Assembly (NCBI GenBank): GCA_030690895.1
Contig: JAUYFQ010000012.1
Coordinates: forward strand, 1 to 64,000
DNA length: 64,000 nucleotides
Direction: 5' to 3'
From: Sulfuricellaceae bacterium
Lineage (GTDB): Bacteria; Pseudomonadota; Gammaproteobacteria; Burkholderiales; Sulfuricellaceae
The notes below the pieces were generated by a model, which was not told the DNA's origin, made no database searches, and saw nothing but the letters and a program-made list of their open reading frames with translations. A program made the position numbers and the translations under genes. Positions 1-64,000 of this stretch are shown here, one piece after another. How positions within the stretch are numbered: position 1 is the first letter of the stretch; each line of letters starts with the position of its first letter.

Positions 1-47
1 TAATTCGCACATAACCCGATGATTGTGCGAATGAATTCGCACCTACA
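1..47. repeat. Palindromic repeat, family GTAGGTGCGAATTC, cut by window edge
   Basis: The reverse strand starts GTAGGTGCGAATTCATTCGC and continues for about 45 bases. The same order of sequence recurs at 44616-44698, including the pieces ATTCGCAC and GGGTTAT. The copy lies directly downstream of flgC and probably continues to the left of the window. Confidence 0.7.
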
Positions 48-52
48 GTTTA

Positions 53-463
53 TTATTGCCCCATCGCCAATGTTTTCAGCAGCAGGGTTTTAGCCGTATT
101 CATCACGTCCGCGTTGCTCTGGTACGAGCGCGAGGCTGAAATCATGTTGACCATCTCTTCCACCGCATTGACATTCGGCATGGTGACGTAGCCCTTGGCA
201 TCGGCCAGTGGATTGGAGGGGTCGTATTTCATTTTCATGGGCGCGGGGTCTTCGATCACTTTGCTGACGCGCACCCCTGCTGCCAAGCCATTACTCCCGC
301 CCAATGGCGTGGCGCTGAACACCACCTGCTTGGCGCGATAGGGCTGACCGTTGGCGCTGGTCGCGCTGTCAGCATTGGCCAGATTGCTCGCCACCACGTT
401 CAGGCGCTGGGATTGCGCGGTCATGGCGGAACCGGAAATATCAAAGAGACTAAATAAAGACAT
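53..463 (-). CDS. flgC: Flagellar basal-body rod protein FlgC
   Basis: FlgC is one of the proximal rod proteins of the flagellar basal body, exported by the flagellar type III system. The 136-residue product has the usual family length. Its N-terminus begins [14 protein letters not shown] and carries the rod motif [11 protein letters not shown]; the C-terminus has [20 protein letters not shown], typical of rod and hook proteins, where both ends form the coiled coil. It follows flgB with a 5-base gap, so the two are co-transcribed. The rest of the flg operon should lie to the left of the window. The identification is firm. Confidence 0.96.
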
Positions 464-468
464 GATGA

Positions 469-870
469 TTATTGACCCCTGATCGCCATTTCAATGGTTT
501 TGAATTTGCTGCTGACACGATCCAGCGCGAACTGGTAGCGCACGGCGTTATCGATGAACTGCGAGCGCTCGACATCCATATCCACCGTGTTGTTATCCAC
601 GCTGGGCTGAAGTGCTGAACGGTATTGGGTGCGCGCACCGGTTGGGTCGATGCCCGCAGGCTGCATATGGCCAGATGCGGTCGTTGCCAGCCCGGTCACC
701 TGCCCCGCCCCTCCTGCCTCGCGCAAGGCTTTGACAAAATCAATATCGACGGCCTTGTAGTTCGGCGTATCGGCGTTGGCGATATTGCCTGCCAGCAGGT
801 TCTGCCGCTGCGCGTGTAAACCCAGCGCTTTTTGCATGAAACCTATTTCGTCGTCGATTCTGCTGAGCAT
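469..870 (-). CDS. flgB: Flagellar basal-body rod protein FlgB
   Basis: FlgB is the most proximal rod protein. The product begins [16 protein letters not shown] and carries [20 protein letters not shown], the conserved rod-protein N-terminal motif. The start at 870 is preferred over an in-frame codon at 912 because GGTGAG lies 5 bases before it and because FlgB proteins start here. That gives 133 residues, the normal size. It is the first gene of the leftward flg operon, and a sigma-54-like promoter sits just upstream at 908-923. Confidence 0.95.
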
Positions 871-907
871 TTTTCTCACCGTTGCGTGTCGTGGTGAGGT
901 GAGGAGT

Positions 908-923
908 AGCACGGAGTGTGCCA
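908..923 (-). promoter_or_regulatory. Candidate sigma-54 promoter for flgBC
   Basis: On the reverse strand the sequence reads TGGCACACTCCGTGCT. It keeps the -24 GG and -12 GC dinucleotides at the correct spacing of the sigma-54 consensus TGGCACG-N4-TTGCA. The -12 element lies about 40 bases before the flgB start. Many polar flagellar rod operons use sigma-54, which supports the call, but no activator site was identified. Confidence 0.55.
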
Positions 924-929
924 GGAAGC

Positions 930-1053
930 TGCCAGCTATTAGCTGTCAGCCGTCAGTGGTTTTGTAGGCGCGCTTGTGCCCAGCATCATCGGGTATAGCG
1001 CCCTGCTTTTACTGATAGCTGATGGCTGATGGCTAATAGCTGACAGCTGATAG
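930..1053. repeat. Inverted repeat rich in CAGCTATCAG-type steps
   Basis: Left arm AGCTATTAGCTGTCAGC pairs with right arm GCTGATGGCTAATAGCT. The loop holds CTTGTGCCC (973-981), nine bases, then GGGTAT (991-996). A related hairpin lies at 35622-35711. It sits between flgB and the diguanylate cyclase gene. Confidence 0.7.
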
Positions 1054-1088
1054 ACCGGCAAAAATTGCCGCCACCCCGGCAATACAAA

Positions 1089-2867
1089 TCAGACGGCGGC
1101 AACCACCCGATTGCGACCGCTTTCCTTGGCCTGGTAGAGCGCCTTGTCGGCGCGGGCGATAATGAATTCCGGGGTTTCGCCTTCGGTCCGCAGCGCAACG
1201 CCCGCGCTGAAGGTAATCAGTAACTTCTGGTTGCCGTGCATGAAGAAGTTTTTGGTCAGGTTGCGCTGCACCCGCATCATTACTTTCGACGCCTCATCCA
1301 GGCTGGCTTCAGGCAAGATGATGACAAATTCCTCGCCACCAAAACGAGCAATCACATCGGAGGGCCGCAGCGCGTCTTTTACTACCTTGACCAGATGCAC
1401 CAGCGCTTCATCACCGATTTCATGGCCGTAGGTGTCGTTCAGGCGCTTGAAATGGTCAATATCCAGAATGGATACGCAGAGCGGCAGCTTGAGTCGATCC
1501 GCACGCGACAGCTCGCGCTCGAAGGCCTCATCCATGCCGCGCCGGTTGAGTACCCCGGTCAGGTGATCCTTGTGCACCAGCTCGCTGGCATGATCAAGCT
1601 CCGTTTCCAGTTGCTGGATCTTGCTTTCCGCTTCCTTGACCTGCTTCTGCGCCAGTTCCAGTTCGTCGCGCGAGCGCATCATGTCCAGTTGCATGCCGCG
1701 TGTATCTTTCATCAAGCCGCCCAAAATGGCGTTCAACTTGTCGATATCTTCAGTCTGGCTGATTTCCTCAGCATAACGCTCGATCTTGTTGTGGTATTCG
1801 CCGGTGCTGGCGGACATTTCCGACATGCGGCTAATGAAAGAGGAAACCATGCTCTTGATGGTCAGCTTGGCTTCGTTCAGGCTCTGCTTGAGGTTGCCCT
1901 GCTTGAAAATCACTTCCTTGAAGCTGCGCTCAGCGTCATACAGCACGCGGCTGTCCAGCGGTTTTGCAATGATGTCCTGCACCACCGCGATCTGCCCGTG
2001 CAGCCATTTATCATCCAGCAGCAGCTCGCTGATATTGTCCGTCAGCATTTTGAGCAGCCGGGTCAGGCCATCGAGCACCTGGGCATCGGAATCATTGCGC
2101 AATTCAAGCTTCAACCAGAATTGCCTGATATTTTTGGCAACCGCCTGTATCCCCACCTGACTGTTTGCCTGCATGGCCTGATCCGCCAACATCAGCGCTT
2201 CATCGTGCAAATCGGGGAAATTGAGCAACCGGGGAGCGACGCCGGTCTTGATGGCTTGCACCAGCATCTCGCGCAGGGCGTCGGCAATATCAGCCGATCC
2301 GGCGACATCAATCGGTCCGCCACTGGTTGGCGTGGCCGCCCCGACCGGCGCGACATCCTCGTCCACCGGCACGCCCGCCTGTGCTGCCGGATTTTCCGCC
2401 CATAAACTCACCAGCGCCTGCAACTTGAGCAACAACTGGGATGGGTCGCGGGAAAAATTGCTCAATACCCGCTCCAGCCCTTCACGCTTACGGGACACCG
2501 TCATTCCGCTCTGCTTGAGATCCCACTGGCGTATCAGGTCGCGAATCAGCCCGCCCCATGACACATCGTCCTCGCCACAGGCTTTGGGCAACAAGGCAAG
2601 CAGCGCCGCCCCGATTTTTACCGGATCACCCTCGTTCAGAGCCGAATTCAACGCTTTCAGGGGCTGCGCCATGGCCGGCGTCTTGCGAGACAAGGTTTCC
2701 GTTACCTTGAGAATGTCTGCCACAGAGCAAGCTTCGGGCTGGGTTCCAGCAATCTCGCAATAAATGGCTTGATAATTTTCCGGTGTCGGCGCGACCCGGC
2801 GGGATGCCAGCAACTTGAAAGTCTCGCGTGCGATATCAGTCGGATTGGTAGGAGTAGCCATGGTCAT
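1089..2867 (-). CDS. Diguanylate cyclase (GGDEF) with long N-terminal domain
   Basis: The C-terminal part, about residues 425-590, is a GGDEF domain that makes cyclic di-GMP from two GTP. The active site reads RFGGEEF, and the metal/substrate segment is LDIDHFKRLNDTYGHEIGDE. An inhibitory site RPSD lies five residues before the active site, so product feedback is expected. A coiled-coil segment (LAQKQVKEAESKIQQLETEL) precedes the catalytic domain. The first 400 residues have no domain I can name; they are helical and lack membrane segments, so the protein is probably cytoplasmic. It lies between two flagellar transcription units, so a role in motility control is likely but inferred. Start codons at residues 1 and 3 are both possible. 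Confidence 0.9.
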   Translation of the reverse strand: MTMATPTNPTDIARETFKLLASRRVAPTPENYQAIYCEIAGTQPEACSVADILKVTETLSRKTPAMAQPLKALNSALNEGDPVKIGAALLALLPKACGEDDVSWGGLIRDLIRQWDLKQSGMTVSRKREGLERVLSNFSRDPSQLLLKLQALVSLWAENPAAQAGVPVDEDVAPVGAATPTSGGPIDVAGSADIADALREMLVQAIKTGVAPRLLNFPDLHDEALMLADQAMQANSQVGIQAVAKNIRQFWLKLELRNDSDAQVLDGLTRLLKMLTDNISELLLDDKWLHGQIAVVQDIIAKPLDSRVLYDAERSFKEVIFKQGNLKQSLNEAKLTIKSMVSSFISRMSEMSASTGEYHNKIERYAEEISQTEDIDKLNAILGGLMKDTRGMQLDMMRSRDELELAQKQVKEAESKIQQLETELDHASELVHKDHLTGVLNRRGMDEAFERELSRADRLKLPLCVSILDIDHFKRLNDTYGHEIGDEALVHLVKVVKDALRPSDVIARFGGEEFVIILPEASLDEASKVMMRVQRNLTKNFFMHGNQKLLITFSAGVALRTEGETPEFIIARADKALYQAKESGRNRVVAAV

Positions 2868-2913
2868 TCCGTTATTTGGGGAGCGCGGATGAAGTATAGC
2901 ACCCCGTCTTTTT

Positions 2914-2998
2914 GTGAGCTTTCGCCTTGAGGCGAAATGCCTGCTTACCCCATTTGCGAGCTTTCGCCTGGCGGCAAAATGCCTGCTTGCCCCGTTTC
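2914..2998. repeat. Two tandem copies of a 42-bp hairpin repeat before flgA
   Basis: Units begin at 2914 (GTGAGCTTTCGCCTTGAGGC) and 2956 (GCGAGCTTTCGCCTGGCGGC), a period of 42 bases. Each has a small TTTCGCC/GGCGAAA-type hairpin followed by ATGCCTGCTT. A third copy lies reversed at about 54253-54297, after mutS. The second unit ends about 15 bases before the flgA start. Confidence 0.8.
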
Positions 2999-3013
2999 AG
3001 TTACAATCCGGGC

Positions 3014-3706
3014 ATGAAACGGTTAATCGCCCTGCTTTTCCTGCTATTGGTAGCGCCACAGATCGGCATGGCCGCCACCCAGTTACAGGATCTCGACACC
3101 ATTCGCCTGGGTGCACACCAGTTCGTCAAACAGCAAATGGCAGGGCAGACAGGACAAGTATCCATCGTGACCAGCCCCCTTGATCCGCGTCTTAACCTGG
3201 CTGCCTGTTTCGAAATAGACTATTTCGTCCCGGCTGGCAGCCGACTGTGGGGCAACACGAACATTGGCGCCCGCTGCTCTGCGCCGACTTTATGGACCAT
3301 CTATATCCCGGCCACAGTCAGTATCGTGGCCGATATTGTTTTTTCCGCACGCCCCCTGAGCCCTGGCCAGACACTGACGGCGGCTGACATCCAGATCAAA
3401 AGCGACGATATTACCCAGTATGCTGCGGGCGTAATCAGTGCCCCCGCACAAGCGATTGGAAAAACCCCCGCCCTCGGCATCGCCGCAGGCTATCCATTAA
3501 GGTTGGATATGCTGCGCGCGCCCTACGTCATTCTGCAAGGGCAGAGTGTCAGAATCGTCGCTGGCGGCCGGGGCTTTCAGGTCAATTCGGAAGGGAAAGC
3601 GCTCAATAATGCGACCGTCGGCAGCCTGGTTTCCGTGCGAACCCAGTCCGGGCGTGTGATCAAGGCCATCGCAAAGGAATCCGGGGTAGCAGAGGTGCAG
3701 TTTTAA
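3014..3706 (+). CDS. flgA: Flagellar P-ring assembly chaperone FlgA
   Basis: FlgA is a periplasmic chaperone for P-ring assembly around the flagellar rod. The start at 3014 gives a clear signal peptide (MKRLIALLFLLLVAPQIGMA), whereas an upstream in-frame start would read through the repeat DNA. The mature part contains SAF-domain features (PLSPGQTLTAADIQ; KTPALGIAAGYPLRLDMLR) and the C-terminal pattern LVSVRTQSGRVIKAIA. The length of 230 residues is normal. It is followed by flgM and flgN on the same strand, but these have their own sigma-28-like promoter. No strong ribosome binding site is seen. Confidence 0.95.
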   Translation: MKRLIALLFLLLVAPQIGMAATQLQDLDTIRLGAHQFVKQQMAGQTGQVSIVTSPLDPRLNLAACFEIDYFVPAGSRLWGNTNIGARCSAPTLWTIYIPATVSIVADIVFSARPLSPGQTLTAADIQIKSDDITQYAAGVISAPAQAIGKTPALGIAAGYPLRLDMLRAPYVILQGQSVRIVAGGRGFQVNSEGKALNNATVGSLVSVRTQSGRVIKAIAKESGVAEVQF

Positions 3707-3718
3707 CCAAAATTTTCC

Positions 3719-3745
3719 TAAAGTTTACCTGTCAACTGCCGCTAC
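3719..3745 (+). promoter_or_regulatory. Sigma-28 (FliA) promoter for flgMN
   Basis: TAAAGTTT (3719-3726) is followed by an 11-base spacer and GCCGCTAC (3738-3745). The FliA consensus is TAAAGTTT-N11-GCCGATAA. The match and spacing are excellent, and the site lies 58 bases before flgM, a classic class III flagellar gene. Confidence 0.85.
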
Positions 3746-3802
3746 CAAGCTTAATCTTAAAGTATCCCGAACCAGACAGTGCGATTGCACAAGGGAATCA
3801 TC

Positions 3803-4105
3803 ATGAAAATTGACGGCAACATCACCAAGCCCCTCGCCACGCCCGCAGGCGAAAAAACCGTGCGCAGCCAGACTCCGGCTACAAGCAGCGGGAAGGAAAG
3901 CGCCAGCGCGGATGAGGTCAATCTCAGCTCGACAGGCCAACTACAGGCAATGCGCAGCAGCATGAGCGAATCGCCAGTTGATACCGCCAAGGTTGAAGCC
4001 ATCAAGCAAGCCATTGCCGAAGGACGGTTCAAGGTCAATCCCGAAGCCATCGCGGAAGGACTGCTGAATGACGTCAGGGACTTGCTCAAAAATCAAAAGA
4101 ACTGA
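3803..4105 (+). CDS. flgM: Anti-sigma-28 factor FlgM
   Basis: FlgM binds FliA (sigma-28) until the hook is finished and is then exported, freeing the sigma factor. The product has 100 residues and starts MKIDGNITKPLATPAG after the ribosome binding site AAGGGA. The N-terminal half is disordered. The C-terminal half holds the FliA-binding helices: VDTAKVEAIKQAIAEGRFKV then NPEAIAEGLLNDVRDLL. A FliA-type promoter lies upstream, so FlgM is made under the control of its own target. Its partner gene fliA is at 18843-19565. Confidence 0.95.
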   Translation: MKIDGNITKPLATPAGEKTVRSQTPATSSGKESASADEVNLSSTGQLQAMRSSMSESPVDTAKVEAIKQAIAEGRFKVNPEAIAEGLLNDVRDLLKNQKN

Positions 4106-4580
4106 AGTGTTGCTTTCCCGCTTTACAGACAGACTGAACGCCGAACTTAAGACGTTCAAGGAATTCGAACTTCTACTTCAGGAAGAGCAGCAAACACTGA
4201 TCGATGGTCAGATCGACCTGCTGATTGCACTTGCTCCCCGAAAATCCATGCTGATCAAGCACCTTTCCGATTTTTCCGATGAGCGCACCCAGGTGTTATC
4301 CGATGCGGGGCATGAAAGCAGTCCAGCCGGAATGCTGGCACTGCTCGACGAAACAGGGGCGAACGCAGGTACCCGCCAAATATGGGCGGCATTGCTGACC
4401 CTGGCGCGCGAAGCAGACCACACCAACCGTCGCAATGGCGCCCTCATTGAAACGCATCTAAGCCACAACCAGCAGGCACTATCCGTTCTACGTGCCGCAG
4501 CCAACCCAGTCAATAATCTCTACAGCGCGAGCGGTCAACTCAGCCACATGCCTGGCAGCAAACCCATCGATAAAGCCTGA
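4068..4580 (+). CDS. flgN: Flagellar export chaperone FlgN
   Basis: FlgN is the cytoplasmic export chaperone for the hook-filament junction proteins FlgK and FlgL. The 170-residue helical product has the family pattern FTDRLNAELKTFKEFELLLQ and a following LIDGQIDLLIALAPRKSMLI. The ATG at 4068 overlaps flgM by 38 bases. A GTG at 4107, just after the flgM stop, would give 157 residues beginning near LLSRFTDRL and is an equally good start. Its place after flgM is the standard order. A disordered Ser/Pro tail ends the protein. Confidence 0.9.
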   Translation: MTSGTCSKIKRTEVLLSRFTDRLNAELKTFKEFELLLQEEQQTLIDGQIDLLIALAPRKSMLIKHLSDFSDERTQVLSDAGHESSPAGMLALLDETGANAGTRQIWAALLTLAREADHTNRRNGALIETHLSHNQQALSVLRAAANPVNNLYSASGQLSHMPGSKPIDKA

Positions 4581-4622
4581 AGAGGCGCCCAAAAACAGGA
4601 TGAAGCTGGCTGGGCCGCCGGA

Positions 4623-5045
4623 TTACGCGTTAACCCTCTTGGCGCCAAGCTTGGCATCGAATTTTTCCTTGTTGATCACAAACCGCTCATGTCGCCCCCT
4701 GGAGATCAGGTCTATACCATCGTGGGCCTCCACCGCAAAGACGAGCTTTTTTCCTTCGACAGCGATCAACTCCACAGTAGCCGTCACTTCAAGACCGGGT
4801 GGGGTTGCCGCTTCGTGGCTGACATCGATGTGGATTCCCACTGTTTGTTCCTGTGGCCAATCGAGATGAGGATTGATCGCCTTGATACAGGCCCATTCGA
4901 GAAAACCAACCAGGAAGCCCGTAGCAAAGACTTCCGGCATTGCCACGAACTCATCCGACTCCGGATAAAGCGCCGGGACGGTTTTCGATTGCGGAACCAC
5001 GAACTTGTGCTCGTATCTGATACCGGGCTTCAAAGTTTCCTTCAT
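4623..5045 (-). CDS. Hotdog-fold thioesterase, fluoroacetyl-CoA thioesterase-like
   Basis: This 140-residue protein resembles the FlK-type single hotdog thioesterases, which hydrolyse short acyl-CoA esters. Recognisable parts are MPEVFATGFLVGFLEWACIK, which aligns to the hotdog helix with a Glu, and GIHIDVSHEAATPPGLEV with a candidate catalytic His. The start at 5045 is chosen because GGAGAAG lies just before it. It stands alone and converges on flgN. The natural substrate cannot be told from sequence; this family is often annotated simply as thioesterase. Confidence 0.75.
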   Translation of the reverse strand: MKETLKPGIRYEHKFVVPQSKTVPALYPESDEFVAMPEVFATGFLVGFLEWACIKAINPHLDWPQEQTVGIHIDVSHEAATPPGLEVTATVELIAVEGKKLVFAVEAHDGIDLISRGRHERFVINKEKFDAKLGAKRVNA

Positions 5046-5187
5046 TTGCTTCTCCTGCAACGCTTAACGACCTTAAAACCTCAGTTAGCCACAGAGAGCA
5101 CAGAGGAAAAGATGGGGTTGAAGCCAAAGGCGCACCGCTTTCATGGCGTCCCTCCCGAACGGTAAGTAGGGTAGCCATCTTTGTCGG

Positions 5188-6384
5188 TTACAAAATCTTG
5201 CCGACGATCCATTGGAGCATGGCCAGGAGCGACACCTGCTTCGCGACAACCGCCAGCAAGGGAAGACCCGCCGCAATGACGAGCTGCGCGACAGCGGTTT
5301 TATCGACAGGGATCACCTGTAGTCCCCGCACGGTTTGCAGGATGGCATACAGGCTCGATAGCGGAGCGAGATCGGTCGCACCCATCAGATCCTTGCCGTT
5401 TCTTGCCTCGTCGATCCACTTGTGATGGAAAGCGCGCTGAAACTGGTTGACCAGGCGGCCATATTCGAGCAACGCCTTTTCGCGTGCAGCCAGAATGTGG
5501 GGCGTGAACACCAGCAGCGGGCCAATGAACACGAGCAGGACAACCGCAACCCACAGCGCCAGAGCGAGCCAGACAGCCTGGGGATCATGTTGCACAAAGC
5601 TGAGCTCCTTCAGCATGGCCGATGCGACCACGCAACTCAGCGCGAAGGCGAGGCCGCTGAAGATGCCGGGATAGATCGCGAGAAAGCCAAGCCCTGCCGA
5701 ACGATCCGGATGCATGGGCGAAAGCTGGAGCCGCAGCCGCGAGAGACGGTAAAGCAGTACAGTCCAGACGAGGAAGCGCCAAAACCAGCGCAGAACCAGA
5801 AAGAGGAACAGGGGGTTGCTCAGGAAACGTCCGGCTTCCCCGGCCCAGGACAGGGAGACCCCACCAGCGATGACTGCCCCCTCCCAGCTTGACCTGGCAA
5901 TCTCGACGGCATATTGCGTGGAGAGGGCAGACCAGACCACGGCGACAAGCAGAATGAGCAGTTCCGCGAGTCTGGAACTGGAACGGCGGTCGGCGATATC
6001 GAGCGCGGCTGCGAACGCGGGGTGGCTGTCATCGGGAATAAGCCGCGCGTCGCGGAACTCATGCACCAGCATGATGGTACGGCTATCCGCATAGCGTTCG
6101 GTCGCGACCAACACCCAAACCGCAATCAGATAGCGCGTATAAACCGTCAAGTCCGTGAAGAATCCCCAGCCAGAATAGCTGTTATCGATAACCGACTGTG
6201 CAACCACGAGCAAGGCGGGCGGCAACCACGCAAGCAAGGCCAGGGCGAAAGCGGCGCGCAGCGTTGGAAGCTGATCCGCCCCTGTCAGCCCGAGGCGGGA
6301 CAGAAGCGCATGGAAAGGGCCGCCCACCACCAGCGAGAACCGGGGCGCATGATCTGCGGATTTAGCTTCCATCAACTTGCTCAT
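5188..6384 (-). CDS. Unknown multi-pass membrane protein
   Basis: I do not recognise a named family. The 398-residue product has about six or seven hydrophobic segments, for example FALALLAWLPPALLVVAQSV, RLAELLILLVAVVWSAL and ALWVAVVLLVFIGPLLVF. A charged loop between two of them reads LQLSPMHPDRSAGLGFLAIY and may be a functional site. A long soluble loop near the C-terminus (EYGRLVNQFQRAFHHKWIDE) precedes the last hydrophobic segment. The start at 6384 has GAAGGGAACAGG before it. It is a single gene; the neighbouring thioesterase is on the same strand 142 bases downstream and may be co-transcribed. Confidence 0.75.
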   Translation of the reverse strand: MSKLMEAKSADHAPRFSLVVGGPFHALLSRLGLTGADQLPTLRAAFALALLAWLPPALLVVAQSVIDNSYSGWGFFTDLTVYTRYLIAVWVLVATERYADSRTIMLVHEFRDARLIPDDSHPAFAAALDIADRRSSSRLAELLILLVAVVWSALSTQYAVEIARSSWEGAVIAGGVSLSWAGEAGRFLSNPLFLFLVLRWFWRFLVWTVLLYRLSRLRLQLSPMHPDRSAGLGFLAIYPGIFSGLAFALSCVVASAMLKELSFVQHDPQAVWLALALWVAVVLLVFIGPLLVFTPHILAAREKALLEYGRLVNQFQRAFHHKWIDEARNGKDLMGATDLAPLSSLYAILQTVRGLQVIPVDKTAVAQLVIAAGLPLLAVVAKQVSLLAMLQWIVGKIL

Positions 6385-6437
6385 CCTGTTCCCTTCTGTT
6401 TCCTTATAGATACGGCCATTCAATACCTGCGTTTGGC

Positions 6438-6513
6438 GTAGGTCGGGTTAGCGCAGCGTAACCCGACAATTCATCGGCAATCTGTCGGGTTACGCTGCGC
6501 TAACCCGACCTAC
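6438..6513. repeat. Palindromic repeat, family GTAGGTCGGGTTAGCG
   Basis: Left arm GTAGGTCGGGTTAGCGCAGC is matched by the exact reverse complement at 6494-6513, giving a hairpin of about 30 bp per arm with a short loop. It lies upstream of the membrane protein gene. Its ends begin GTAGGTCGG, like the repeats at 11854 and 24121. Confidence 0.85.
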
Positions 6514-6619
6514 GGGGTTGTGCGGGCAACCCGGCTCTGCGACTCAGAGAGGAATGTCGCGCTGGGGGTGCTGCTGTCGAGGATCGTTCATCGGTCTATT
6601 TTGCTTGCCGTTAGCTATT

Positions 6620-6631
6620 AGACTTTGGTCT
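6620..6631 (+). promoter_or_regulatory. Candidate regulator site AGACTTTGGTCT (copy A)
   Basis: The 12 bases AGACTTTGGTCT have half-sites AGAC and GTCT. The identical 12-mer occurs reversed at 8151-8162. The two copies bracket the toxin-antitoxin pair and the FixJ-like regulator. A role as its binding site is inference only. Confidence 0.3.
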
Positions 6632-6720
6632 TATTGGGGGGCTAAATCATCGCGCTCAGCGCCGAGAATGTGAAGAATCTGGGTGGGCGGGTTACAGGTA
6701 ACGATGCTGGCTTCACCGAA

Positions 6721-6748
6721 CTACTTGCCATACGCCAACGGCAAGTAG
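6721..6748. promoter_or_regulatory. Inverted repeat, possible autoregulatory operator
   Basis: CTACTTGCC (6721-6729) and GGCAAGTAG (6740-6748) form a perfect 9-bp dyad with a 10-base spacer, 40 bases before the antitoxin start. Antitoxins of the AbrB fold usually repress their own operon through such dyads. It has no T-run, so a terminator is unlikely. Confidence 0.5.
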
Positions 6749-6788
6749 ATAATTTGGCTTACTTTTCGCCTTACCATTGGAAATCGCC

Positions 6789-7064
6789 ATGTCTATCGCC
6801 ACCATCATGCTGTCCAGCAAAGGTCAGGTCGTGATCCCGAAGGAAATTCGGGACGAGTTGCATTGGGATGCTGGAACCCAGATCACTCTGGTTTCCAGTG
6901 CTTCTGGCGTCATGCTCAAAGCAGTTTCGAAGAAAACCGGCCGCAAATTTGAGGATCTGATTGGTATGCTCAAACATGATGGGCAGCCCCTATCTACTGA
7001 AGAACTCTGCAAGCCTGTCGACTACAGCGCGGACTGGGAAGCCTCAGAGAAGCGTAGCCGATGA
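6789..7064 (+). CDS. AbrB/SpoVT-fold antitoxin (VapB-like)
   Basis: The product has 91 residues. It begins MSIATIMLSSKGQVVIPKEI, the swapped-hairpin AbrB DNA-binding motif (SKGQVVIPKEIRDEL). The C-terminal tail (FEDLIGMLKHDGQPLSTEEL) should bind the toxin. The ATG at 6789 is preferred over an in-frame TTG at 6777. It overlaps the PIN-domain toxin gene by four bases (ATGA), the standard arrangement of a type II toxin-antitoxin operon. The dyad at 6721-6748 may be its operator. This pair looks intact. Confidence 0.9.
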   Translation: MSIATIMLSSKGQVVIPKEIRDELHWDAGTQITLVSSASGVMLKAVSKKTGRKFEDLIGMLKHDGQPLSTEELCKPVDYSADWEASEKRSR

Positions 7065-7456
7065 TCGCGCTCGACACCAATATGCTGGTGCGCGCCCTGG
7101 TCGCGGACCACCCCGAGCAGGTTGCCGTTGTCCGGCAACTTATTGCCGGGGATTCGGTATTTGTTTCACGTACTGTGCTCCTGGAAACCGAATGGGTACT
7201 GCGTGCTCGCTACAAAAAAACGCCGATCGAATTGTTGGAATTTTTCAGGGCACTGCTGGAAACAGACAATACCGTGATCGAGACTGCTGAAATCGTCGGC
7301 AACGCGCTCGAATGGTACGAGCAAGGTGCCGATTTTGCTGACGCGCTGCATCTGGCCGCCTGTGGTACCGCCGTCATGCACACCTTCGACCGTGAATTCT
7401 GCAAGGCGGCGCGGGCGGCGGGCATCGCGCCGGAGGTGAGAGTGTGGGAGGTTTGA
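7061..7456 (+). CDS. PIN-domain RNase toxin (VapC-like)
   Basis: The 131-residue product is a PIN domain, an Mg-dependent RNase that in VapC toxins cuts tRNA or rRNA. Acidic residues expected in the active site are visible: Asp4 in MIALDTNMLVRAL, Glu in LLETEWVL, Asp in ADFADALHLA and Asp in TFDREFCK. It is the second gene of the pair and its reading frame is complete. VapC of this group with an AbrB-type antitoxin is common. The target RNA cannot be told from sequence. Confidence 0.9.
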   Translation: MIALDTNMLVRALVADHPEQVAVVRQLIAGDSVFVSRTVLLETEWVLRARYKKTPIELLEFFRALLETDNTVIETAEIVGNALEWYEQGADFADALHLAACGTAVMHTFDREFCKAARAAGIAPEVRVWEV

Positions 7457-7477
7457 GCCCCCGCGTTTGGTGGATCC

Positions 7478-8152
7478 ATGCAAACACAGCTAACCAGGAA
7501 CACCCAGTCAATGCCCGAGACGGATCCGACCATTTTCGTAGTGGATGACGATGCCGCAGTGCGGCTTAGTCTGATGCGCCTGCTCCGTTCTACAGGCTGG
7601 AACGCCGAAGCATTTGCCTCTGGGGTTGAGTTTCTGGAGCGTGCGCCCTTGAGCGAATCGGGCTGTGTCTTGCTCGATGTCCAAATGCCGGGCATGAATG
7701 GTCTTGAGTTGCATGAGCGCATGGCTGAGGCGGGCATCTGCCTGCCGGTGGTTTTTCTGACCGGAAAAGGCGACATTCCCATGAGTGTGCATGCCATGAA
7801 GCAGGGCGCTGTCGACTTCCTGGTCAAACCCGTGGAAGAAGATGTTCTGTTTCAGGCATTGGATCAAGCGATCAAGCGCCAACTTGTCGAGGCGGTCTCC
7901 CGCCATCATCACGACAGCATCATGGCGAGACTGATCCGGCTTTCGGTGCGCGAGCGCGAGGTGCTGGAACAGGTTCTGCACGGGCGCCTCAACAAGCAGA
8001 TCGCCTACGATCTGGGCATCGCGGAAATAACCGTGAAAACGCATCGTGGCCGGGTCATGGAAAAGATGGAGGCCGCTACCATCGCGGAACTTGTCCACCT
8101 GTGCGATGCCGTCGGATTCGAGATCCCCCAGCCCGGTGCAGAGGCCGGTTAG
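7478..8152 (+). CDS. FixJ/NarL-type response regulator with LuxR HTH
   Basis: A receiver domain (about residues 15-130) carries the acidic pocket VVDDD, the phosphoacceptor in LLDVQMPGMNG, the Thr in FLTGKGDIPMSV and the Lys in LVKPVEED. A LuxR-type helix-turn-helix follows, with REREVLEQVLHGRLNKQIAY and IAEITVKTHRGRVMEKM, the FixJ/TodT pattern. The protein should be a phosphorylation-dependent transcription factor. A second ATG at 7511 is a possible start. The gene is followed by a stand-alone receiver gene and faces a histidine kinase at 8649-10457, which is the likely partner. Its stop codon overlaps the site AGACCAAAGTCT at 8151. Confidence 0.92.
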   Translation: MQTQLTRNTQSMPETDPTIFVVDDDAAVRLSLMRLLRSTGWNAEAFASGVEFLERAPLSESGCVLLDVQMPGMNGLELHERMAEAGICLPVVFLTGKGDIPMSVHAMKQGAVDFLVKPVEEDVLFQALDQAIKRQLVEAVSRHHHDSIMARLIRLSVREREVLEQVLHGRLNKQIAYDLGIAEITVKTHRGRVMEKMEAATIAELVHLCDAVGFEIPQPGAEAG

Positions 8153-8162
8153 ACCAAAGTCT
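8151..8162 (-). promoter_or_regulatory. Candidate regulator site AGACTTTGGTCT (copy B)
   Basis: The reverse strand reads AGACTTTGGTCT, identical to 6620-6631. It lies between the FixJ-like regulator and the single-domain receiver gene, so it could control the latter. Confidence 0.3.
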
Positions 8163-8226
8163 CATTGCTCGTTCCTGATCGAAAGCCTAATTTCTAGCTT
8201 CTCTACACGCTGGCGGAGTGCCTGCT

Positions 8227-8613
8227 GTGACATTCAAAACAGAAACTTTATTCGTGCACATCGTCGATGACGACGACTCGGTGCGCAAGGGGCTTTCGCG
8301 TCTGATGCGCTCGGCCGGTATCGAGAACCGCGTGTATGAGAATCCTGAACGTTTTCTGGCAGAGGTGAGCAATGCAGGCCATGCCTGCATTCTCATGGAT
8401 ATCACGATGCCGCGCATGAACGGCCTGGAGTTGAGCGCACGACTCAAGGAGAAAGGGATTGCCTTGCCCGTAATCGCAATATCGGCGCGTGACGACGATG
8501 ACGCGCGCCAGTCGGCCCGCGATCTGGGCGTGCGTTTTTTTCTGCGCAAGCCAGTGGATGATCAGGCCTTGCTTGACGCAATTTCATGGGTGGTGCAGGA
8601 AGATACCGCCTGA
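8227..8613 (+). CDS. Single-domain response regulator (receiver only)
   Basis: The product of about 128 residues is a receiver domain alone. It has the acidic triplet in HIVDDDDSV, the phosphoacceptor in ILMDITMPRMNG, the Ser in AISARDD and the Lys in FLRKPVDD. There is no output domain, so it probably acts as a phosphate sink or by protein contact in the same pathway as the neighbouring FixJ-like regulator. A GTG at 8227 is preferred because GGAG lies 9 bases before it; a GTG at 8218 is also in frame. It converges on the kinase gene. Confidence 0.85.
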   Translation: MTFKTETLFVHIVDDDDSVRKGLSRLMRSAGIENRVYENPERFLAEVSNAGHACILMDITMPRMNGLELSARLKEKGIALPVIAISARDDDDARQSARDLGVRFFLRKPVDDQALLDAISWVVQEDTA

Positions 8614-8648
8614 CTTCAGCGCCTATGGGGTCAGCGTGACCTTGCATC

Positions 8649-10457
8649 TCACACGCCAGTCGCCCCTTCTGTCGCGGATGCTTCCTGGGCAAACGGCAGG
8701 GCGAAGTGGAAGGTGACTCCCCGATCCGGATTGGCTTCGGCCCAAATGACACCGCAGTGGGACTCCACGATCGAGCGGCACACCTCCAGGCCCACGCCCA
8801 AGCCCTGCGACTTGGTTGTGTAAAAGCCGTCGAATACCCGGTCTAGCATGTCTTCCGGAATCCCGATGCCGCTATCGCTTATCGATATCCGCCCCTTTCC
8901 GTCAGCGCGCGTCACCCTGACCCGCAGCTTGCGTTCTCCTGCCGGTTGCTCCGCCATGGCTTCCAGCGCGTTGATCATCAGGTTGAGCACCACCTGCTGG
9001 ATTTGCGTCTTGTTCGCCCGCACCGTCAGGCTCGCGTCCAGCATGCACTCGACCTCCACGCCGTGCCTGATGATCTCGCTATGCAGCAGTTTGATCACCT
9101 CATTGACGCACTGAGCCAGATCGAGGTCGGCATAGGGTATTTCCTGCTGCAGCATGGCGCGCAAGCCGTTGATCACGGTTGCGGCGCGCTTGTCGTCACG
9201 CACGATATCCTGAAATATCTCGCGTATTTCATCGAGATCGACCTTATCCTGGGCCATGAAACGCAGGCCTGCCTGAGCATTGTTGAGGATGGCGGACAGG
9301 GGCTGGCACAACTCGTGGGCGAGCGAAGCCGTGATGGCGCCCGTGCTTGCCACGCGGTCAGCGTGCCAAAGCTGCCGACGAAACTTGTCCAGCGTTTCGT
9401 CCTGCTTCCGGGATTCGGTGATGTCGACATAGACGCCCCCCACCGCATAGACGCAACCATCCGGACGCAGCAGCGGAAACTTGATCGATTGAAATATGCG
9501 GGGCTGGCCATCGCATTCCAGCACCTCTTCGCTTTCGACATTCTGGCGGGTATTGAGCACCTGGCGTTCCTGGGCACGGATGAGTTCGTCTTGTTGCCGG
9601 GGGAATGGATCAAAAACGTTCTTGCCGACGATGTCAGCTTCGCGGGTGTGAAAAAACGTCTCGAATGTGTGGTTGACCAGCTGGTAGCGCCCCTTCGAAT
9701 CCTTCAGGCAGATCGCCGCCGACAAGTGATCCAGCACGGCGCGCATGTGTCGATTCTGGTCGCGCGATTCCAGCATCATCTCCAGGTCCATCAGCACCAG
9801 CAAGACGATGAAGCCGAAGTCGCTGGTGTGAATAAATTCAATGTTCAAGCGATTGATGACCAGGTTGAACATGACGGCAACAAAAAACAGACCCAGCGCC
9901 CAGGCCAGCGCACTAGCCTTCTGTTGCTGTCCCTGCCGGTATTGAGCGATGCAGGCATAAAGACTGAACACCAGGGCGACGAGAATGCCGCCCCAGCCAA
10001 TGGTGTGCAACAGCGGGGGATGAAGAACGCGCAAATCCACCACGCGTTCGCCCCAGGGCAATTCAAGATAAGTCAGTTGCGGCAGGCCGGTGAACTGGAG
10101 GCCATAGGGCTGAATGAGATTGAGCGCGAACATCAAGACAAAAAAGGCGGTCAACCCGAGCAGCAACTTGCGTGGCCGGATGCCGGTGTACTCGGCGATG
10201 AACCAGGGAAATAGCGAGAAAAAAACGCATACGGCCGCTACCTCCCATTTTCGCATCGCAACCAGCGCCTCGGCTGTCTGTGCCTGGTAGGCGCCTGCCC
10301 TTGCCAATACGAGTCCCATGATCGCCAGCGCCAGCAACGCGAACAGCAGATGGATGCGATTCACCCTTCGGCGCAAGACGGCGAGCCCATGATGCAGCGC
10401 CGCGAAGGCGCAGACGCCGCTCATGACGTACAGGGCTGTGACGTAGATTCCGCTCAT
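8649..10457 (-). CDS. Membrane PAS sensor histidine kinase
   Basis: The 602-residue protein has about seven N-terminal membrane helices (residues 5-230). A PAS domain follows (about 235-355; LSAAICLKDSKGRYQLVNHT). The dimerisation box SLAHELCQPLSAILNNAQAG has the phosphoacceptor His near residue 381. The ATPase domain has an N box (VVLNLMINALEAM), a G1 box (DSGIGIPEDML) and a G2 box (QGLGVGLEVCRSI). It should autophosphorylate and pass phosphate to one or both response regulators encoded convergently at 7478-8613. The seven-helix input hints at a small or membrane-soluble signal, but the ligand is unknown. Confidence 0.9.
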   Translation of the reverse strand: MSGIYVTALYVMSGVCAFAALHHGLAVLRRRVNRIHLLFALLALAIMGLVLARAGAYQAQTAEALVAMRKWEVAAVCVFFSLFPWFIAEYTGIRPRKLLLGLTAFFVLMFALNLIQPYGLQFTGLPQLTYLELPWGERVVDLRVLHPPLLHTIGWGGILVALVFSLYACIAQYRQGQQQKASALAWALGLFFVAVMFNLVINRLNIEFIHTSDFGFIVLLVLMDLEMMLESRDQNRHMRAVLDHLSAAICLKDSKGRYQLVNHTFETFFHTREADIVGKNVFDPFPRQQDELIRAQERQVLNTRQNVESEEVLECDGQPRIFQSIKFPLLRPDGCVYAVGGVYVDITESRKQDETLDKFRRQLWHADRVASTGAITASLAHELCQPLSAILNNAQAGLRFMAQDKVDLDEIREIFQDIVRDDKRAATVINGLRAMLQQEIPYADLDLAQCVNEVIKLLHSEIIRHGVEVECMLDASLTVRANKTQIQQVVLNLMINALEAMAEQPAGERKLRVRVTRADGKGRISISDSGIGIPEDMLDRVFDGFYTTKSQGLGVGLEVCRSIVESHCGVIWAEANPDRGVTFHFALPFAQEASATEGATGV

Positions 10458-10582
10458 TGCATGGATACGGTCAAATGTGTTGTGAATCCGGTCAGTTTAC
10501 CCAATACGCCAATGAAAGCGGGGCCAAAAACTGCGTAAAGAGTAAAAGATGGAGGCAAGCCAATTGTGGGTAAAAAAACCAG

Positions 10583-11926
10583 TCAATGGTGCCCCTCCTC
10601 CGCTTCGTTCCCCAATGGCCACAACTGGTGCGTATCCAGCAGCAGGCGGTAGCGCGTTTCAGCGGCTTCAAACCGGGCAAGGGTAGCGGCAAGACGCGCT
10701 TCCATGCCCTGACGGCGCGCCACCAGCACCTCGTTCAGGCCCATCTCGCCCAGCGTGTAGGCGCGTGCCATTTTTTCTTCATTGCGCTGTATCAGCTCGC
10801 TGGCTTCAGCCGCACTTTGCCAGTTGGCGTAGCTTGCCCTTGCGTTGTTGAAAGTGCTTGAGATTTCAGCCTCTATCCGACGCAGCACCAAGGCTTCGCG
10901 CTGCGCGGCCATCTCTGCATGCGCCTGGGACTCGGCACTGGCCGCGCGCCTGGCTCCGCCCGGCAAGGGGATGGAAAAAACCACGCTGGTCACATTCTCG
11001 CTGCCGTTGCGCTCGGAATTGTAGTTCAGACCCAGTGTTGGGTCGGGCATTCTATCGGCGTCCATGCGCTGGGCGGTCAGTTGGGCGATTTTCGATTCGG
11101 CGCGAGCCAGCATCAATTCATGATTATGATCCAGCCCCAGATCCAGCCACCAGGCGACATTCTGGGTCAATGGCAGAGGGTTTTCGGCGGCCCCCGGTGT
11201 CGGGCCAGTTGTCGCCGACGGAAGACCCAGCGCAGGGAAATAGCGGGACAATTCCATGCTCGCGTTATCAGCGCGCAAACTTGCCTGGCGGAGTGAAATT
11301 TCCGCCTGCATCAGCGCTGCCCGCGCCATATCTTCTTCAAGACGGGAAGCATCGCCCGCCTTGACGCGGCGTGCCACGACATCGAGTTGCTGTTTCAACA
11401 CGCTCACTTGTTGCTGCCATTGTTCGCTTTGAGTACGCTCACGCATCACAGCAAACCACTTGGACAACAAGCTGCGCCCCGCTTCGTGCATGGCGTCTCC
11501 ATAGGCGTTTTGCGACAGCACCAGGCCTTGCTGGCCGAGCGCGACATCGAGACTGGCCTTGCGCGGCAAGCGCAGCGCGCGTTCCAGGCCGAGATCCCAC
11601 TCCTGGAAGCGCTCGCCGGTGTCGACGCGCCGACGGCCTGCCCCGGCAACGATATTGATTTCGTGCGGCCCGCTTTCCAAACGCTCGCGTGCCGCTTCGC
11701 CGGCCTTGATGCCGGACTGTGCCGCCAGGACAGAGGGGTAGCTTTGCAGCGCCTGTTGCACCACGGCCTGAGGCGGCAAATCGGGATATTCCCTGAATTC
11801 CGCTGCCCTGGATGAAGTTGCAAAAACAAGCCCAATGGCGATAAGTGCTAACTGTAGGTCGGCCTTCAGGCCGACGTGTCGGCCTGAAGGCCGACCTACA
11901 TCTTTTTGCGAGATTACCGGGTTCAT
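10583..11926 (-). CDS. czcC: CzcC-type outer-membrane efflux protein
   Basis: This is a TolC-fold outer-membrane factor of a heavy-metal RND pump. It has the two repeated OEP segments with long helices, for example LLSKWFAVMRERTQSEQWQQ and RRQGMEARLAATLARFEAAE, and a PDPTLGLNYNSERN segment. The 447-residue length fits. It is the last gene of the operon and overlaps the DUF3240 gene by four bases. The first 25 residues are odd: a palindromic repeat (11854-11899) encodes residues 10-25 (VGRPSGRHVGLKADLQ) directly before the signal-peptide core LALIAIGLVFATSSRAA. The repeat therefore supplies the basic n-region of the signal peptide, unless translation starts elsewhere. Confidence 0.88.
   Translation of the reverse strand: MNPVISQKDVGRPSGRHVGLKADLQLALIAIGLVFATSSRAAEFREYPDLPPQAVVQQALQSYPSVLAAQSGIKAGEAARERLESGPHEINIVAGAGRRRVDTGERFQEWDLGLERALRLPRKASLDVALGQQGLVLSQNAYGDAMHEAGRSLLSKWFAVMRERTQSEQWQQQVSVLKQQLDVVARRVKAGDASRLEEDMARAALMQAEISLRQASLRADNASMELSRYFPALGLPSATTGPTPGAAENPLPLTQNVAWWLDLGLDHNHELMLARAESKIAQLTAQRMDADRMPDPTLGLNYNSERNGSENVTSVVFSIPLPGGARRAASAESQAHAEMAAQREALVLRRIEAEISSTFNNARASYANWQSAAEASELIQRNEEKMARAYTLGEMGLNEVLVARRQGMEARLAATLARFEAAETRYRLLLDTHQLWPLGNEAEEGHH
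11854..11899. repeat. 46-bp palindrome GTAGGTCGGCCTTCAGGCCG inside czcC
   Basis: GTAGGTCGGCCTTCAGGCCG is followed by its near-perfect inverted copy, giving a 46-bp cruciform-like unit. The same unit recurs at 24121-24166 between flagellar genes with a one-base change. Here it lies within the czcC reading frame. Confidence 0.9.
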
Positions 11927-12234
11927 GCGAACCTCCCAAATTCATTGACCGGTGCAATCCAGTAGGCGATATCCTTGCTCGGCAGGCTTTCCTTGAAATG
12001 GGCAATCAGCGTCCGTGCATCCTCGTGATCCATCACCACTTCCATTTTCACCCGCCACGCACGACCGCGCACCTGCTCGTTGACGCTGTGGTAGACGGCA
12101 ACCTGGCCGTGCCCTTCCACCTCGTAAGTGGTGAAACCGCTGGCCAGTTCCGGGTGTTCCAGCAAGTGGTCGATCATGTTTTCTTCCAGCCCTTTAGGGA
12201 AGACGATAGTCAGACAACAATCCAGTTTTTTCAT
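11923..12234 (-). CDS. DUF3240 family protein of the efflux operon
   Basis: The 103-residue product (MKKLDCCLTIVFPKGLEENM) matches the DUF3240 family, small cytoplasmic proteins often encoded beside CzcA-type pumps. It has the fold pattern of a PII/ACT-like alpha-beta protein, with EHPELASGFTTYEVEGHG and WRVKMEVVMDHEDARTLIAH. A Cys pair and several His residues are present, but metal binding is not shown. The gene overlaps the stop region of czcA on one side and czcC on the other, so it is translated with the pump. Its function in the family is not established; a regulatory or metal-sensing role is a guess. Confidence 0.8.
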   Translation of the reverse strand: MKKLDCCLTIVFPKGLEENMIDHLLEHPELASGFTTYEVEGHGQVAVYHSVNEQVRGRAWRVKMEVVMDHEDARTLIAHFKESLPSKDIAYWIAPVNEFGRFA

Positions 12235-15200
12235 TATTTATTCTCCCCGGCCACCCCAAACCGCTGGTAAAGCAGCGGCAGGATGATTAGTGTCAGCAGC
12301 GTAGAGCTCAGCAATCCGCCAATCACCACGATGGCCAGCGGCTTCTGGATTTCCGAACCGGGACCGCTGGCGAATAGCAGCGGAACCAAGCCGAAGGCGG
12401 TAATGCTGGCGGTCATCATCACCGGCCGCAATCGCCGTCGAGCGCCCTCCACCACCACTTCGGCCAGCGCCATGCCCTGCTCCCGCAACTGGTTGAAATA
12501 GCTCACCATCACCACGCCGTTCAAAACGGCAATGCCGAGCAGGGCGATGAAGCCGACCGACGCCGGCACCGACAGGTATTCGCCCGACAGCCACAGCGCC
12601 CACACGCCGCCGATCAGGGCGAAAGGGATATTGGCGAACACCAGCGTAGCCTGGCGCATCGAGCCGAACGAGGCAAACAGCAACAGGTGGATCAGCGCCA
12701 GCGCAACCGGCACCACGACCGCCAGGCGCGCTGCAGCACGTTGCTGGTTCTCGAACTGCCCGCCCCAAACCAGGCTGTAGCCGGAAGGAGGCGGCGCCTG
12801 TTTCGCTGCCGCCTGCTTGGCTTCCTCGACGAAACCCACCAGGTCGCGGCCGCGCACGTTGGCGACCACCACGGCGTAGCGTTGCGAGTTTTCGCGCTCG
12901 ATCTTGACCGGGCCATCCACACGCTTGAGGCTGGCTACGCTGGAGAGCGGCACGCTCTTGCCGGAAGGCAGGGTCAGGTTCAGGCCCGCAAAAACTGCCG
13001 GAATATCGCGCACGTCATCCTCGCCGCGCAGCAGCACAGGCGTGCGGCGCATTCCTTCCTGCACCACGCCCAGCACCTGGCCTTCGAGCTGAACGCGCAG
13101 GATCTCGCCAATCTCGTCCACCGACAAACCCATGCGTCCGGCGGCAAGGCGATCAATATCGATTTTCAGATACTGCACGCCCTCGTTCATCACCCGGTAC
13201 ACATCCTCGCTGCCCTTGATGCCCTTGAGCAGGGTTTCGATCTTCTCGGTCTCCTGATTGAGCGTCGCCAGGTCGGGGCCGAAAATCTTCACCGCTACGT
13301 CGCCGCGCACGCCGATAATCATTTCCGAAACGCGCATGTCAATGGGCTGGGTAAAGCTGTAAGCCACGCCAGGAAAGTCCTTGAGCACCTCGCGCAACTG
13401 GTCGGTCAGCCATTCCTTGTCGGGATTGCGCCACTCCTTGCGCGGCTTCAGCACCAGAAAGGTATCGGTCTGGTTGAATCCCATCGGATCCAGGCCAAGT
13501 TCGTCCGAGCCGACGCGCGCAACGACGCCCTTCACCTCCGGCACCTGTTTCATGAGGGCCTGCTGGATTTTCAGATCGAGCTGGAAACTTTTTTGCAGGT
13601 TGATCGAAGGCAGCTTCTCGATACCGATGATGATGTCGCCTTCGTCCATCACCGGCATGAAGGTCTTGCCGATGAAGGGATACACCACCGCCGTCACGGC
13701 CAGCGCAGCCAGCGCGCCGAAGGCCACCTGCTTGCCGTGCCGCAGCGCCCACTTCAGGACTGGCATGTAGACTGCAACGAGCTTTCTCACCAGCCAGGGA
13801 TCCTCATGACTACCCTGTTTCAGAAAATAGGAAGCCAGCACAGGGATCACCGTCAGCGACAGAATCAGCGAGCCTGCCAAGGCAAACACGATGGTCAGCG
13901 CGACCGGGATGAAGAATTTGCCTTCCAGTCCCTGCAAGGTCAGCAGCGGCAGGAACACCACGATGATGATCACCACGCCCGAGGCCACCGGCATCACCAC
14001 TTCCTTGACCGCCCGGTAAATCACATGCAGGTGCGGGATATTCTTGGCACTGCGGTCATGGGCGAGATGGGAAACGACGTTCTCCACTACCACCACCGCC
14101 GCGTCCACCAACATGCCGATGGCGATCGCCAGCCCGCCCAGGCTCATCAGGTTGGCCGACATGCCGAACAGGCGCATCAGGATGAAGGTGAACAACGCTG
14201 CCAGCGGCAACGTCACCGCCACTACCAGCGCGGCGCGCAAATTGCCCAGAAACAGCAGCAGCAGGATCACCACCAGCACGATGGCTTCCAGCAGAGCCTT
14301 GGAGACGGTGCCGACGGCGCGCTCCACCAGGCTGCCCCGGTCGTAGAAGATTTCGGCCCTGACGCCAGGAGGGAGCGATGGTGCGATCTCCTTCAGGCGC
14401 GCCTTGACGCCGTTCACCACTGTTTGCGCATTGGCGCCGCGCAGGCCCAGCACCAGCCCTTCCACCGCCTCTCCACTGCCGTCCTTGGTAACCGCACCGT
14501 AGCGGCTCAGGTGGCCGATGCGCACCGTGGCCACGTCGCCCACCCGCACCACCTGTCCGTCGCGGCTATTGATAACAATCGCGCGCAGGTCGTCAAGAGT
14601 CTTGATCGCCCCCTCGCTGCGCACCAGCAGGACTTCCTCGCCATCCTTGATGCGACCGGCGCCGTCGTTGCGATTGTTGGTCTCCAGCGCTGTCTGCAAT
14701 TGACCCAGCGAAACGCCGCGCGCCAGCAAGGCTGCATTGTCCGGCATCACCTCGAAGCTCCTGACCAGCCCGCCCAGCGCATTGACATCCGCCACGCCGG
14801 GCAGGGTGCGCAGCGCCGGGCGTATCACCCAGTCAAGCAGGGAGCGCCGCTCCAGCAAGGTGAGATCGCCGCCCTCGATGGTGAACATCAGCATCTCGCC
14901 CAAGGGCGTGGTAATCGGCGCCAGACCGCCGCTGACACCGGATGGCAGATCCTTCATCACGCCGGAAAGCCGCTCCGCCACCTGGTTGCGCGCCCAGTAG
15001 ATGTCGGTGCCGTCCTCGAAATCCAGGGTAATGTCGGTGAGGGCATATTTCGATACCGAGCGCAGGATTTTCTTGTTGGGAATTCCCAGCAGTTCGACCT
15101 CGATCGGCGCCACGATGCGTGACTCCACTTCTTCCGGCGTCATCCCCGGCGCTTTGATAATCACCTTGACCTGGGTCGAGGAAACATCGGGAAAAGCGTC

Positions 15201-15311
15201 GATCGGCAGCGTCTTGAAAGCCAGCGCACCGGCAGCGACCAAGGCCAGCGTGCTGATGATGACAACCAGTCGCTGGGTGAGGGAGAATTCAATCAGGCGT
15301 GCGAGCATCAT
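12234..15311 (-). CDS. czcA: CzcA-family heavy-metal RND efflux pump
   Basis: The 1025-residue inner-membrane pump uses the proton gradient to expel metal cations through CzcB and CzcC. It begins MMLARLIEFSLTQRLVVIIS and has the expected 12-helix RND layout with two large periplasmic loops. The helix-4 signature reads AIAIGMLVDAAVVVVEN. In CzcA of Cupriavidus the corresponding stretch has two Asp and one Glu (DFGxIVDxAVxxxEN). Here the first Asp position is not acidic, which is closer to the CusA-like pattern, so the transported metal is uncertain. The gene overlaps czcB by four bases. Confidence 0.92.
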   Translation of the reverse strand: MMLARLIEFSLTQRLVVIISTLALVAAGALAFKTLPIDAFPDVSSTQVKVIIKAPGMTPEEVESRIVAPIEVELLGIPNKKILRSVSKYALTDITLDFEDGTDIYWARNQVAERLSGVMKDLPSGVSGGLAPITTPLGEMLMFTIEGGDLTLLERRSLLDWVIRPALRTLPGVADVNALGGLVRSFEVMPDNAALLARGVSLGQLQTALETNNRNDGAGRIKDGEEVLLVRSEGAIKTLDDLRAIVINSRDGQVVRVGDVATVRIGHLSRYGAVTKDGSGEAVEGLVLGLRGANAQTVVNGVKARLKEIAPSLPPGVRAEIFYDRGSLVERAVGTVSKALLEAIVLVVILLLLFLGNLRAALVVAVTLPLAALFTFILMRLFGMSANLMSLGGLAIAIGMLVDAAVVVVENVVSHLAHDRSAKNIPHLHVIYRAVKEVVMPVASGVVIIIVVFLPLLTLQGLEGKFFIPVALTIVFALAGSLILSLTVIPVLASYFLKQGSHEDPWLVRKLVAVYMPVLKWALRHGKQVAFGALAALAVTAVVYPFIGKTFMPVMDEGDIIIGIEKLPSINLQKSFQLDLKIQQALMKQVPEVKGVVARVGSDELGLDPMGFNQTDTFLVLKPRKEWRNPDKEWLTDQLREVLKDFPGVAYSFTQPIDMRVSEMIIGVRGDVAVKIFGPDLATLNQETEKIETLLKGIKGSEDVYRVMNEGVQYLKIDIDRLAAGRMGLSVDEIGEILRVQLEGQVLGVVQEGMRRTPVLLRGEDDVRDIPAVFAGLNLTLPSGKSVPLSSVASLKRVDGPVKIERENSQRYAVVVANVRGRDLVGFVEEAKQAAAKQAPPPSGYSLVWGGQFENQQRAAARLAVVVPVALALIHLLLFASFGSMRQATLVFANIPFALIGGVWALWLSGEYLSVPASVGFIALLGIAVLNGVVMVSYFNQLREQGMALAEVVVEGARRRLRPVMMTASITAFGLVPLLFASGPGSEIQKPLAIVVIGGLLSSTLLTLIILPLLYQRFGVAGENK

Positions 15312-16459
15312 TCACCCCCGCCCAGGCCTTGCCAAGCCGCCTTGAGCGCTACCGTGCCCTTGGCCGCCACTTTCTCATCACCACGCAATTCGCCTGTAAT
15401 CGTGATCGTGGCCGTTGCCTGGCCAAGCACCTGGACGGGCTGAGGGCGATAGCCGGCAGGCGTCTGCACAAAAACATAAGCCTGATTTCCAGCCCGCACC
15501 AACGCGGCATTGGGTACCGCCCACTGCTTCGCGCCCACCACCGAGCCCACCACGGCCTCCACATACTGGCCGGGACGCAAATTACCGGCATCGTCGCTTA
15601 CTTCCGCCTGCACCGTGACAGTCTGATTAGCCTCGGAAACACTTCGCCCAATCGAAATCACCTTGCCAGTGATTCTGGCATCGCGCAGCGATCCCGCGTC
15701 CCTCTCTCCCCCCGGGAGAGAGTTAGGAGAGAGGGAAGCCGGGACGCGCACCGATGCACCAGGTTTCAAGGTACTGACCTGACTCAGCGGCACCTGGATT
15801 TCCAGCAACAAGGGTGACAGTCGCGCCACCTTGAACAGCGGTGCTGCCGCCTCGACGCGCTGGCCCGGTTCGATCAGCAGTTCCAGCACCACGCCCTCGA
15901 TGGGCGAGGCAATATCCAGCCCGCTGACGATGGACTGGTTTGTTTGCATTTTTCCGATCACCGCATCGCCTACACCCGCCAGTCGCAACGCCTGACGCTT
16001 CTCATTGGCGATCGCCGCCGAGGTCAGGGCAGCATTCCGCGTTGCCAGGAAACGACTCTCGGCAATGATGCCTTCCTTGAACAACCCCTCGTCGCGGTTC
16101 AGGGAATTTTGCGCAAGCTGCGATTGCAGCGCCGCTTGCAGATAATCGCGCTGCAATTGGGCCAGATCGGGGCTTTGCAGGCGCAGCAGCGGCTGGCCTT
16201 TTTTCACGTTCTGGTTAACCGCCACAGCCAGGCTTTCCACCATGCCCGCCAGGGGCGCGCTGACGACCCGAATCTGTTGGTTCGGGATCATGACCTTGGC
16301 CGGCAGCGCATTGCCGGTGCCAATTGAGGACGCCATGAGCGGGACGGTTTCGATACCCAGCGCCTGTGACTGTTTGGCTGTCATGGGGATATCGGCGCCA
16401 GCTGTCGCCAGGCCGGAGCAGCACAGGGAAATAACCAGAAATAATGGGATAAATTGCAT
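15308..16459 (-). CDS. czcB: CzcB-type periplasmic adaptor of the RND pump
   Basis: This membrane-fusion protein links CzcA to CzcC. It starts MQFIPLFLVISLCCSGLATA, a signal peptide, at 16459, after a strong GGAGGAG. It has a barrel-sandwich/lipoyl half (VVSAPLAGMVESLAVAVNQN, KKGQPLLRLQSPDLAQLQRD), a helical hairpin and beta-barrel segments. A palindromic repeat at 15696-15747 is carried in frame and encodes about 17 extra residues (SLSPNSLPGGERDAGSL) between VRVPA and RDARITGKV, inside the beta-barrel region. The frame stays open, so the protein is probably made with this surface insertion. Confidence 0.9.
   Translation of the reverse strand: MQFIPLFLVISLCCSGLATAGADIPMTAKQSQALGIETVPLMASSIGTGNALPAKVMIPNQQIRVVSAPLAGMVESLAVAVNQNVKKGQPLLRLQSPDLAQLQRDYLQAALQSQLAQNSLNRDEGLFKEGIIAESRFLATRNAALTSAAIANEKRQALRLAGVGDAVIGKMQTNQSIVSGLDIASPIEGVVLELLIEPGQRVEAAAPLFKVARLSPLLLEIQVPLSQVSTLKPGASVRVPASLSPNSLPGGERDAGSLRDARITGKVISIGRSVSEANQTVTVQAEVSDDAGNLRPGQYVEAVVGSVVGAKQWAVPNAALVRAGNQAYVFVQTPAGYRPQPVQVLGQATATITITGELRGDEKVAAKGTVALKAAWQGLGGGE
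15696..15747. repeat. Palindromic repeat inserted in frame in czcB
   Basis: TCCCTCTCTCC (15699-15709) pairs with GGAGAGAGGGA (15726-15736), and outer GCGTCCC pairs with GGGACGC. It belongs to the CCCTCTCC/GGAGAGGG class also seen near 18745, 41508, 42120 and 58829. It replaces no codons and adds a low-complexity stretch to CzcB. Confidence 0.8.
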
Positions 16460-16553
16460 ATTGACTCTCCTCCCCCGGGTGATATGGGGGAAATACCATA
16501 ACACTGTTAGCCGACACGCGTGCCGAACTACCTATTTTTACGATTCTAGATGC

Positions 16554-16955
16554 TTACAGGATCAGCGAGGCAGGTGGAGCCTGAGAGAGAGGGCGTACAT
16601 GAGGGCGGGGGCGCCATGGCAGTGAGGCTGGCGTTGATTCAAGCAGGAATGACACTGTAACGCCGGATGCGAGCGAATATGCCGGCAAGATTGGCCGATC
16701 AGCGCCAACCACTTCCATCGAGCTATCCTGACGAAATTCATGCACCATGGCAATGACCTGAACATCGCCATGATCTGCCAGAAATGTCGGCACATCGGGC
16801 GCGGCCAGGCCGAGGTCATGCCGCCCGTCCAGGTCGTGCAGATGTACCCCGATAGTGGCAGGAACATCATGGGTATGGGCGTGCAGAAGCGGCGCAAAGC
16901 ACTGCAAGAGCGCCAGCAGAATGAGAATGAAAAAGCGGCTGTGATTCCGGAACAT
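16554..16955 (-). CDS. Small exported His-rich protein heading the czc operon
   Basis: The 133-residue product has a signal peptide (FILILLALLQCFAPLLHA) followed directly by HTHDVPATIGVHLHDLDGRH, which is rich in His and Asp. It ends with a Pro-rich tail. It lies about 95 bases before czcB on the same strand. Small periplasmic His-rich proteins such as CzcI often head czc operons; this one holds the same place but I cannot claim homology from reading alone. A role in periplasmic metal binding or signalling is inferred from position and composition. Confidence 0.65.
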   Translation of the reverse strand: MFRNHSRFFILILLALLQCFAPLLHAHTHDVPATIGVHLHDLDGRHDLGLAAPDVPTFLADHGDVQVIAMVHEFRQDSSMEVVGADRPILPAYSLASGVTVSFLLESTPASLPWRPRPHVRPLSQAPPASLIL

Positions 16956-16963
16956 CCGGGGAT

Positions 16964-16988
16964 GCTAAACCGGGATCAAAGATTTAGC
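16964..16988. promoter_or_regulatory. Dyad upstream of the czc operon
   Basis: GCTAAA (16964-16969) and TTTAGC (16983-16988) form an inverted repeat with a 13-base spacer, just before the first gene of the leftward operon. It could be an operator for a metal-responsive regulator, but none is encoded nearby. Confidence 0.3.
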
Positions 16989-17016
16989 AAGGTGACAGCT
17001 CTGAATAAAGAACAGC

Positions 17017-17817
17017 TTAGGGCTCCTTTGCCAGCGGGATCGTCGATATTTCCGGCTTTTCGTCTGGCTCTATCATCACCGTGACCCGACGATTTCGCGC
17101 CCGGCTCTCACCGGTGGTATTCGGCTCGACCGGGCGCTGGTCTGCAAAGCCAAGCGCCGTCAATCGCGCGGGTTCAACCCCATTTTCGATAAAAAGGCGC
17201 ACCACGCTGCTGGCTCTGGCCGTGGATAACTCCCAGTTGGATGGGAAAGCAGGCGTCGAAATTGGGATATTGTCGGTATGCCCTTCGATGTTGATGGAAT
17301 TCGGCACTGCAGCAGCCACCTGAGCAACGGCGGAAAGTACCTGGGTGGATTGGGGTTCCAGTTGCGCCTGCCCGGGTGCGAACAGAACGCTGGCGTTGAT
17401 TTCAATCGAAACACCGAGCGGGCTTTGAGTCACGCGCACCTGCCCCTCCTTGATCAGTGGCGCCATGACTCTGAGAATTTCGCTGGCCACCCCCTTCATT
17501 TTCTCCTGTTCCTTCTTGCGCTGAACTTCCTGGGCCGACTCAGGCTTTTTAACGGGCAGGGGCTGAACGACTTGCGGCGTACCGGACGGCGTTTTGCTGG
17601 GGGTTTCCATTTTGATGCGGATGGGTTCTGGCGTGGTCGGCGGATTCTTGAACGCATCGACCAGCGAATCGCTCAGCACCCGATACTTACCCTCATTCAG
17701 GGATGAAATCGCGTACATAACGACAAAAAAAGCGAACAACAACGTGATGAAATCGGCATAAGACACCAGCCAGCGCTCGTGGTTTTCGTGTTCTTCAGGA
17801 CGTTTTTTACGAGCCAT
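17017..17817 (-). CDS. motD: Flagellar motor protein MotD (MotB-like stator subunit)
   Basis: The 266-residue protein has one N-terminal membrane helix with the proton-binding Asp in WLVSYADFITLLFAFFVVMY. A Pro-rich linker and an OmpA-like peptidoglycan-binding domain follow (INIEGHTDNIPISTPAFPSN; NRRVTVMIEP). It pairs with MotC, encoded upstream, to form a stator ring that couples proton flow to rotation. The MotC/MotD pair next to fliA and flhFG is the arrangement of polar flagella in Pseudomonas and many betaproteobacteria. A repeat separates it from motC. Confidence 0.94.
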   Translation of the reverse strand: MARKKRPEEHENHERWLVSYADFITLLFAFFVVMYAISSLNEGKYRVLSDSLVDAFKNPPTTPEPIRIKMETPSKTPSGTPQVVQPLPVKKPESAQEVQRKKEQEKMKGVASEILRVMAPLIKEGQVRVTQSPLGVSIEINASVLFAPGQAQLEPQSTQVLSAVAQVAAAVPNSINIEGHTDNIPISTPAFPSNWELSTARASSVVRLFIENGVEPARLTALGFADQRPVEPNTTGESRARNRRVTVMIEPDEKPEISTIPLAKEP

Positions 17818-17821
17818 TTTG

Positions 17822-17955
17822 TTAGGGCGTGATGAGTGATGAGTGATGGGTAATGGGAAAAAGCGCGCTCGTGCCAGCAGCTATCGCTGTGAAGCAACCC
17901 AAGCAAAACGCGTGCAATGAATACTCATTCCTCATCACCCCTCACTCATCACCCT
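17822..17955. repeat. Inverted repeat of GTGATGAGTGATGGG type between motC and motD
   Basis: Left arm AGGGCGTGATGAGTGATGAG pairs loosely with the right arm CCTCACTCATCACCCT. The same kind of repeat lies between iscU and iscS at 38997-39062. Here it fills the whole motC-motD gap. Confidence 0.75.
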
Positions 17956-18709
17956 AAACAATATAACCCTGAAGCTTGGTTTCGATCACGCGCGGATTTT
18001 CCCCGTTGGCGATACCGGTGAGCCCGACCACGATCATTTCCCGGTATACCACTTGCTGGCCAATAATGAACTTGAGCTTGTTGGCGATGGGCAAAAAGAA
18101 CAGGTTGGCCGAGCCTACGCCATAAATGGTGGCCACGAAAGCCACCGCGATGCCCCCGCCCAGTTTTGACGGGTCGGACAAATTTTCCATCACATGAATC
18201 AAACCCATGACGGCGCCAATAATACCGATGGTCGGGGCGTAGCCGCCTGCACCCTCCCAGACTTTTGCCGCCAGGCGATGATGCTCTTCGTAAGTGCCGA
18301 TTTCCACTTCCAGGCTATCGCGTATCTTGTCTGGTTCGGCGCCATCAACCAGCATTTGCAAGCCCTTGCGTTGGAACGAATCAACCAGACCTTCAATCAG
18401 CGGCTCCAGCGCCAGCAAGCCGCCTTTCCGCGCCAACTGGCTCCAGCCGATGATTTCTGATATCAGTTGCGTTTGATTCAGCGGGGGTGGAACAAAAATC
18501 CACTTGATCAGACGAATGCCGGACAAAAAAACGGCTGGCGAACTCTGTAGCATGATGGCGCCAAGCGTGCCGCCGATCACGATCATGAAAGCCGTGAACT
18601 GAAGCAGGGAGCCAATATGCCCGCCCTCCAGTATCTGGCCGCCGACAATCGCCAGCAGCGCCAGCAGGATGCCGAAAATACTGGCTAAATCAACTCTGCC
18701 GCCGCGCAT
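17954..18709 (-). CDS. motC: Flagellar motor protein MotC (MotA-like stator subunit)
   Basis: The 251-residue membrane protein has four hydrophobic segments: near the start (LASIFGILLALLAIVGGQIL), LLQFTAFMIVIGGTLGAIML, YAPTIGIIGAVMGLIHVMEN and GIAVAFVATIYGVGSANLFF. The cytoplasmic loop between the second and third carries the torque-generating charged region. This is the MotA/TolQ/ExbB fold; the context next to motD and fliA makes it MotC. It is read after fliA in the same direction. Confidence 0.94.
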   Translation of the reverse strand: MRGGRVDLASIFGILLALLAIVGGQILEGGHIGSLLQFTAFMIVIGGTLGAIMLQSSPAVFLSGIRLIKWIFVPPPLNQTQLISEIIGWSQLARKGGLLALEPLIEGLVDSFQRKGLQMLVDGAEPDKIRDSLEVEIGTYEEHHRLAAKVWEGAGGYAPTIGIIGAVMGLIHVMENLSDPSKLGGGIAVAFVATIYGVGSANLFFLPIANKLKFIIGQQVVYREMIVVGLTGIANGENPRVIETKLQGYIV

Positions 18710-18734
18710 TAAAATAAAACTCGCGTAGCGAGCC

Positions 18735-18843
18735 TGCGTCCCCCTCTCCCACCGGGGGAGGGCTGGGGGAGGGGGAGACTGTCATACCCAAAAGGGCACA
18801 AGTGGTGATTCATCATTTGGAGTGACCTATTTTTCATGACAGT
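18735..18843. repeat. Composite repeat: G-rich palindrome plus ACTGTCAT element
   Basis: A palindrome (CCCCCTCTCCC then GGGGGAGGG) is followed by a 66-bp unit bounded by ACTGTCAT (18778-18785) and ATGACAGT (18836-18843). The unit contains ATACCC-AAAA-GGGCACAAG. The same composite is at 58800-58937. It ends exactly on the fliA stop codon. Confidence 0.85.
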
Positions 18844-19565
18844 CAGGCGGACAACCATTCTTTGAGGCGGCCTCGCAACCGGGCGATGGCCTGGCTATGA
18901 AGCTGACATACACGCGATTCACCTACGCCGAGTACGGCTCCGATCTCTTTCAAGTTCAGTTCCTTTTCATAATAAAGGCTCATGACCATCTTTTCACGCT
19001 CCGGCAAGGTGCCAATTGCGCCGATCAGCGCAGTGCGGAACCCATCTTCCTCGATCTGACCCAGTGCGTCCGGGTGTGAATCAGCCGAATGACGCTCGAA
19101 GAAGTCCTCATCCCCTTCAGACTGAAAATCTTCGTAATACACCAGTTGGTGACCACGCGCATCCTGAAGCATTTGCTGGTAATCGCCCAGCGGAATTTTC
19201 AGTTCGTCGGCAATTTCCTGCTCGCGGGGGTGGCGGCTTAACTGTTGTTCCAGTTTATTCACTGCCGCCTCAACGGTGCGCATGTTCTTGCGCGCCGACC
19301 GCGGCGCCCAGTCGCCCTGCCGGAGTTCATCCAGCATGGAGCCGCGAATACGCTGGGTCGCATAAGTCTCGAACTGCGCCCCCTGCGTCTCGTCATAATG
19401 ATTCATCGCATCCAGCAAACCGATCAGGCCGGCCTGGATCAGGTCATCGACCTGCACGCTGGGCGGCAGCCTGGCGATCAGTTGATGCGCAATACGTTTG
19501 ACCAGCGGAGCATAGAGTTCGACGTACTGCTCTTTATTCTGCAATTTTCCGTTAGCCTGATACAT
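18843..19565 (-). CDS. fliA: RNA polymerase sigma-28 factor FliA
   Basis: FliA directs transcription of late flagellar genes. The 240-residue protein shows region 2 (LIQAGLIGLLDAMNHYDETQ, FETYATQRIRGSMLDELRQ), region 3 and region 4 (LPEREKMVMSLYYEKELNLK, LGVGESRVCQLHSQAIARLR). Its anti-sigma factor FlgM is encoded at 3803-4105, downstream of a FliA-type promoter. It follows flhG, separated by a 140-bp repeat, and precedes motC. Confidence 0.97.
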   Translation of the reverse strand: MYQANGKLQNKEQYVELYAPLVKRIAHQLIARLPPSVQVDDLIQAGLIGLLDAMNHYDETQGAQFETYATQRIRGSMLDELRQGDWAPRSARKNMRTVEAAVNKLEQQLSRHPREQEIADELKIPLGDYQQMLQDARGHQLVYYEDFQSEGDEDFFERHSADSHPDALGQIEEDGFRTALIGAIGTLPEREKMVMSLYYEKELNLKEIGAVLGVGESRVCQLHSQAIARLRGRLKEWLSA

Positions 19566-19577
19566 GACGTGGCTTAT

Positions 19578-19718
19578 CAGGTTGCTGAAAAACGTAGCAA
19601 GAGGTCGCCAGGCAAGGAAGAAACAGGCGAAAAAGTGGAACTTACACAGCGTAAGTGAGCATTTTGAGCCTGTTTCTGACGCCGCATCACGACCTCGCAG
19701 TAGTTTTTCAACACCCTG
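19578..19718. repeat. Long inverted repeat (GTTGCTGAAAAAC type) between flhG and fliA
   Basis: CAGGTTGCTGAAAAACGTAG at the left pairs with the right end, which reads CGCAGTAGTTTTTCAACACC. GAGGTCG and CGACCTC lie just inside. The centre holds GAACTTACACAGCGTAAGTG, itself an inverted repeat. The unit of about 140 bp occupies the whole flhG-fliA gap and starts one base after the flhG stop codon. It has the form of a MITE; no transposase is present. Confidence 0.8.
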
Positions 19719-20603
19719 TTACACCCTGCCCTGTCGGACGGAGGTCACTGCCGCTGCCCGACTGCTTTGCACCAGACGCTGCATGAATCGCTCGATCTGG
19801 CCATCGCCCTCATCAGGGCGCGGCCACTGCTCGATCTCTTCCGCCAGCGCGTGAAACGACTGGGCGCTTTCCGATGCGGGGAAGGCTTCCACGACAGAGC
19901 GCCCGAGCTGCGCGGCGCGTTGCAGCTTGGGATCGAGCGGCACATATCCCATGAAATCAAGCGTCACCCGGAGAAAGCGGTGCGCCACTTCAGCCAGATT
20001 ATTGAATATCACCATGGCTTCTTCCTGGCTGGTCGAGCGGTTGACCAGAATATGAAAACTGCGGCGCGCATATCCCTGATTCAGCACCTTGATCAGCGCA
20101 TAGGCATCCGTCATGGAAGAGGGGTGAGGATCGACCAACACCACCAGCTCCTGCGCTGCCAGGCTGGGCGGGAGGACGTGGCTGGCAACACCCGCCTCGG
20201 CATCTACCAGCAACACATCAACGGGCCGGGCAAGCTGGGAAAAAGCTTCCACCAAGGTTTCCTGGGCTGACGAGGGCAGATGGGCCAGCTCTTGCACACA
20301 CTTTCCAGCCGGAACCACCAGCATACCTTCCGGGCCTTCGAGCATCACCTGTTCGAGACGATGCTCGCGCCGCATGACGTGGGTCAGATCATAAAGCGGC
20401 GTCAGCCCCAGCATGTCGACCACGCCATGTTTGCCAAGATGCTCATCCAGCACCATGACCTGTTTGCCGCGCTTGGCCAGCGCTGCGGCCAGATTCACCA
20501 AAGCGGCTGTTTTACCCATCCCGCGCTTGCCGCTGGTCAGGGTAATAATCCGGACAAAGTCCTCAGACAACAGCCTGCGCAGCCCTTCTGCCTGATCCTG
20601 CAT
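19719..20603 (-). CDS. flhG: Flagellar number regulator FlhG (FleN/MinD-like ATPase)
   Basis: FlhG is a MinD-type ATPase that limits polar flagella to the proper number and works against FlhF. The start at 20603 gives MQDQAEGLRRLL, a family-typical N-terminus that activates FlhF GTPase; it lies four bases after the flhF stop. In-frame codons further upstream, inside flhF, are possible. The deviant Walker A motif reads SGKRGMGKT rather than the usual KGGVGKT, keeping both Lys residues. Walker-B-like segments are VDVLLVDAEAGV and MVLDEHLGKHG. The protein also regulates flagellar gene expression in other species. Confidence 0.92.
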   Translation of the reverse strand: MQDQAEGLRRLLSEDFVRIITLTSGKRGMGKTAALVNLAAALAKRGKQVMVLDEHLGKHGVVDMLGLTPLYDLTHVMRREHRLEQVMLEGPEGMLVVPAGKCVQELAHLPSSAQETLVEAFSQLARPVDVLLVDAEAGVASHVLPPSLAAQELVVLVDPHPSSMTDAYALIKVLNQGYARRSFHILVNRSTSQEEAMVIFNNLAEVAHRFLRVTLDFMGYVPLDPKLQRAAQLGRSVVEAFPASESAQSFHALAEEIEQWPRPDEGDGQIERFMQRLVQSSRAAAVTSVRQGRV

Positions 20604-20607
20604 GACC

Positions 20608-22011
20608 TCAGCCACGCAATGACCCCGAATCGAACCCTCCCTCACCCGCCGATGTTGCCATGATCAGAGGGTATTCTTCCTCCCTCAGGCTGAAAGACGA
20701 GGGGGTTTCGGCCAGCCGGAATGCGCGGTCGACCAGATAGTTGGCATTGCCCAGATGCAGGTCTTCCGGCACGCGCTGACCATTGGTAATGTAATGCAAG
20801 GGCAGTTTGTGGCGCACGATGACATCCAGCGCGCCACCGATACTGATCGCTTCGTCCACCTTGGTCAGGATGCAACCTTCCATGCCCGCGCCGCGATAGG
20901 ACTTGACCACATCGTCCAGCGTGCCGCTCTGGGCGTTGGCGCTCACCAGCAGCAGGCGCTTCACGCTGCGGCTTTGGCCGGTCAGCATGGCAACCTGATC
21001 GGCCAGCCGTTTATCTTTCTGGCTCATGCCCACGGTGTCGATCAGCACCAGATGCTTGTTCTGCAAGTCGGCGAGGGTAAATTGCAGATCAGCCTCGTCC
21101 TTGACCGCATACACGGGCACGCCCAGAATTTTGCCGTAAATCTTGAGCTGCTCGTGCGCGCCGATCCGGTAGGTATCCGTGGTCAGCAAGGCCAGCTTGC
21201 TGGCGCCGTGCTTCAAGCGGCAGCGGGCAGCCAGCTTGGCAACCGTGGTAGTCTTGCCGACGCCAGTCGGGCCAACCAGCGCATAGACGCCGCCGCGCTC
21301 GACCAGATCATCACCTGACTGAACGATATGCAGGTTATGCGCCAGCGCCGTTTTTACCCATGCCAGGCCACGCTCGAATGGTCCGTTCGGTGGCAGCTTG
21401 TCGAGCAAGCGCCTCGATAGTACCGGGCTGAAACCCGCCGCCAGCATATGGCGCAGGATTTCGACCTTGAGCGGATCGCCCCGCTGCAACTCACCCCAGG
21501 CAAGTCCAGCCAGTTGGCCTTCGAGCATTCCGCGCAGGGAACGAATCTCACGCATCATTTCCTGCACGGCACTATCTGTTGGTGCTGCACTGACCGCAGG
21601 CGCAGCGCTGGCCTTGAGCAGCGGAGAAGGAGCCTTGATTTGCGGTTGTTGTCCGGCAGGCGACCGAATGGACGGTTCGACTGCGTCCAGCATCGCTTCC
21701 TGCCGGATACGCTGAAGCACGCTGATTTCATCTCGCTTGACTGCTTTCAGCTCACGCCCGCTGATCAGCGGGTGGGCATCCTGAAGATCGCGCGCCGCAT
21801 TGTTGCGTGACTGGCTGGACTGGTTGAACATGGGAGCACTCGCCAGCACGGGTGTCGCCAGGGAGGCGACATCCATGTTGGCGACCGCCATGATCTCGAT
21901 CATTTCACCATCAGGCCGGTTGGAAAGAATGATTGCGTCCGCGCCCAGCGAATCTCTGACTTGACGCAGGGCTTCACGGGTATTGGCAGCGCGGAATTTT
22001 TTGACGTTCAT
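20608..22011 (-). CDS. flhF: Flagellar placement GTPase FlhF
   Basis: FlhF is an SRP-type GTPase that places the first flagellar components at the cell pole. The 467-residue protein has a basic N-terminal B domain (MNVKKFRAANTREALRQVRD), a variable linker, and an NG domain from about residue 190. The P-loop is GPTGVGKTTTVAKLAA, with DTYRIGAHEQL, LVLIDTVGMSQ and LTKVDEA following. Its start overlaps the flhA stop by four bases. The order flhA-flhF-flhG-fliA is standard for polar flagella. Confidence 0.96.
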   Translation of the reverse strand: MNVKKFRAANTREALRQVRDSLGADAIILSNRPDGEMIEIMAVANMDVASLATPVLASAPMFNQSSQSRNNAARDLQDAHPLISGRELKAVKRDEISVLQRIRQEAMLDAVEPSIRSPAGQQPQIKAPSPLLKASAAPAVSAAPTDSAVQEMMREIRSLRGMLEGQLAGLAWGELQRGDPLKVEILRHMLAAGFSPVLSRRLLDKLPPNGPFERGLAWVKTALAHNLHIVQSGDDLVERGGVYALVGPTGVGKTTTVAKLAARCRLKHGASKLALLTTDTYRIGAHEQLKIYGKILGVPVYAVKDEADLQFTLADLQNKHLVLIDTVGMSQKDKRLADQVAMLTGQSRSVKRLLLVSANAQSGTLDDVVKSYRGAGMEGCILTKVDEAISIGGALDVIVRHKLPLHYITNGQRVPEDLHLGNANYLVDRAFRLAETPSSFSLREEEYPLIMATSAGEGGFDSGSLRG

Positions 22012-24092
22012 GCTCTTGCGCCCAGTACTGCGGTCACGCGGATGTTTCTCGAATCAGGGATTTCAGCATGGGAAATGACTTTAAGTTGGGGTGCGACCCG
22101 GCGCAGAAAGCGCGAAAGTACAGGCCGCAGCACGGCAGGAACCAGCAACACCGCCGACAGGCCCATCTGCTCCTGCTGCTGGACGGCTTCCGTCGTCTGG
22201 CGCATCAGGTTTTCCGCCAGACCAGGCTCCAGCCCGAGGCTGTCACCCATTCCCTGAGTAGCATGCACCATGATCTGTTCGAGATCGGGTTCTAGGGTTA
22301 TCACCTGCAACTCTGCGGCTCCCGGTTGGATTTGCTGCATGATAGCACGGCCAAGCGCGACACGAACCGCAGCGGTCAGGTCGGCGGGGTCCTGGCTACG
22401 GCTGGCATGATCGGCCAGAGTATCAATGATCGTGCGCATGTCCCGGATATGCACACCCTCATCCATCAAGTTCTGCAACACCCTCTGCACCACGCCCAGC
22501 GGCAGGAGTTTGGGCACCAGGTCTTCGACCAGTTTGGGTGATTCCTTGGCGAGATGATCGAGCAGTTGCTGGGTTTCTTCCCTGCCCAGCAATTCGGATG
22601 CGTGCGTCTGCACGATATTGGAAAGATGCGTTGCCACCACCGTGCCGGAATCAACCACCGTATAGCCGAAGGTCTGCGCCTGATCGCGCAGGTTGGCCTC
22701 GATCCAGATCGCGGGCAGACCGAATGCCGGATCAGTGGTCGCCACACCCGGCATGGAGCCAAGCACCCGCCCCGGATTGATGGCCAGATACATGCCGGAA
22801 AAAGCCTCGCCCTGACCGATCTCCACCCCTTTCAGGGTGATGCGATAGCCGTTCGGGCGCAGTTCCAGATTATCGCGAATATGCACGGGCGGAACCAGAA
22901 AACCCATTTCCTGGGCGAACTTCTTGCGGATACCGCGTATCCGGCGCAGCAACTCGCCATCCTGGCTGCGATCCACCAGAGGAATCAGGCGATAACCGAC
23001 TTCCAGTCCCAGCGCGTCGACTTGCACCACATCACCCCAGCCGACTTCCTGCATTTCCGGGGCCGGTACTGCCTCGGGCGGCGTTTCCGGCAGGTCTGGC
23101 GCGCGCGCCTTCTGCTCAAGGTAATAGGCCGACCCGGCCAGAATGCCCGCCAGCAACAGGAAGGCCACATGCGGCATGTTCGGGATCAAACCCATCAGAC
23201 CCAGAATACCCGCCGTGATGTAAAGCACGGATGGACGGTTGAATAGTTGACCGATGAACTGCTGCCCCAAATCGCCCTCATCCGTCGCGACCCGGCTGAC
23301 CACCAGACCGGCGGCAGTTGAAATGATCAGGGCGGGAATCTGCGCCACCAGACCGTCGCCAATTGCCAGCAGGGTGTAATAGTTGGCGGCTGTTTCAAAC
23401 GAAAGATTGTGCTGCAACACCCCGACCAGCAACCCGCCGATCACGTTGATGAACAGGATCAGAATGCCCGCGATGGCGTCGCCGCGCACAAATTTGCTCG
23501 CACCATCCATGGAGCCGAAGAAATCCGCTTCCTGTGAAATTTCGGTGCGACGCCTGCGCGCTTCATCTTCGCCAATCAGGCCGGCGTTCAGGTCGGCGTC
23601 GATCGCCATCTGCTTGCCCGGCATCGCATCCAGCGTAAAGCGCGCGGAGACTTCCGCAATTCTCCCGGCGCCCTTGGTAATCACCACGAAATTGATCACC
23701 ACCAGGATGATGAACACCACGATACCGACCGCGTAGTTTCCGCCCACCAGAAAATGACCGAATGCCTCGATCACCTTGCCTGCCGCATCCGGTCCCTTAT
23801 GGCCTTCCAGCAGGACCACGCGGGTCGATGCCACGTTCAGGGAAAGCCGCAACAGGGTCGTAACCAGCAGGACAGTCGGAAAAACCGAAAACTCCAGGGG
23901 CTTCACGGTGTACAGGCTGACCAGCATGACTATCATCGCCAGCGCGATGTTGAAGGTAAACAGGATATCCAGCAGAAATGGCGGCAATGGCAGAATCATC
24001 ATCCCCAGAATCATGATGATGAGAACCGGCCCGGCCAGCGCCTTCAGGTTTTTGCTGGCGAAAAACGGCAGGGTTTCGACGCGCGCGTTCAT
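22008..24092 (-). CDS. flhA: Flagellar export gate protein FlhA
   Basis: FlhA forms the cytoplasmic ring and ion channel of the flagellar type III export gate. The 694-residue protein has eight N-terminal membrane helices, the conserved FHIPEP-family loop (RFTLDAMPGKQMAIDADLNA) and a large cytoplasmic domain (IRGIRKKFAQEMGFLVPPVH; LLDHLAKESPKLVEDLVPKL). It normally follows flhB directly; here a BrnT/BrnA toxin-antitoxin pair lies between them. Confidence 0.97.
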   Translation of the reverse strand: MNARVETLPFFASKNLKALAGPVLIIMILGMMILPLPPFLLDILFTFNIALAMIVMLVSLYTVKPLEFSVFPTVLLVTTLLRLSLNVASTRVVLLEGHKGPDAAGKVIEAFGHFLVGGNYAVGIVVFIILVVINFVVITKGAGRIAEVSARFTLDAMPGKQMAIDADLNAGLIGEDEARRRRTEISQEADFFGSMDGASKFVRGDAIAGILILFINVIGGLLVGVLQHNLSFETAANYYTLLAIGDGLVAQIPALIISTAAGLVVSRVATDEGDLGQQFIGQLFNRPSVLYITAGILGLMGLIPNMPHVAFLLLAGILAGSAYYLEQKARAPDLPETPPEAVPAPEMQEVGWGDVVQVDALGLEVGYRLIPLVDRSQDGELLRRIRGIRKKFAQEMGFLVPPVHIRDNLELRPNGYRITLKGVEIGQGEAFSGMYLAINPGRVLGSMPGVATTDPAFGLPAIWIEANLRDQAQTFGYTVVDSGTVVATHLSNIVQTHASELLGREETQQLLDHLAKESPKLVEDLVPKLLPLGVVQRVLQNLMDEGVHIRDMRTIIDTLADHASRSQDPADLTAAVRVALGRAIMQQIQPGAAELQVITLEPDLEQIMVHATQGMGDSLGLEPGLAENLMRQTTEAVQQQEQMGLSAVLLVPAVLRPVLSRFLRRVAPQLKVISHAEIPDSRNIRVTAVLGARA

Positions 24093-24120
24093 GCCGACCC
24101 TCTCGGATCAGAAAAAATAT

Positions 24121-24166
24121 GTAGGTCGGCCTTCTGGCCGACATGTCGGCCTGAAGGCCGACCTAC
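24121..24166. repeat. 46-bp palindrome, second copy of the czcC repeat
   Basis: GTAGGTCGGCCTTCTGGCCG is followed by its inverted copy to 24166. It differs by one base from the arm of the copy at 11854-11899. It lies in the gap between brnA and flhA. Confidence 0.9.
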
Positions 24167-24242
24167 AGTGTGCGTCCCATATTTAACAGCCATCTACATA
24201 ACACTCACTTAAATCGCCTCACGGGCTAGGTTCTGTTGACAT

Positions 24243-24446
24243 TTACCCTGCCACCGCCCGAATCGACTCGATATCATTCTTCAATAGCTGATTGATCAAC
24301 TGGTTGACCGTTGTTCCCCGTGCCTCCGCTCGGGTTGCCAAAAAATCCAATACATCGGGTTCCAGACGAACGGGCGGAATCAGGCGCAAATTTGGCCGAA
24401 AAAACTTGCCGCGTTCGGCATTGCTGAAATCGTATTCATCTTTCAT
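24243..24446 (-). CDS. brnA: BrnA-type antitoxin
   Basis: The 67-residue product (MKDEYDFSNAERGKFFRPNL) ends in a ribbon-helix-helix-like region, with RLEPDVLDFLATRAEARGTT and VNQLINQLLKNDIES. It fits the BrnA/CopG antitoxins that pair with DUF497 toxins. The start at 24446 has a near-perfect GGAGGTGA 6 bases before it, which rules out the upstream in-frame codon. It lies 33 bases downstream of the toxin gene; toxin-first order is the rule in BrnTA. The pair sits inside the flhB-flhA gap. Confidence 0.85.
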   Translation of the reverse strand: MKDEYDFSNAERGKFFRPNLRLIPPVRLEPDVLDFLATRAEARGTTVNQLINQLLKNDIESIRAVAG

Positions 24447-24479
24447 GAGATCACCTCCATTCCTCGCCACTCACCCACA

Positions 24480-24785
24480 TCACTTCTGCTCGTACTGTTC
24501 GCGCTCACGTCGAGTCGCCTGACGCGCAGAGACCAGGCGCACCAGTGCTGTGTTCGACCCGGTACTGGCGAAGGTATGAACAATCAACAGCAACCGGTCT
24601 TTCCCAGAGCACCCCAGACTTACCCAGCGATCCTCATCTTCGCTATGTTCATCATCATAACGGGTCATTGCCAGCGGATCGACAAACACCGTCATAGCCT
24701 CCATGAAGTCCACGCCGTGTTTGCTCGCGTTAATCTCGGCTTTCGCATCATCCCATTCAAATTCATAATCTGCATTGGTCATCAT
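24480..24785 (-). CDS. brnT: BrnT-type toxin (DUF497, RelE-fold RNase)
   Basis: The product of about 100 residues matches the DUF497/BrnT family: FEWDDAKAEINASKHGVDF at the N-terminus, DDEHSEDEDRWVSLGCSG in the middle, and VRLVSARQATRREREQYE at the C-terminus. Basic and aromatic residues expected for RNase activity are in place, so the gene looks functional. Two adjacent Met codons (24785, 24782) are possible starts. BrnT is a ribonuclease that BrnA neutralises and represses. It is expressed in the same direction as the flagellar genes and may ride on flhB transcripts. Confidence 0.88.
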   Translation of the reverse strand: MMTNADYEFEWDDAKAEINASKHGVDFMEAMTVFVDPLAMTRYDDEHSEDEDRWVSLGCSGKDRLLLIVHTFASTGSNTALVRLVSARQATRREREQYEQK

Positions 24786-24872
24786 GTCGCGGTACTCAAG
24801 TGCGGCTTCGGCGAGGTCAAGGGTTCATTTTGCGTCGATCGCATCGAAAAGCAGGTCAAATACAAAATCCAC

Positions 24873-26015
24873 TCAAACCGCCTCACGGACAAAATCCAGC
24901 TCCGGCGGCACCGGCAGGGATTGCGGCGCATCGGGCTGCTTTCCGCCATAGGTCCGGTACTGCCGCAACTGGTACACATAAGCCAGCACCTCGGCAACGG
25001 CAGTGTACAGCCTGGCCGGAATTTCCTGCCCCAGTTCGGCATGGCGAAACAGCGCCCGGGCCAGCGAAGGCGCTTCCAGCACTGGCACCTGGTTCTCTTC
25101 CCCCAACTCTCTTATTCTCAACGCCAGCAATCCGGCGCCTTTGGCCACGACCTGCGGCGCGCCCATTTTCTTTTCCTGATAGCGCAGCGCAACTGAATAA
25201 TGCGTCGGGTTGGTGACAATTACATCGGCCTTGGGCACCTCGGACATCATCCGGCGACGCGCCGCTTCACGCTGCAACTGGCGTATCCGAGCCTTCACAT
25301 GCGGATCACCCTCAGTTTCCCGAGATTCCTGCCGCACCTCCTCCTTGGTCATCTTGAGTTGTTTGGCATGATTCCAGAGCTGGTAAGGCACATCGATCGC
25401 GACAATCAGCAACATCGAAGCGGAAACCGCCATGAAGGTAAAGCCGACCAGACCGACCAGGTGCGACAAACCCGGTTCCAGTGGCTGAGAAGCCAGCGCG
25501 ATAATACCATCGACATCCTTCCACAACACCCAGAATGCCACGCCGCCGATCAAGCCGGCCTTGAACACGGCCTTGAACATCTCGACCACGCCGCCCCAGG
25601 AAATGACCCGCTTGACACCCTTGAGCGGATCCAGCCGGGAAAAATCCGGCACCAGCGCCTCGACGGAAAATAGCCAGCCGGAAATCAGGATGGAGGACGC
25701 CACCGTCACAATCAGCATCAAACCCATGAACGGCATGAAAGTCATCAGAATATCAAAGGAATGCTGGTACAAATGGGCAAACATCTGCGTGGTATCGAAC
25801 GCGTCCTGGCGGCTCAGGGTAAAAGCGTTACGCATCATGGCACGCAGATGATCCATCATGCCATCGCCCATGACCATCAACCCGCCACCAGCAGCCAGCA
25901 AGGCAGTAACCGTCGTCAGCTCGCGCGACCGGGCAACCTGGCCTTTTTCCCTGGCCTGCTCGATGCGCCGGCCTGACGCCGGTTCCGTCTTTTCAAGATC
26001 GCTGTCTTCGGCCAT
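24873..26015 (-). CDS. flhB: Flagellar export switch protein FlhB
   Basis: FlhB controls the change of export substrate from rod/hook to filament proteins. The 380-residue protein starts MAEDSDLEKTEPASGRRIEQ, has four membrane helices, and contains the autocleavage motif NPTH in VTNPTHYSVALRYQ. The cleaved C-terminal domain continues with GAGLLALRIRELGEENQVPV. It is the first recognisable flagellar gene of this leftward cluster. Upstream DNA is decayed accessory sequence, so its own promoter could not be identified. Confidence 0.96.
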   Translation of the reverse strand: MAEDSDLEKTEPASGRRIEQAREKGQVARSRELTTVTALLAAGGGLMVMGDGMMDHLRAMMRNAFTLSRQDAFDTTQMFAHLYQHSFDILMTFMPFMGLMLIVTVASSILISGWLFSVEALVPDFSRLDPLKGVKRVISWGGVVEMFKAVFKAGLIGGVAFWVLWKDVDGIIALASQPLEPGLSHLVGLVGFTFMAVSASMLLIVAIDVPYQLWNHAKQLKMTKEEVRQESRETEGDPHVKARIRQLQREAARRRMMSEVPKADVIVTNPTHYSVALRYQEKKMGAPQVVAKGAGLLALRIRELGEENQVPVLEAPSLARALFRHAELGQEIPARLYTAVAEVLAYVYQLRQYRTYGGKQPDAPQSLPVPPELDFVREAV

Positions 26016-26079
26016 TTAGCCCCCTGTTATGGGTGGGAAGTTTAACATGCAGCGAGAATTGCAAGAAGGCATCGCTGGT

Positions 26080-26142
26080 GCTGGAAACCCTGCGCGAGGC
26101 GTTCCGGCTCTATGAGGCACGGCGAAATTCACGGGTTGGCGG
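26080..26142 (+). pseudogene. 63-bp relic of the 3' end of an EAL-REC gene
   Basis: In one plus frame this encodes LETLREAFRLYEARRNSR followed by VGG. The intact gene at 31882-34449 ends LETLREAFRLYEARRNSR followed by LGG. By eye the DNA differs at four of 63 positions. No further upstream part of that gene is visible before it. It marks either an old duplication or one edge of a rearranged segment. Confidence 0.8.
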
Positions 26143-26275
26143 AAACGATTTACCAAACACGATATTTAGAGCGAAATGTGCAAGTGATGCCAGCACCCTG
26201 GAGCATGCACGGCAGCTTTTACTCATGCAGTCAGTAGGGTAACGGATCGCGTTTACCAACGAAAACCGGAGGTTG

Positions 26276-26405
26276 TTAAAGTGATACGGTGGAACGAATG
26301 GAATCCAGTGTCTCATCTGCTGCAACGGGGTTATCTTCCGCTATATTCAACCAAAGCTCGAGAAGGTCTGCTTCGGCTGAATTGGTATATGCGGATACGA
26401 GGCAT
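26276..26405 (-). pseudogene. Decayed ParE-type toxin gene
   Basis: The ATG at 26405-26403 overlaps the parD stop by one base (TGATG), the normal ParDE layout. The first codons give MPRIRIYQF. After a one-base frameshift the reverse strand reads SAEADLLELWLNIAEDNPVA and ADETLDSIRSTVSL before a TAA at 26276-26278. This is the N-terminal half of a ParE/RelE-fold toxin. The second half is missing or unrecognisable. The toxin is therefore broken by a frameshift and truncation while the antitoxin gene remains open. Confidence 0.75.
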
Positions 26406-26680
26406 CAAGCGGCTGCCTTACGCGTTTTCAGTAACTGATGGCCTTGTTGTTTCAGACTTTCAAAATCAACTTCTTTCGCGCGGCCATGTCTGACGTCGTC
26501 CAGACCCTTGGCAATATCCTGGCGCAAACTATCAAGCTTGGTTGTTTTAACCTGCTCATAAGCTTCGAATAGCCGCAATGCCTCACGAATGACTTCGCTT
26601 GCTGAGCCATACATGCCGGATTCCACGCGTTGGCGGACACGCGCCTCTAATTCAGGTGGCAACGATACGTTCATGGACAT
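26405..26680 (-). CDS. ParD-like ribbon-helix-helix antitoxin, orphaned
   Basis: The 91-residue product starts MSMNVSLPPELEARVRQRVE and continues GMYGSASEVIREALRLFEAY, the RHH domain of ParD/CopG antitoxins. The C-terminal half (GLDDVRHGRAKEVDFESLKQ) is the usual toxin-binding tail. GGGAGAA before 26680 supports the start. Its partner parE at 26276-26405 is broken, so the protein has no local toxin. It could still repress its own promoter or neutralise a related toxin elsewhere. Confidence 0.85.
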   Translation of the reverse strand: MSMNVSLPPELEARVRQRVESGMYGSASEVIREALRLFEAYEQVKTTKLDSLRQDIAKGLDDVRHGRAKEVDFESLKQQGHQLLKTRKAAA

Positions 26681-27030
26681 GGTAATTCTCCCAACGAAAT
26701 GTAAAAACAAGTATGGCAGTTTGTGACATAAATTGCCAGCATCGTACTATTTCCAAGGCCAATCCCGACTGCCATGTTCTCCCCCTTGTTGCATCTTCAA
26801 TCCATTCCACCGTCGCCAGCCGAGCCGCCAGCATTCACAAAATGCCATGATTTGCCTACATTGCATCAATCCCAGACCAAGCCTTGACGTTCGCCCCCCC
26901 CCCCGCATACACTTATGCAAGTGTCAAGAAAAAACGAGACTAAAAAATAATATTTTTCCCTTGAAGTAGTGGTTTCGGGGGGGCATCACAAAATGAAATC
27001 GCCTCAAGCAACAGCCCGGTGTCGTCGCTG
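26681..27030. other. Non-coding gap with an 11-base C tract
   Basis: No gene is evident. A run of 11 C lies at 26894-26904, followed by CACTTATGCAAGTG, a small dyad, and an AT-rich stretch at 26935-26965 that could hold a promoter. The base composition changes sharply to GC-rich at about 27000, where the HD-GYP relic starts. Confidence 0.6.
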
Positions 27031-27169
27031 ATGTCGGCCGAGCAAGCGCGGGGCATCATTTCCGCGAGCGCGGACGCCACTTCGACCCCGCTGTGGTTAA
27101 CGTTTTTCTCGCCGGCTTCGACGCTTTCGTGGCCATCGCCCTGAAATATCAGGAGGACAAGACCTTATG
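27031..27169 (+). pseudogene. Relic of the 3' end of an HD-GYP gene
   Basis: One frame reads MSAEQARGIISA. After a one-base shift the next frame gives [20 protein letters not shown] then [14 protein letters not shown] and a stop. This is the typical C-terminal end of HD-GYP c-di-GMP phosphodiesterase regulators. The conserved HD and GYP parts are absent. The relic's TGA overlaps the ATG of the next gene (ATGA), so it was probably the upstream partner of the hybrid kinase in an operon before most of it was deleted. It still supplies that gene's ribosome binding site (AGGAGG). Confidence 0.75.
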
Positions 27170-30100
27170 AAAACGAAGTTTCAGTGGAGGCTAACGCCGG
27201 CATTATCGGCGTTAAGCGCAGCGGCCGTAACTAAACTCCCTCTCACTCTCAGCCTGCGTTGCCGCCTGATTCTGTTGCTGCTGGCGGCGTTCGCCGCGCT
27301 GGCCGCGCTGATCGCGTGGCACACGCTCGATCACCGCGACGAGCGGCTAAGCAATGCCTCGGCACACCTCCTGCATAACGCGCAACTGATCGCCGCCCGG
27401 CAGCAGCACATTGCTGCGAAAGCCGATGCGATCCTGACCGGGCTGATGCTGCGCCCGGATTTGCGCCCGGGCGCAGCAGCCGAGGACTGCTCGCGGGCAC
27501 TCGCGGCCATCCTGCAGAAGGAGCCGAAGTTCGCCCAGGCGGCGATGGTCTCGCCCGACGGCGCGGCGATCTGCGCTGCGGTTCCTCCCCAAAGCCGCGT
27601 CAGCTTTGCCGACCGCAACTGGTTCCAGCAAGTCCTCCGCTCGCGCGAGATGGTCGTCAGCGAGGTGGTGACCGGCCGCATCATCAAGCAGCCGACCATC
27701 GTCTTCGCCAAGGCGCTACGCGACGAGGCCGGGCACGTTGTGGCCGTCTTCTTTGTATCGCTGAACCTGGAGGGGCTGCACCGGCAACTGGCCGCGACCC
27801 GCTCGCCGGAAAGCACCCGGCTGCTGCTGCTGGACGCCAAGGGCACCGTCGTCGTGCGTCATCCCGACCCGGAAGGCTGGAGCGGCCGGAACATCGCGCA
27901 CATGTCGGTGTTCCAGCGCATCCAGGCCCACGGCGGCGAAGGCATGATCGAGGACATCGACCCGGACGGGGTGCTCAGGATTTACGTCTTCGCGCCGCTG
28001 CTGGACACGGTTTCCGGTCCCATGACTCTGTGGCTGGCCCTGCCGAAGGCGGCGGTGAGCGCCCCGGCGCAGCGCGAATTGTGGGTCGGCCTCGCCCTCG
28101 CGCTGGCGGTGCTCGTCGTCACGCTGGGGCTGGTGATGTGGGGCGGCGGTCGGCTGGTGGTGCGCCCCCTGCTGGCGCTGGCGCGGACGGCGGAGCGCCA
28201 CAGCGCCGGCGACCTCGGCGCCCGCAGCGGGCTGCCGCACACCGCCGACGAGATCGGGTGGCTGGCGCGGACGCTGGATGAATCCGCCGCCACTGCCGAG
28301 GACCGGGAGCACCGGCTCGCCTACACCAACCACGCCCTGCGCGTGCTGTCTGCCGGGAATCAGGCCATGCTGCGCGCCAGGGACGAGCACGACCTGATGG
28401 TGGAGATGTGCCGGGCCATCGTCGAGGCTGGCGGCTATCGCCTGGCCTGGGTGGGGTTTGCCGAACACGACAAGCGCGTGCGGCTGGTGGCCTCCTGGGG
28501 CGCCGAGGCCGACTTTCTCGACAATCTGAACATCACTTGGGACGAAGCGGCAGCCGGCCAGGGTCCAACCGGTACAGCGATCCGCCGGGACATGCCCGTT
28601 ACGTACAGCAATATCCAGATCGACCCGGACTACGCGCCCTGGCGGGAAAGGGCGCTACGCTACGGCTATGCCTCGACGCTGGCCCTGCCGTTGCGGCTGG
28701 GCGGCGCCGTCATCGGCGCGCTCAATATTTGCGCCGCCGAGCCGGACGCCTTCGACGAGGGCGTGGTCGAACTGCTCAGCGAGGCGACGAACGATCTGGC
28801 CTACGGCATCGCCACGCAGCGCGCCAACGTCGAGCACGAGCGCACCCAGGCCGAGTTGAAACAGATGGAAAGACAAAACATACTGATCCTCCAATCGGTC
28901 GGCGAAGGCATTTTCGGCTTGGACCTGGATGGACGCGCCACCTTCATCAACCCGGCCGGTGCGGCGCTGCTGCAATGGACCATGGAAGAGATCACCGGCA
29001 AAATCATGCACGCCCTGCATCACCATGCGCGGGCCGACGGCACACCCTATCCGCGCGAGGCCTGCCCCATCTACGCGGCCTACCGCGATGGCGCCGTCCA
29101 CCGCGTGGCCGACGAAGTGTTCTGGCGCAAGGACGGCACGAGCTTCCCAGTCGAGTATGTCAGCACGCCCCTGCGCGACGAACATGGCGAACTGGCGGGC
29201 GCGGTGGTGAGCTTCATCGACATCACCGAGCGCAAACAGGCCGAGCAGGCCCTGCGCGAGAGTGCCACCCGTTATCGCACCCTGCTGGATAACCTGCCGC
29301 AAATCATCTGGCAGAAGGATCGCGATTCGGTCTACGTGGTCTGCAACTCGGCCTATGCCCGGAGTCTGGGCGTTGCGGAGAAAGACCTGCTGGGCAGGAT
29401 GGACCACGATTTCTATCCCGCCGATCTGGCGGACAAGTACCGCGCCGACGACCGGCGCATCATCGACGGCGGCGTGATCGAGACGCTCGACGAGCGCTGG
29501 TTAACCGAGGGCAAGACGCGTTACGTCCATACCACGAAAGTGCCCCTGCGCGACGAACGGGGCACGGTCTACGGCACCCTGGGTATCGCCGAGGACATCA
29601 CCGAGCGCAAACAGGCCGAAGAGCGGATTCGCAAGCTCTCGCTCGCCGTGGAGCAGAGCCCGGAAAGCATCGTCATTACCAATCTGGATGCAGTCATCGA
29701 GTACGTAAACGAATCCTTTGTGCGCATCACCGGCTACAGCAGCGAGGAGGCGATCGGCCAGAATCCGCGCATCCTGCAATCCGGCAAAACGCCTCGCGCA
29801 ACCTACGATGCCCTGTGGGACGCGCTGACCCACGGCCAGTCATGGAGAGGCGAATTCATCAATCGCCGCAAGGACGGCAGCGAATACGTCGAATTCGCCA
29901 TCATCACGCCGATCCGCCAGCCCGACGGCCGCATCACCCACTACGTCACGGTGAAGGAGGACATCACCGAGAAGAAGCGCCTCGCCGACGAACTCGACCA
30001 CCACCGTCATCACCTGGAAGAACTGGTCGAAACCCGCACGCACGAACTGGAACAGGCCAAGGCGGTGGCCGAGGCGGCGAACCAGGCCAAGAGCGCCTTC

Positions 30101-31855
30101 GTCGCCAACATGAGCCACGAGATACGCACGCCGCTGAACGCCATCGTCGGGCTCACTCACCTGTTGCGGCGCGGCCATGCCGATCCGGCACAGAAAGAAA
30201 AGCTGGAAAAAATCACCGACGCCTCCCACCATCTGCTCTCGGTGATCAACGACATCCTCGATTTTTCCAAAATCGAGGCGGGCAAGCTGAGCCTGAGTAT
30301 CGCCGACTTCGCTTTCGACCGCATGCTGGACAACGTCGTCTCCATGAATGGCCCCAAGGTGCGAGAAAAGCGCCTGGAACTCATCGTCGAGCGCGACGAC
30401 TTGCCGCCGGTGCTGGTGGGTGATGCCACCCGCCTGGCGCAAGCGCTGCTCAACTATCTCTCCAACGCCGTCAAATTCACCGAGCAGGGCAAGATCACTG
30501 TGCATTTGAGCAAGGCGGAGGAATCGGCAACCGATCTGCTGGTGCGCTTCGAAGTGACGGACAGCGGCATTGGCATTGCATCCGACAAAATCCCCGCCTT
30601 GTTCGCGGCCTTCGAGCAGGTCGATGCCAGCACCGCGCGCCGCTACGGCGGCACTGGCCTTGGCCTTGCCATCACCCGGCGGCTGGCGCGCCTCATGGGC
30701 GGTGAGGCCGGCGCAGAGAGCGTACCCGGCCAAGGCAGCACCTTTTGGTTTACCGCCCGCCTTGGCAAGAGCCAATACACGCTGAAAGAACTGGCCGAGG
30801 CGCCCGCCATCCCGGAACAGGTCGTGCAGACCCTGCAGGCTGGCCATCGCATCCTGCTGGCCGAGGACAACAAGATCAACCAGGAAGTCGCGGTGGAACT
30901 GCTGACCGAAGTCGGACTGAAGGTGGAAATCGCCAACGATGGATTCGAGGCGCTGGAGAAGGCGCGAGGTGGCGACTACGACCTGATCCTCATGGATATG
31001 CAGATGCCGGGCATGGACGGCCTGGAGGCGACGCGCGCCATTCGCGCACTGCCTGGCTGGGAAACGAAGCCCATCCTGGCGATGACCGCCAATGCCTTTG
31101 ACGAGGATCACGAACGTTGCCGTGAAGCCGGCATGAACGACTTCATCGCCAAGCCGGTGGATCCAGATCTGCTTTATGGCACGCTGTCGCGTTGGCTGCC
31201 GGTCGTGGCGATCGTTCCGCCAGCCGCCGCCGTGGAGACGCTGCCCGCCGAACTCGCGTCTATCCAAGGTCTGGAAGCCGAACGGGGCCTCAAGCTGCTG
31301 AATGGCCATCTGGCCACTTACCAACGCCTGCTGCGCCGCTATGCGAGCGATCATGGCGAAGACATGGCCAGGCTGCGCGAGTGCATGGCTCAGGAAGATC
31401 GGGACACGGCAAGGCGGCTGGCCCATACCCTGAAGGGAATCTCGGGCAATCTGGGCGCGACCGGCGTGCAGCACCTGGCCGCCGAACTGGAGGCGGCGAT
31501 CAAGGCGGGCCTCGACGCGGCTGAAATAGAAAAGCTGACTGGCGCGGTGGAAAGTGAGCTGCAGCGGCTGACTGTGGCGCTTCGCACGGCGCTACCGGAA
31601 GAGGTTGCAGTTCCCTATGCGGGCGAAGTGGACTGGGCGGCGATACGGCAGGTGCTGGTTGAACTGGAGCCTTTGCTGGCGTCTGCCGACACGCAGGCCA
31701 ACCAGCTTATCGAAACCCACGCCGCGCTGCTCAAGGCCGCACTCGGCCCCCTGGGCGCGGAATTGGAACGGCGCATCGAAGATTTCCTCTACCCCGAGGC
31801 CTTGGAGACGCTGAAGCGGGCGCGGCAGGCACACCCGGAACTGGTGGCGCAATGA
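27167..31855 (+). CDS. Large hybrid sensor kinase (Cache-HAMP-GAF-PAS3-HK-REC-HPT)
   Basis: The 1562-residue protein has a membrane helix near residue 40, a periplasmic double-Cache-like sensor domain to about 300, a second helix and a HAMP linker. A GAF domain (about 390-545) and three PAS domains (about 565-945) follow. The kinase box is [15 protein letters not shown] with phosphoacceptor His984. Next come an ATPase domain ([27 protein letters not shown]), a receiver with Asp near 1277 ([13 protein letters not shown]), and an HPT domain with His near 1420 ([12 protein letters not shown]). This is a complete phosphorelay in one chain. It overlaps the next gene by four bases and likely passes phosphate to that gene's receivers. 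Its DNA is visibly more GC-rich than the flagellar genes. Confidence 0.93.
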
Positions 31856-31881
31856 AGCCAGGGACAGAGAGGATAAAAAGC

Positions 31882-34449
31882 ATGGACACGGACAAGCTTG
31901 TAGAGACGGCTCGAGCGATTATTCTGCTAGTGGACGACGATCCGGGCAACCTGGCTGTCCTCGGTCGACTGCTACACCCGCATTACGATGTGCTGGCCGC
32001 GCCTTCCGGCGAGCGCGCCCTGCAGATCGCCGCCGGTGCCCGGAAACCGGACCTGATCCTGCTCGACGTGTTGATGCCGGGTATGGACGGCTACGACGTG
32101 CTTGTCCGTCTGCATGACAACCCTGCCACCCGTGACATCCCGGTCATCTTCGTCACCGGGCTGGATTCCGCTGCTGACGAAGAACACGGTCTCGAACTCG
32201 GCGCGGTGGATTACATCGCCAAGCCTTACCACCCGCCCATCATTCTGGCGCGCGTGCGCACCCAGCTTGAACTCAAGCGCGCCCGCGACTTTCTCGCTGA
32301 CCACAACCGCATTCTGGAACAACAGGTTGCAGCGCGTACCGCTGAGTTGCGAGCAAGCGAGGCGCGTTTTCGCGTCGCCATGGAAAGCGTGCGCGACGCC
32401 TTCATCATCCTCGAACCCGGGCAGGGCACCATTCTCGAGTGGAATCCCGCTGCCGCGACGATCTTCGGCTATTCAAGGGAAGAAATGATCGGGCAACCAC
32501 TGCACGAGTTCATTACCCCGCTCCGCTACCGCGAGGCGGCACGGCAGGGACTGGAACATTTCGCCGGCACCGGTGAGGGCGCGGCAATCGGCAAGACACT
32601 GGAACTCGTCGCCTTGCACAAGGATGGTGAAGAGTTTCCCATCGAGCTGTCACTCTCCGCCATGCTGCTGGGAGACAAATGGCACGCCGCCGGTGTGGCG
32701 CGTGACATCACCGAGCGTAAGCGCTATCAGGAGCAACTGGAACGCCAGGCCAATTTCGATGATCTGACCGGCCTGCCCAACCGTAACCTGTTGACGGACC
32801 GGCTTGTTCAGGCGATTACGCGCTGCCTCCAAGCTGAAAATAACTTGGCAGTGCTGGTGTTAAAACTCGACCGTTTCAAGGAAATTAACGACAGCTTGGG
32901 GCACGGTGTTGGTGACAAACTGTTACGGGAAGTCTCCAGCTTACTGAGCGGTGTCAGCGGAACGGTCGATACCATCGCGCATTTTGGTGGAGATGAATTC
33001 GTCCTGTTGCTGGAAACCGAGGAAATAGGCGAAGCTGTTTCCCTTGCCCAGCGTATTCTGAATATTCTGGCGCAACCTCTTTTGATAGAGGCGCGTGAAT
33101 TATTCCTGTTCGCCAGCATCGGTATCGCCATGTTTCCCAAGGATGGCGAGGACGACATAACTCTGCTGAAAAACGCCGCTGCGGCGGTGTATCGCGCCAA
33201 GGCATCGGGCGGCAACAATTTCAGTTTCTACGCCGCCGAGATGAACGCACACTCACTGGCGTTGCTCAACCTGGAGAATGAGCTGCGCCATGCTTTAGAG
33301 CGCGACGAGTTGTTGCTCTACTACCAGCCACAGTTAAGTTTGCGTAACGGCGAAATTATCGGCATGGAGGCGTTGGTGCGCTGGCAGCATCCAGTGCGCG
33401 GACTGGTATCCCCAGCAGATTTCATCCCGCTGGCCGAGGCAACCGGCTTGATCGTGCCCATCGGGGCATGGGTGCTGCGCACCGCCTGTGCGCAGAATCA
33501 GACGTGGCTGGCGGCAGGGCTGCCAGCCGTGGCGGTGGCGGTGAATCTGTCAGCGCGGCAGTTCGAGGCACAGGATATGGTGGCGCTGACCAGTCAGGTG
33601 CTGCGCGAAACCGGCCTTGATCCCAATTATCTGGAGCTGGAGCTAACAGAAAGCGCGGCGATGGGTGATGCCGATGCCTTCGTCGGGATAACGGAAGCAT
33701 TGAAAGGCTTATCCGTCACCCTGTCTATCGACGATTTCGGCACCGGCTATTCAAGCTTGAGCTATCTCAAGCGCTTCGCCCTCGACCGGCTGAAAATTGA
33801 CCAGTCTTTCGTGCGTGACATTGTGCAGGACCCCGACAGCGCCGCCATCGCCGTGGCGGTCATCGCGCTGGCGCATGGCTTGGGGCTGTCGGTGATCGCC
33901 GAGGGCGTGGAAACCGAGGCGCAACTCAATTTCCTGCGCACGCGCGGTTGCGACGAGATGCAGGGTTATTATTTCAGCAAGCCGCTGCCCGCCGCCAAGT
34001 TTGAGCAACTGTTGCGCGAAGGGCGCAAGCTGGCCTTGTCCGCCGCTGACGAATTGCCGTGCCTGCTGCTGGTGGACGACGAGCCAGCCATTCTTTCCGC
34101 CTTGAAACGGCTGTTGCGGCGCGAGGGCCACCCTATCCTGACTGCCACTAGCACGCAGGAGGGGTTGGAACTGCTGGCCAATCATGAGGTGGCGGTGGTG
34201 ATTTCCGACCAGCGCATGCCTCAAATGACTGGCGCTGAATTCCTCGCCAAGGCGCGGGAAATGTATCCCGACACGGTGCGTATCATCCTTTCCGGCTACT
34301 CCGATCTCAAGGCGATTACCGACGTGGTGAATCGCGGCGAGATCTACAAGTTTCTGGAAAAACCCTGGGATGATGCGGCGTTGCTGGAAACCCTGCGCGA
34401 GGCGTTCCGGCTTTATGAGGCACGGCGAAATTCACGACTTGGTGGATAA
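31882..34449 (+). CDS. REC-PAS-GGDEF-EAL-REC cyclic di-GMP regulator
   Basis: The product of about 855 residues has an N-terminal receiver (ILLVDDDPGNLAVLG; LILLDVLMPGMDGYD), a PAS domain (AFIILEPGQGTILEWNPAAA), a GGDEF domain with intact HFGGDEF, an EAL domain and a C-terminal receiver of the kind seen with HD-GYP proteins (VISDQRMPQMTGAEF; FLEKPWDD). The EAL part looks catalytic: GMEALVRW, NLSARQF, ELTESA, IDDFGTGYSSLSYLK, LKIDQSFV and AEGVET. The inhibitory RxxD site is replaced by GTVD. Start 31882 is chosen for its AGAGGA; an ATG at 31852 overlaps the kinase stop. It is the probable output of the upstream kinase; whether net activity is synthesis or breakdown of c-di-GMP is unknown. Confidence 0.92.
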   Translation: MDTDKLVETARAIILLVDDDPGNLAVLGRLLHPHYDVLAAPSGERALQIAAGARKPDLILLDVLMPGMDGYDVLVRLHDNPATRDIPVIFVTGLDSAADEEHGLELGAVDYIAKPYHPPIILARVRTQLELKRARDFLADHNRILEQQVAARTAELRASEARFRVAMESVRDAFIILEPGQGTILEWNPAAATIFGYSREEMIGQPLHEFITPLRYREAARQGLEHFAGTGEGAAIGKTLELVALHKDGEEFPIELSLSAMLLGDKWHAAGVARDITERKRYQEQLERQANFDDLTGLPNRNLLTDRLVQAITRCLQAENNLAVLVLKLDRFKEINDSLGHGVGDKLLREVSSLLSGVSGTVDTIAHFGGDEFVLLLETEEIGEAVSLAQRILNILAQPLLIEARELFLFASIGIAMFPKDGEDDITLLKNAAAAVYRAKASGGNNFSFYAAEMNAHSLALLNLENELRHALERDELLLYYQPQLSLRNGEIIGMEALVRWQHPVRGLVSPADFIPLAEATGLIVPIGAWVLRTACAQNQTWLAAGLPAVAVAVNLSARQFEAQDMVALTSQVLRETGLDPNYLELELTESAAMGDADAFVGITEALKGLSVTLSIDDFGTGYSSLSYLKRFALDRLKIDQSFVRDIVQDPDSAAIAVAVIALAHGLGLSVIAEGVETEAQLNFLRTRGCDEMQGYYFSKPLPAAKFEQLLREGRKLALSAADELPCLLLVDDEPAILSALKRLLRREGHPILTATSTQEGLELLANHEVAVVISDQRMPQMTGAEFLAKAREMYPDTVRIILSGYSDLKAITDVVNRGEIYKFLEKPWDDAALLETLREAFRLYEARRNSRLGG

Positions 34450-34536
34450 GCGTAAATGCGGTGCTTGAAACCGCCGGAGCTTTTATTCTACGGCGGATGT
34501 CGTTAAACTCAAAAAAACTGCCAGAGAGAAATCATC

Positions 34537-34750
34537 ATGAATACGATGGAAAAAATAAATTGTTGTGGGCGTGCAGAGCCTACCCGAAGCCGATGCACGC
34601 GAGGTTCTGGATTTTGTTGGCTACCTCATGGAAAAACGTGAAAAAACCAAGGTAACGATGACCGATATGAGTGAATTTGACCAGTTTGGCGCGGTCTTTG
34701 ACGGCAAGTTCAACCGAGACGAATGCTATGACCGCAAAGTGCTTCTCTGA
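34537..34750 (+). pseudogene. Frameshifted VapB-type antitoxin gene
   Basis: An ATG at 34537 after AGAGAGAA begins MNTMEK. The frame is then lost in an A-rich run (GAAAAAATAAATTG). In another frame the sequence continues VQSLPEADAREVLDFVGYLM and EKREKTKVTM to a stop at 34748-34750. The second part is typical of short antitoxins paired with PIN toxins. A GTG at 34565 could still start a 61-residue product, but it has no ribosome binding site. Confidence 0.6.
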
Positions 34751-34934
34751 CTCCAATATCATCCTACCATCGGCCAGGATAGCCGCAAAGCGGGGATAGC
34801 GCGTGGCATCGTGTCCACCCGCCCTTTGGTGAGCGCGCAAGTTGGCCGGATGCGACACGCTCTATTCCGAGGACATGCAGGATGGGCAGACTTTTGAAGG
34901 CATGTTAACCGTCGTTAACCCATTCCTCTCATGA
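34728..34934 (+). pseudogene. Broken VapC-type PIN toxin gene
   Basis: Three pieces of a PIN toxin are readable in three frames. MTAKCFSDSNIIL starts at 34728, with the first active-site Asp. DSRKAGIARGIVSTRPLVSA follows. AGCDTLYSEDMQDGQTFEGM then LTVVNPFLS ends at 34934. Only about 69 codons remain of an expected 130, so frameshifts and an internal deletion are present. It overlaps the antitoxin relic. A MITE-like repeat begins at its stop codon. Confidence 0.75.
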
Positions 34935-35063
34935 TCCGAGATTGTCCATTAGGCATGATTTTGTCAAAACGATGGAATGTAGGGGCGAATTTATTCGCCA
35001 AAGGCGGTTAATACCCATGGGCACAAGAACCGCCCCTACAAGGGCTAATGGACAATCTCGGAT
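34934..35063. repeat. 130-bp MITE-like element with 18-bp terminal inverted repeats
   Basis: ATCCGAGATTGTCCATTA (34934-34951) is matched exactly by its reverse complement at 35046-35063. Inside lies a second palindrome, GTAGGGGCGAATTTATTCGC to CCGCCCCTAC, containing ATACCC-AT-GGGCACAAG at 35011-35027. There is no coding capacity. It begins at the stop codon of the broken vapC. Confidence 0.85.
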
Positions 35064-35077
35064 GATCCCTGATACGT

Positions 35078-35272
35078 TCAATCCGCCTCATCCATCCAGG
35101 CCATTTGGATGGCTTCGAGGATTTTTTCATTGGACCGATTGGGGTCGTCGCTGAAGCCATCCAATTCGGTGACCCACTTGTGCAGGTCGGTGAAACGGAC
35201 GTACTGGGGGTCAACGGCTTCAAATTTCTCGTAAAGCGCGATGGCGATCTGGTGTACGTCAGTCCATTTCAT
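35078..35272 (-). CDS. iscX: Fe-S assembly accessory protein IscX
   Basis: The 64-residue acidic protein (MKWTDVHQIAIALYEKFEAV) matches IscX/YfhJ, which binds IscS and iron and tunes cluster assembly. Typical elements are DPQYVRFTDLHKWVTELDGF and EKILEAIQMAWMDEAD. It is the last gene of the isc operon and its start overlaps the fdx stop by one base. Confidence 0.95.
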   Translation of the reverse strand: MKWTDVHQIAIALYEKFEAVDPQYVRFTDLHKWVTELDGFSDDPNRSNEKILEAIQMAWMDEAD

Positions 35273-35613
35273 TAGTGTCCGCCCTCCTTGACCATATTGA
35301 TGGTGTACTTCGGTATCTCGATCACCAGGTCTTCCCCGGCCACGATGGACTGGCAGGACAGGCGGGAATTGGGTTCCAGGCCCCAGGCCTTGTCCAGCAT
35401 GTCTTCTTCCAGCTCATCCGCTTCGTTCAGGGACTCCAGTCCCTCGCGCACGATGACATGGCAGGTCGTGCAGGCACAGGATTTCTCGCAGGCATGTTCG
35501 ATTTCGATGCCGTGTTCCAAGAGGGCATCACAGATCGACACACCGGCTTGAGCTTCGATGACCGTGCCTTCAGGACACAATTCGACATGGGGTAAAACAA
35601 TCAGTTGAGGCAT
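35272..35613 (-). CDS. fdx: [2Fe-2S] ferredoxin of the Isc system
   Basis: The 113-residue ferredoxin supplies electrons for cluster assembly on IscU. The cluster ligands are visible: Cys-x5-Cys-x2-Cys in HACEKSCACTTCHV, and the fourth Cys in NSRLSCQSIV. The adrenodoxin-type pattern and the neighbourhood between hscA and iscX make the call secure. A hairpin repeat separates it from hscA. Confidence 0.96.
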   Translation of the reverse strand: MPQLIVLPHVELCPEGTVIEAQAGVSICDALLEHGIEIEHACEKSCACTTCHVIVREGLESLNEADELEEDMLDKAWGLEPNSRLSCQSIVAGEDLVIEIPKYTINMVKEGGH

Positions 35614-35621
35614 TTTTAGTT

Positions 35622-35711
35622 CTCAGTAATCAGCTATCAGTGTTCAGCCATCAGTTGTCAGTCACCCGTGCAGCAACCTTTAACTGACGGCTGAACACTG
35701 ATAGCTGATCG
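35622..35711. repeat. Hairpin repeat (TCAGCTATCAGTG type) between hscA and fdx
   Basis: Left TCAGCTATCAGTGTTCAGCC pairs with right GGCTGAACACTGATAGCTGA, 20 bases with no mismatch. The same class lies at 930-1053. It fills the junction of two isc genes and would form a stable hairpin in the mRNA. Confidence 0.85.
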
Positions 35712-37577
35712 CTAGTTCCCCAGTTCTTCCAGTTTATGCCCGGTCAGGGCTTTGTTGACGCTGGCATCCATACGCCGGGCGGCGAAAGATTCAGTTCTTT
35801 GGTTAAGTTTTTCCAGCTTCAAGGTCACCAGGCGGTGGTCACTGCCAACGATGGCCACGCGTAATTCTTCGATTTTGGCGGCAATGGCTTCGCCTTCGCC
35901 GGCCTTAAGCAAATACCTGTCCTCTTCCAGCGCGGCTTCAACCGCTTCGATCAGCCTGCCGCCTTCGACGCGCGCTTCCTGCAGGGCGCGCGCCTGCATA
36001 TCGTCCTTGGCATATTCCTGAGAGGCCTTCAGCATCTCGGTGATCTGGTCGTCGGACAAGCCGTAGGAGGGTTTGACCGTGATCGAGGATTCGACGCCGG
36101 TACTCTGCTCGCGCGCCGTCACTGACAGCAGTCCGTCCGCATCCACCTGGAAGGTCACACGTATGCGCGCAGCACCGGCAACCATGGGCGGAATACCGCG
36201 CAATTCAAATTTGGCCAGTGAGCGGCAGTCGCTCACCAGCTCGCGCTCGCCCTGCACCACCTGGATGCTCATGGCAGTTTGCCCATCCTTGTAGGTGGTG
36301 AATTCCTGGGCACGCGCGACGGGAATGGTGGAATTGCGCGAGACGACTTTTTCCACCAGTCCACCCATGGTTTCCAGCCCCAAGGACAAGGGGATCACGT
36401 CCAGCAACAGCCAGTCCTCTTCGCTGCGGTTGCCGGCCAGCACATTGGCCTGGATGGACGCACCGAGTGCAACCACTTTGTCCGGGTCGAGATTATTGAG
36501 CGGCGCCTGGCCGAAAAACTCGCCCACGGCATGTTGAATGATGGGCATGCGCGTAGAGCCGCCGACCATCACCACGCCTTTCACCTCGTCCACGCCCAGT
36601 CCTGCATCGCGCAAGGCCTTGCGGGTTGGGGCCAGGGTTTTGCTGACCAGGCTGCGAGTAATTTCGGCAAACACTTCGGTGCTAAGAACCAGATCAACTG
36701 TCTCACCGGTAGAAAGCACGCCGGATATCTGTGCCTCTGGATGTTCAGTGAGGGTTTCCTTGGCGCTGCGGGCATGGGTCAGCAGCGAACGGGCATCGCT
36801 GTGATTCAGGCCGGACAAGTCCGCCTGCTCCAGAATCCAGCAGTAGATACGATGGTCGAAATCGTCGCCACCCAGCGCCGAATCGCCGTTGGTGGCCAGC
36901 ACCTCGAATACGCCACGCGAGAGTTTGAGGATGGAAATATCGAAGGTGCCACCGCCCAGATCGTAGACGGCATATACCCCTTCAGCGCCATTATCGAGGC
37001 CGTAAGCCACGGCAGCAGCAGTCGGCTCATTCAGCAGGCGCAAGACATTCAAACCGGCCAGGCGGGCGGCATCCTTGGTCGCCTGGCGCTGGGCATCGTC
37101 AAAATAAGCGGGAACGGTAATGACCGCGCCGACCAGTTCGCCACCCAGCGAGGCTTCGGCGCGCTGGCGCAAGACACGGAGAATCTCGGCTGAAATCTCG
37201 ACCGGGCTCTTGATCCCCGCAACGGTATTGATCTGCACCATGCCCGGCGCATCGACAAAACGATAAGGCATATGCGCCACATCGGCGATATCCTTCAAGC
37301 CCCGCCCCATGAAGCGTTTGACCGAAGCGATGGTGTTCTGCGGGTCGGCGGCTTGCATCTTCAAGGCCGGGCAGCCGACTTCGATCGTGCCATCCACGTC
37401 ATAGCGAACGATAGACGGCAACAGGGGCCGTCCATACTCGTCATTCAGAACGCTGGCGTGCGCGCTGCGAACGGTAGCGACCAGCGAATTGGTGGTACCC
37501 AGATCAATGCCTACCGCCAGTCGGTGCTGATGCGGGGCGGCGCTCAGGCCGGGTTCGGAGATTTGTAGTAATGCCAT
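35712..37577 (-). CDS. hscA: Fe-S assembly Hsp70 chaperone HscA
   Basis: HscA is the specialised Hsp70 that helps release Fe-S clusters from IscU. The 621-residue protein has the nucleotide-binding motifs [32 protein letters not shown] and [14 protein letters not shown]. Its substrate-binding half ([20 protein letters not shown]) is also normal. It follows hscB after a gap of about 105 bases filled by a strong hairpin. Confidence 0.97.
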
Positions 37578-37597
37578 ATTTAACCTAAAAAAACAGT

Positions 37598-37670
37598 TTT
37601 AACCACGGGGCGCACGGGGAAGGCAAAAGCCTTGTTCTTCCCGGTTTCCCCCGTGCGCCCCGTGGTTAAA
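37598..37670. repeat. Perfect 22-bp inverted repeat between hscB and hscA
   Basis: TTTAACCACGGGGCGCACGG (37598 on) and its exact reverse complement ending at 37670 form 22-bp arms around a 29-base loop that has its own GCAAAAGCCTTG hairpin. It resembles the CCAC-G-CAC-G class seen at 54227-54420 and in part at 5089. Confidence 0.9.
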
Positions 37671-37683
37671 CAAGGTTTCAAAA

Positions 37684-38217
37684 TCAAGCTTCTAGACTTT
37701 CCAGAGCGCGTTCGATTTCCTCGCCCAGTTTTTCCATGAATTTAAGCTTGCGAACCAGTCCGGCTGCCGCAGCATAATCCGCAGACCCGTCTAGCAAGTT
37801 TCCCAGTTCCAGGTGTTGCTGGCGCGTCTCTTTGCGCAGACGATCATGCAATTGTTCCATGGCCTCGAGGTCACCGCTGGATTTGGCATCCATGATCTCC
37901 TCGCGCCACTCCATTTGCGCCATCAGAAAATCGGATGGCATGGAGGTATTGCTTTCTTCCTCAGTATCCACACCGTGCAGGCCAAGCAGGTAACGTGCTC
38001 TTGCCAACGGCTTTTTCAGTGTCTGGACCGCTTCGTTGGCATGCGTCGCCCACTGCATTGAAAGGCGCCGCTGCTGCTCGCTCAGATGCGCGAATTTGTC
38101 TGGATGAACCTGGGTCTGGATATCGCGGTAAGCCTGTTCCATCCGGGCGCTATCGATGTTGAAGGCCACCGGCAGGCCGAACAACTCGAAGTGATTTTTG
38201 CTGAAGTCAGGCTGCAT
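37684..38217 (-). CDS. hscB: J-domain co-chaperone HscB
   Basis: HscB delivers IscU to HscA and stimulates its ATPase. The 177-residue protein has an N-terminal J domain with the HPD motif (QTQVHPDKFAHLSEQQRR) and a C-terminal helical IscU-binding domain (LDGSADYAAAAGLVRKLKFM). It starts MQPDFSKNHFELFGLPVAFN. It follows iscA by six bases. Confidence 0.96.
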   Translation of the reverse strand: MQPDFSKNHFELFGLPVAFNIDSARMEQAYRDIQTQVHPDKFAHLSEQQRRLSMQWATHANEAVQTLKKPLARARYLLGLHGVDTEEESNTSMPSDFLMAQMEWREEIMDAKSSGDLEAMEQLHDRLRKETRQQHLELGNLLDGSADYAAAAGLVRKLKFMEKLGEEIERALESLEA

Positions 38218-38223
38218 GCAAGA

Positions 38224-38547
38224 TCAGACTGTGAAACTCTCGCCACAACCGCAGGCGTTCTTGACGTTAGGGTTATTAAACTTGAAACCTTCATTCAGCC
38301 CTTCGCGGGTGTAATCCAGTTCCGTCCCATCAAGATAGGTCAGGCTCTTGGGATCGATCAGTACGGTCACGCCATGGCTCTCGAATGTCAGATCGTCCGC
38401 GCCGACTTCATCGGCAAACTCCAGGGTATAAGCCATGCCGGAACAGCCCGAAGTGCGCACGCCCAGGCGTAAACCGACACCCTTGCCGCGCTTGGCAATA
38501 AAATTGCTGACGTGTTTGGCGGCAGCTTCCGAAAGCGTAATGGCCAT
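38224..38547 (-). CDS. iscA: A-type Fe-S carrier IscA
   Basis: IscA carries Fe-S clusters or iron to targets. The 107-residue product from the Met at 38547 ([20 protein letters not shown]) has the three conserved Cys: one in [10 protein letters not shown] and two in NACGCGESF. An in-frame codon at 38568 lies inside iscU and is less likely. It follows iscU by two bases. Confidence 0.96.
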
Positions 38548-38549
38548 GA

Positions 38550-38984
38550 TCAGCAAGCTCCCTTGCAAGCGTTGGTCTCGACATTCTCGCCACTTGTGCC
38601 CCCTGGGGTATGTTTTGATCTGTAATCAGCCACGGCGGCCTTGATGGCGTCTTCCGCCAGAATCGAGCAATGAATCTTGACCGGCGGTAGCGCCAGTTCT
38701 TCGGCAATATGGGTATTCTTGATGTCCAGCGCCTGATCCAGCGTCTTGCCCTTGACCCACTCGGTCACCAGCGAGCTCGACGCGATGGCCGAACCGCAGC
38801 CATAGGTCTTGAACTTGGCGTCCTCGATCACACCGTCCTTGTTGACCCGGATCTGCAATTTCATCACGTCGCCGCAGGCAGGCGCACCCACCATTCCCGT
38901 CGCCACACCGTCTTCTTCCTTGCCGAAAGAACCGACATTGCGCGGATTCTCGTAATGATCCAGAACTTTTTCACCGTATGCCAT
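38550..38984 (-). CDS. iscU: Fe-S cluster scaffold IscU
   Basis: IscU is the scaffold on which clusters are built. The protein has 144 residues, slightly longer than usual because of a C-terminal tail ending [12 protein letters not shown] with two extra Cys. Conserved ligands are in [23 protein letters not shown] and [15 protein letters not shown], and the HscA-binding LPPVK motif is present. It follows iscS after a gap with a repeat. Confidence 0.96.
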
Positions 38985-38996
38985 GATAATTCTCCT

Positions 38997-39062
38997 GTAA
39001 TGCGTGATGAGTAATGTGTAATGAGGGGCAAACCATCACCCATCACCCATTACCCATTACCA
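38997..39062. repeat. Hairpin repeat (GTGATGAGTAATG type) between iscS and iscU
   Basis: AATGCGTGATGAGTAATGTG pairs loosely with CATCACCCATTACCCATTAC. It belongs to the class at 17822-17955. It fills the iscS-iscU junction. Confidence 0.75.
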
Positions 39063-39066
39063 AAAA

Positions 39067-40275
39067 TTAGTGCGCTGCCCACTGCACGGTATTCAAATCG
39101 ATCCCGTCCTTGAACATTTCCCACAGCGGCGAGAGTTCGCGTAGCCTGTCGATCTTGGCCTTGAGCAATTGAATCGTGAAATCAACTTCCTCTTCCGTCG
39201 TGAAACGGCCAATGGAAAAACGGATTGAGCTGTGCGCCAGTTCGTCGCTATGCCCCAGCGCTTTCAGCACATAGGATGGCTCCAGACTAGCCGAGGTGCA
39301 GGCCGAACCGCTCGACACGGCCAGATCCTTGATCGCCATGATCAGCGATTCGCCTTCGACGTAGTTGAAGCTGATATTGAGGTTATGCGGGACACGGTTT
39401 TCCATGTCACCGTTGACATAGACCTCTTCGATTTCATGCAGCCCTTTATTCAGGCGGTCGCGCAACATGCGGATGCGCTCGTTTTCGGTCGCCATTTCCG
39501 CCTGGGCGATGCGGAAGGCTTCGCCCATGCCGACGATCTGATGGGTGGCCAGGGTACCGGAGCGCATACCGCGTTCATGGCCGCCGCCGTGCATCTGGGC
39601 TTCGAGGCGAATGCGCGGCTTGCGGCGCACGAACAGGGCTCCGATACCCTTGGGGCCGTAAGTCTTGTGGGCCGAGAACGACATCAAGTCCACTTTGAGT
39701 TTTTGCAGGTCGATGACGACCTTGCCGGTCGCCTGCGCAGCATCCACGTGAAAAATCACGCCCTTGCTGCGGCACAGTTCGCCCAGGGCGGGAATATCCT
39801 GAATCACGCCGATTTCATTATTGACGTACATCACCGAGACCAGAATGGTATCCGGGCGAATGGCGGCGCGGACTTTCTCGATGTCCACCAGGCCATTGCC
39901 TTCAGGGATCAGATAAGTCACTTCAAAACCCTGGCGCTCCAGTTCGCGGCAGGTGTCCAGCACCGCTTTATGCTCGGTGGCGACCGTAACCAGGTGCTTG
40001 CCCTTGCCTGAATAAAAATGCGCCGCGCCCTTGATGGCCAGATTGTTGGATTCGGTGGCGCCGGAAGTCCACACAATCTCCTTGGGGTCAGCGTTGACCA
40101 GCGAGGCGACCTGCTGACGGGCATTTTCGACAGCCGCATCGGCTTCCCAACCAAACGCATGGGAGCGGCTGGCAGGATTACCGAAATGCTCGGTCAACCA
40201 GGGAATCATCTGTTCAGCCACGCGCGGATCAACCGGGGTGGTGGCGGAATAGTCCAGATAAATCGGCAATTTCAT
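39067..40275 (-). CDS. iscS: Cysteine desulfurase IscS
   Basis: IscS is the PLP enzyme that takes sulfur from cysteine for cluster assembly. The 402-residue product starts [20 protein letters not shown], with GGAGA before 40275. The PLP Lys lies in [16 protein letters not shown], and the mobile-loop catalytic Cys in [20 protein letters not shown]. The C-terminus ([11 protein letters not shown]) is the one that contacts IscU in this family. It follows a second cysteine desulfurase gene. Confidence 0.97.
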
Positions 40276-40293
40276 TACATTCTCCAATTACAA

Positions 40294-41433
40294 CTACATA
40301 GCTACGGATAACATGGCGCGCAAGCGACTCAATTCAACCGGCAACACCTGAATAAAACGCTCAACTTCTTCAATCTGACTGAATCGCCCCAAGCTGATCC
40401 GAATCGCGCCACGCGCCAACTCGGGTTCCACGCCCATCGCCAGCAACACCGCGCTGGGCTCGGTACTGCTGCTGGAGCAGGCTGATCCACTGGCAACCGC
40501 AAAACCGGCTCGATCCAGCGCCATCAGAAGTGTTTCCCCTTCAATACCGGGAAACGCAAAAAAACTGGTGTTCGGCAAACGATTTGCTTCGTGTCCGAAT
40601 ATCACGCCACCCAGGGCAAGTACGCCTGCTTCGAGACGTTCCTGCAACAGTACCAACCGGGTCGCATCCGTTTCCGCACGCATCGCAGCCAGTTCGCACG
40701 CCACGCCAAATCCAACGATCGCCGGTACATTTTCAGTTCCAGCACGCAATCCCCGCTCGTGGCCGCCGCCCGTCAACTGCGGTCTCAGCTCAACCCGCTT
40801 GTCCAATATCAGCGCACCCGCACCCTTGGGCCCATAAATCTTGTGGCCGGACAAGGTCAAGGCATGGACGCCCAGGGACGAAAAATCCACCTTCATCTTG
40901 CCCAGCGCCTGTACCGCATCGGTATGTATCCAGGCGCCGGCCTTTCTGGCCATTTGCGCCGCTGCTGTTATGTCCTGCAGCACGCCCGTCTCATTGTTGG
41001 CCAGCATCAGGCTCACCAGGCCAGTCGGTTCGCGCAGCGCTTCGGCCAGATCCTGCAAATCATAGACACCATCCCGGTCAACGGCCACCTTGCGCAATGC
41101 CCAACCCTGGGTCTTCAAATCTTTGCACGGGCCGCTCACACAGGGATGCTCTACGCTGCCACAGACAAGCTGTGCAGGTGACAAGCTCGCCGCCAGCCCG
41201 CGAATCGCCAGATTGTTCGCCTCACTGCCGCCGCTCACCAGCACCACTTGCGAAGGATGCGCGCCTACGCTGGCAGCCACCCTTTCACGCGCTTCTTCCA
41301 CTGCCTGACGCGCTTGTCGGCCATACTGATGACGACTGGAAGGATTGCCGAAACGCTCAACGAAGTACGGCAGCATCGCCGCCATCACGCTTTCATCCAC
41401 CGGCGTAGTGGCATTGTGGTCAAAATAAACCAC
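40294..41433 (-). CDS. Second cysteine desulfurase (NifS/IscS-like)
   Basis: A second PLP cysteine desulfurase lies between iscR and iscS. From the GTG at 41433 it has 379 residues starting VVYFDHNATTPVDESV. It has the PLP Lys (LSGHKIYGPKGAGAL) and the catalytic Cys (ASGSACSSSSTEPSAVLL). Upstream the frame is open to 41727, with an ATG at 41580 just after the iscR stop. That longer form would add about 49 residues, largely encoded by a palindromic repeat (TFPPPQPSTGGRAGDGEG). The GTG has AGGGAAG nearby and gives a normal N-terminus, so it is preferred. It probably supports Isc or another sulfur pathway. Confidence 0.88.
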   Translation of the reverse strand: MVYFDHNATTPVDESVMAAMLPYFVERFGNPSSRHQYGRQARQAVEEARERVAASVGAHPSQVVLVSGGSEANNLAIRGLAASLSPAQLVCGSVEHPCVSGPCKDLKTQGWALRKVAVDRDGVYDLQDLAEALREPTGLVSLMLANNETGVLQDITAAAQMARKAGAWIHTDAVQALGKMKVDFSSLGVHALTLSGHKIYGPKGAGALILDKRVELRPQLTGGGHERGLRAGTENVPAIVGFGVACELAAMRAETDATRLVLLQERLEAGVLALGGVIFGHEANRLPNTSFFAFPGIEGETLLMALDRAGFAVASGSACSSSSTEPSAVLLAMGVEPELARGAIRISLGRFSQIEEVERFIQVLPVELSRLRAMLSVAM

Positions 41434-41504
41434 CCTCTCACTTCCCTGAGGAAGTAAGAATCCATCGCTCCCAGATGAAACAAATCGCCCTTCACCATCG
41501 CCCG

Positions 41505-41545
41505 CTCTCCCTCCGGTGGAGGGTTGGGGAGGGGGAAAGGTTGAT
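41505..41545. repeat. Palindromic CCCTCC/GGAGGG repeat before the second desulfurase
   Basis: CTCTCCCTCCGGTGGAGGG is followed by TTGGGGAGGGGGAAAGG. It is one of the CCCTCTCC class copies. It lies between the iscR stop and the preferred GTG start, so it would be in the leader or in an N-terminal extension. Confidence 0.75.
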
Positions 41546-41585
41546 GATGCGGTAGATTTTCCCAGCATCTCATTACCCATTTCGT

Positions 41586-42053
41586 TCAGACGTGCGCTAC
41601 CCCGTGCTCGTGCTTGAAATGCCCATCGATCTTGAGTTCGGCTCGATTCCCTCGCTGACCTGCGACCAGTTGCGCCAGATTGACTGATTGCAGGTAGTCC
41701 AGAATCCTGACGTTCAAATTGATCCACAGGTCATGCGTCATGCAGGGCTGGTCATCGTGACAATTCCCCATCCCGCCGCATTTGGTGGCATCGATCGGCT
41801 CATCTACCGCCTGGATGATGTCGGCCACCGTAATTCCCGCCAGATCACGAGCCAAACAATAACCGCCGCCCGGCCCGCGCACGCTTTCCACCAGTTCACT
41901 GCGGCGCAGCTTGCCGAATAATTGTTCGAGGTATGAAAGGGAAATCCGCTGGCGCTCGCTGATGCCCGCTAGCGTGACCGGCCCTTCGCCATGGCGCAAT
42001 GCCAGATCGATCATCGCCGTGACCGCAAAACGTCCCTTGGTGGTCAAACGCAT
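41586..42053 (-). CDS. iscR: Fe-S responsive regulator IscR
   Basis: IscR is an Rrf2-family repressor that senses the Fe-S supply. The 155-residue product starts MRLTTKGRFAVTAMIDLALR at 42053, after GAGG. The three cluster Cys are spaced C-x5-C-x5-C (KCGGMGNCHDDQPC), followed by the ligand His in MTHDLW. It heads the isc operon, and a matching promoter/operator lies at 42223-42251, so negative autoregulation is expected. Confidence 0.97.
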   Translation of the reverse strand: MRLTTKGRFAVTAMIDLALRHGEGPVTLAGISERQRISLSYLEQLFGKLRRSELVESVRGPGGGYCLARDLAGITVADIIQAVDEPIDATKCGGMGNCHDDQPCMTHDLWINLNVRILDYLQSVNLAQLVAGQRGNRAELKIDGHFKHEHGVAHV

Positions 42054-42117
42054 AGTAACCTCAGTTTTTTCTAACGGGCTTGGCAAATCGCCGCCCTAAA
42101 TCAAGAAACTCTCCACG

Positions 42118-42210
42118 CCCGTTTCCCCCTCCCCTGCCCTCCCCCGCTTGCGTACCCGGTAAAGCTGGGCATATAAGGAGAGGGGGACGAGGGCAACGCT
42201 TCGCGTTGTT
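42118..42210. repeat. CCCTCTCC-class repeat in the iscR 5' leader
   Basis: The reverse strand reads CAACGCGAAGCGTTGCCCTC then GTCCCCCTCTCC, a 19-base loop, and GGGGGAGGG. The first part is shared with the repeat at 58800. It lies between the isc promoter and iscR, so it would be in the untranslated leader of the isc mRNA. Confidence 0.75.
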
Positions 42211-42222
42211 TCTCTAATCGGC

Positions 42223-42251
42223 ACTATATTAATGTTGATCAATTTAGTCAA
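42223..42251 (-). promoter_or_regulatory. isc operon promoter with IscR-type operator
   Basis: On the reverse strand, TTGACT (42251-42246) and TATAGT (42228-42223) are separated by exactly 17 bases, a strong sigma-70 promoter. The sequence AGTTGACTAAATTGATCAAC over the -35 region resembles type 1 IscR sites. The -35 box overlaps the last codons and stop of cysE. The predicted mRNA leader before iscR is about 160 bases. Confidence 0.8.
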
Positions 42252-42993
42252 CTTTTTTATTCAAGTGTCCGACATCGAATTGCTCGGCGCGCGCCTCCTC
42301 GTCAGGAATATTGGCCCCCAGACTTTTCAGGTGGGCCAATATCTGTTCGATCCGGTGGTCAGTCACCACGGTATGATCCAGCAAACTATGCACCGCCTTG
42401 ACCATGGGATCGTTCATATCCTCGCTAATGGCGTAGGCTGAAAAACCCATTTTCTTGGCCTGATCCTCGCGTTGACCTGCCTTGGCATCCAGAATCCGCG
42501 CCGGAATCCCGACTGCTGTTGCGCCAGGCGGCACATCCTTGACCACCACCGCATTGGAACCCACCTTGGCGCCCTCACCGACCAGAATCGGCCCGAGTAT
42601 CTTGGCTCCCGCGCCCACCACGACACCTTTACCCAGCGTGGGGTGGCGCTTGCCTTTTTTCCATGACGTACCACCCAGCGTTACACCATGGTAAAGCGTC
42701 ACATCGTCACCCACCTCAGCCGTCTCGCCGATCACCACGCCCATGCCATGGTCGATGAATACCCGCCGCCCTATCTGCGCGCCCGGATGAATCTCGATGC
42801 CAGTAACCCAGCGCGCAAAATGCGCCAACTGGCGCGCCATCAAGAAGAGACCGAAACGCCACAAGCGATGCGAAAGCCGATGAAACAGAATGGCATGCAC
42901 ACCCGGGTAGGTCATCAGTACTTCAAAACGGTTACGCGCCGCCGGATCGCGCTCGAAAACCACGGCAATATCTTCACGCAGGTGTTTGAACAT
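42244..42993 (-). CDS. cysE: Serine O-acetyltransferase CysE
   Basis: CysE makes O-acetylserine from serine and acetyl-CoA, the step before cysteine. The 249-residue protein has the N-terminal helical part ([20 protein letters not shown]) and the left-handed beta-helix hexapeptide repeats ([40 protein letters not shown]). The catalytic Asp-His region and the C-terminal tail are present. It lies directly upstream of the isc promoter in the same direction; cysteine made by this pathway feeds IscS. Confidence 0.95.
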
Positions 42994-43056
42994 TGTTAAG
43001 AACTAGCCCGTAAAACCAGATATAATGGTCGAATTATATATTCCCAAGCAAAATAG

Positions 43057-43782
43057 TCAACTATTATTGCGACCAGTCTTGGGACTGGCCAGTTTGAGAA
43101 TCCCCCGCAGAATACTTACCTCTTCCCGCTCCAGTTCCGTTCTCGAAAACAACCTTCTAAGCCGAGTCATCAAACGCTTGGGATGTTTCGGATTAAGAAA
43201 TTCGATTTCAATCAGAGTGCGTTCAAGGTGTTCGTAAAACTGCTCCAATTCGCTGGCAGTCGCGCCTTCAAATTCCCGGCCTGCTTTGCTGGCCGGAATG
43301 GCGCAGGTGCGCAGCTCGTAGGCCACGACCTGAACGGCTGCCGCCAGATTCAGGGAACTGTAATCAGGATTGACCGGGATGGTAATCAGCATCTGGCAGC
43401 GCTCCAGCTCTTCGTTCGACAATCCCGATGTCTCATGCCCGAACAACAGCACAACGGGCGCTTCATTTGCCCTTTCCAGAACGCGGGGAGCGGCCTCGCG
43501 CAAAGTCAGCATGGCATGAGAAAGCCCGCGATGACGCGCCGTCAGGCCCACCGTGAACACTGAATCATGGAGCGCCTCGTCCAGCGTAGTGCAGACTTCC
43601 GCCTGAACCAGCAAGTCGGACGCGCCCGCCGCCATTGCATCCGCCATTGCATCGGGAAAGCGCTTGGGATTCACTAGCGCCAAGCGCGACAAACCCATGG
43701 TTTTCATGGCTCGCGCTGCCGCGCCGATGTTGCCGGGGTGACTGGTATGGCTCAAGACCACACGGATGTTATCCAGGTTCAT
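43057..43782 (-). CDS. trmJ: tRNA (cytidine/uridine-32-2'-O)-methyltransferase TrmJ
   Basis: This is a SPOUT methyltransferase that modifies position 32 of the tRNA anticodon loop. The 241-residue protein starts [20 protein letters not shown] and has [20 protein letters not shown] and [20 protein letters not shown], the knotted SAM-binding motifs. The C-terminal helical extension ([20 protein letters not shown]) is TrmJ-like. It is divergent from suhB, with 45 bases between the starts. Confidence 0.94.
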
Positions 43783-43827
43783 GTTAAAATAACGCCCAAT
43801 TCCTGTTCATTAAAAGCCATCCAGACT

Positions 43828-44619
43828 ATGCATCCCATGCTCACAATCGCGGTCAAGGCCGCTCGCCGCGCTGGCAATATCATCAACCGCTCCTCGTTCG
43901 ACCTCGACAAATTGACGGTTCAACACAAAAACCACAATGATTTTGTCAGCGAAGTGGATCGCGCGGCAGAGGATGCCATCATCGACATCCTGCTGGAAGC
44001 CTATCCAAAGCACCAGATTCTAGCAGAAGAGAGTGGCGCTCGCGGCGACTCGGAATATCAGTGGATCATCGACCCGCTGGATGGAACAACCAATTTTCTG
44101 CACGGTTTTCCCCAATATGCCGTTTCCATCGCGCTTTTGCATAAAGGCGTCCTCAACCAGGCCGTGATTTACGACCCGGCCCACAACGACCTGTTTACCG
44201 CCAGCAAAGGCGGCGGTGCGTTCCTCAACGATCGCCGCCTCCGCGTCAGCAAGGAAAAATACCTGAAAAACGCACTGGTTGGCACCGGTTTCCCCTATAC
44301 CGACTTTTCTCATCTGGATGCCTACATGGGCATGTTCCGCGATGTTATCCAGAAAACGGCAGGCTTGCGCCGTCCCGGCTCGGCCGCGCTGGATCTGGCC
44401 TATGTCGCCGCAGGCCGGTTGGATGGTTTTTTTGAAATCGGCCTGAAGCCATGGGATATTGCGGCAGGTTGCCTGCTGATCCAGGAATCGGGCGGCTTGG
44501 TCGGTGATTTCCGGGGCAATGAGACCTATCTCGATTCAGGCAACATCGTTGCCGGCAACCCGAAAATCTTCAGCCAGCTGCTGCAAACCCTGGCGCCCCA
44601 TTTGACGGGGTCGCTGTAG
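43828..44619 (+). CDS. suhB: Inositol monophosphatase family protein SuhB
   Basis: SuhB is an Mg-dependent inositol-1-phosphatase that in E. coli also takes part in rRNA transcription complexes. The 263-residue product starts [20 protein letters not shown] at 43828. Metal-site motifs are present: [27 protein letters not shown] and [19 protein letters not shown]. An earlier in-frame codon at 43738 would overlap trmJ and is rejected. The catalytic or regulatory role here is not decided by sequence. Confidence 0.95.
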
Positions 44620-44698
44620 GTGCGAATTTACTTGTGCCCGTTTTGTGGGTATTCGTACATATAACCCCATTGATCGTGCGAATGAATTCGCACCTACA
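44616..44698. repeat. Palindromic repeat, family GTAGGTGCGAATT, after suhB
   Basis: GTAGGTGCGAATTTACTTGT is matched at the other end by GAATTCGCACCTAC. Within it lies CTTGTGCCC (44631-44639), seven bases, then GGGTAT. It resembles the copy at 1-47. It spans the suhB stop and the end of the hybrid kinase gene. Confidence 0.85.
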
Positions 44699-47600
44699 CC
44701 TTCACCGCCTCCCTCACATCTTCCAGCAGCGCAACCAGATCCACCGGTTTATTGAAAAACCGGCGGATGCCAATTCTCTTGGCGCTGGCCTCATCAATCA
44801 ACTCGCTGTAGCCACTGCACAGGATGATGGGCAAATGCGGTGAAATCGCCAGCATGGCCTGCGCCATTTCCGTACCGACCAGGCCGGGCATGGTCTGGTC
44901 GGTAATGACGGCACAGTATTGTTCCGGACGGCTGATGAAATGCTGAAGCGCTTCCCGGCTATGGGTAAAAATGTTCACGGCATAACCGGAAGCGACAAGC
45001 GCCTCGCCCACCATGCTTGCCACTGATTTTTCATCATCCACGACCATAATCATCCGGGCGGCTTCCTGCACGGGCGCCTGCCCTGCTCTTTGAACAACGT
45101 CGACAGGAACGACATTTACAGGTGGAGTGATGGCATCCGATGCCTTTTCCACAGGGAAATAAAGCCGAAACTCGCTGCCCTGTCCAGGCATTGAATCCAC
45201 CTGTACATGGCCATGCGCTTTGGCCAGCAGGCCGAAAACGATGGCCAGCCCCATGCCCGCCGATCCCGAAGCCGATTTGGTGGTAAAGAAGGGGTCAAAA
45301 ATTTTCGGCACATTCTCCGGGGCAATCCCCACCCCGTCATCCCGCACGGCGAGCACCAGATAGTCCCCTTCGACCGGCAGCCCGCAAATGCTGCAATCGC
45401 CATGCTCGCCATGAACCGCGCGCAGACTCACAGCTATCCGCCCCGCCTCGCCCACGGCATCGCCCGCATTGGCAAGCAGATTGGCGAGCACGCGCTGGGC
45501 ATCGACCGGATTGACCCGCGCCGCTAAAAGATTTGGCTCGCATTCCATCTCCAGCACGACGGCGGGCGGCAAGGTTTTGCGGAACGCGCTGATCGCCTCG
45601 GCAACCACAGGTTGCAAGGCGCTGGGCTCAACCACCTCAGCCTTTTGCGAGCGACTGTAAACCATCATGCTCTGCGTCAATTCTCTCGCCCGCTCGCTGG
45701 CGCTCAATATCTCGCGCAGATAATCGGCCAGGCGACCGCTTTTGTCCGGCGCGAAACGCTCCAGCGCCAGCGAGGCATAACCCATGATGGAGGAAAGAAA
45801 ATTATTGAAGTCATGCGCGATGCTGCCGGTCAGTTGCCCCATGGTTTCCAGACGATAGGCCTTCTCCAGTCGGTCTTCCAGACGACCTCTCTCGACTTCT
45901 GCCTGCTTCAGGCTGGTCACGTCCCGCGCCAGACACAGCATCATGGCCTCCCTGTTTTCCTCGTCCCGTATCGGCACGGCGCGCGCCTCGACAATGCGCC
46001 GCCCGCCCTTGAGACCAAGAACGGCAAAGGTCAGATCTCCTGGCGAACCCGACAGAACGCGCTCGAACAATTGACTGAAGGTCGGCAAATCTTCAGGCGC
46101 CACCAGATTATCCGCCTGCTGGCCGATAATCTGCCCGGCATCCTCCGCCTCCAGCATCGCCAGACCAGCCTGATTGATCATCCGGACTATGCCCCTCGCA
46201 TCGACCAGCTCGATGCTTTCCGGCTCATTGTCCAGAATGGCTCTGAGCCAGCTTTCGCTCTTGCCGAGCGCCAGCCTGGCCTGGCGGCTTTTCTCGATAT
46301 CCTGCAAGGTCAGCAGGACATGCGCCGTCCCGGCGTATTCAATGGGAGAGAAGTCGATACTGAAATGGCGATATTCTCCACCCTCGACCTGAAGCACATA
46401 TTCGCCCACATCGCTCAAGCCGGAGCGTCTGACCCAGGCAATCTGCCTTGCCAGGCGATCCCGGTCGGCGGAATCGAAACGATCCGCAATCGGGCTATCC
46501 ATCAGGTCTTTTCTGTGCAGGCTGAAATGGCAGCGATTCAGATAGCGCACCACGCCCTGCGGGTCGATTTCATAAAAGAATACCGGGCTGGACTTTGAAA
46601 TGGCGCTCAGACGAGCAGCCTGATCGCGCAGCGCGCGCTCCCTGGCCAGGCGGTCGCGCTGGTCGCGCATGATGACGCGCGCGACCGGCTTGCCCCCCTC
46701 GAACTGGGTCGTAATACTGGCTTCGGCGGGCAGGGGTTCGCCATCTTTCGTAAGCAGTAAAACCTCGAAACGCAGGATAGACTCCCCGGCCAGCACTTGC
46801 TTCCGCCTCTCCCGCACGGCCTCGTGATCGTCGGGGTGAATGATCTTGAACAGAGGCTGACCGATCAATTCATCACGTTCATAACCCAGTGCGGCCAGTT
46901 CGGCTGGATTGACATCACTCAGCAAGCCGTCAGCATCCACGCTGTGGATCAGGTCGGGCGCGTCGTCAAACAGGGTGCGATAGCGCAGCTCCGAGTGAGC
47001 CAGGGAACTCAGGGTCTCGCGGCTCATCGTGACATCCCGGTCAATCCCGCGATAGCCCTGCAAACACCCTGCCGCATCAATAATCGGCTGCCCGGATGTT
47101 TCGACGGTCAAACGCCGCCCATCCCGGTTCAGGCAGGCATGTTCAATGGCATGAAATGAACGCTGTTCGGCGGCAAACCGGGCAAATTCGGCCTCATCCT
47201 CACTGGCGTGCTCAGGATCAAGAAATGCCGACCTGCGCTGTCCGACCATTTCTTCCGGCGCATAGCCGTACAGTTCCATGCAACGGGGGCTGGCATAGGT
47301 ATAAACCCCCGCCTTGTCCGCTTCCCAAATCCAGTCCGGGCTGCTTTCCACCAAATCGCGAAAGCGGATTTCGCTCTGGCGCAGATGGCTTTCTGCTGCG
47401 TCCCGCATCCTCAGGTAATGATGCATTTTGCTGCCACCCGCGAACAGCCCGATCAGACCCAGAAACCAGACGCCGCCATAAGAGAGCGCCACGCGCTGCC
47501 ACATATCAGTGATCTCGGCATAAAAAGGTTCGAGCGGAAGATTGGTGCCGGTTGCGCCGCGTACTTCGCCCAACTTGTAACCCAGCACAGCATGACATTT

Positions 47601-48143
47601 CAGGCAATCCGCCTCCATCATCATGACGTGAAGGTAGCGTAAATGGGGTTTCCCCTTGAACTCCGCTATTTCCCAGACATCCTTGTATTTACCCTGAGCA
47701 AAGGCTTCCAGCTGCTTCTTTTCCCAGACATCCGGCGCATTGTTGGCATTGAGTTGTTTCAAGCCGGTGATGCGCCCTTTGGCATCAAAATCCTTGGCGT
47801 AACGATCCATCACCTGACGCAACATCAGCGCGGGCGCTATCAATGTCAACTGGCGTCCGCTCGGCGTGACCACATCCCGCTCGAACACATGAGCAAGATC
47901 CGAAACCGGTTGCTGAATAGGCGATACCGGCACATACACGCCACCGTGATCGATACCCCAGCGGCGAAAGGTGATATCCATGTTGTAAACCGTGCGCGCT
48001 TCCATATAAGCCATGCGCATGATTTGCGCGCGGCTCTGGCTGCCATTCCAAACCATCAGACCGACCATCAACAGCGTCCAGCCCAGCGCCACCGCCCAGA
48101 AAACCCGGTAACGCAATTTTTTCCTGCCGCTGTCGTCACTCAT
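44694..48143 (-). CDS. Hybrid histidine kinase with periplasmic c-heme sensor domain
   Basis: The product of about 1149 residues starts MSDDSGRKKLRYRVFWAVAL, with GGAG six bases before 48143. Between two membrane helices (about 16-33 and 224-240) is a DUF3365/Tll0287-like domain with ADCLKCHAVLGYK near residues 179-191, a CxxCH site for covalent heme in the periplasm. Several PAS domains follow. The kinase box is GSIAHDFNNFLSSIMGYA, and the ATPase and a C-terminal receiver (AVITDQTMPGLVG) complete it. The ATPase region holds an unusual CxxC (GDCSICGLP). It is the third gene of a leftward operon with a PAS kinase and an HD-GYP regulator. Redox or gas sensing is likely but inferred. Confidence 0.9.
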   Translation of the reverse strand: MSDDSGRKKLRYRVFWAVALGWTLLMVGLMVWNGSQSRAQIMRMAYMEARTVYNMDITFRRWGIDHGGVYVPVSPIQQPVSDLAHVFERDVVTPSGRQLTLIAPALMLRQVMDRYAKDFDAKGRITGLKQLNANNAPDVWEKKQLEAFAQGKYKDVWEIAEFKGKPHLRYLHVMMMEADCLKCHAVLGYKLGEVRGATGTNLPLEPFYAEITDMWQRVALSYGGVWFLGLIGLFAGGSKMHHYLRMRDAAESHLRQSEIRFRDLVESSPDWIWEADKAGVYTYASPRCMELYGYAPEEMVGQRRSAFLDPEHASEDEAEFARFAAEQRSFHAIEHACLNRDGRRLTVETSGQPIIDAAGCLQGYRGIDRDVTMSRETLSSLAHSELRYRTLFDDAPDLIHSVDADGLLSDVNPAELAALGYERDELIGQPLFKIIHPDDHEAVRERRKQVLAGESILRFEVLLLTKDGEPLPAEASITTQFEGGKPVARVIMRDQRDRLARERALRDQAARLSAISKSSPVFFYEIDPQGVVRYLNRCHFSLHRKDLMDSPIADRFDSADRDRLARQIAWVRRSGLSDVGEYVLQVEGGEYRHFSIDFSPIEYAGTAHVLLTLQDIEKSRQARLALGKSESWLRAILDNEPESIELVDARGIVRMINQAGLAMLEAEDAGQIIGQQADNLVAPEDLPTFSQLFERVLSGSPGDLTFAVLGLKGGRRIVEARAVPIRDEENREAMMLCLARDVTSLKQAEVERGRLEDRLEKAYRLETMGQLTGSIAHDFNNFLSSIMGYASLALERFAPDKSGRLADYLREILSASERARELTQSMMVYSRSQKAEVVEPSALQPVVAEAISAFRKTLPPAVVLEMECEPNLLAARVNPVDAQRVLANLLANAGDAVGEAGRIAVSLRAVHGEHGDCSICGLPVEGDYLVLAVRDDGVGIAPENVPKIFDPFFTTKSASGSAGMGLAIVFGLLAKAHGHVQVDSMPGQGSEFRLYFPVEKASDAITPPVNVVPVDVVQRAGQAPVQEAARMIMVVDDEKSVASMVGEALVASGYAVNIFTHSREALQHFISRPEQYCAVITDQTMPGLVGTEMAQAMLAISPHLPIILCSGYSELIDEASAKRIGIRRFFNKPVDLVALLEDVREAVKV

Positions 48144-48209
48144 GCATGGCTCCATTCACAAGCATAAAACCCAGTTAGTTAAACCACGGGGTTCATAAGA
48201 AATCGGTTT

Positions 48210-50408
48210 TTATCCAATAACCCCATTCTCACCCGCCACCGGCAGCAGGATGCGGAAGGTGCTCCCCTCGCCCGGCACCGAATCCACCAGAATATGCCCG
48301 CCATGCTCATGCACGATGCCATGCACCATGGCCAGCCCCATGCCGGTTCCCTTGTCAACGGGCTTGGTGGTGTAAAACGGCTGAAAAATCTTTTCCAGTT
48401 GCGCCTCGTTCATGCCGGATCCGCTGTCGCTCACCCGAAGCTCGACAAATTCACCGGATACAAAATGGTGACAGGAGGCGCATTCAGTCTTGTCCGAGAG
48501 CGTCGTTCGACGCAAGTTCAGCCCCAGCCGTCCCTGGCCATCCATGGCATCACGCGCATTGACGCACAGATTGGTGATAATCTGCTGCAAGCCGACCGGG
48601 TCGCCGCGAACGGCGGGCAAATCGGCGGCGGACTGTTCGCTCACCTCGATGCTGGATGGAATCGCCACCTTCAGCATCTTGAGCGTATCGCGCACCAGTT
48701 CGTCCAGATCGATGCTCACCAGCGTACCCTTGCCGCCGCGAGAGTAAGCCAGCATCTTGATGACAAGATCACGGCCTCTTTCACCAGCAAGAATGATCTC
48801 GGTCAGATAATCCTTCAGCTTGGCATTTTCCCCGACGAAACGATCCCGGGCGAGACTGGAATAACCCAGGATTGCGGCCAGAATATTGTTGAAATCATGC
48901 GCAATACCACCCGTAAGCATGCCCAGCGCCTCCATTTTTTGCGCCTGCTGAAGCTGGGCCTGAACCTCGCCCTGTCTAACCTCGATTTGCTTGCGCTCGG
49001 TGACATCTTCGGCAATACCCGTCACGTTCTCTACCTGACCGGCCTTGCCCATGATAGGGAATGCCCGGTTGTGTATCCAGCGCGCCTCCCCATTCGGTCT
49101 GACAATCCGGTATATCGCCTCAAACTCTCTGCCCTGCTTCAATTCCAAAACCGCCTGCTCGACCTGATTTCTGTCGTCCGGGTGTATCGAATCCAGCCAC
49201 TGGTGTGGCGCGGCCATCAAGCTTGCTACGCTGCGCGACCAAACTGTTTCATATGCCGGACTCGCAAACAGTATCTGTTTCACCTCCGGATCGGAAATCC
49301 AGTACACCAGCCTGAGGTGCTCGGTCAGATCCTGGAATAGTTTCTGGCTCTCGGCCAGTTCTCGCGTCGCCCGCACCCGATCCGTGATTTCAAAATGGAT
49401 TGCCAAGTATCTTTTCGGCAAACCGTCCTCCCCCATGATGGGAACGATTGCGCTGTTCAACCAGTGCTGTTCCCCACTTTTGGAAAGGTTGCAAATCTCA
49501 CCGCGCCAGACCCTGCCCCGCGTGATGGTGTGCCATATGGCCTGGTAAAACGCCAAATCATGCTCGCTTGATTTGAAAATGCGATGGTTTTTGCCCAGCA
49601 GTTCCTGCTGCGAATAACCCAGTGCCTGGCATAGATTTTCGTTGACCGAGATGATCGTCCCATCCAGATCGGCCTCGGAAACCAGCGCCACTGCATCAAT
49701 CGCCCGCTTGATCTCGTTTTGCGACAGGATCAAACCGCCGATCCGGCGGCGCGAGGTATTCAGCTCACTGATGATCTGAGCCAGCTCGGGCGGGGTGTGC
49801 CTGTTCACGGGTATTTCACTCATGCCCAGACCGCCATCGAGATGGATTGCGTCCCGTATGGACTCCAGTGTTTTCAGGCTAGTGCGCAACAACCAGCTGA
49901 TCAGCAACCAGAACAAGGGCAAGCCAGCAATAAAAACCACCATCAGTCTGGAAGCTATCGTCCACACCCGATCTTCCCATGGCAATGCGTTTTTGCTCAG
50001 TACCAGCGCACCATAGCTCCGTTTTCCAACCTGGATTTCCTGGCGGTGGGTAGCCGAATCGAAATCAAGCAAACGAGCAAACCATTCAGGTCGACTGGCA
50101 GGCAAGGCAGCCGACTCGGCAAACAGCCGGCGACCATCCAGCTCGTAGCTCAACCACCGCACATCGGGGTACTGGGCCCGCTTGCGCAGAATCTGTTCGA
50201 TGGTGGCCATATCGCCCGCAACGACCGGCTCCTTCACCGCAATAGCCAGGATTTCCAGACTTCGGTCTGCATCACCGATCAGCATCTGGTTGGCTTTACT
50301 CTTCGCCACGCCAACCACCGCCAGCAAGGCCAGGCCCAGAAGGGTCAGGCCAGCAGCAGACAGCACCAGCAACAAGCGATGCTTGAGCGTCAGCTTGTCA
50401 AACATCAA
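48210..50408 (-). CDS. PAS sensor histidine kinase
   Basis: The 732-residue kinase has two membrane helices (about 13-35 and 150-175) around a small periplasmic domain. Two PAS domains follow (about 240-360: AVALVSEADLDGTIISVNEN; and 365-485: WISDPEVKQILFASPAYETV). The kinase box GGIAHDFNNILAAILGYS has His near residue 503. The ATPase domain has DSGSGMNEAQLEKIF and GTGMGLAMVHGIV. A CxxCH sequence (TECASCHHF) near residue 642 is inside the cytoplasmic ATPase domain, so it is unlikely to bind heme. There is no receiver. The start overlaps the HD-GYP gene by four bases, so it is probably that regulator's partner. Confidence 0.91.
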   Translation of the reverse strand: MMFDKLTLKHRLLLVLSAAGLTLLGLALLAVVGVAKSKANQMLIGDADRSLEILAIAVKEPVVAGDMATIEQILRKRAQYPDVRWLSYELDGRRLFAESAALPASRPEWFARLLDFDSATHRQEIQVGKRSYGALVLSKNALPWEDRVWTIASRLMVVFIAGLPLFWLLISWLLRTSLKTLESIRDAIHLDGGLGMSEIPVNRHTPPELAQIISELNTSRRRIGGLILSQNEIKRAIDAVALVSEADLDGTIISVNENLCQALGYSQQELLGKNHRIFKSSEHDLAFYQAIWHTITRGRVWRGEICNLSKSGEQHWLNSAIVPIMGEDGLPKRYLAIHFEITDRVRATRELAESQKLFQDLTEHLRLVYWISDPEVKQILFASPAYETVWSRSVASLMAAPHQWLDSIHPDDRNQVEQAVLELKQGREFEAIYRIVRPNGEARWIHNRAFPIMGKAGQVENVTGIAEDVTERKQIEVRQGEVQAQLQQAQKMEALGMLTGGIAHDFNNILAAILGYSSLARDRFVGENAKLKDYLTEIILAGERGRDLVIKMLAYSRGGKGTLVSIDLDELVRDTLKMLKVAIPSSIEVSEQSAADLPAVRGDPVGLQQIITNLCVNARDAMDGQGRLGLNLRRTTLSDKTECASCHHFVSGEFVELRVSDSGSGMNEAQLEKIFQPFYTTKPVDKGTGMGLAMVHGIVHEHGGHILVDSVPGEGSTFRILLPVAGENGVIG

Positions 50409-51481
50409 ACGCCACTGGATGCAGCATTGGCAATTGCATCGAAAATGGAAAACCCGAAATCCTCACCCTGCGTTTTCGGCGGCTCGAACAGGGCAGCGTT
50501 GCTGCGAAGCAGGCCGATAAAAACGGCCATCAGTTCAGGATCGCGCCAGCCCCGGCGGGTTTCTTCCTCCAGAATGGCGATGACCTCATCGCTGGGCATG
50601 GCCGGCTTATAGGGACGAGCATAAGAGAGCGCATCGTGAATATCGAGAATCTGGAATGCCCGTGCGACCAGGGGGATTTCCTGCCCCGCAATGCCATCAG
50701 GGTAGCCGCTGCCATCCCAGCGTTCATGGTGGGAACGGATGATTTTGACTGTCAGACTCATGCTTTTCAACTGACTGCACAACTGTTCACCAATAATGGT
50801 GTGCTGCCGCATGACGACCCATTCCTCCTCGGTCAGCTTGCCCGGCTTGAGCAGGATGCTTTCAGGGATTCCGAGTTTGCCGATGTCGTGCAGGACGCCG
50901 CCGCGCTGCAAAGCCAGGCACTCCTGAGCGCCCAGACCCAGGGCCTGGCCAAAGACCATACCCTTGTAAGCCAGTCGCGAGCAATGGTCGCCGGTGTTTT
51001 CATCCTTGGCTTCCACCATGCGCGCCAGTGCAAACAAAATGCTTTCGGCGCTCTCCATCTGGTCGGTCAGGCGCTTGTGGCTGACCGCTGCATCAACCCT
51101 GGCAACCAGTTCAACCGGGTTATACGGTTTACGGATGAAGTCAGTGGCGCCCGCGCTCATGCTGGCAACCAGGTTGTCGCTGTCGCCATCGCCAGTCACC
51201 ATGATGACCGGGATCATCATTTCGTGCAGATCCTCGCGGATACGCCGACACGCCTCATCCCCGTCCATCACTGGCATGCGCTTGTCCATCAGGATGACGT
51301 CAAATTCCTGGTTACGGAGCATCTCCAGCGCTTCCGCGCCATTGCTGGCCTCGGCCACCAGATACTTTGGCGCTTCCAGGATTTCCTTCTCCAACATGCG
51401 GTGAAACGGCATGTCATCGACAATCAACACCCGGTAGGGTGGTTGGGCATATACACCCTGAAACTCCATTTTATCGGCCAT
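50405..51481 (-). CDS. HD-GYP response regulator (c-di-GMP phosphodiesterase)
   Basis: The 358-residue protein has an N-terminal receiver (VLIVDDMPFHRMLEKE; DVILMDKRMPVMDGDEACRR) and a C-terminal HD-GYP domain. The metal and substrate motifs are intact: HDIGKLGIPESILLKPGKL, HHERWDGSGYPDGIAG and ALSYARPYK. HD-GYP enzymes break c-di-GMP to pGpG or GMP, which usually favours motility. It is the first gene of the operon with two kinases. It resembles RpfG-type regulators. Confidence 0.93.
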   Translation of the reverse strand: MADKMEFQGVYAQPPYRVLIVDDMPFHRMLEKEILEAPKYLVAEASNGAEALEMLRNQEFDVILMDKRMPVMDGDEACRRIREDLHEMMIPVIMVTGDGDSDNLVASMSAGATDFIRKPYNPVELVARVDAAVSHKRLTDQMESAESILFALARMVEAKDENTGDHCSRLAYKGMVFGQALGLGAQECLALQRGGVLHDIGKLGIPESILLKPGKLTEEEWVVMRQHTIIGEQLCSQLKSMSLTVKIIRSHHERWDGSGYPDGIAGQEIPLVARAFQILDIHDALSYARPYKPAMPSDEVIAILEEETRRGWRDPELMAVFIGLLRSNAALFEPPKTQGEDFGFSIFDAIANAASSGV

Positions 51482-51645
51482 TCCCCCCTCTTTCTCCTCG
51501 CGTGGCTCGCGAATTTACCCATGGTTGGATAACATAGCACTTTACGCAGCATCTTTGAGCAAGCATAGAACAATTCCACATCGAAAAAAATAAGGGACGC
51601 GTTGATTTTTTTAGTTTGATAATCAGGCCCGTTTTGGAATACACA

Positions 51646-54216
51646 TTGAATAATCCCACGTCAGACCAGATCAAGCACACGCCCATGATGCAGCAGTACT
51701 TGCGCATCAAGTCCGAACATCCGGACATGTTACTTTTTTACCGTATGGGAGATTTCTACGAACTGTTCTTTGCTGATGCCGAGCGGGCAGCGCTTTTGCT
51801 CGGTATCACGCTCACCACGCGCGGCGCATCCGCCGGGCAGCCGATCAAAATGGCCGGAGTACCCTACCATGCGGCCGAACAATATCTGGCCAAGCTGGTC
51901 AAGCTGGGCGAGGCCGTGGCGATCTGCGAGCAGGTGGGCGATCCTGCCACGTCCAAGGGGCCGGTGGAACGCAAGGTCACACGTCTGATTACGCCCGGCA
52001 CTCTGACCGACGCCGCCCTTCTGGATGACAAGCGCGACAGCCTGTTGCTGGCAATTTCTGGCAATCAACTCGGCGATCAAAAGGAAGTTGGAATCGCCTG
52101 GCTGAATCTGGCCAGCGGACGTTTCTCCGTTTCACAAACCGCCTCAGCCGATCTGGCCTCAACGCTGGAAAGACTTTCCCCTTCCGAAATTCTGTTTCCG
52201 GAAGGGCTTAGACACCCCGCTATCGAATCTGCACGCTGCGCCCGAAAGGCACTGGCGTCCTGGCAGTTTGACCATGAGACCGCACTCAGAACATTGACAC
52301 GCCAGTTCGCCACGCGCGATCTGGATGGTTTCGGCTGTGCCAACTTGCCACTGGGCGTCAGTGCAGCCGGTGCGCTGCTGGAATATGCAAAAGCCACGCA
52401 ATGCGGGCAGCTCCCGCATGTTCAGGGAATTCAGGTCGAACAGGAGAGCGCATTCGTCCTCATGGATGCAGCGGCGCGGCGCAATCTGGAAATCAGCGAA
52501 ACCCTGCGCGGCGAACCGGCTCCTACCCTGCTGTCCCTGCTGGACACCTGTGCCACGGCCATGGGCAGCCGTTTGCTGCGCACCTGGCTGCACCACCCGA
52601 GACGCGATCATGCCGTTCTGCGCGCCCGCCAGGATTCAGTTTCGGTGCTATCCGGCGGAGCCCGGCCTTGTGAAACGCTGCACAAGCAGCTTGCCCATTG
52701 CGCCGATCTGGAGCGAATCTGTGGCCGGATTGCCTTGCGCAGCGCCCGCCCGCGCGATCTATCCGGTTTGCGGAACAGCCTGGCGCTGCTTCCGCAACTG
52801 TCACCCTTGCTGACGCCGCTCGATAGCCCCCGCCTGAGCAGCCTGATGGACGAAATTCGTGTGCCGGATGGCATTGCAGACGAACTGCGGCGCGCGCTCA
52901 AGGACGAACCAGCAACGGTACTGCGCGAGGGCGGTGTTATCGCCAGTGGTTACGATGCCGATCTGGACGAGTTGCGCACCATTCAGGAGAACTGCGGCGA
53001 GTTCCTGCTGGCGCTGGAAACCCGTGAACGCGAACGTAGCGGCATAGCCAACCTGAGAGTCGAATACAACCGGGTGCATGGCTTTTATATCGAGATCAGC
53101 CGGGCGCAGGCCGACCATGTACCGGATGATTACCGGCGCAGGCAAACCCTGAAAAACGCGGAACGCTTCATCACGCCGGAATTGAAAGCCTTCGAGGACA
53201 AGGCGCTGTCTGCCGCTGACCGGGCGCTGGCGCGGGAAAAATTGCTCTATGAAGGTTTGCTGGATTTTCTGCAACCGCATATTGGCCGACTGACGGCCAT
53301 CGCCGCCGCAGTGGCTGAACTGGATGTACTGGCCTGCCTGGCAGAGCGCGCGCTTACGCTGGATCTGGTTGCCCCGACCTTCTGCGCGGAAGCCGTGCTG
53401 GATATCCAGGGCGGACGTCACCCAGTCGTGGAAGCCCAAACCAGCAATTTCATCCCCAACGACACTCGCTTGTCGCGCTCGCGCCAGATGCTGCTCATCA
53501 CCGGCCCCAACATGGGCGGCAAATCCACCTATATGCGCCAGACTGCGCTGATTGTGCTGCTCGCGCATTGCGGCAGTTTCGTCCCCGCCCGCAGTGCAAG
53601 CATTGGGCCGATAGACCGGATTTTCACCCGTATCGGCGCCTCCGACGATCTGGCAGGAGGACGATCAACGTTTATGGTCGAGATGACTGAGACCGCCAAC
53701 ATCCTGCATAACGCCACTGAAAACTCTCTGGTACTGCTGGACGAAATCGGGCGTGGCACATCCACTTTCGACGGTCTGGCCCTGGCCTGGTCCATCGCTC
53801 GCCAACTGATTACCAAAACCCGTTGCCATACGCTGTTTGCGACCCATTATTTTGAATTGACTCAACTGGGCGTGGAGTTCCGCCAGGTCGCCAACGTCCA
53901 CCTGGACGCTGTAGAACACCGCGACCATATCGTGTTTCTGCATAGCGTGGAAGAAGGCCCGGCCAGCCAGAGTTATGGCTTGCAAGTCGCACAACTGGCT
54001 GGCGTGCCGGGCAGCGTCATCCAGCAGGCCAGAAAAAAGCTGTTGCAACTTGAGCAGCAGGAACAGGATGCCAGTCCGCAGGGTGACCTGTTTGCGACGA
54101 AGCCGACGATTGAAGAAGAGCACCCTGCGCTGGAAGCGCTGAGACAGGCTGCGCCAGATGAGCTCAGCCCGAGGGAGGCGTTGGAACTGATTTATCAGCT
54201 CAGGAAACTGGTATAA
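51646..54216 (+). CDS. mutS: DNA mismatch repair protein MutS
   Basis: MutS recognises mismatches and starts repair. The mismatch-binding Phe-x-Glu is in [11 protein letters not shown], and the ATPase site is [20 protein letters not shown], with [17 protein letters not shown] and [11 protein letters not shown] following. The length of about 856 residues is normal. The start is unclear: a TTG at 51646 gives [20 protein letters not shown], matching the family just before [13 protein letters not shown] at 51616 and an ATG at 51685 are alternatives. It diverges from the HD-GYP operon. Confidence 0.95.
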
Positions 54217-54226
54217 AAAACTTAGT

Positions 54227-54420
54227 TGAACCACGAAGTACACGAAAAACACGAAACGGGGTAAGCAGGCATTTCGCCGGAAGGCGAAAGCTCGCAAAAA
54301 ATTCATAAAGATACAAGATGACTGCGCATCACCTGATGGGTGAGTGGATATTCCTGTTCAACCATTTGTCGCCTAGAGGTGCCTACTTTTGGTTTATTTC
54401 GTGTGTTTCGTGGTCGAAAT
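54227..54420. repeat. Nested inverted repeat after mutS
   Basis: GAACCACGAAGTACACGAAA at the left pairs with TTTCGTGTGTTTCGTGGT at the right. The inside carries a reversed copy (about 54253-54297) of the hairpin unit found before flgA, reading GGGGTAAGCAGGCATTTCGC. No gene is present in the 257 bases between mutS and slyD. Confidence 0.8.
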
Positions 54421-54473
54421 GCAGTTTTTAGGATAAACCCTATCCCGCCGGGGGACAGGCTGTTGCGTGTTTC

Positions 54474-54959
54474 TCAATGATGATGGCCATGCTCACCATG
54501 CGCATGTTCATGAGCAATTTCGTCTTCTGATGCAGGCCGTACTTCCGACACGGTGCATTTGAAGAACAAACGCTGACCAGCGAGCGGGTGGTTGCCGTCG
54601 ACGATGACCTTGTCTTCGGTCACATCGGTCACGGTGTAGAGAATCCACTCATCCTCTTCATCCGCAGAACCTTCGAACTGCATGCCCACTTCAACCTGTC
54701 CTTCGGGGAACTGGTTGATTGGCTCGATCCTGACCAGATCCGCATCGTATTCACCAAACGCATGCTCCGGCTCCAGGGTCAGTTCCAGTTCGTCTCCGGC
54801 GCCCTTTCCATGCAAGGATTCTTCGACAACCTGAAAAATTCCGTCATAGCCGCCATGCAGGTAGCTAACCGGTTCGTCGCTCTGTTCTAGCACTTCGCCT
54901 TCACTGTTGCGCAATTCGTAAGAAATGGTTACGACAGTATTTTTATCAATTTTCATCAT
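54474..54959 (-). CDS. slyD: FKBP-type peptidyl-prolyl isomerase SlyD
   Basis: SlyD is a cytoplasmic prolyl isomerase and metallochaperone. The 161-residue product (MMKIDKNTVVTISYELRNSE) has the FKBP core (VSYLHGGYDGIFQVVEESLH, LEPEHAFGEYDADLVRIEPI) and the insert-in-flap chaperone segment. The C-terminus is His-rich (HEHAHGEHGHHH), as in metal-binding SlyD. The first two codons are both Met; either may start. It diverges from the roxA gene. Confidence 0.94.
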   Translation of the reverse strand: MMKIDKNTVVTISYELRNSEGEVLEQSDEPVSYLHGGYDGIFQVVEESLHGKGAGDELELTLEPEHAFGEYDADLVRIEPINQFPEGQVEVGMQFEGSADEEDEWILYTVTDVTEDKVIVDGNHPLAGQRLFFKCTVSEVRPASEDEIAHEHAHGEHGHHH

Positions 54960-55053
54960 GCGCTCCCAAGCGTCAGCTTAAAAAAAACCCTAATTTGAGC
55001 GCGCATTCTAACTGATATACTGTTCTGATTCTTCCCTTGAGCAGATTTGCGCC

Positions 55054-56208
55054 ATGAAACTATCCTTTCTCGGCGGCCTCACCGCCCAACAGTTCCTGAA
55101 AGATTACTGGCAAAAAAAACCGCTTTTCGTGCGCGGTGCTTTTCCAGAATTTACCGGCCTGCTCTCACCCAATGAGCTGGCCGGATTGGCTTGCATGGAG
55201 GGAGCAGAATCTCGTCTGGTGCAGAACAAGGGAAATAAATGGACCTTGCGGCGCGGCCCCTTTGGAGACAAAGACTTCCAGAAACTGCCAAAAAAGAGTT
55301 GGACTCTGCTGGTCCAGGGCGTCAACCAGTTCCTGCCAGAAGGCACGGCTTTGATGGATGTCTTCGATTTTATTCCACGCGCGCGCCTGGATGACCTGAT
55401 GGCCAGCTATGCCCCGCAAGGCGGCAGCGTGGGGCCGCATTTCGACCCTTATGATGTCTTTCTGATTCAGGGGATCGGCCACCGTCGCTGGCAAATCAGC
55501 ACCCAGGAAGACCAGCGCCTGTTGCCAGATGCGCCACACAGGGTATTGCTGGATTTCAAACCGGAACAGGAGTGGATCACCGAGATGGGCGATTTGCTTT
55601 ATCTCCCGCCCCAGTGCGGCCATTACGGCCTGGCACTGGACGAGTGCATGACTTATTCGGTTGGCTTTCAGGCGCCTTATGCACAGGAACTCGCCAGTCA
55701 GTTCCTGATGTTTCTGCAGGATGAAATCAGGGTCGACGGCATCTATCAGGATCCCGACCTCAAGGCACAAGCTCACCCGTCTGAAATCAGTAAGGATATG
55801 ATAGCCAAGGTATCGGACATCCTGGGTGGCATCAAATGGGACGCCCAAACGGTTAGCCGCTTTCTCGGCACTTACTTGACCGAACCCAAGGTGGGCGTGG
55901 TTTTCAATCCGCCCAAACGCCCGTTGACGTTAGAAAAATTCGGGCAACGCGCACAGGAAACCGGGCTAAATCTGGCACTCACCAGCACCATGCTGTTCCA
56001 CGAGAATTGTTTTTATCTTAATGGTGAAAAACTGGCCGTAGCCAAGGAAGACAAGGCCACGCTGAGGGATTTTGCAGACACCCGACATTTGCCCGCAGAG
56101 AACTTGGCTGGGGAAAGTCTGGAAAACCAGTTTTATCAATGGTACCGTGCTGGTTATATCGTTCTGGAGAAGAGGTCACGTCATGACACCGGATCATCGC
56201 AAAATTGA
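55054..56208 (+). CDS. roxA: Ribosomal protein L16 3-hydroxylase (RoxA/YcfD-type cupin)
   Basis: This is a JmjC-type Fe(II)/2-oxoglutarate oxygenase resembling YcfD/RoxA, which hydroxylates an Arg of ribosomal protein L16. The 384-residue protein has HFDPYDVFLIQGIGHRRWQI with the His-x-Asp metal pair, the distal His in YLPPQCGHYGLALDE, and a C-terminal winged-helix-like domain. The N-terminal part (FLKDYWQKKPLFVRGAFPEF) is typical. The gene overlaps the next one by 26 bases. Confidence 0.92.
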   Translation: MKLSFLGGLTAQQFLKDYWQKKPLFVRGAFPEFTGLLSPNELAGLACMEGAESRLVQNKGNKWTLRRGPFGDKDFQKLPKKSWTLLVQGVNQFLPEGTALMDVFDFIPRARLDDLMASYAPQGGSVGPHFDPYDVFLIQGIGHRRWQISTQEDQRLLPDAPHRVLLDFKPEQEWITEMGDLLYLPPQCGHYGLALDECMTYSVGFQAPYAQELASQFLMFLQDEIRVDGIYQDPDLKAQAHPSEISKDMIAKVSDILGGIKWDAQTVSRFLGTYLTEPKVGVVFNPPKRPLTLEKFGQRAQETGLNLALTSTMLFHENCFYLNGEKLAVAKEDKATLRDFADTRHLPAENLAGESLENQFYQWYRAGYIVLEKRSRHDTGSSQN

Positions 56209-56665
56209 GGCGCTTTCCGATTACGGCCAAGCAGTTGACGAGATCATCGGCCTGGCGACCCATTCCTTGAAGATTTTCGATATCAACCTCCGTGGCGCGG
56301 GCTACAACAGTCCGGTGCGGATCGAACTGCTGCAGAATTTTCTCCACCTCAACCGCGCCAATCGACTCATCATCATCCTGCACGACACGAATTACCTGCA
56401 AAGGGAATGCCCCCGACTTATCGGCCTGCTGCGACTGTTCAGCCACTCAAGCAGCGTTTATCAGACCACCGACGAGGCCAAATCTGTCAGTGACCCGTTT
56501 ATCATTGCCGACGAAACACACTACCTGCACCGCTTTCATTACGAATACCCGCGCGCCCTGCTCGCACTGAATGACCCGGAAGGTGCGCTGGATACCTCCC
56601 GACGCTTCAATGAAATTCTGAACGCTTCCGAACCCTCCGCGCCAGCAACCACGCTAGGCCTGTAG
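56183..56665 (+). CDS. Phospholipase-D-like small protein next to roxA
   Basis: The 160-residue product (MTPDHRKIEALSDYGQAVDE) has a short alpha-beta layout with IIGLATHSLKIFDINLRGAG and LIIILHDTNYLQRECPRLIG. It looks like the small PLD-like DUF7931 proteins that follow cupin genes in betaproteobacteria. It lacks an obvious HKD motif, so catalysis is doubtful. GGAGAAGAGG precedes the Met at 56183, inside the end of roxA, so translation is coupled. The function is unknown. Confidence 0.8.
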   Translation: MTPDHRKIEALSDYGQAVDEIIGLATHSLKIFDINLRGAGYNSPVRIELLQNFLHLNRANRLIIILHDTNYLQRECPRLIGLLRLFSHSSSVYQTTDEAKSVSDPFIIADETHYLHRFHYEYPRALLALNDPEGALDTSRRFNEILNASEPSAPATTLGL

Positions 56666-56804
56666 CAATATTTTCTTCAGTAAATTATCGCGAACTCGCT
56701 ATAAATCACTCAAAAAAACATGTAGAATATCGCGGTCGGTTGGCGCCCCAGATATTCTGGAATAACCGATCCATGTACAACTGAAAATTTTCGAAGGAAA
56801 TACA

Positions 56805-57023
56805 ATGAAACATTCCGTACTGCTTGCCGCTCTGTTGGCTCTGTCCCTGTCTGCTTGTGGCAAAAAAGAAGAAGCTGCTCCTGCTCCTGCTGTTGAGCCA
56901 GTTCCTGCTGCTGCTCCTGCCCCTGAAGCTGCTGCTCCTGCCGCACCTGCTGCTGACGCTGCTGCCGCACCTGCTGCTGACGCTGCTGCTGCTCCTGCCG
57001 CACCTGCTCCTGCCGCCAAGTAA
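56805..57023 (+). CDS. Small Ala/Pro-rich lipoprotein
   Basis: The 72-residue product has a lipoprotein signal peptide (MKHSVLLAALLALSLSACGK) with lipobox LSAC. The mature part is low complexity: KKEEAAPAPAVEPVPAAAPA followed by repeats of AAPAADAA and APAAPAPAAK. AAGGAA precedes the start and a clear terminator follows, so it is a single-gene transcript. Such proteins are common and abundant in betaproteobacteria; function is not known. The repeats invite length change by slippage. Confidence 0.85.
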   Translation: MKHSVLLAALLALSLSACGKKEEAAPAPAVEPVPAAAPAPEAAAPAAPAADAAAAPAADAAAAPAAPAPAAK

Positions 57024-57038
57024 TTTTGGCTGCATGAA

Positions 57039-57066
57039 AAAACCGGCCTCTGGCCGGTTTTTTTTC
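57039..57066 (+). terminator. Rho-independent terminator after the lipoprotein gene
   Basis: AAAACCGGCC-TCT-GGCCGGTTTT (57039-57062) continues into a run of T. It is a textbook terminator, 15 bases after the lipoprotein stop. Confidence 0.93.
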
Positions 57067-57081
57067 GCCCTTATTTCTGCT

Positions 57082-57852
57082 TCATACGACAGATCGCCAA
57101 GCCAGTCCGCACTCCTGGTCCGCGACCGCTATCCACTCATCACTACAATTGATCGCCCGACCTAAAGCGCGCCTCGCCAACTCAGGTGAATTATTCTTCT
57201 CGCTCAGGTGCGCAGCCACAATATGTTGCAGCAAGCTGGTATCGAGCTTGCATAGAACATCTGCCGCCGCCACGTTGTCAAGATGGCCAAGTCGTCCGCC
57301 AACTCGTTGTTTCAAACTCGATGGATAAGGGCCATTCTGCAACATTTCGGCATCATGGTTGCATTCCAGAAACAGCGCGTGGCAGCGACTCAGCATACTT
57401 TCAATATGGGGAGTCGAGCACCCCGTATCGGTCAGCACCCCCAATTGAAAATTGCCATCACTGAACACAAATTGCGCAGGTTCGCGCGCATCATGCGGGA
57501 CGGGAAACGGGGAAATTTCAATTTCCCCAATGGAAAATCGCTGGTGAGTTTCAAACAGATGGACAGATGATAATCCCTGGAGCGTCTTGTTCGCCTGGCT
57601 GTAGGTACCATGCGTCACCCACACGGGGAGATTGAATTTGCGAGCCAGAACCCCGACTCCACCCACATGATCAGCATGCTCATGGGTCACCAGGATCGCA
57701 TTCAAACTGTCAGATTCAATGCCAAGACGAGCCAGCCGCTGTATTGTTTCGCGCAGGGTAAAACCACAGTCAAGCAGAATACGCGTCTGGCTGACCTCGA
57801 CAATCAGCGCATTTCCCCGACTACCGCTGCCGAGCGACGCAAAACGTATCAT
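57082..57852 (-). CDS. Metallo-beta-lactamase fold hydrolase (YycJ/WalJ-like)
   Basis: The 256-residue protein starts MIRFASLGSGSRGNALIVEV and carries the metal motif THEHADH, with downstream ligands in VPHDAREPAQFVF, TDTGCSTPHI and LECNHDAEML. The size and start resemble the YycJ/WalJ proteins, thought to be exonucleases. It is convergent with the lipoprotein gene. A terminator-like hairpin sits just upstream on the same strand, so it has its own promoter. Confidence 0.88.
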   Translation of the reverse strand: MIRFASLGSGSRGNALIVEVSQTRILLDCGFTLRETIQRLARLGIESDSLNAILVTHEHADHVGGVGVLARKFNLPVWVTHGTYSQANKTLQGLSSVHLFETHQRFSIGEIEISPFPVPHDAREPAQFVFSDGNFQLGVLTDTGCSTPHIESMLSRCHALFLECNHDAEMLQNGPYPSSLKQRVGGRLGHLDNVAAADVLCKLDTSLLQHIVAAHLSEKNNSPELARRALGRAINCSDEWIAVADQECGLAWRSVV

Positions 57853-57855
57853 TCT

Positions 57856-57886
57856 AAAAAAACCGCAGGCCAGCCAGGCTGGCCTG
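57856..57886 (-). terminator. Terminator upstream of the metallo-hydrolase gene
   Basis: On the reverse strand AGGCCAGCC-T-GGCTGGCCT is followed by GCGG and a run of seven T (57862-57856). It would end a leftward transcript from the XRE pair region before the hydrolase gene. Confidence 0.65.
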
Positions 57887-58239
57887 ATGGTTGACGCCTG
57901 ATCACCTCAACTGCTCGCATGACAGGCATCACCGGATTCGATTGATAAAAAGCCACCCTCATATGCCAAAAGCACAGGCCCCAGCTTGCACCGCTTGCCA
58001 CAAAAAATCTTGGTGGCAAACTTGAACTCGGCAGCATCCACTTCAAGGAAGTTTTTCATTGCATGGGTCTTTCCGAATCAACCGAATGTTTCGGCGGCAT
58101 TTGCACAGATAAGGCGCTGGCGGCGTGAACGTCCCGATTTTCGGCGGTATGTTTCCCCGACCGAGAATCAGTCCTTCCTTGCTTTTTGGATAAGGCTTCA
58201 TCATTTTTATTTCGGCGTCCTGGCACTGTCAGATATACC
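57887..58239. other. Gap without a clear gene
   Basis: The reading frames here are short. One plus frame ending near 58128 gives KNLGGKLELGSIHFKEVFHC then MGLSESTECFGGICTDKALA, which looks protein-like but has no start codon. It may be the end of a deleted gene. No repeat or RNA gene was recognised. Confidence 0.4.
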
Positions 58240-58464
58240 TCAACCCGTCGTCCGCAATCTGACTCCGAAATCCGCAATGCCCAGCTTGAACAGCAGTTTC
58301 GCCGCCGCATCCAGTGTCTTGAATTCCCGCGTTTCCCGCTTGCCGGTTTCCAGCGGCTTGCCATCGGCCACGATCATGTAGCCCTGCGACATCACCGCGT
58401 AATGCACCTGCACCTGTTTGATGGCGCGTGCATCCAGCAGCAGTTTCATTTCCCGTTCGGTCAT
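58240..58464 (-). CDS. Unknown 74-residue partner of an XRE regulator
   Basis: The product starts MTEREMKLLLDARAIKQVQV and ends KLGIADFGVRLRTTG. I do not recognise the family. It is a compact, basic, alpha-beta-looking protein with no Cys and no membrane segment. Its ATG overlaps the stop of the upstream XRE gene (ATGA), so the two are translated together. That layout resembles small toxin-antitoxin or plasmid control pairs, but nothing in this protein proves it. Confidence 0.65.
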   Translation of the reverse strand: MTEREMKLLLDARAIKQVQVHYAVMSQGYMIVADGKPLETGKRETREFKTLDAAAKLLFKLGIADFGVRLRTTG

Positions 58465-58709
58465 GACGCCCCCTTCTCTTCCCGCCCCAGCACCCCGAAA
58501 AGATCGCCTTGATCCACCAGCACCAGCAAGTCGCCCGGCTTGACCTGGAGAAATTGGCATAGCTTGCCCAGCACTTCGCGGTCGAAGCTGCTGACCCGGT
58601 CGTTGTAATAACGATCCAGCGTGGCTCGGGCAACGCCGGTCGCCCGGCAGACATCGGAGACTTTGAGGCGCTTGGCGCCGAGAATGGTGGAAAGACGGCA
58701 GGAAATCAT
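58461..58709 (-). CDS. Small XRE-family HTH regulator
   Basis: The 82-residue protein is a Cro/CI-type helix-turn-helix: LGAKRLKVSDVCRATGVARA then TLDRYYNDRVSSFDREVLGK, followed by LCQFLQVKPGDLLVLVDQGD. It matches the YozG/YjzC-like XRE class, where the second helix reads VARATLDRYY. It is the first gene of a two-gene unit with the 74-residue protein and may repress this unit. Confidence 0.82.
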   Translation of the reverse strand: MISCRLSTILGAKRLKVSDVCRATGVARATLDRYYNDRVSSFDREVLGKLCQFLQVKPGDLLVLVDQGDLFGVLGREEKGAS

Positions 58710-58799
58710 TTATTCGCATAATTATTGATCGAGTGCGATCAATATATGCCATAAAAAAACAAATGTCGAGCGTTGTTGAAGACGGGGTTTATCGTTAAC

Positions 58800-58937
58800 G
58801 TAAAACAACGCGAAGCGTTGCCCTCGTCCCCCTCTCCCTTCGGGGGAGGGCTGGGGTGGGGGGAAACTGTCATGGCGATACCCATGGGCACAAGAGCGAT
58901 GTTTCATAATTTGGGGCGGCGTTTCGCCATGACAGTT
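58800..58937. repeat. Composite repeat, second copy of the 18735-18843 unit
   Basis: It starts ACGCGAAGCGTTGCCCTCGT, then CCCCCTCTCCC with GGGGGAGGG. A 73-bp element follows with perfect 14-bp ends AACTGTCATGGCGA and TCGCCATGACAGTT. Inside is ATACCC-AT-GGGCACAAG (58878-58894) and CATAATTTGG, as in the first copy. It sits between the XRE gene and the broken parE. Confidence 0.88.
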
Positions 58938-58956
58938 AAACGCGAAGGCGCGGGGA

Positions 58957-59277
58957 TTACGGGGCTTGTAGCAAACGCCGCTCACCTCGCCCGTTGCTGC
59001 CACACCGCCGGTTTGCGGGCGCTATGAAATTATGAAATACGGTCAGCACAACGATGTGCTGATTCCGCTCACGGAAATAAACACTGTAGGGGAATCGCCG
59101 TGTGACGGCCTTGCGCACGTCGCGGTACAAAATGGGGAATTGTTCGGGGTTACTGGCAATGAGATGAATCAAGCGTTCAATTTCAGCAAGGAACTCCAAT
59201 CCAAGACCGGCGCGTTCTTGCTCATACCAATCGCCGGCTTCGTCAAACTCGCGCCGCGCCTGCCGACCGGAAAACAA
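58957..59277 (-). pseudogene. ParE/RelE-type toxin gene frameshifted by an 8-bp tandem duplication
   Basis: The frame encodes ARREFDEAGDWYEQERAGLG, FPILYRDVRKAVTRRFPYSV and YFRERNQHIVVLTVFH, a ParE/RelE-fold toxin. An exact direct duplication TATGAAAT-TATGAAAT (59023-59038) then shifts the frame, so the end reads NFIAPANRRCGS instead of the family-like SARKPAVWQQRAR that one copy would give. The N-terminus is also doubtful: the open frame starts at a TTG (59277), and an ATG at 59287 reaches the same protein only if one base is removed. The toxin is probably inactive. Confidence 0.75.
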
Positions 59278-59311
59278 CCTGGCACATTATCGCTGCCAGC
59301 GTGCCTCAGCT

Positions 59312-59452
59312 TCAGTCTCGAGGCTTCCCATGGGATGGTGTCGCCCGGTGCGGCTGCCCTGCCTGGCGCAACAAAAATTCATTCAGCACAGCATCGCCAC
59401 AATCAAACCCCTCGCGCCGATGCTGGACATTCAACAGCTGGATGGCGACCAC
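59312..59452 (-). pseudogene. Truncated TacT-type GNAT toxin gene
   Basis: Directly after the tacA stop, the same frame reads VVAIQLLNVQHRREGFDCGD and AVLNEFLLRQAGQPHR before diverging and ending at 59312. This is the start of the GNAT acetyltransferase toxins that pair with DUF1778 antitoxins; the acetyl-CoA binding part is gone. The break is near 59336, where the sequence of the next toxin region begins. Confidence 0.7.
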
Positions 59453-59455
59453 CGC

Positions 59456-59722
59456 TCAACGACGCGCCATCAGTTCGCGCAGAGCGGGCTTCGGCTGGGG
59501 TGGATTTTCAATGGACGAGGTGAATGCCTCAAAATCCCGTTCGGTCATCAACAACGTGTTGCTTTCAGTCACAATACGGCGCGCGGCCTCATAGGCGTTT
59601 TGCAGCATGAAGCTGGAAACCGTCGTTCCCATCAATGCTGCGGCACGCTCGATCATCGCCTTCGCTTCGGTACTCGTGCGCAAATTGATCCGGGCTGATT
59701 CGCTGGCAAGGGTTCTGGACAT
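59456..59722 (-). CDS. DUF1778 antitoxin (TacA-like), orphaned
   Basis: The 88-residue product has a ribbon-helix-helix N-terminus (ARINLRTSTEAKAMIERAAA, LMGTTVSSFMLQNAYEAARR) and a toxin-binding C-terminal tail (ALRELMARR). AGGAGA precedes 59722. In TacAT systems the antitoxin covers a GNAT toxin that acetylates charged tRNA. Here the following toxin gene keeps only its first 35 or so codons, so the antitoxin stands alone. Confidence 0.88.
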   Translation of the reverse strand: MSRTLASESARINLRTSTEAKAMIERAAALMGTTVSSFMLQNAYEAARRIVTESNTLLMTERDFEAFTSSIENPPQPKPALRELMARR

Positions 59723-59873
59723 GGCAAAGTCTCCTGAAACAGATGCCGTAATTGTACGTCAAGTTTACGCACAATAATCAATCTCGGTGTAACCGCAAGT
59801 GCAATGGATTGTGGGGTAACCCGCCATCGGCTTGCTGGCCGAAGACGGTGAAATAGCTACGCCTGTGCGCCTG

Positions 59874-61919
59874 TCAGTCCGCCAGTGCTTTCAATAAAGC
59901 ATCCTTAGCATCCTGGTAGAACTCAATATCCAGCCGCGTCGCCATGTCATCAGACAAATCGAACAACTGGCGTCGGCACGACACTGGTAGCAGCAACGAT
60001 TTCGCACCCTTTTCCACGGCCATTTCGGCTAGGCTGACAGCGTTGTGAATCGGCTCGATGGTGCCACCAAGCGTAACCTCACCGACCACCACTAAGCCGC
60101 CGCGCACTGATTTTCGCAACAGTGCGCTGCACAGCGCGATCAGAGACGACACGCCAGTCTTCGCGCCGCTTTTGGCAGCATCGAACCCACGCAGCTGCAC
60201 AGAGAATTCGTGGGAACGCGGGTCACGGTCACCTACCAACTGCATGGCGCGGGCGTAGAGGTTTTGCTCGGCGCAGCGAATGGACTCCTGAAATGCTTGG
60301 GGCACTGGTTTATTGAGGACGCGTACGCCGCTACCGGGTCCTTCGGTGACTTCAAGGCGGAACAGGCCGGGGTGTTCATCTTGCCCTCCTGGAGAGAGCG
60401 CCCAGATTTGTCCGGCCTCAAGCGGTTCGTCGCCGATACCGCCCTGGCTTTGTAGCTCTGGGGTTGAGACGAACTTTTCTACCCCTTCGGCACCGAGCGT
60501 ATAGCTGAAGTGGGTGTTGCGGAATTCTGCTGCACCGATGCGTTTCTGTTGTTCCTTAACCCGGCGGCGTACTTCAAGAGCCAGACGCACTGCCCATTCC
60601 AGATCTTCGTCGCTGACTACCGCGTCCTGCCCCGGATAGATCAGCTTCAACAGCCCACTGATGGTTTTGTTAACGCCGTTGATGTCCCGCCCGGACAGCG
60701 CGCCGCCAAAGAACACACGGTTTTGCAGCACGGCCAGGCGGCTTTGGCTACGCAGTTGCGTGAAGCATTCAGAGAGAAAGTCGCTGACCAGGCCGAAGTG
60801 GTCGGTGAAAATCTCGGGCTTGAGCTTGGGCACGTCCCATCCGGGCAGGTAGCAATGGATGCGATCCATAAACGCCGTGTCATCGCGCATCTCAGGCGGT
60901 AGGGGTTGGAACAGATGGCCGATGCGTTGCTGGTGTTCCACATCCACCTCGAAGTTGCCAACCATGACAATGGAGCCATCAGCGCGAATGCTTTCCTTGC
61001 CGCGCGAGAACTCACCGGACTCCATGTAGCCCTTCATGATGTTTACGCCATCCTTCTGGTCGAAGGAAATACCTGAAACCTCGTCAAAGCACACCACGTC
61101 GTACTGGCACACCAACCCCCGCTGACCGTTGGCATTGTTGACGAACATGCGTGCTACTGTCGCCTTGCCACCGGAAACCAGATGGGCATAAGGCGAAACC
61201 TGCTGGAATAGATGCGACTTGCCAGTGCCACGCGGGCCGATCTCGACCATGTTGTAGTTGCGTTCGACGAATGGCACCATGCGCAGCAGCATGGCGTCCT
61301 TGCCCCGTTCCGTCAGTTGCGCAGGCTCGATGCCGATGGAGCGCAGCAGAAAATCCTTCCACTCGGCGGTAGAAAGCTTTGCCCGTGCCACGGCCATCTT
61401 GTCGAGCACATCACGCTGGGAAAGCTGGATCGCCCGCAGGCCATCAACACCGAAAGACCTGCCGTTTTTTTCCTGAGCGATGATCGCATCGTAACCCAGC
61501 GTCACCTCGGCATAAAAACCGCCGGTCAACATGCGCTGATGCTCGGTGACCAGTTCCGCCGAGATACGCACATCTCGCAGCTTCAGCGAAGGCAGCTCGG
61601 CGACGTAGGAATCAGTTTTCGCATCAAGTCGCGCCGAGATGATGTCAATGATGCGAACCTGTCCTTTCTCTTTCGCGATGGACTTGATCAGTTCCTCGTT
61701 GCCAGCCCGCACGGTGCGTTCGGAAAGCTGGCGCTGAACAATGGCCAGTCCTTCCTGAATCTCGGTTTCATCAGTGGTGGCGCAGTACCGGCCGAGCATG
61801 AATTCGACCACATAAGTGGGCACGGGAAACTGGCGCGAAAACTGGCGTACCAGGTCCTTGCGCACGATATAGCCATCGAAGGCATCCGCAGCCTTGCGGT
61901 CCAGGTCGTCAAGCTCCAT
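59874..61919 (-). CDS. brxL: BREX system Lon-related protein BrxL
   Basis: BrxL is the AAA+ protein of type 1 BREX phage defence. The product of about 681 residues starts MELDDLDRKAADAFDGYIVR. The Walker A is EIGPRGTGKSHLF and the Walker B region DVVCFDEVSGI. The C-terminal Lon-like domain lacks the usual catalytic residues: the Ser motif GPSAG of Lon is GAKTG here (AKSGAKTGVSSLI), and the Lys region GGLKEK is HNAVSLAEM. It therefore probably lacks Lon-type proteolysis. The start overlaps the pglZ stop by 11 bases, as expected for a BREX operon. Confidence 0.93.
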   Translation of the reverse strand: MELDDLDRKAADAFDGYIVRKDLVRQFSRQFPVPTYVVEFMLGRYCATTDETEIQEGLAIVQRQLSERTVRAGNEELIKSIAKEKGQVRIIDIISARLDAKTDSYVAELPSLKLRDVRISAELVTEHQRMLTGGFYAEVTLGYDAIIAQEKNGRSFGVDGLRAIQLSQRDVLDKMAVARAKLSTAEWKDFLLRSIGIEPAQLTERGKDAMLLRMVPFVERNYNMVEIGPRGTGKSHLFQQVSPYAHLVSGGKATVARMFVNNANGQRGLVCQYDVVCFDEVSGISFDQKDGVNIMKGYMESGEFSRGKESIRADGSIVMVGNFEVDVEHQQRIGHLFQPLPPEMRDDTAFMDRIHCYLPGWDVPKLKPEIFTDHFGLVSDFLSECFTQLRSQSRLAVLQNRVFFGGALSGRDINGVNKTISGLLKLIYPGQDAVVSDEDLEWAVRLALEVRRRVKEQQKRIGAAEFRNTHFSYTLGAEGVEKFVSTPELQSQGGIGDEPLEAGQIWALSPGGQDEHPGLFRLEVTEGPGSGVRVLNKPVPQAFQESIRCAEQNLYARAMQLVGDRDPRSHEFSVQLRGFDAAKSGAKTGVSSLIALCSALLRKSVRGGLVVVGEVTLGGTIEPIHNAVSLAEMAVEKGAKSLLLPVSCRRQLFDLSDDMATRLDIEFYQDAKDALLKALAD

Positions 61920-64000
61920 TCCAGCTCTCTCCAAAATTCAATCGTTCCTCGGCGACCTTCTGGCCGTCCCGGCGCAACACCATGGAAACCTGCTCGCCAA
62001 TCAGATCATCCACTTCCTCGAAAATTACACGTGCCTTGCCATCTTCTCCGATGCTTTCAGCCTCGCCGATAACTGTTCCCAGGCGCTCCAGACTCACAGT
62101 CAGTCCGACAGCATCATTAGCCATCACCGAGCAGATCGTCTTGCGCGTGTTCCAACTGACAGACCCCAGCCGGGGCAACCCCTCGGCAGCCCCTAGGCGC
62201 TGCACCCGCAAGAATGGCACCACTGACTCCTGTGGGCTCAGGCCTCCATGGTCATATTCCCTGCCATTGGAAAATGCTGAAATTCCCGGCGCCAACGCAA
62301 TGCGAACCGCAGGGTCAAAGCTCCATGGCAGCACCAGCCAATCCTGATCGGCCACCGCATCCTTCAACACGGCACAGCGCCCCCACTTGGTCTCCGTGAG
62401 CTTGACGGGCAATTCGGCCTTGGGCAGGCAGCCGGGCAAAAGCAACCAGCCGTGGTCGGTCACAACCCAGACCTCTTTCCATCCTGCTGCCAGCAAGCGG
62501 CGAATGGTACGTGCCAGGTCATCCAGATGACTGCCCACCGCGCGAGCCAGCCGCAAGCCCTTGTTGTGGCCGTCGCTGTCAATGTCGCCGGGGAATTCCG
62601 CCCAGCCTTTGCCATAAGCAAAACTTGGACTTTCCGTATCAACCAGGGCGTAAACCTCGGCCTCCATTGCCTTGCGCAACTTGTCTGCGGTATAGGCGCC
62701 CTTGGGCAGCTTGGGCTCAAAGCCACCGCCATTTCCGCCATCGGCGAGTTTGCAGGCTGGCGACACCCACACCTTGCCGCTGCTGGTGACTGAAGGCACG
62801 CTGGTAAAGCCTGGTTCAAGACTTGTGTTCAGGCCATCGGCGGCCAGTGCGGATTCCAGTTCGCGAGCCAGATCGAGGCGCAGGCCATCGACAAACAGCA
62901 CGACTGTGCCATCCGTCACCTCGGGCAAGTTCCAGTGGGGGTAGCCGTCGCGTTTGACCAGTGCCTGGAAGCTTTCCGCCTGCCTTTCGAGCCAGCGGCG
63001 ATACAGCGCCTCCAAAATGGCATAGATTGGTTTTTCCTGTTCTGCTTGCTGAGCTAGCACCATCGAGGCACGAGCGGCGGCATCGATGCGCCAGCCACTC
63101 TCCGCGTAGCGAAGTGCTGCCTCTGCTACCGTGCCCCCCGCCTGCGGTTGCTGAAATGCCCGCGCAATCTCCGCCAGATGAGCAAGCGCCAACGCGAGTG
63201 GCGCCCGGCCCATTTGCGCCCAAAGCGATTCGCGTCGTGCCGAGTGCTGTGTATCCAGTTTTAGTACCGCCTCGGCTACCGCCAATGGCTCCAGGCTTGC
63301 CGCCTGCAACAATGCGTCGGACAAGCGTTTTTCGTCAGCATCGTTCTCGCGCGGGTAGCGCCATGCGTCCTGAAAAAGGTCGGGCAGCGCGGTATTGCGG
63401 AACACCTCATAGGCATCGGGATAGCTCTGCCAGTGGGCGCAATACTTCTCCCACAGCAGGTAGCCTGCCTCTCCCGGCTGGCTGGCGAGAATCTTCTGCG
63501 CCACATCCAGCGGCCCCTTGCCAAGATCAACGCCAAAGCGAGTGCGCGTCGTCGTCACAAAGCTCGCCCATGCCTCGCCCTTTTCTTCCTGTATCGTCTC
63601 GGGCGCGGTCAACCAGCGCAGCACGGTCTCGTCCGGGGCCGGATTGAGCAGGTCGTTGAGGAAACGCTCGTCTATGGTTTGCTGACTCAAGGCCGGCAGA
63701 TTCTGGTTGAGTAATTTACCCATTGCCGCCTTGAGCGCCAGCAAGGTTTCCTGATTGCCAGAAACATTCAACCCCAGCCCTGCACGCTTGCTTTCGAGGA
63801 AGGCGCGCAATGTCCAGTCCTTGCCGTTATCCTGGCGCCAGAAGGCTCCTCGATATTGCAGTTCGGCGAGCGGCGCCAGTTGCGGGTCGTCCTTCAAACC
63901 ACGCAAATCGGTACGCAATTGTCCGTTGCCTACGCCGGGGAGATAAAGAATAGGTGTCACGTTAGCTTCGGTTGTTCCTGCCTGTCGATCCGCCACCATA
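61909..64000 (-). CDS. pglZ: BREX alkaline phosphatase-like protein PglZ, 5' end outside window
   Basis: The visible 696 residues match PglZ of BREX. They include VTPILYLPGVGNGQL and LAELQYRGAFWRQDNGKDWT, the metal-binding start VVLFVDGLRLDLAREL, the Asp-His segment WVVTDHGWLLLPG, and a C-terminal HGGLSPQESVVPFLRV. The open frame reaches the window edge, so the true start and about the first 100 residues of the family are missing. The protein is essential for BREX activity in known systems. It is followed by brxL; pglX, brxC and others should lie to the right. Confidence 0.93.
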   Translation of the reverse strand, partial: MVADRQAGTTEANVTPILYLPGVGNGQLRTDLRGLKDDPQLAPLAELQYRGAFWRQDNGKDWTLRAFLESKRAGLGLNVSGNQETLLALKAAMGKLLNQNLPALSQQTIDERFLNDLLNPAPDETVLRWLTAPETIQEEKGEAWASFVTTTRTRFGVDLGKGPLDVAQKILASQPGEAGYLLWEKYCAHWQSYPDAYEVFRNTALPDLFQDAWRYPRENDADEKRLSDALLQAASLEPLAVAEAVLKLDTQHSARRESLWAQMGRAPLALALAHLAEIARAFQQPQAGGTVAEAALRYAESGWRIDAAARASMVLAQQAEQEKPIYAILEALYRRWLERQAESFQALVKRDGYPHWNLPEVTDGTVVLFVDGLRLDLARELESALAADGLNTSLEPGFTSVPSVTSSGKVWVSPACKLADGGNGGGFEPKLPKGAYTADKLRKAMEAEVYALVDTESPSFAYGKGWAEFPGDIDSDGHNKGLRLARAVGSHLDDLARTIRRLLAAGWKEVWVVTDHGWLLLPGCLPKAELPVKLTETKWGRCAVLKDAVADQDWLVLPWSFDPAVRIALAPGISAFSNGREYDHGGLSPQESVVPFLRVQRLGAAEGLPRLGSVSWNTRKTICSVMANDAVGLTVSLERLGTVIGEAESIGEDGKARVIFEEVDDLIGEQVSMVLRRDGQKVAEERLNFGESWNGA

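Follow-up and report, generated by a model that had tools for sequence, protein, structure and literature searches.

The usual site of REPs is directly behind a stop codon, and they occur mainly downstream of coding regions, according to the parts of PMC3733652 available here. Di Nocera et al. (2013; PMC3733652, same parts) also describe GTAG-tagged REPs within genes, as at the czcC locus considered below; copies at N-termini were often regarded as possibly non-coding, with the true start perhaps downstream, whereas an overlap with the preceding gene fixes the czcC start. Signal peptides, central to the czcC case, are not found in the portion of the REP treatment of that paper that was available. 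Long hairpins made of inverted REP doublets, together with a REP-flanked RAYT gene, have been reported in the accessible part of PMC3116915 (Bertels and Rainey, 2011), and the same arrangement is seen in our source genome; however, the REPINs of that study are primarily extragenic, 14 16-mers overlapping genes among 1,067 occurrences, compared to at least 11 of 43 elements here. Translation within a handful of E. coli REP elements is mentioned in the available part of PMC12350097.

Two further systems bear comparison. According to the section of Delihas (2007; PMC2759123) used here, the enterobacterial RU-2 repeat lies within the predicted signal peptide of YPO1552, the signals of homologues being unrelated; RU-2 provides residues 1–30, including the start, of one putative exported protein, whereas the REPIN described here is placed after a native start and ahead of a native hydrophobic core, and this in proteins of several known families. 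Rickettsia palindromic elements are likewise palindromic repeats read in frame in genes (PMC10969869, in part), but they are about 150 bp long, occur in many unrelated genes and have no described link to signal peptides, a term not found in the main text of this review. Thus, both in-gene REPs and a repeat within a predicted signal peptide are already published, and Delihas (2007) is the nearest precedent. Our literature search, with subscription papers mostly outside it, yielded no description of a REPIN located in the n-region where two genes overlap.

The czcC-like locus and its repeat

The window, i.e., the whole 64,000-nt stretch of DNA from a Sulfuricellaceae bacterium that was analyzed, contains the following features.

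10583–11926, minus strand: gene of a czcC-like outer-membrane efflux protein, 447 aa; Pfam PF02321 (OEP), E 5.2e-31
11804–11926, minus strand: predicted signal peptide, 41 aa; native start (1–8), repeat (9–25), hydrophobic core, S-R-A/A cleavage
11853–11900, minus strand: palindromic REPIN-like repeat, two inverted GTAG-tagged REP units; codons 9–25 of the czcC-like gene
11923–12234, minus strand: DUF3240 (PII-like) gene, its TGA overlapping the czcC ATG (ATGA)
12234–15311, minus strand: CusA/CzcA-family heavy-metal RND pump gene; TIGR00914, 1038.3 bits, cut-off 701.45
15308–16504, minus strand: efflux RND periplasmic adaptor (CzcB-like) gene; TIGR01730, 113.8 bits, cut-off 94.9
24120–24167, no strand assigned: second copy of the repeat, intergenic, 96% identical; upstream of a minus-strand, flhA-like ORF starting at 24092

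The czcC-like product has the OEP domain, and its gene adjoins, on the same strand, those of a heavy-metal RND pump and an adaptor, as in CzcC-type outer-membrane factors; its score with TIGR01844 is under the cut-off of the model. The name CzcC comes from an earlier sequence-only reading of this DNA; no substrate-specific (Co/Zn/Cd) model passed. The protein has a match in 38 of the 61 genomes searched; the congener proteins are 69–76% identical, and the closest named match comes from a Sulfuricella denitrificans MAG (72% identical).

The sequence-only reading had reported a 46-bp palindrome at the beginning of czcC and an intergenic copy of it. The palindrome is real, although its length is 48 bp, with 23-bp arms that are 100% complementary around a 2-nt centre, and the second copy is there. 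Each half reads GTAGGTCGGCCTTCAGGCCGAC, a GTAG-tagged REP unit, the units beginning with TGTAGGTCGG or TGTGGGTCGG, so that the GTAG tag or its variant stands at the 5' end. The palindrome is not accidental: the predicted RNA fold has a 22-bp stem and –46.4 kcal/mol, none of 200 shuffled sequences was equally stable, and the half-site recurs across the genome (see below). Judged by its sequence, the element at 11853–11900 is a REPIN, i.e., a REP doublet. The doublet nature of the repeat, the transposase in the same genome and the overlap of czcC with the DUF3240 stop had all escaped the earlier reading.

Several other repeats are seen in the window. A GTAG-tagged palindrome at 6437–6514 (CGTAGGTCGGGTTAGCGCAGCGTAACCCGACA) has 32-bp arms, 100% complementary and 14 nt apart, and a stem unlike that of the czcC repeat. 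A 33-nt repeat with GTGCGAATGAATTCGCACCTACA at 15–47 and 44666–44698 (91% alike) appears to be a further palindromic repeat, and a 42-nt unit at 2909–2998 forms two tandem copies (86% alike), with an inverted copy at 54253–54300, 51 kb away (91% complementary). Beside the second copy of the 48-bp repeat, two small ORFs (24240–24785) are a candidate toxin–antitoxin pair, with a resemblance to the BrnT/BrnA type.

The ATG of czcC at 11926 is preceded by GGGAGG and overlaps the TGA of the DUF3240 gene; in relatives (19 loci), most czcC starts have the same kind of GGGAGGTTCGCATGA junction. The repeat lies 22 nt 3' of the DUF3240 stop and in the czcC frame, the N-terminus reading MNPVISQK-D-VGRPSGRHVGLKADLQ-LALIAIGLVFATSSRA-AEF, that is, native MNPVISQK (codons 1–8), D9, the repeat peptide through Q25, and then LALIAIGLVFATSSRA/AEF. 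Hence the repeat is indeed in frame directly ahead of the hydrophobic core, as had been proposed, but it does not supply the beginning of the signal peptide, since the start codon and codons 1–8 are native. Past codon 1, the czcC frame contains no ATG, GTG or TTG before codon 50, which belongs to the mature protein; this was the check for alternative starts suggested with the original observation. As the only usable start is the upstream ATG, the repeat is translated if czcC is translated. A reading with a later czcC start, which would leave the repeat in the 5' untranslated part, would agree with the general warning about N-terminal REPs in the available part of the 2013 survey (PMC3733652); given the lack of an in-frame start ahead of the mature protein, and a GGGAGG and ATG/stop overlap as in relatives, it is very unlikely, and a start downstream of the repeat was rejected.

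The N-terminus has a basic n-region, a hydrophobic core, and small residues at –3 and –1, as in Sec signal peptides; this assignment comes from reading of the sequence and measurement of the n-region and core, and the cleavage site from the –3,–1 rule only. Compared to the flanks joined without the repeat (MNPVISQKELALIAIG, still a plausible signal), the n-region grows from 9 to 23 aa, its K/R from one to four and its D/E from one to two. The claim that the repeat forms the basic n-region thus holds for the added charge and not for codons 1–8, which are not repeat-derived. In congeners, the CzcC n-regions (four measured) are 3–5 aa long and have no repeat.

The repeat family in the source genome

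The assembly of the source genome (G000; 3.54 Mb) consists of 186 contigs and has 6.37% contamination. The half-site pattern has 80 matches in it versus three for the reversed control pattern, and the half-sites group into 43 elements, including one weak singlet with two mismatches (C124:39458). Most elements are 48-nt inverted pairs; others are 28–61 nt long, and some are singlets. A gene of REP-associated tyrosine transposase (L074:4486–4935; 149 aa; NF047646, 150.9 bits, cut-off 80) is flanked on both sides by GTGG-variant REPs (4449–4471 and 4951–5009), and a second gene of the NF047646 family is found on another contig (L003). Doublets related to these, whose stems differ by compensating changes, are present in congeners and in some further genomes of the family.

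At least 11 of the 43 elements lie in genes; for the remainder, a crude score of codon usage, with 27 ORFs of the window as its training set, points to a mostly intergenic location. In total, 22 of the 43 lie within 60 nt past a coding stop, compared to 7.5% of random window positions, a control that mixes coding and intergenic positions, so that the difference partly measures gene avoidance.

In six genes of this genome, i.e., czcC and five further ones, the repeat is N-terminal and the product is an exported or membrane protein.

CzcC: upstream ORF DUF3240; element 22 nt past the upstream stop
Cytochrome-d1-like lipoprotein: upstream ORF cytochrome c; element 18 nt past the upstream stop
Slt-like protein: upstream ORF threonine dehydratase; element 34 nt past the upstream stop
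Second SLT-domain protein: upstream ORF class II tRNA synthetase with editing domain; element 26 nt past the stop
S13 carboxypeptidase (PBP4-like): upstream ORF beta-CASP protein; element 25 nt past the upstream stop
MsrQ-like protein (Ferric_reduct): upstream ORF molybdopterin oxidoreductase; element 20 nt past the upstream stop

Each of these genes either overlaps the stop of the upstream ORF with its start or begins at most 11 nt from it, and every upstream ORF matches a Pfam family; the ORF ahead of the cytochrome-d1-like gene has non-coding codon usage (–4.8), yet contains the Pfam cytochrome c domain. According to sequence reading and hydropathy, each product has either a signal peptide or an initial transmembrane helix. 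Just past the repeat of the S13 gene, a TTG is a possible alternative start. The first 16 codons hold six of the 11 clearest in-gene elements, compared to 0.47 expected from gene lengths; as these elements were picked after inspection, the figure is descriptive. Adoption of the repeat by czcC had been called rare; this census shows that within the source genome it is not, and rules out that czcC is unique.

The five internal in-gene elements are found in genes of uracil-DNA glycosylase (UDG), an AMP-binding enzyme, EarP, HsdR, and HsdM. Those of the HsdR and HsdM genes (L075:3057–3107 and L084:3215–3275) are in-frame doublets of the GGGATTCATCCC sub-family. The N-terminal linker of UDG has a REP doublet in two congeners, G000 (L033) and G004 (L140), the repeat sequences differing and the place being roughly the same. 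As the linker carries a repeat in both, tolerance is not confined to signals. A misassembly that placed the repeat inside czcC might be suspected given a fragmented assembly and a short inverted repeat; however, neither the six N-terminal elements nor the internal ones break the reading frame, and the gene resumes beyond the repeat, making such an error extremely improbable.

The G000 repeat is absent from the compared homologues of all six genes, e.g., starts of the MRKLIGFLLLLLPLTAHAGAQ type correspond to MRKLIEFNYL-repeat-SSRSILLVISMLCSGLSAGNALAGAQ in the source genome. For the five genes other than czcC, most of these homologues, even with no repeat, contain a basic residue among their first amino acids. 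This bears on the possibility of adaptive uptake, which takes up the idea of the sequence-only reading, with the repeat restoring positive charge to a poor native n-region of CzcC. Indeed, joining of the flanks yields MNPVISQKE, with one K and one E, while four K/R, two D/E and one H are present with the repeat, and congener CzcC proteins have two basic residues within their short n-regions. On the other hand, the flank-joined signal retains a lysine and the complete core as well as a free amino group at its terminus, the homologues of the other five genes show that insertion needs no deficit of charge, and the elements have a general positional bias past stop codons. Taking all this into account, we regard adaptive uptake as quite unlikely.

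Other repeats at the same place in relatives

Relatives had been proposed as a further check. Among 49 CzcC loci (47 distinct), none of the other 46 distinct N-termini has residues of the G000 repeat, so that neither this check nor that for alternative starts refutes the original observation. Five long n-regions contain or resemble repeats (G000, G014, G015, G019, and G020); these five genomes belong to one family, in which 19 genomes match over most of CzcC. The CzcC N-termini of G055 and G067 are also long. A CRCAGAG repeat, with 15 matches in G014, 60 in G015, 22 in G020, nine in G019, and none in G000, stands at the start of czcC in G014 and G015. The czcC extension of G019 contains a second GTAG-type repeat, the GTAGGAGCGGC palindrome, with two of its 23 matches in that genome located there, and the extension of G020 resembles a related palindrome. 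By eye, the long n-regions of genus g2 (G014, G015, G019, and G020) share similar arm remnants, and some of these cases may go back to one insertion.

The 28 elements examined in G015 include N-terminal cases in the czcC, ApbE lipoprotein and M16 peptidase genes, with a repeat unrelated to that of G000. The ATG of the ApbE gene falls within the 3' end of the glutathione synthetase gene, and the element lies 8 nt past the stop of the latter; the second M16 peptidase gene overlaps the first, with the element at 10 nt, and a GTG at the end of the repeat is a possible alternative start. In G019, czcC is the clear N-terminal case among 14 elements examined. Less in line with the pattern, of 37 related elements in G004, few are N-terminal, namely, a candidate in TilS, which is cytosolic, and one uncertain exported candidate (L147), and the 27 related elements of G012 include no clear N-terminal case of the G000 repeat family. 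The signal peptides of the G012 SLT-domain and S13 proteins (L265 and L227) appear to contain other interspersed repeats (RGHSW and FIRVHPW).

A different role might be played at the RNA level, the hairpin protecting the czcB–czcA–DUF3240 message or lowering czcC translation, with translation of the repeat being incidental. The stability of the hairpin and its distance from the DUF3240 stop are consistent with this, as is the view that REPs are mainly downstream of coding regions and plausibly transcribed (PMC3733652, part available). Relatives, however, keep the same czc gene order without the G000 repeat and its hairpin, and such a role is rather unlikely, although compatible with the explanation that we prefer.

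Origin of the repeat-bearing n-region

We consider it probable that the REPIN was kept at the usual place of such elements behind a stop codon, that the gene overlap makes this place the n-region of czcC, and that the insertion was tolerated. The REPIN presumably owes its spread to the REP-associated tyrosine transposase encoded in this genome, its mobility being itself conjectural, and would have been inserted, or retained, in the narrow zone immediately behind the DUF3240 stop. As czcC starts on that stop (ATGA), this zone would double as codons 9–25 of czcC, in the n-region of the signal peptide; likewise, in the other five cases, with genes that overlap or abut, the usual REP site behind a stop would fall in the n-region of the next protein. 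The insertion itself is deduced from comparison with congeners, which are no closer than 69–76% identity.

The n-region of a signal peptide accepts basic, non-hydrophobic peptides. The 48-nt repeat equals 16 codons and is stop-free in two of three frames. The peptides read in these two frames, CRSAFRPTxRPEGRPT and VGRPSGRxVGLKADLQ, are of this basic, non-hydrophobic kind. Together, these properties would explain why the insertion was tolerated. We infer tolerance rather than benefit from the sequence data, a benefit to CzcC being, we think, the less likely of the two, and the longer, repeat-bearing signal presumably still exports CzcC.

A broader possibility, somewhat doubtful at present, is that signal-peptide n-regions at overlapping junctions are a recurrent niche for small palindromic repeats, in which one repeat would act at the RNA level for the preceding gene and, as a basic n-region, for the following one, and on which unrelated repeat families would have converged within this bacterial family. 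If true, this niche would be the sole place in a compact operon for a hairpin behind a stop codon to be read harmlessly.

The observations suggest a simple rule, namely, that repeats can enter proteins just past an upstream stop if this stop is overlapped or adjoined by the gene of an exported protein. They also bear on the doubt raised in 2013 about translation of N-terminal REPs, by providing a case with the start fixed by an overlap, and serve as a warning that an odd, long signal peptide of a metagenome protein can stem from an inserted repeat and not from a miscalled start.

Follow-up and report, generated by a model that had tools for sequence, protein, structure and literature searches.

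The window, that is the whole 64-kb stretch of DNA that was analysed, harbors on its minus strand sequences related to two toxin-antitoxin (TA) modules, the features of which are listed in Table 1. Directly upstream of them lie the BREX genes brxL (PADLOC BrxL, 1007 bits) and pglZ (739 bits) at 59874-63999, likewise on the minus strand, and this BREX defence locus extends to the end of the window. The reading frames of brxL, pglZ and other long neighboring genes are open. At the opposite side, just past the former end of the toxin gene, a dispersed repeat was found which contains a G/C-rich palindrome-like stretch (CCCTCTCCCTTCGGGGGAGGG) and has further matches in the window at 18709-18843 and 42177-42211. 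Beyond it, two small overlapping minus-strand genes at 58240-58709 encode an HTH_26 regulator (58461-58709) and a protein of 70-odd residues that matches no Pfam family and whose frame ends at 58240; this couple may be a further small pair of regulatory or TA-like type.

Table 1. Features of the TA region and its downstream flank (window positions; an empty strand cell means that no strand applies).
Feature	Position	Strand	Description
Dispersed repeat, about 145 bp	58794..58938		40-odd full or partial matches in the genome
parE pseudogene	58957..59277	-	106-codon open frame with TTG as first codon; PF05016 at residues 5-82, followed by a frameshifted ending foreign to the family
Ancestral, family-type end of the toxin	58983..59022	-	In a frame other than that of the core
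Exact 8-bp tandem duplication	59023..59038		TATGAAAT twice (ATTTCATA twice on the coding strand)
Natural toxin start	59243..59287	-	ATG overlaps the antitoxin stop; 14 codons (MCQVVFRSAGAARV), then a stop
Antitoxin 3' remnant (PF09720/TIGR02574 type in relatives)	59287..59354	-	About 22 of 76 codons, one base missing at 59321/59322
5' remnant of a TacT-like GNAT toxin gene	59346..59452	-	About 35 of 164 codons; joins the antitoxin remnant at 59346-59354
TacA-like antitoxin, intact	59456..59722	-	PF08681; partner of the truncated tacT

The product of the toxin frame (P0001) matched ParE_toxin (PF05016) with 32.8 bits and thus above the curated cut-off of 23, although over residues 5-82 only. 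This match and the homologues described below confirm the ParE-type identity assigned in the original prediction. No internal stops were present in the toxin core of 76 codons. A scan of public genomes yielded 65 related loci, the best of which had a protein identity of 66-82% in the toxin core; the best relatives came mostly from Gallionellaceae and related bacteria. In one of these loci, L043, the match runs through PF05016 to its end (1-88 of 89). Intact loci mostly end in the motif H..R.P..W..R, as in the AVFHSARNPAVWQQRAR of L043, and among the 59 intact-looking loci its residues were conserved in 100% (H), 98% (R), 95% (P), 92% (W) and 95% (R) of cases. A complete PF05016 domain, running from the first strand to this C-terminal motif, cannot be read from the window frame, as start and end lie in other frames. 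A search of solved structures returned only a weak match to ParE2 (8c26), which is too remote for residue mapping.

Within the last quarter of the minus-strand open frame (59277-58957), two copies of TATGAAAT follow each other head to tail at 59023-59030 and 59031-59038, so that the exact tandem duplication reported earlier was found again. The duplication puts the last about 14 codons of the toxin out of frame. It had been suggested that the gene end is frameshifted in this way and that one copy would restore a family-like ending; comparison with homologues bore this out, as another minus-strand frame of the window reads FHSARKPAVWQQRAR followed by a stop, which resembles the ends of relatives such as L043. 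Homologues carrying the longer ending of the window, which would speak against a frameshift, were looked for, and the ending was present in none of the 62 loci (of 65 related) whose frames were read out. At first sight, long tblastn matches in L045 and L046, which extend to query residue 105, suggested a shared ending, but the frames of both loci terminate normally, in ...NPEAWKSRVK. In a DNA alignment of the window with seven close relatives (72-83% identical DNA), the second copy corresponded to a gap in all seven, each of which possesses a single copy and the family-type ending. Because the second copy is lacking at this exact site in every close relative aligned, the duplication is a real event, a derived insertion that arose in the lineage of the window or, less likely, in its assembly.

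The toxin gene is also disrupted at its start. In the relatives the antitoxin consists of 76 aa, matches both PF09720 and TIGR02574, and ends in RWQR followed by a stop that overlaps the toxin start (TAATG). In the window, an additional base at about 59268, absent in all seven aligned relatives, makes the frame of the natural ATG (59287) stop after 14 codons. The 106-codon frame of the ORF finder begins only at an internal TTG and would lack what is, in the ParE/RelE fold, the first strand. Of the antitoxin gene, the first about 54 of 76 codons are gone and the last about 22 are kept, a truncation that occurs in none of these relatives, and the base missing from this tail at 59321/59322 has been lost in none of the seven aligned relatives. 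Compared with a PF05016 plus PF09720/TIGR02574 pair, with which the window shares the toxin core and the relatives share operon order and stop/start overlap, the window copy is frameshifted at both toxin ends; the antitoxin gene that stands directly upstream in a type II TA pair is represented by the frameshifted remnant only. Elsewhere in the genome of this organism four other PF09720 antitoxin genes were detected, of which C90 and C169, at least, adjoin a ParE-type gene.

Upstream of the antitoxin remnant, the window resembles a TacAT (DUF1778-GNAT) module, of which it retains the intact upstream tacA and the start of tacT. The whole pair exists within the same genus, as tacT is complete (164 aa, GNAT) at L010 in genome G002. 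Because similarity to this tacA-tacT locus (87% identical DNA) ends at 59346, antitoxin similarity begins at 59354 and tacT is cut to about 35 codons, two neighboring TA modules have been fused and truncated here. Same-genus genomes searched by DNA contained no copy of the toxin-antitoxin stretch of the window, and, apart from the organism's own genome, a DNA search across 399 genomes of the order turned up only two clear matches. No relative of the toxin was found in the viral contigs that were searched.

The original prediction had offered a switch in which slippage takes the 8-mer from one copy to two and back, turning ParE off and on. While the duplication is exact and is placed where the frame matters, it comprises only two copies, and a repeat tract is absent from the site in the close relatives aligned. 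Exact 8-bp tandem pairs occurred twice in the 64-kb window, compared with a mean of 1.0 and a maximum of 4 in 40 trials under a first-order Markov null; by itself, the repeat is at chance level and unremarkable. The switch fails because contraction restores neither the toxin start, which was frameshifted independently of the repeat, nor the antitoxin, so that no working pair would result. We regard phase variation as extremely improbable, and a literature search for TA toxins switched by two-copy 8-bp repeats returned nothing relevant. Two exact 12-bp tandem duplications are located elsewhere in the window, at 25556-25579 and 43629-43652 (CGGCCTTGAACA and CCGCCATTGCAT); their length preserves the reading frame, and by chance they are expected less often than the 8-bp duplication.

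The draft genome consists of 186 contigs with a contamination estimate of 6.4%, and the duplication, perhaps together with the single-base indels, might be an error of the assembly. However, four independent lesions, the gene fusion included, lie within about 330 bp while long neighboring genes are open, and an exact 8-bp duplication outside a homopolymer is unusual as an assembly error. A general sequencing-error cause of the indels was rejected because the long neighbors brxL and pglZ are open. An assembly error is thus considered very unlikely as the general cause, although single sites may be affected.

A further alternative is that the 106-codon frame is expressed from its TTG and yields a shortened protein with a new ending that is still useful, as a weak toxin or a decoy. 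The core is open and little diverged: dN/dS between the window and L043 was 0.16 compared with 0.04-0.15 among the relatives, the underlying numbers being small, and five residues were unique to the window. The open core and these values speak against decay unless it is recent or the constraint was lost only lately, which they would fit. Against a useful protein stand the missing first strand and the missing, nearly invariant C-terminal motif, as well as an ending shared by none of the related loci inspected. Moreover, no well-placed ribosome-binding site was seen by inspection upstream of the TTG, and, though this weighs little, no promoter-like site was present on its strand upstream, up to 59900. 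Some product may be made from the TTG-started 106-aa frame; lacking both the first strand and the conserved C-terminal H..R.P..W..R, it would most likely be inactive. That it still serves the cell is scarcely credible.

Taken together, the locus is very likely a decayed type II TA remnant, with a ParE-type toxin and a PF09720/TIGR02574-type antitoxin, that is situated beside BREX genes, the 8-bp duplication being only one among the mutations that inactivated it. The earlier proposal of a recent inactivating mutation is thus supported but incomplete, since the seven-relative alignment reveals at least four lesions, three of which it had missed; inactivation can therefore not be attributed to the duplication in particular. 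The junction suggests that the 5' two thirds of the antitoxin gene were lost together with the 3' four fifths of the upstream tacT, in a deletion or recombination that joined the remaining parts. The remaining stretch would then have lost one base in the antitoxin tail, gained one base at the toxin start and acquired the 8-bp tandem duplication near the toxin end, the latter probably by replication slippage. Such small indels, the slippage-type duplication among them, would have inactivated the toxin at its start as well as at its end. An early toxin lesion is plausible, because a cell whose toxin was still active should not have survived the loss of the antitoxin. It is conceivable, though rather unlikely, that the duplication itself was selected as the mutation silencing a ParE left without its antitoxin; if true, the locus would be a snapshot of a cell surviving antitoxin loss.

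Inactivated TA toxins are on record, as cited in a review, in the form of a parE pseudogene of Caulobacter crescentus and a frameshifted YacB of Shigella flexneri (PMC7354431). Like the window gene, these are type II toxin genes inactivated by mutation; those cases keep an antitoxin, whereas in the window the antitoxin is mostly deleted too. Among the related loci, 6 of 65 were broken or incomplete as well, so that decay is no rarity among them. The parE loci L051, L054, L088 and L090 of other genomes also look frameshifted or truncated. The locus described here is an ordinary dead gene, one more inactivated TA toxin of a known sort. The main consequence concerns annotation, where it should be entered as the remnant of a TA system and not as a live or switchable ParE toxin; it also provides a clear small example of the stepwise decay of two adjacent TA modules next to a BREX defence locus.
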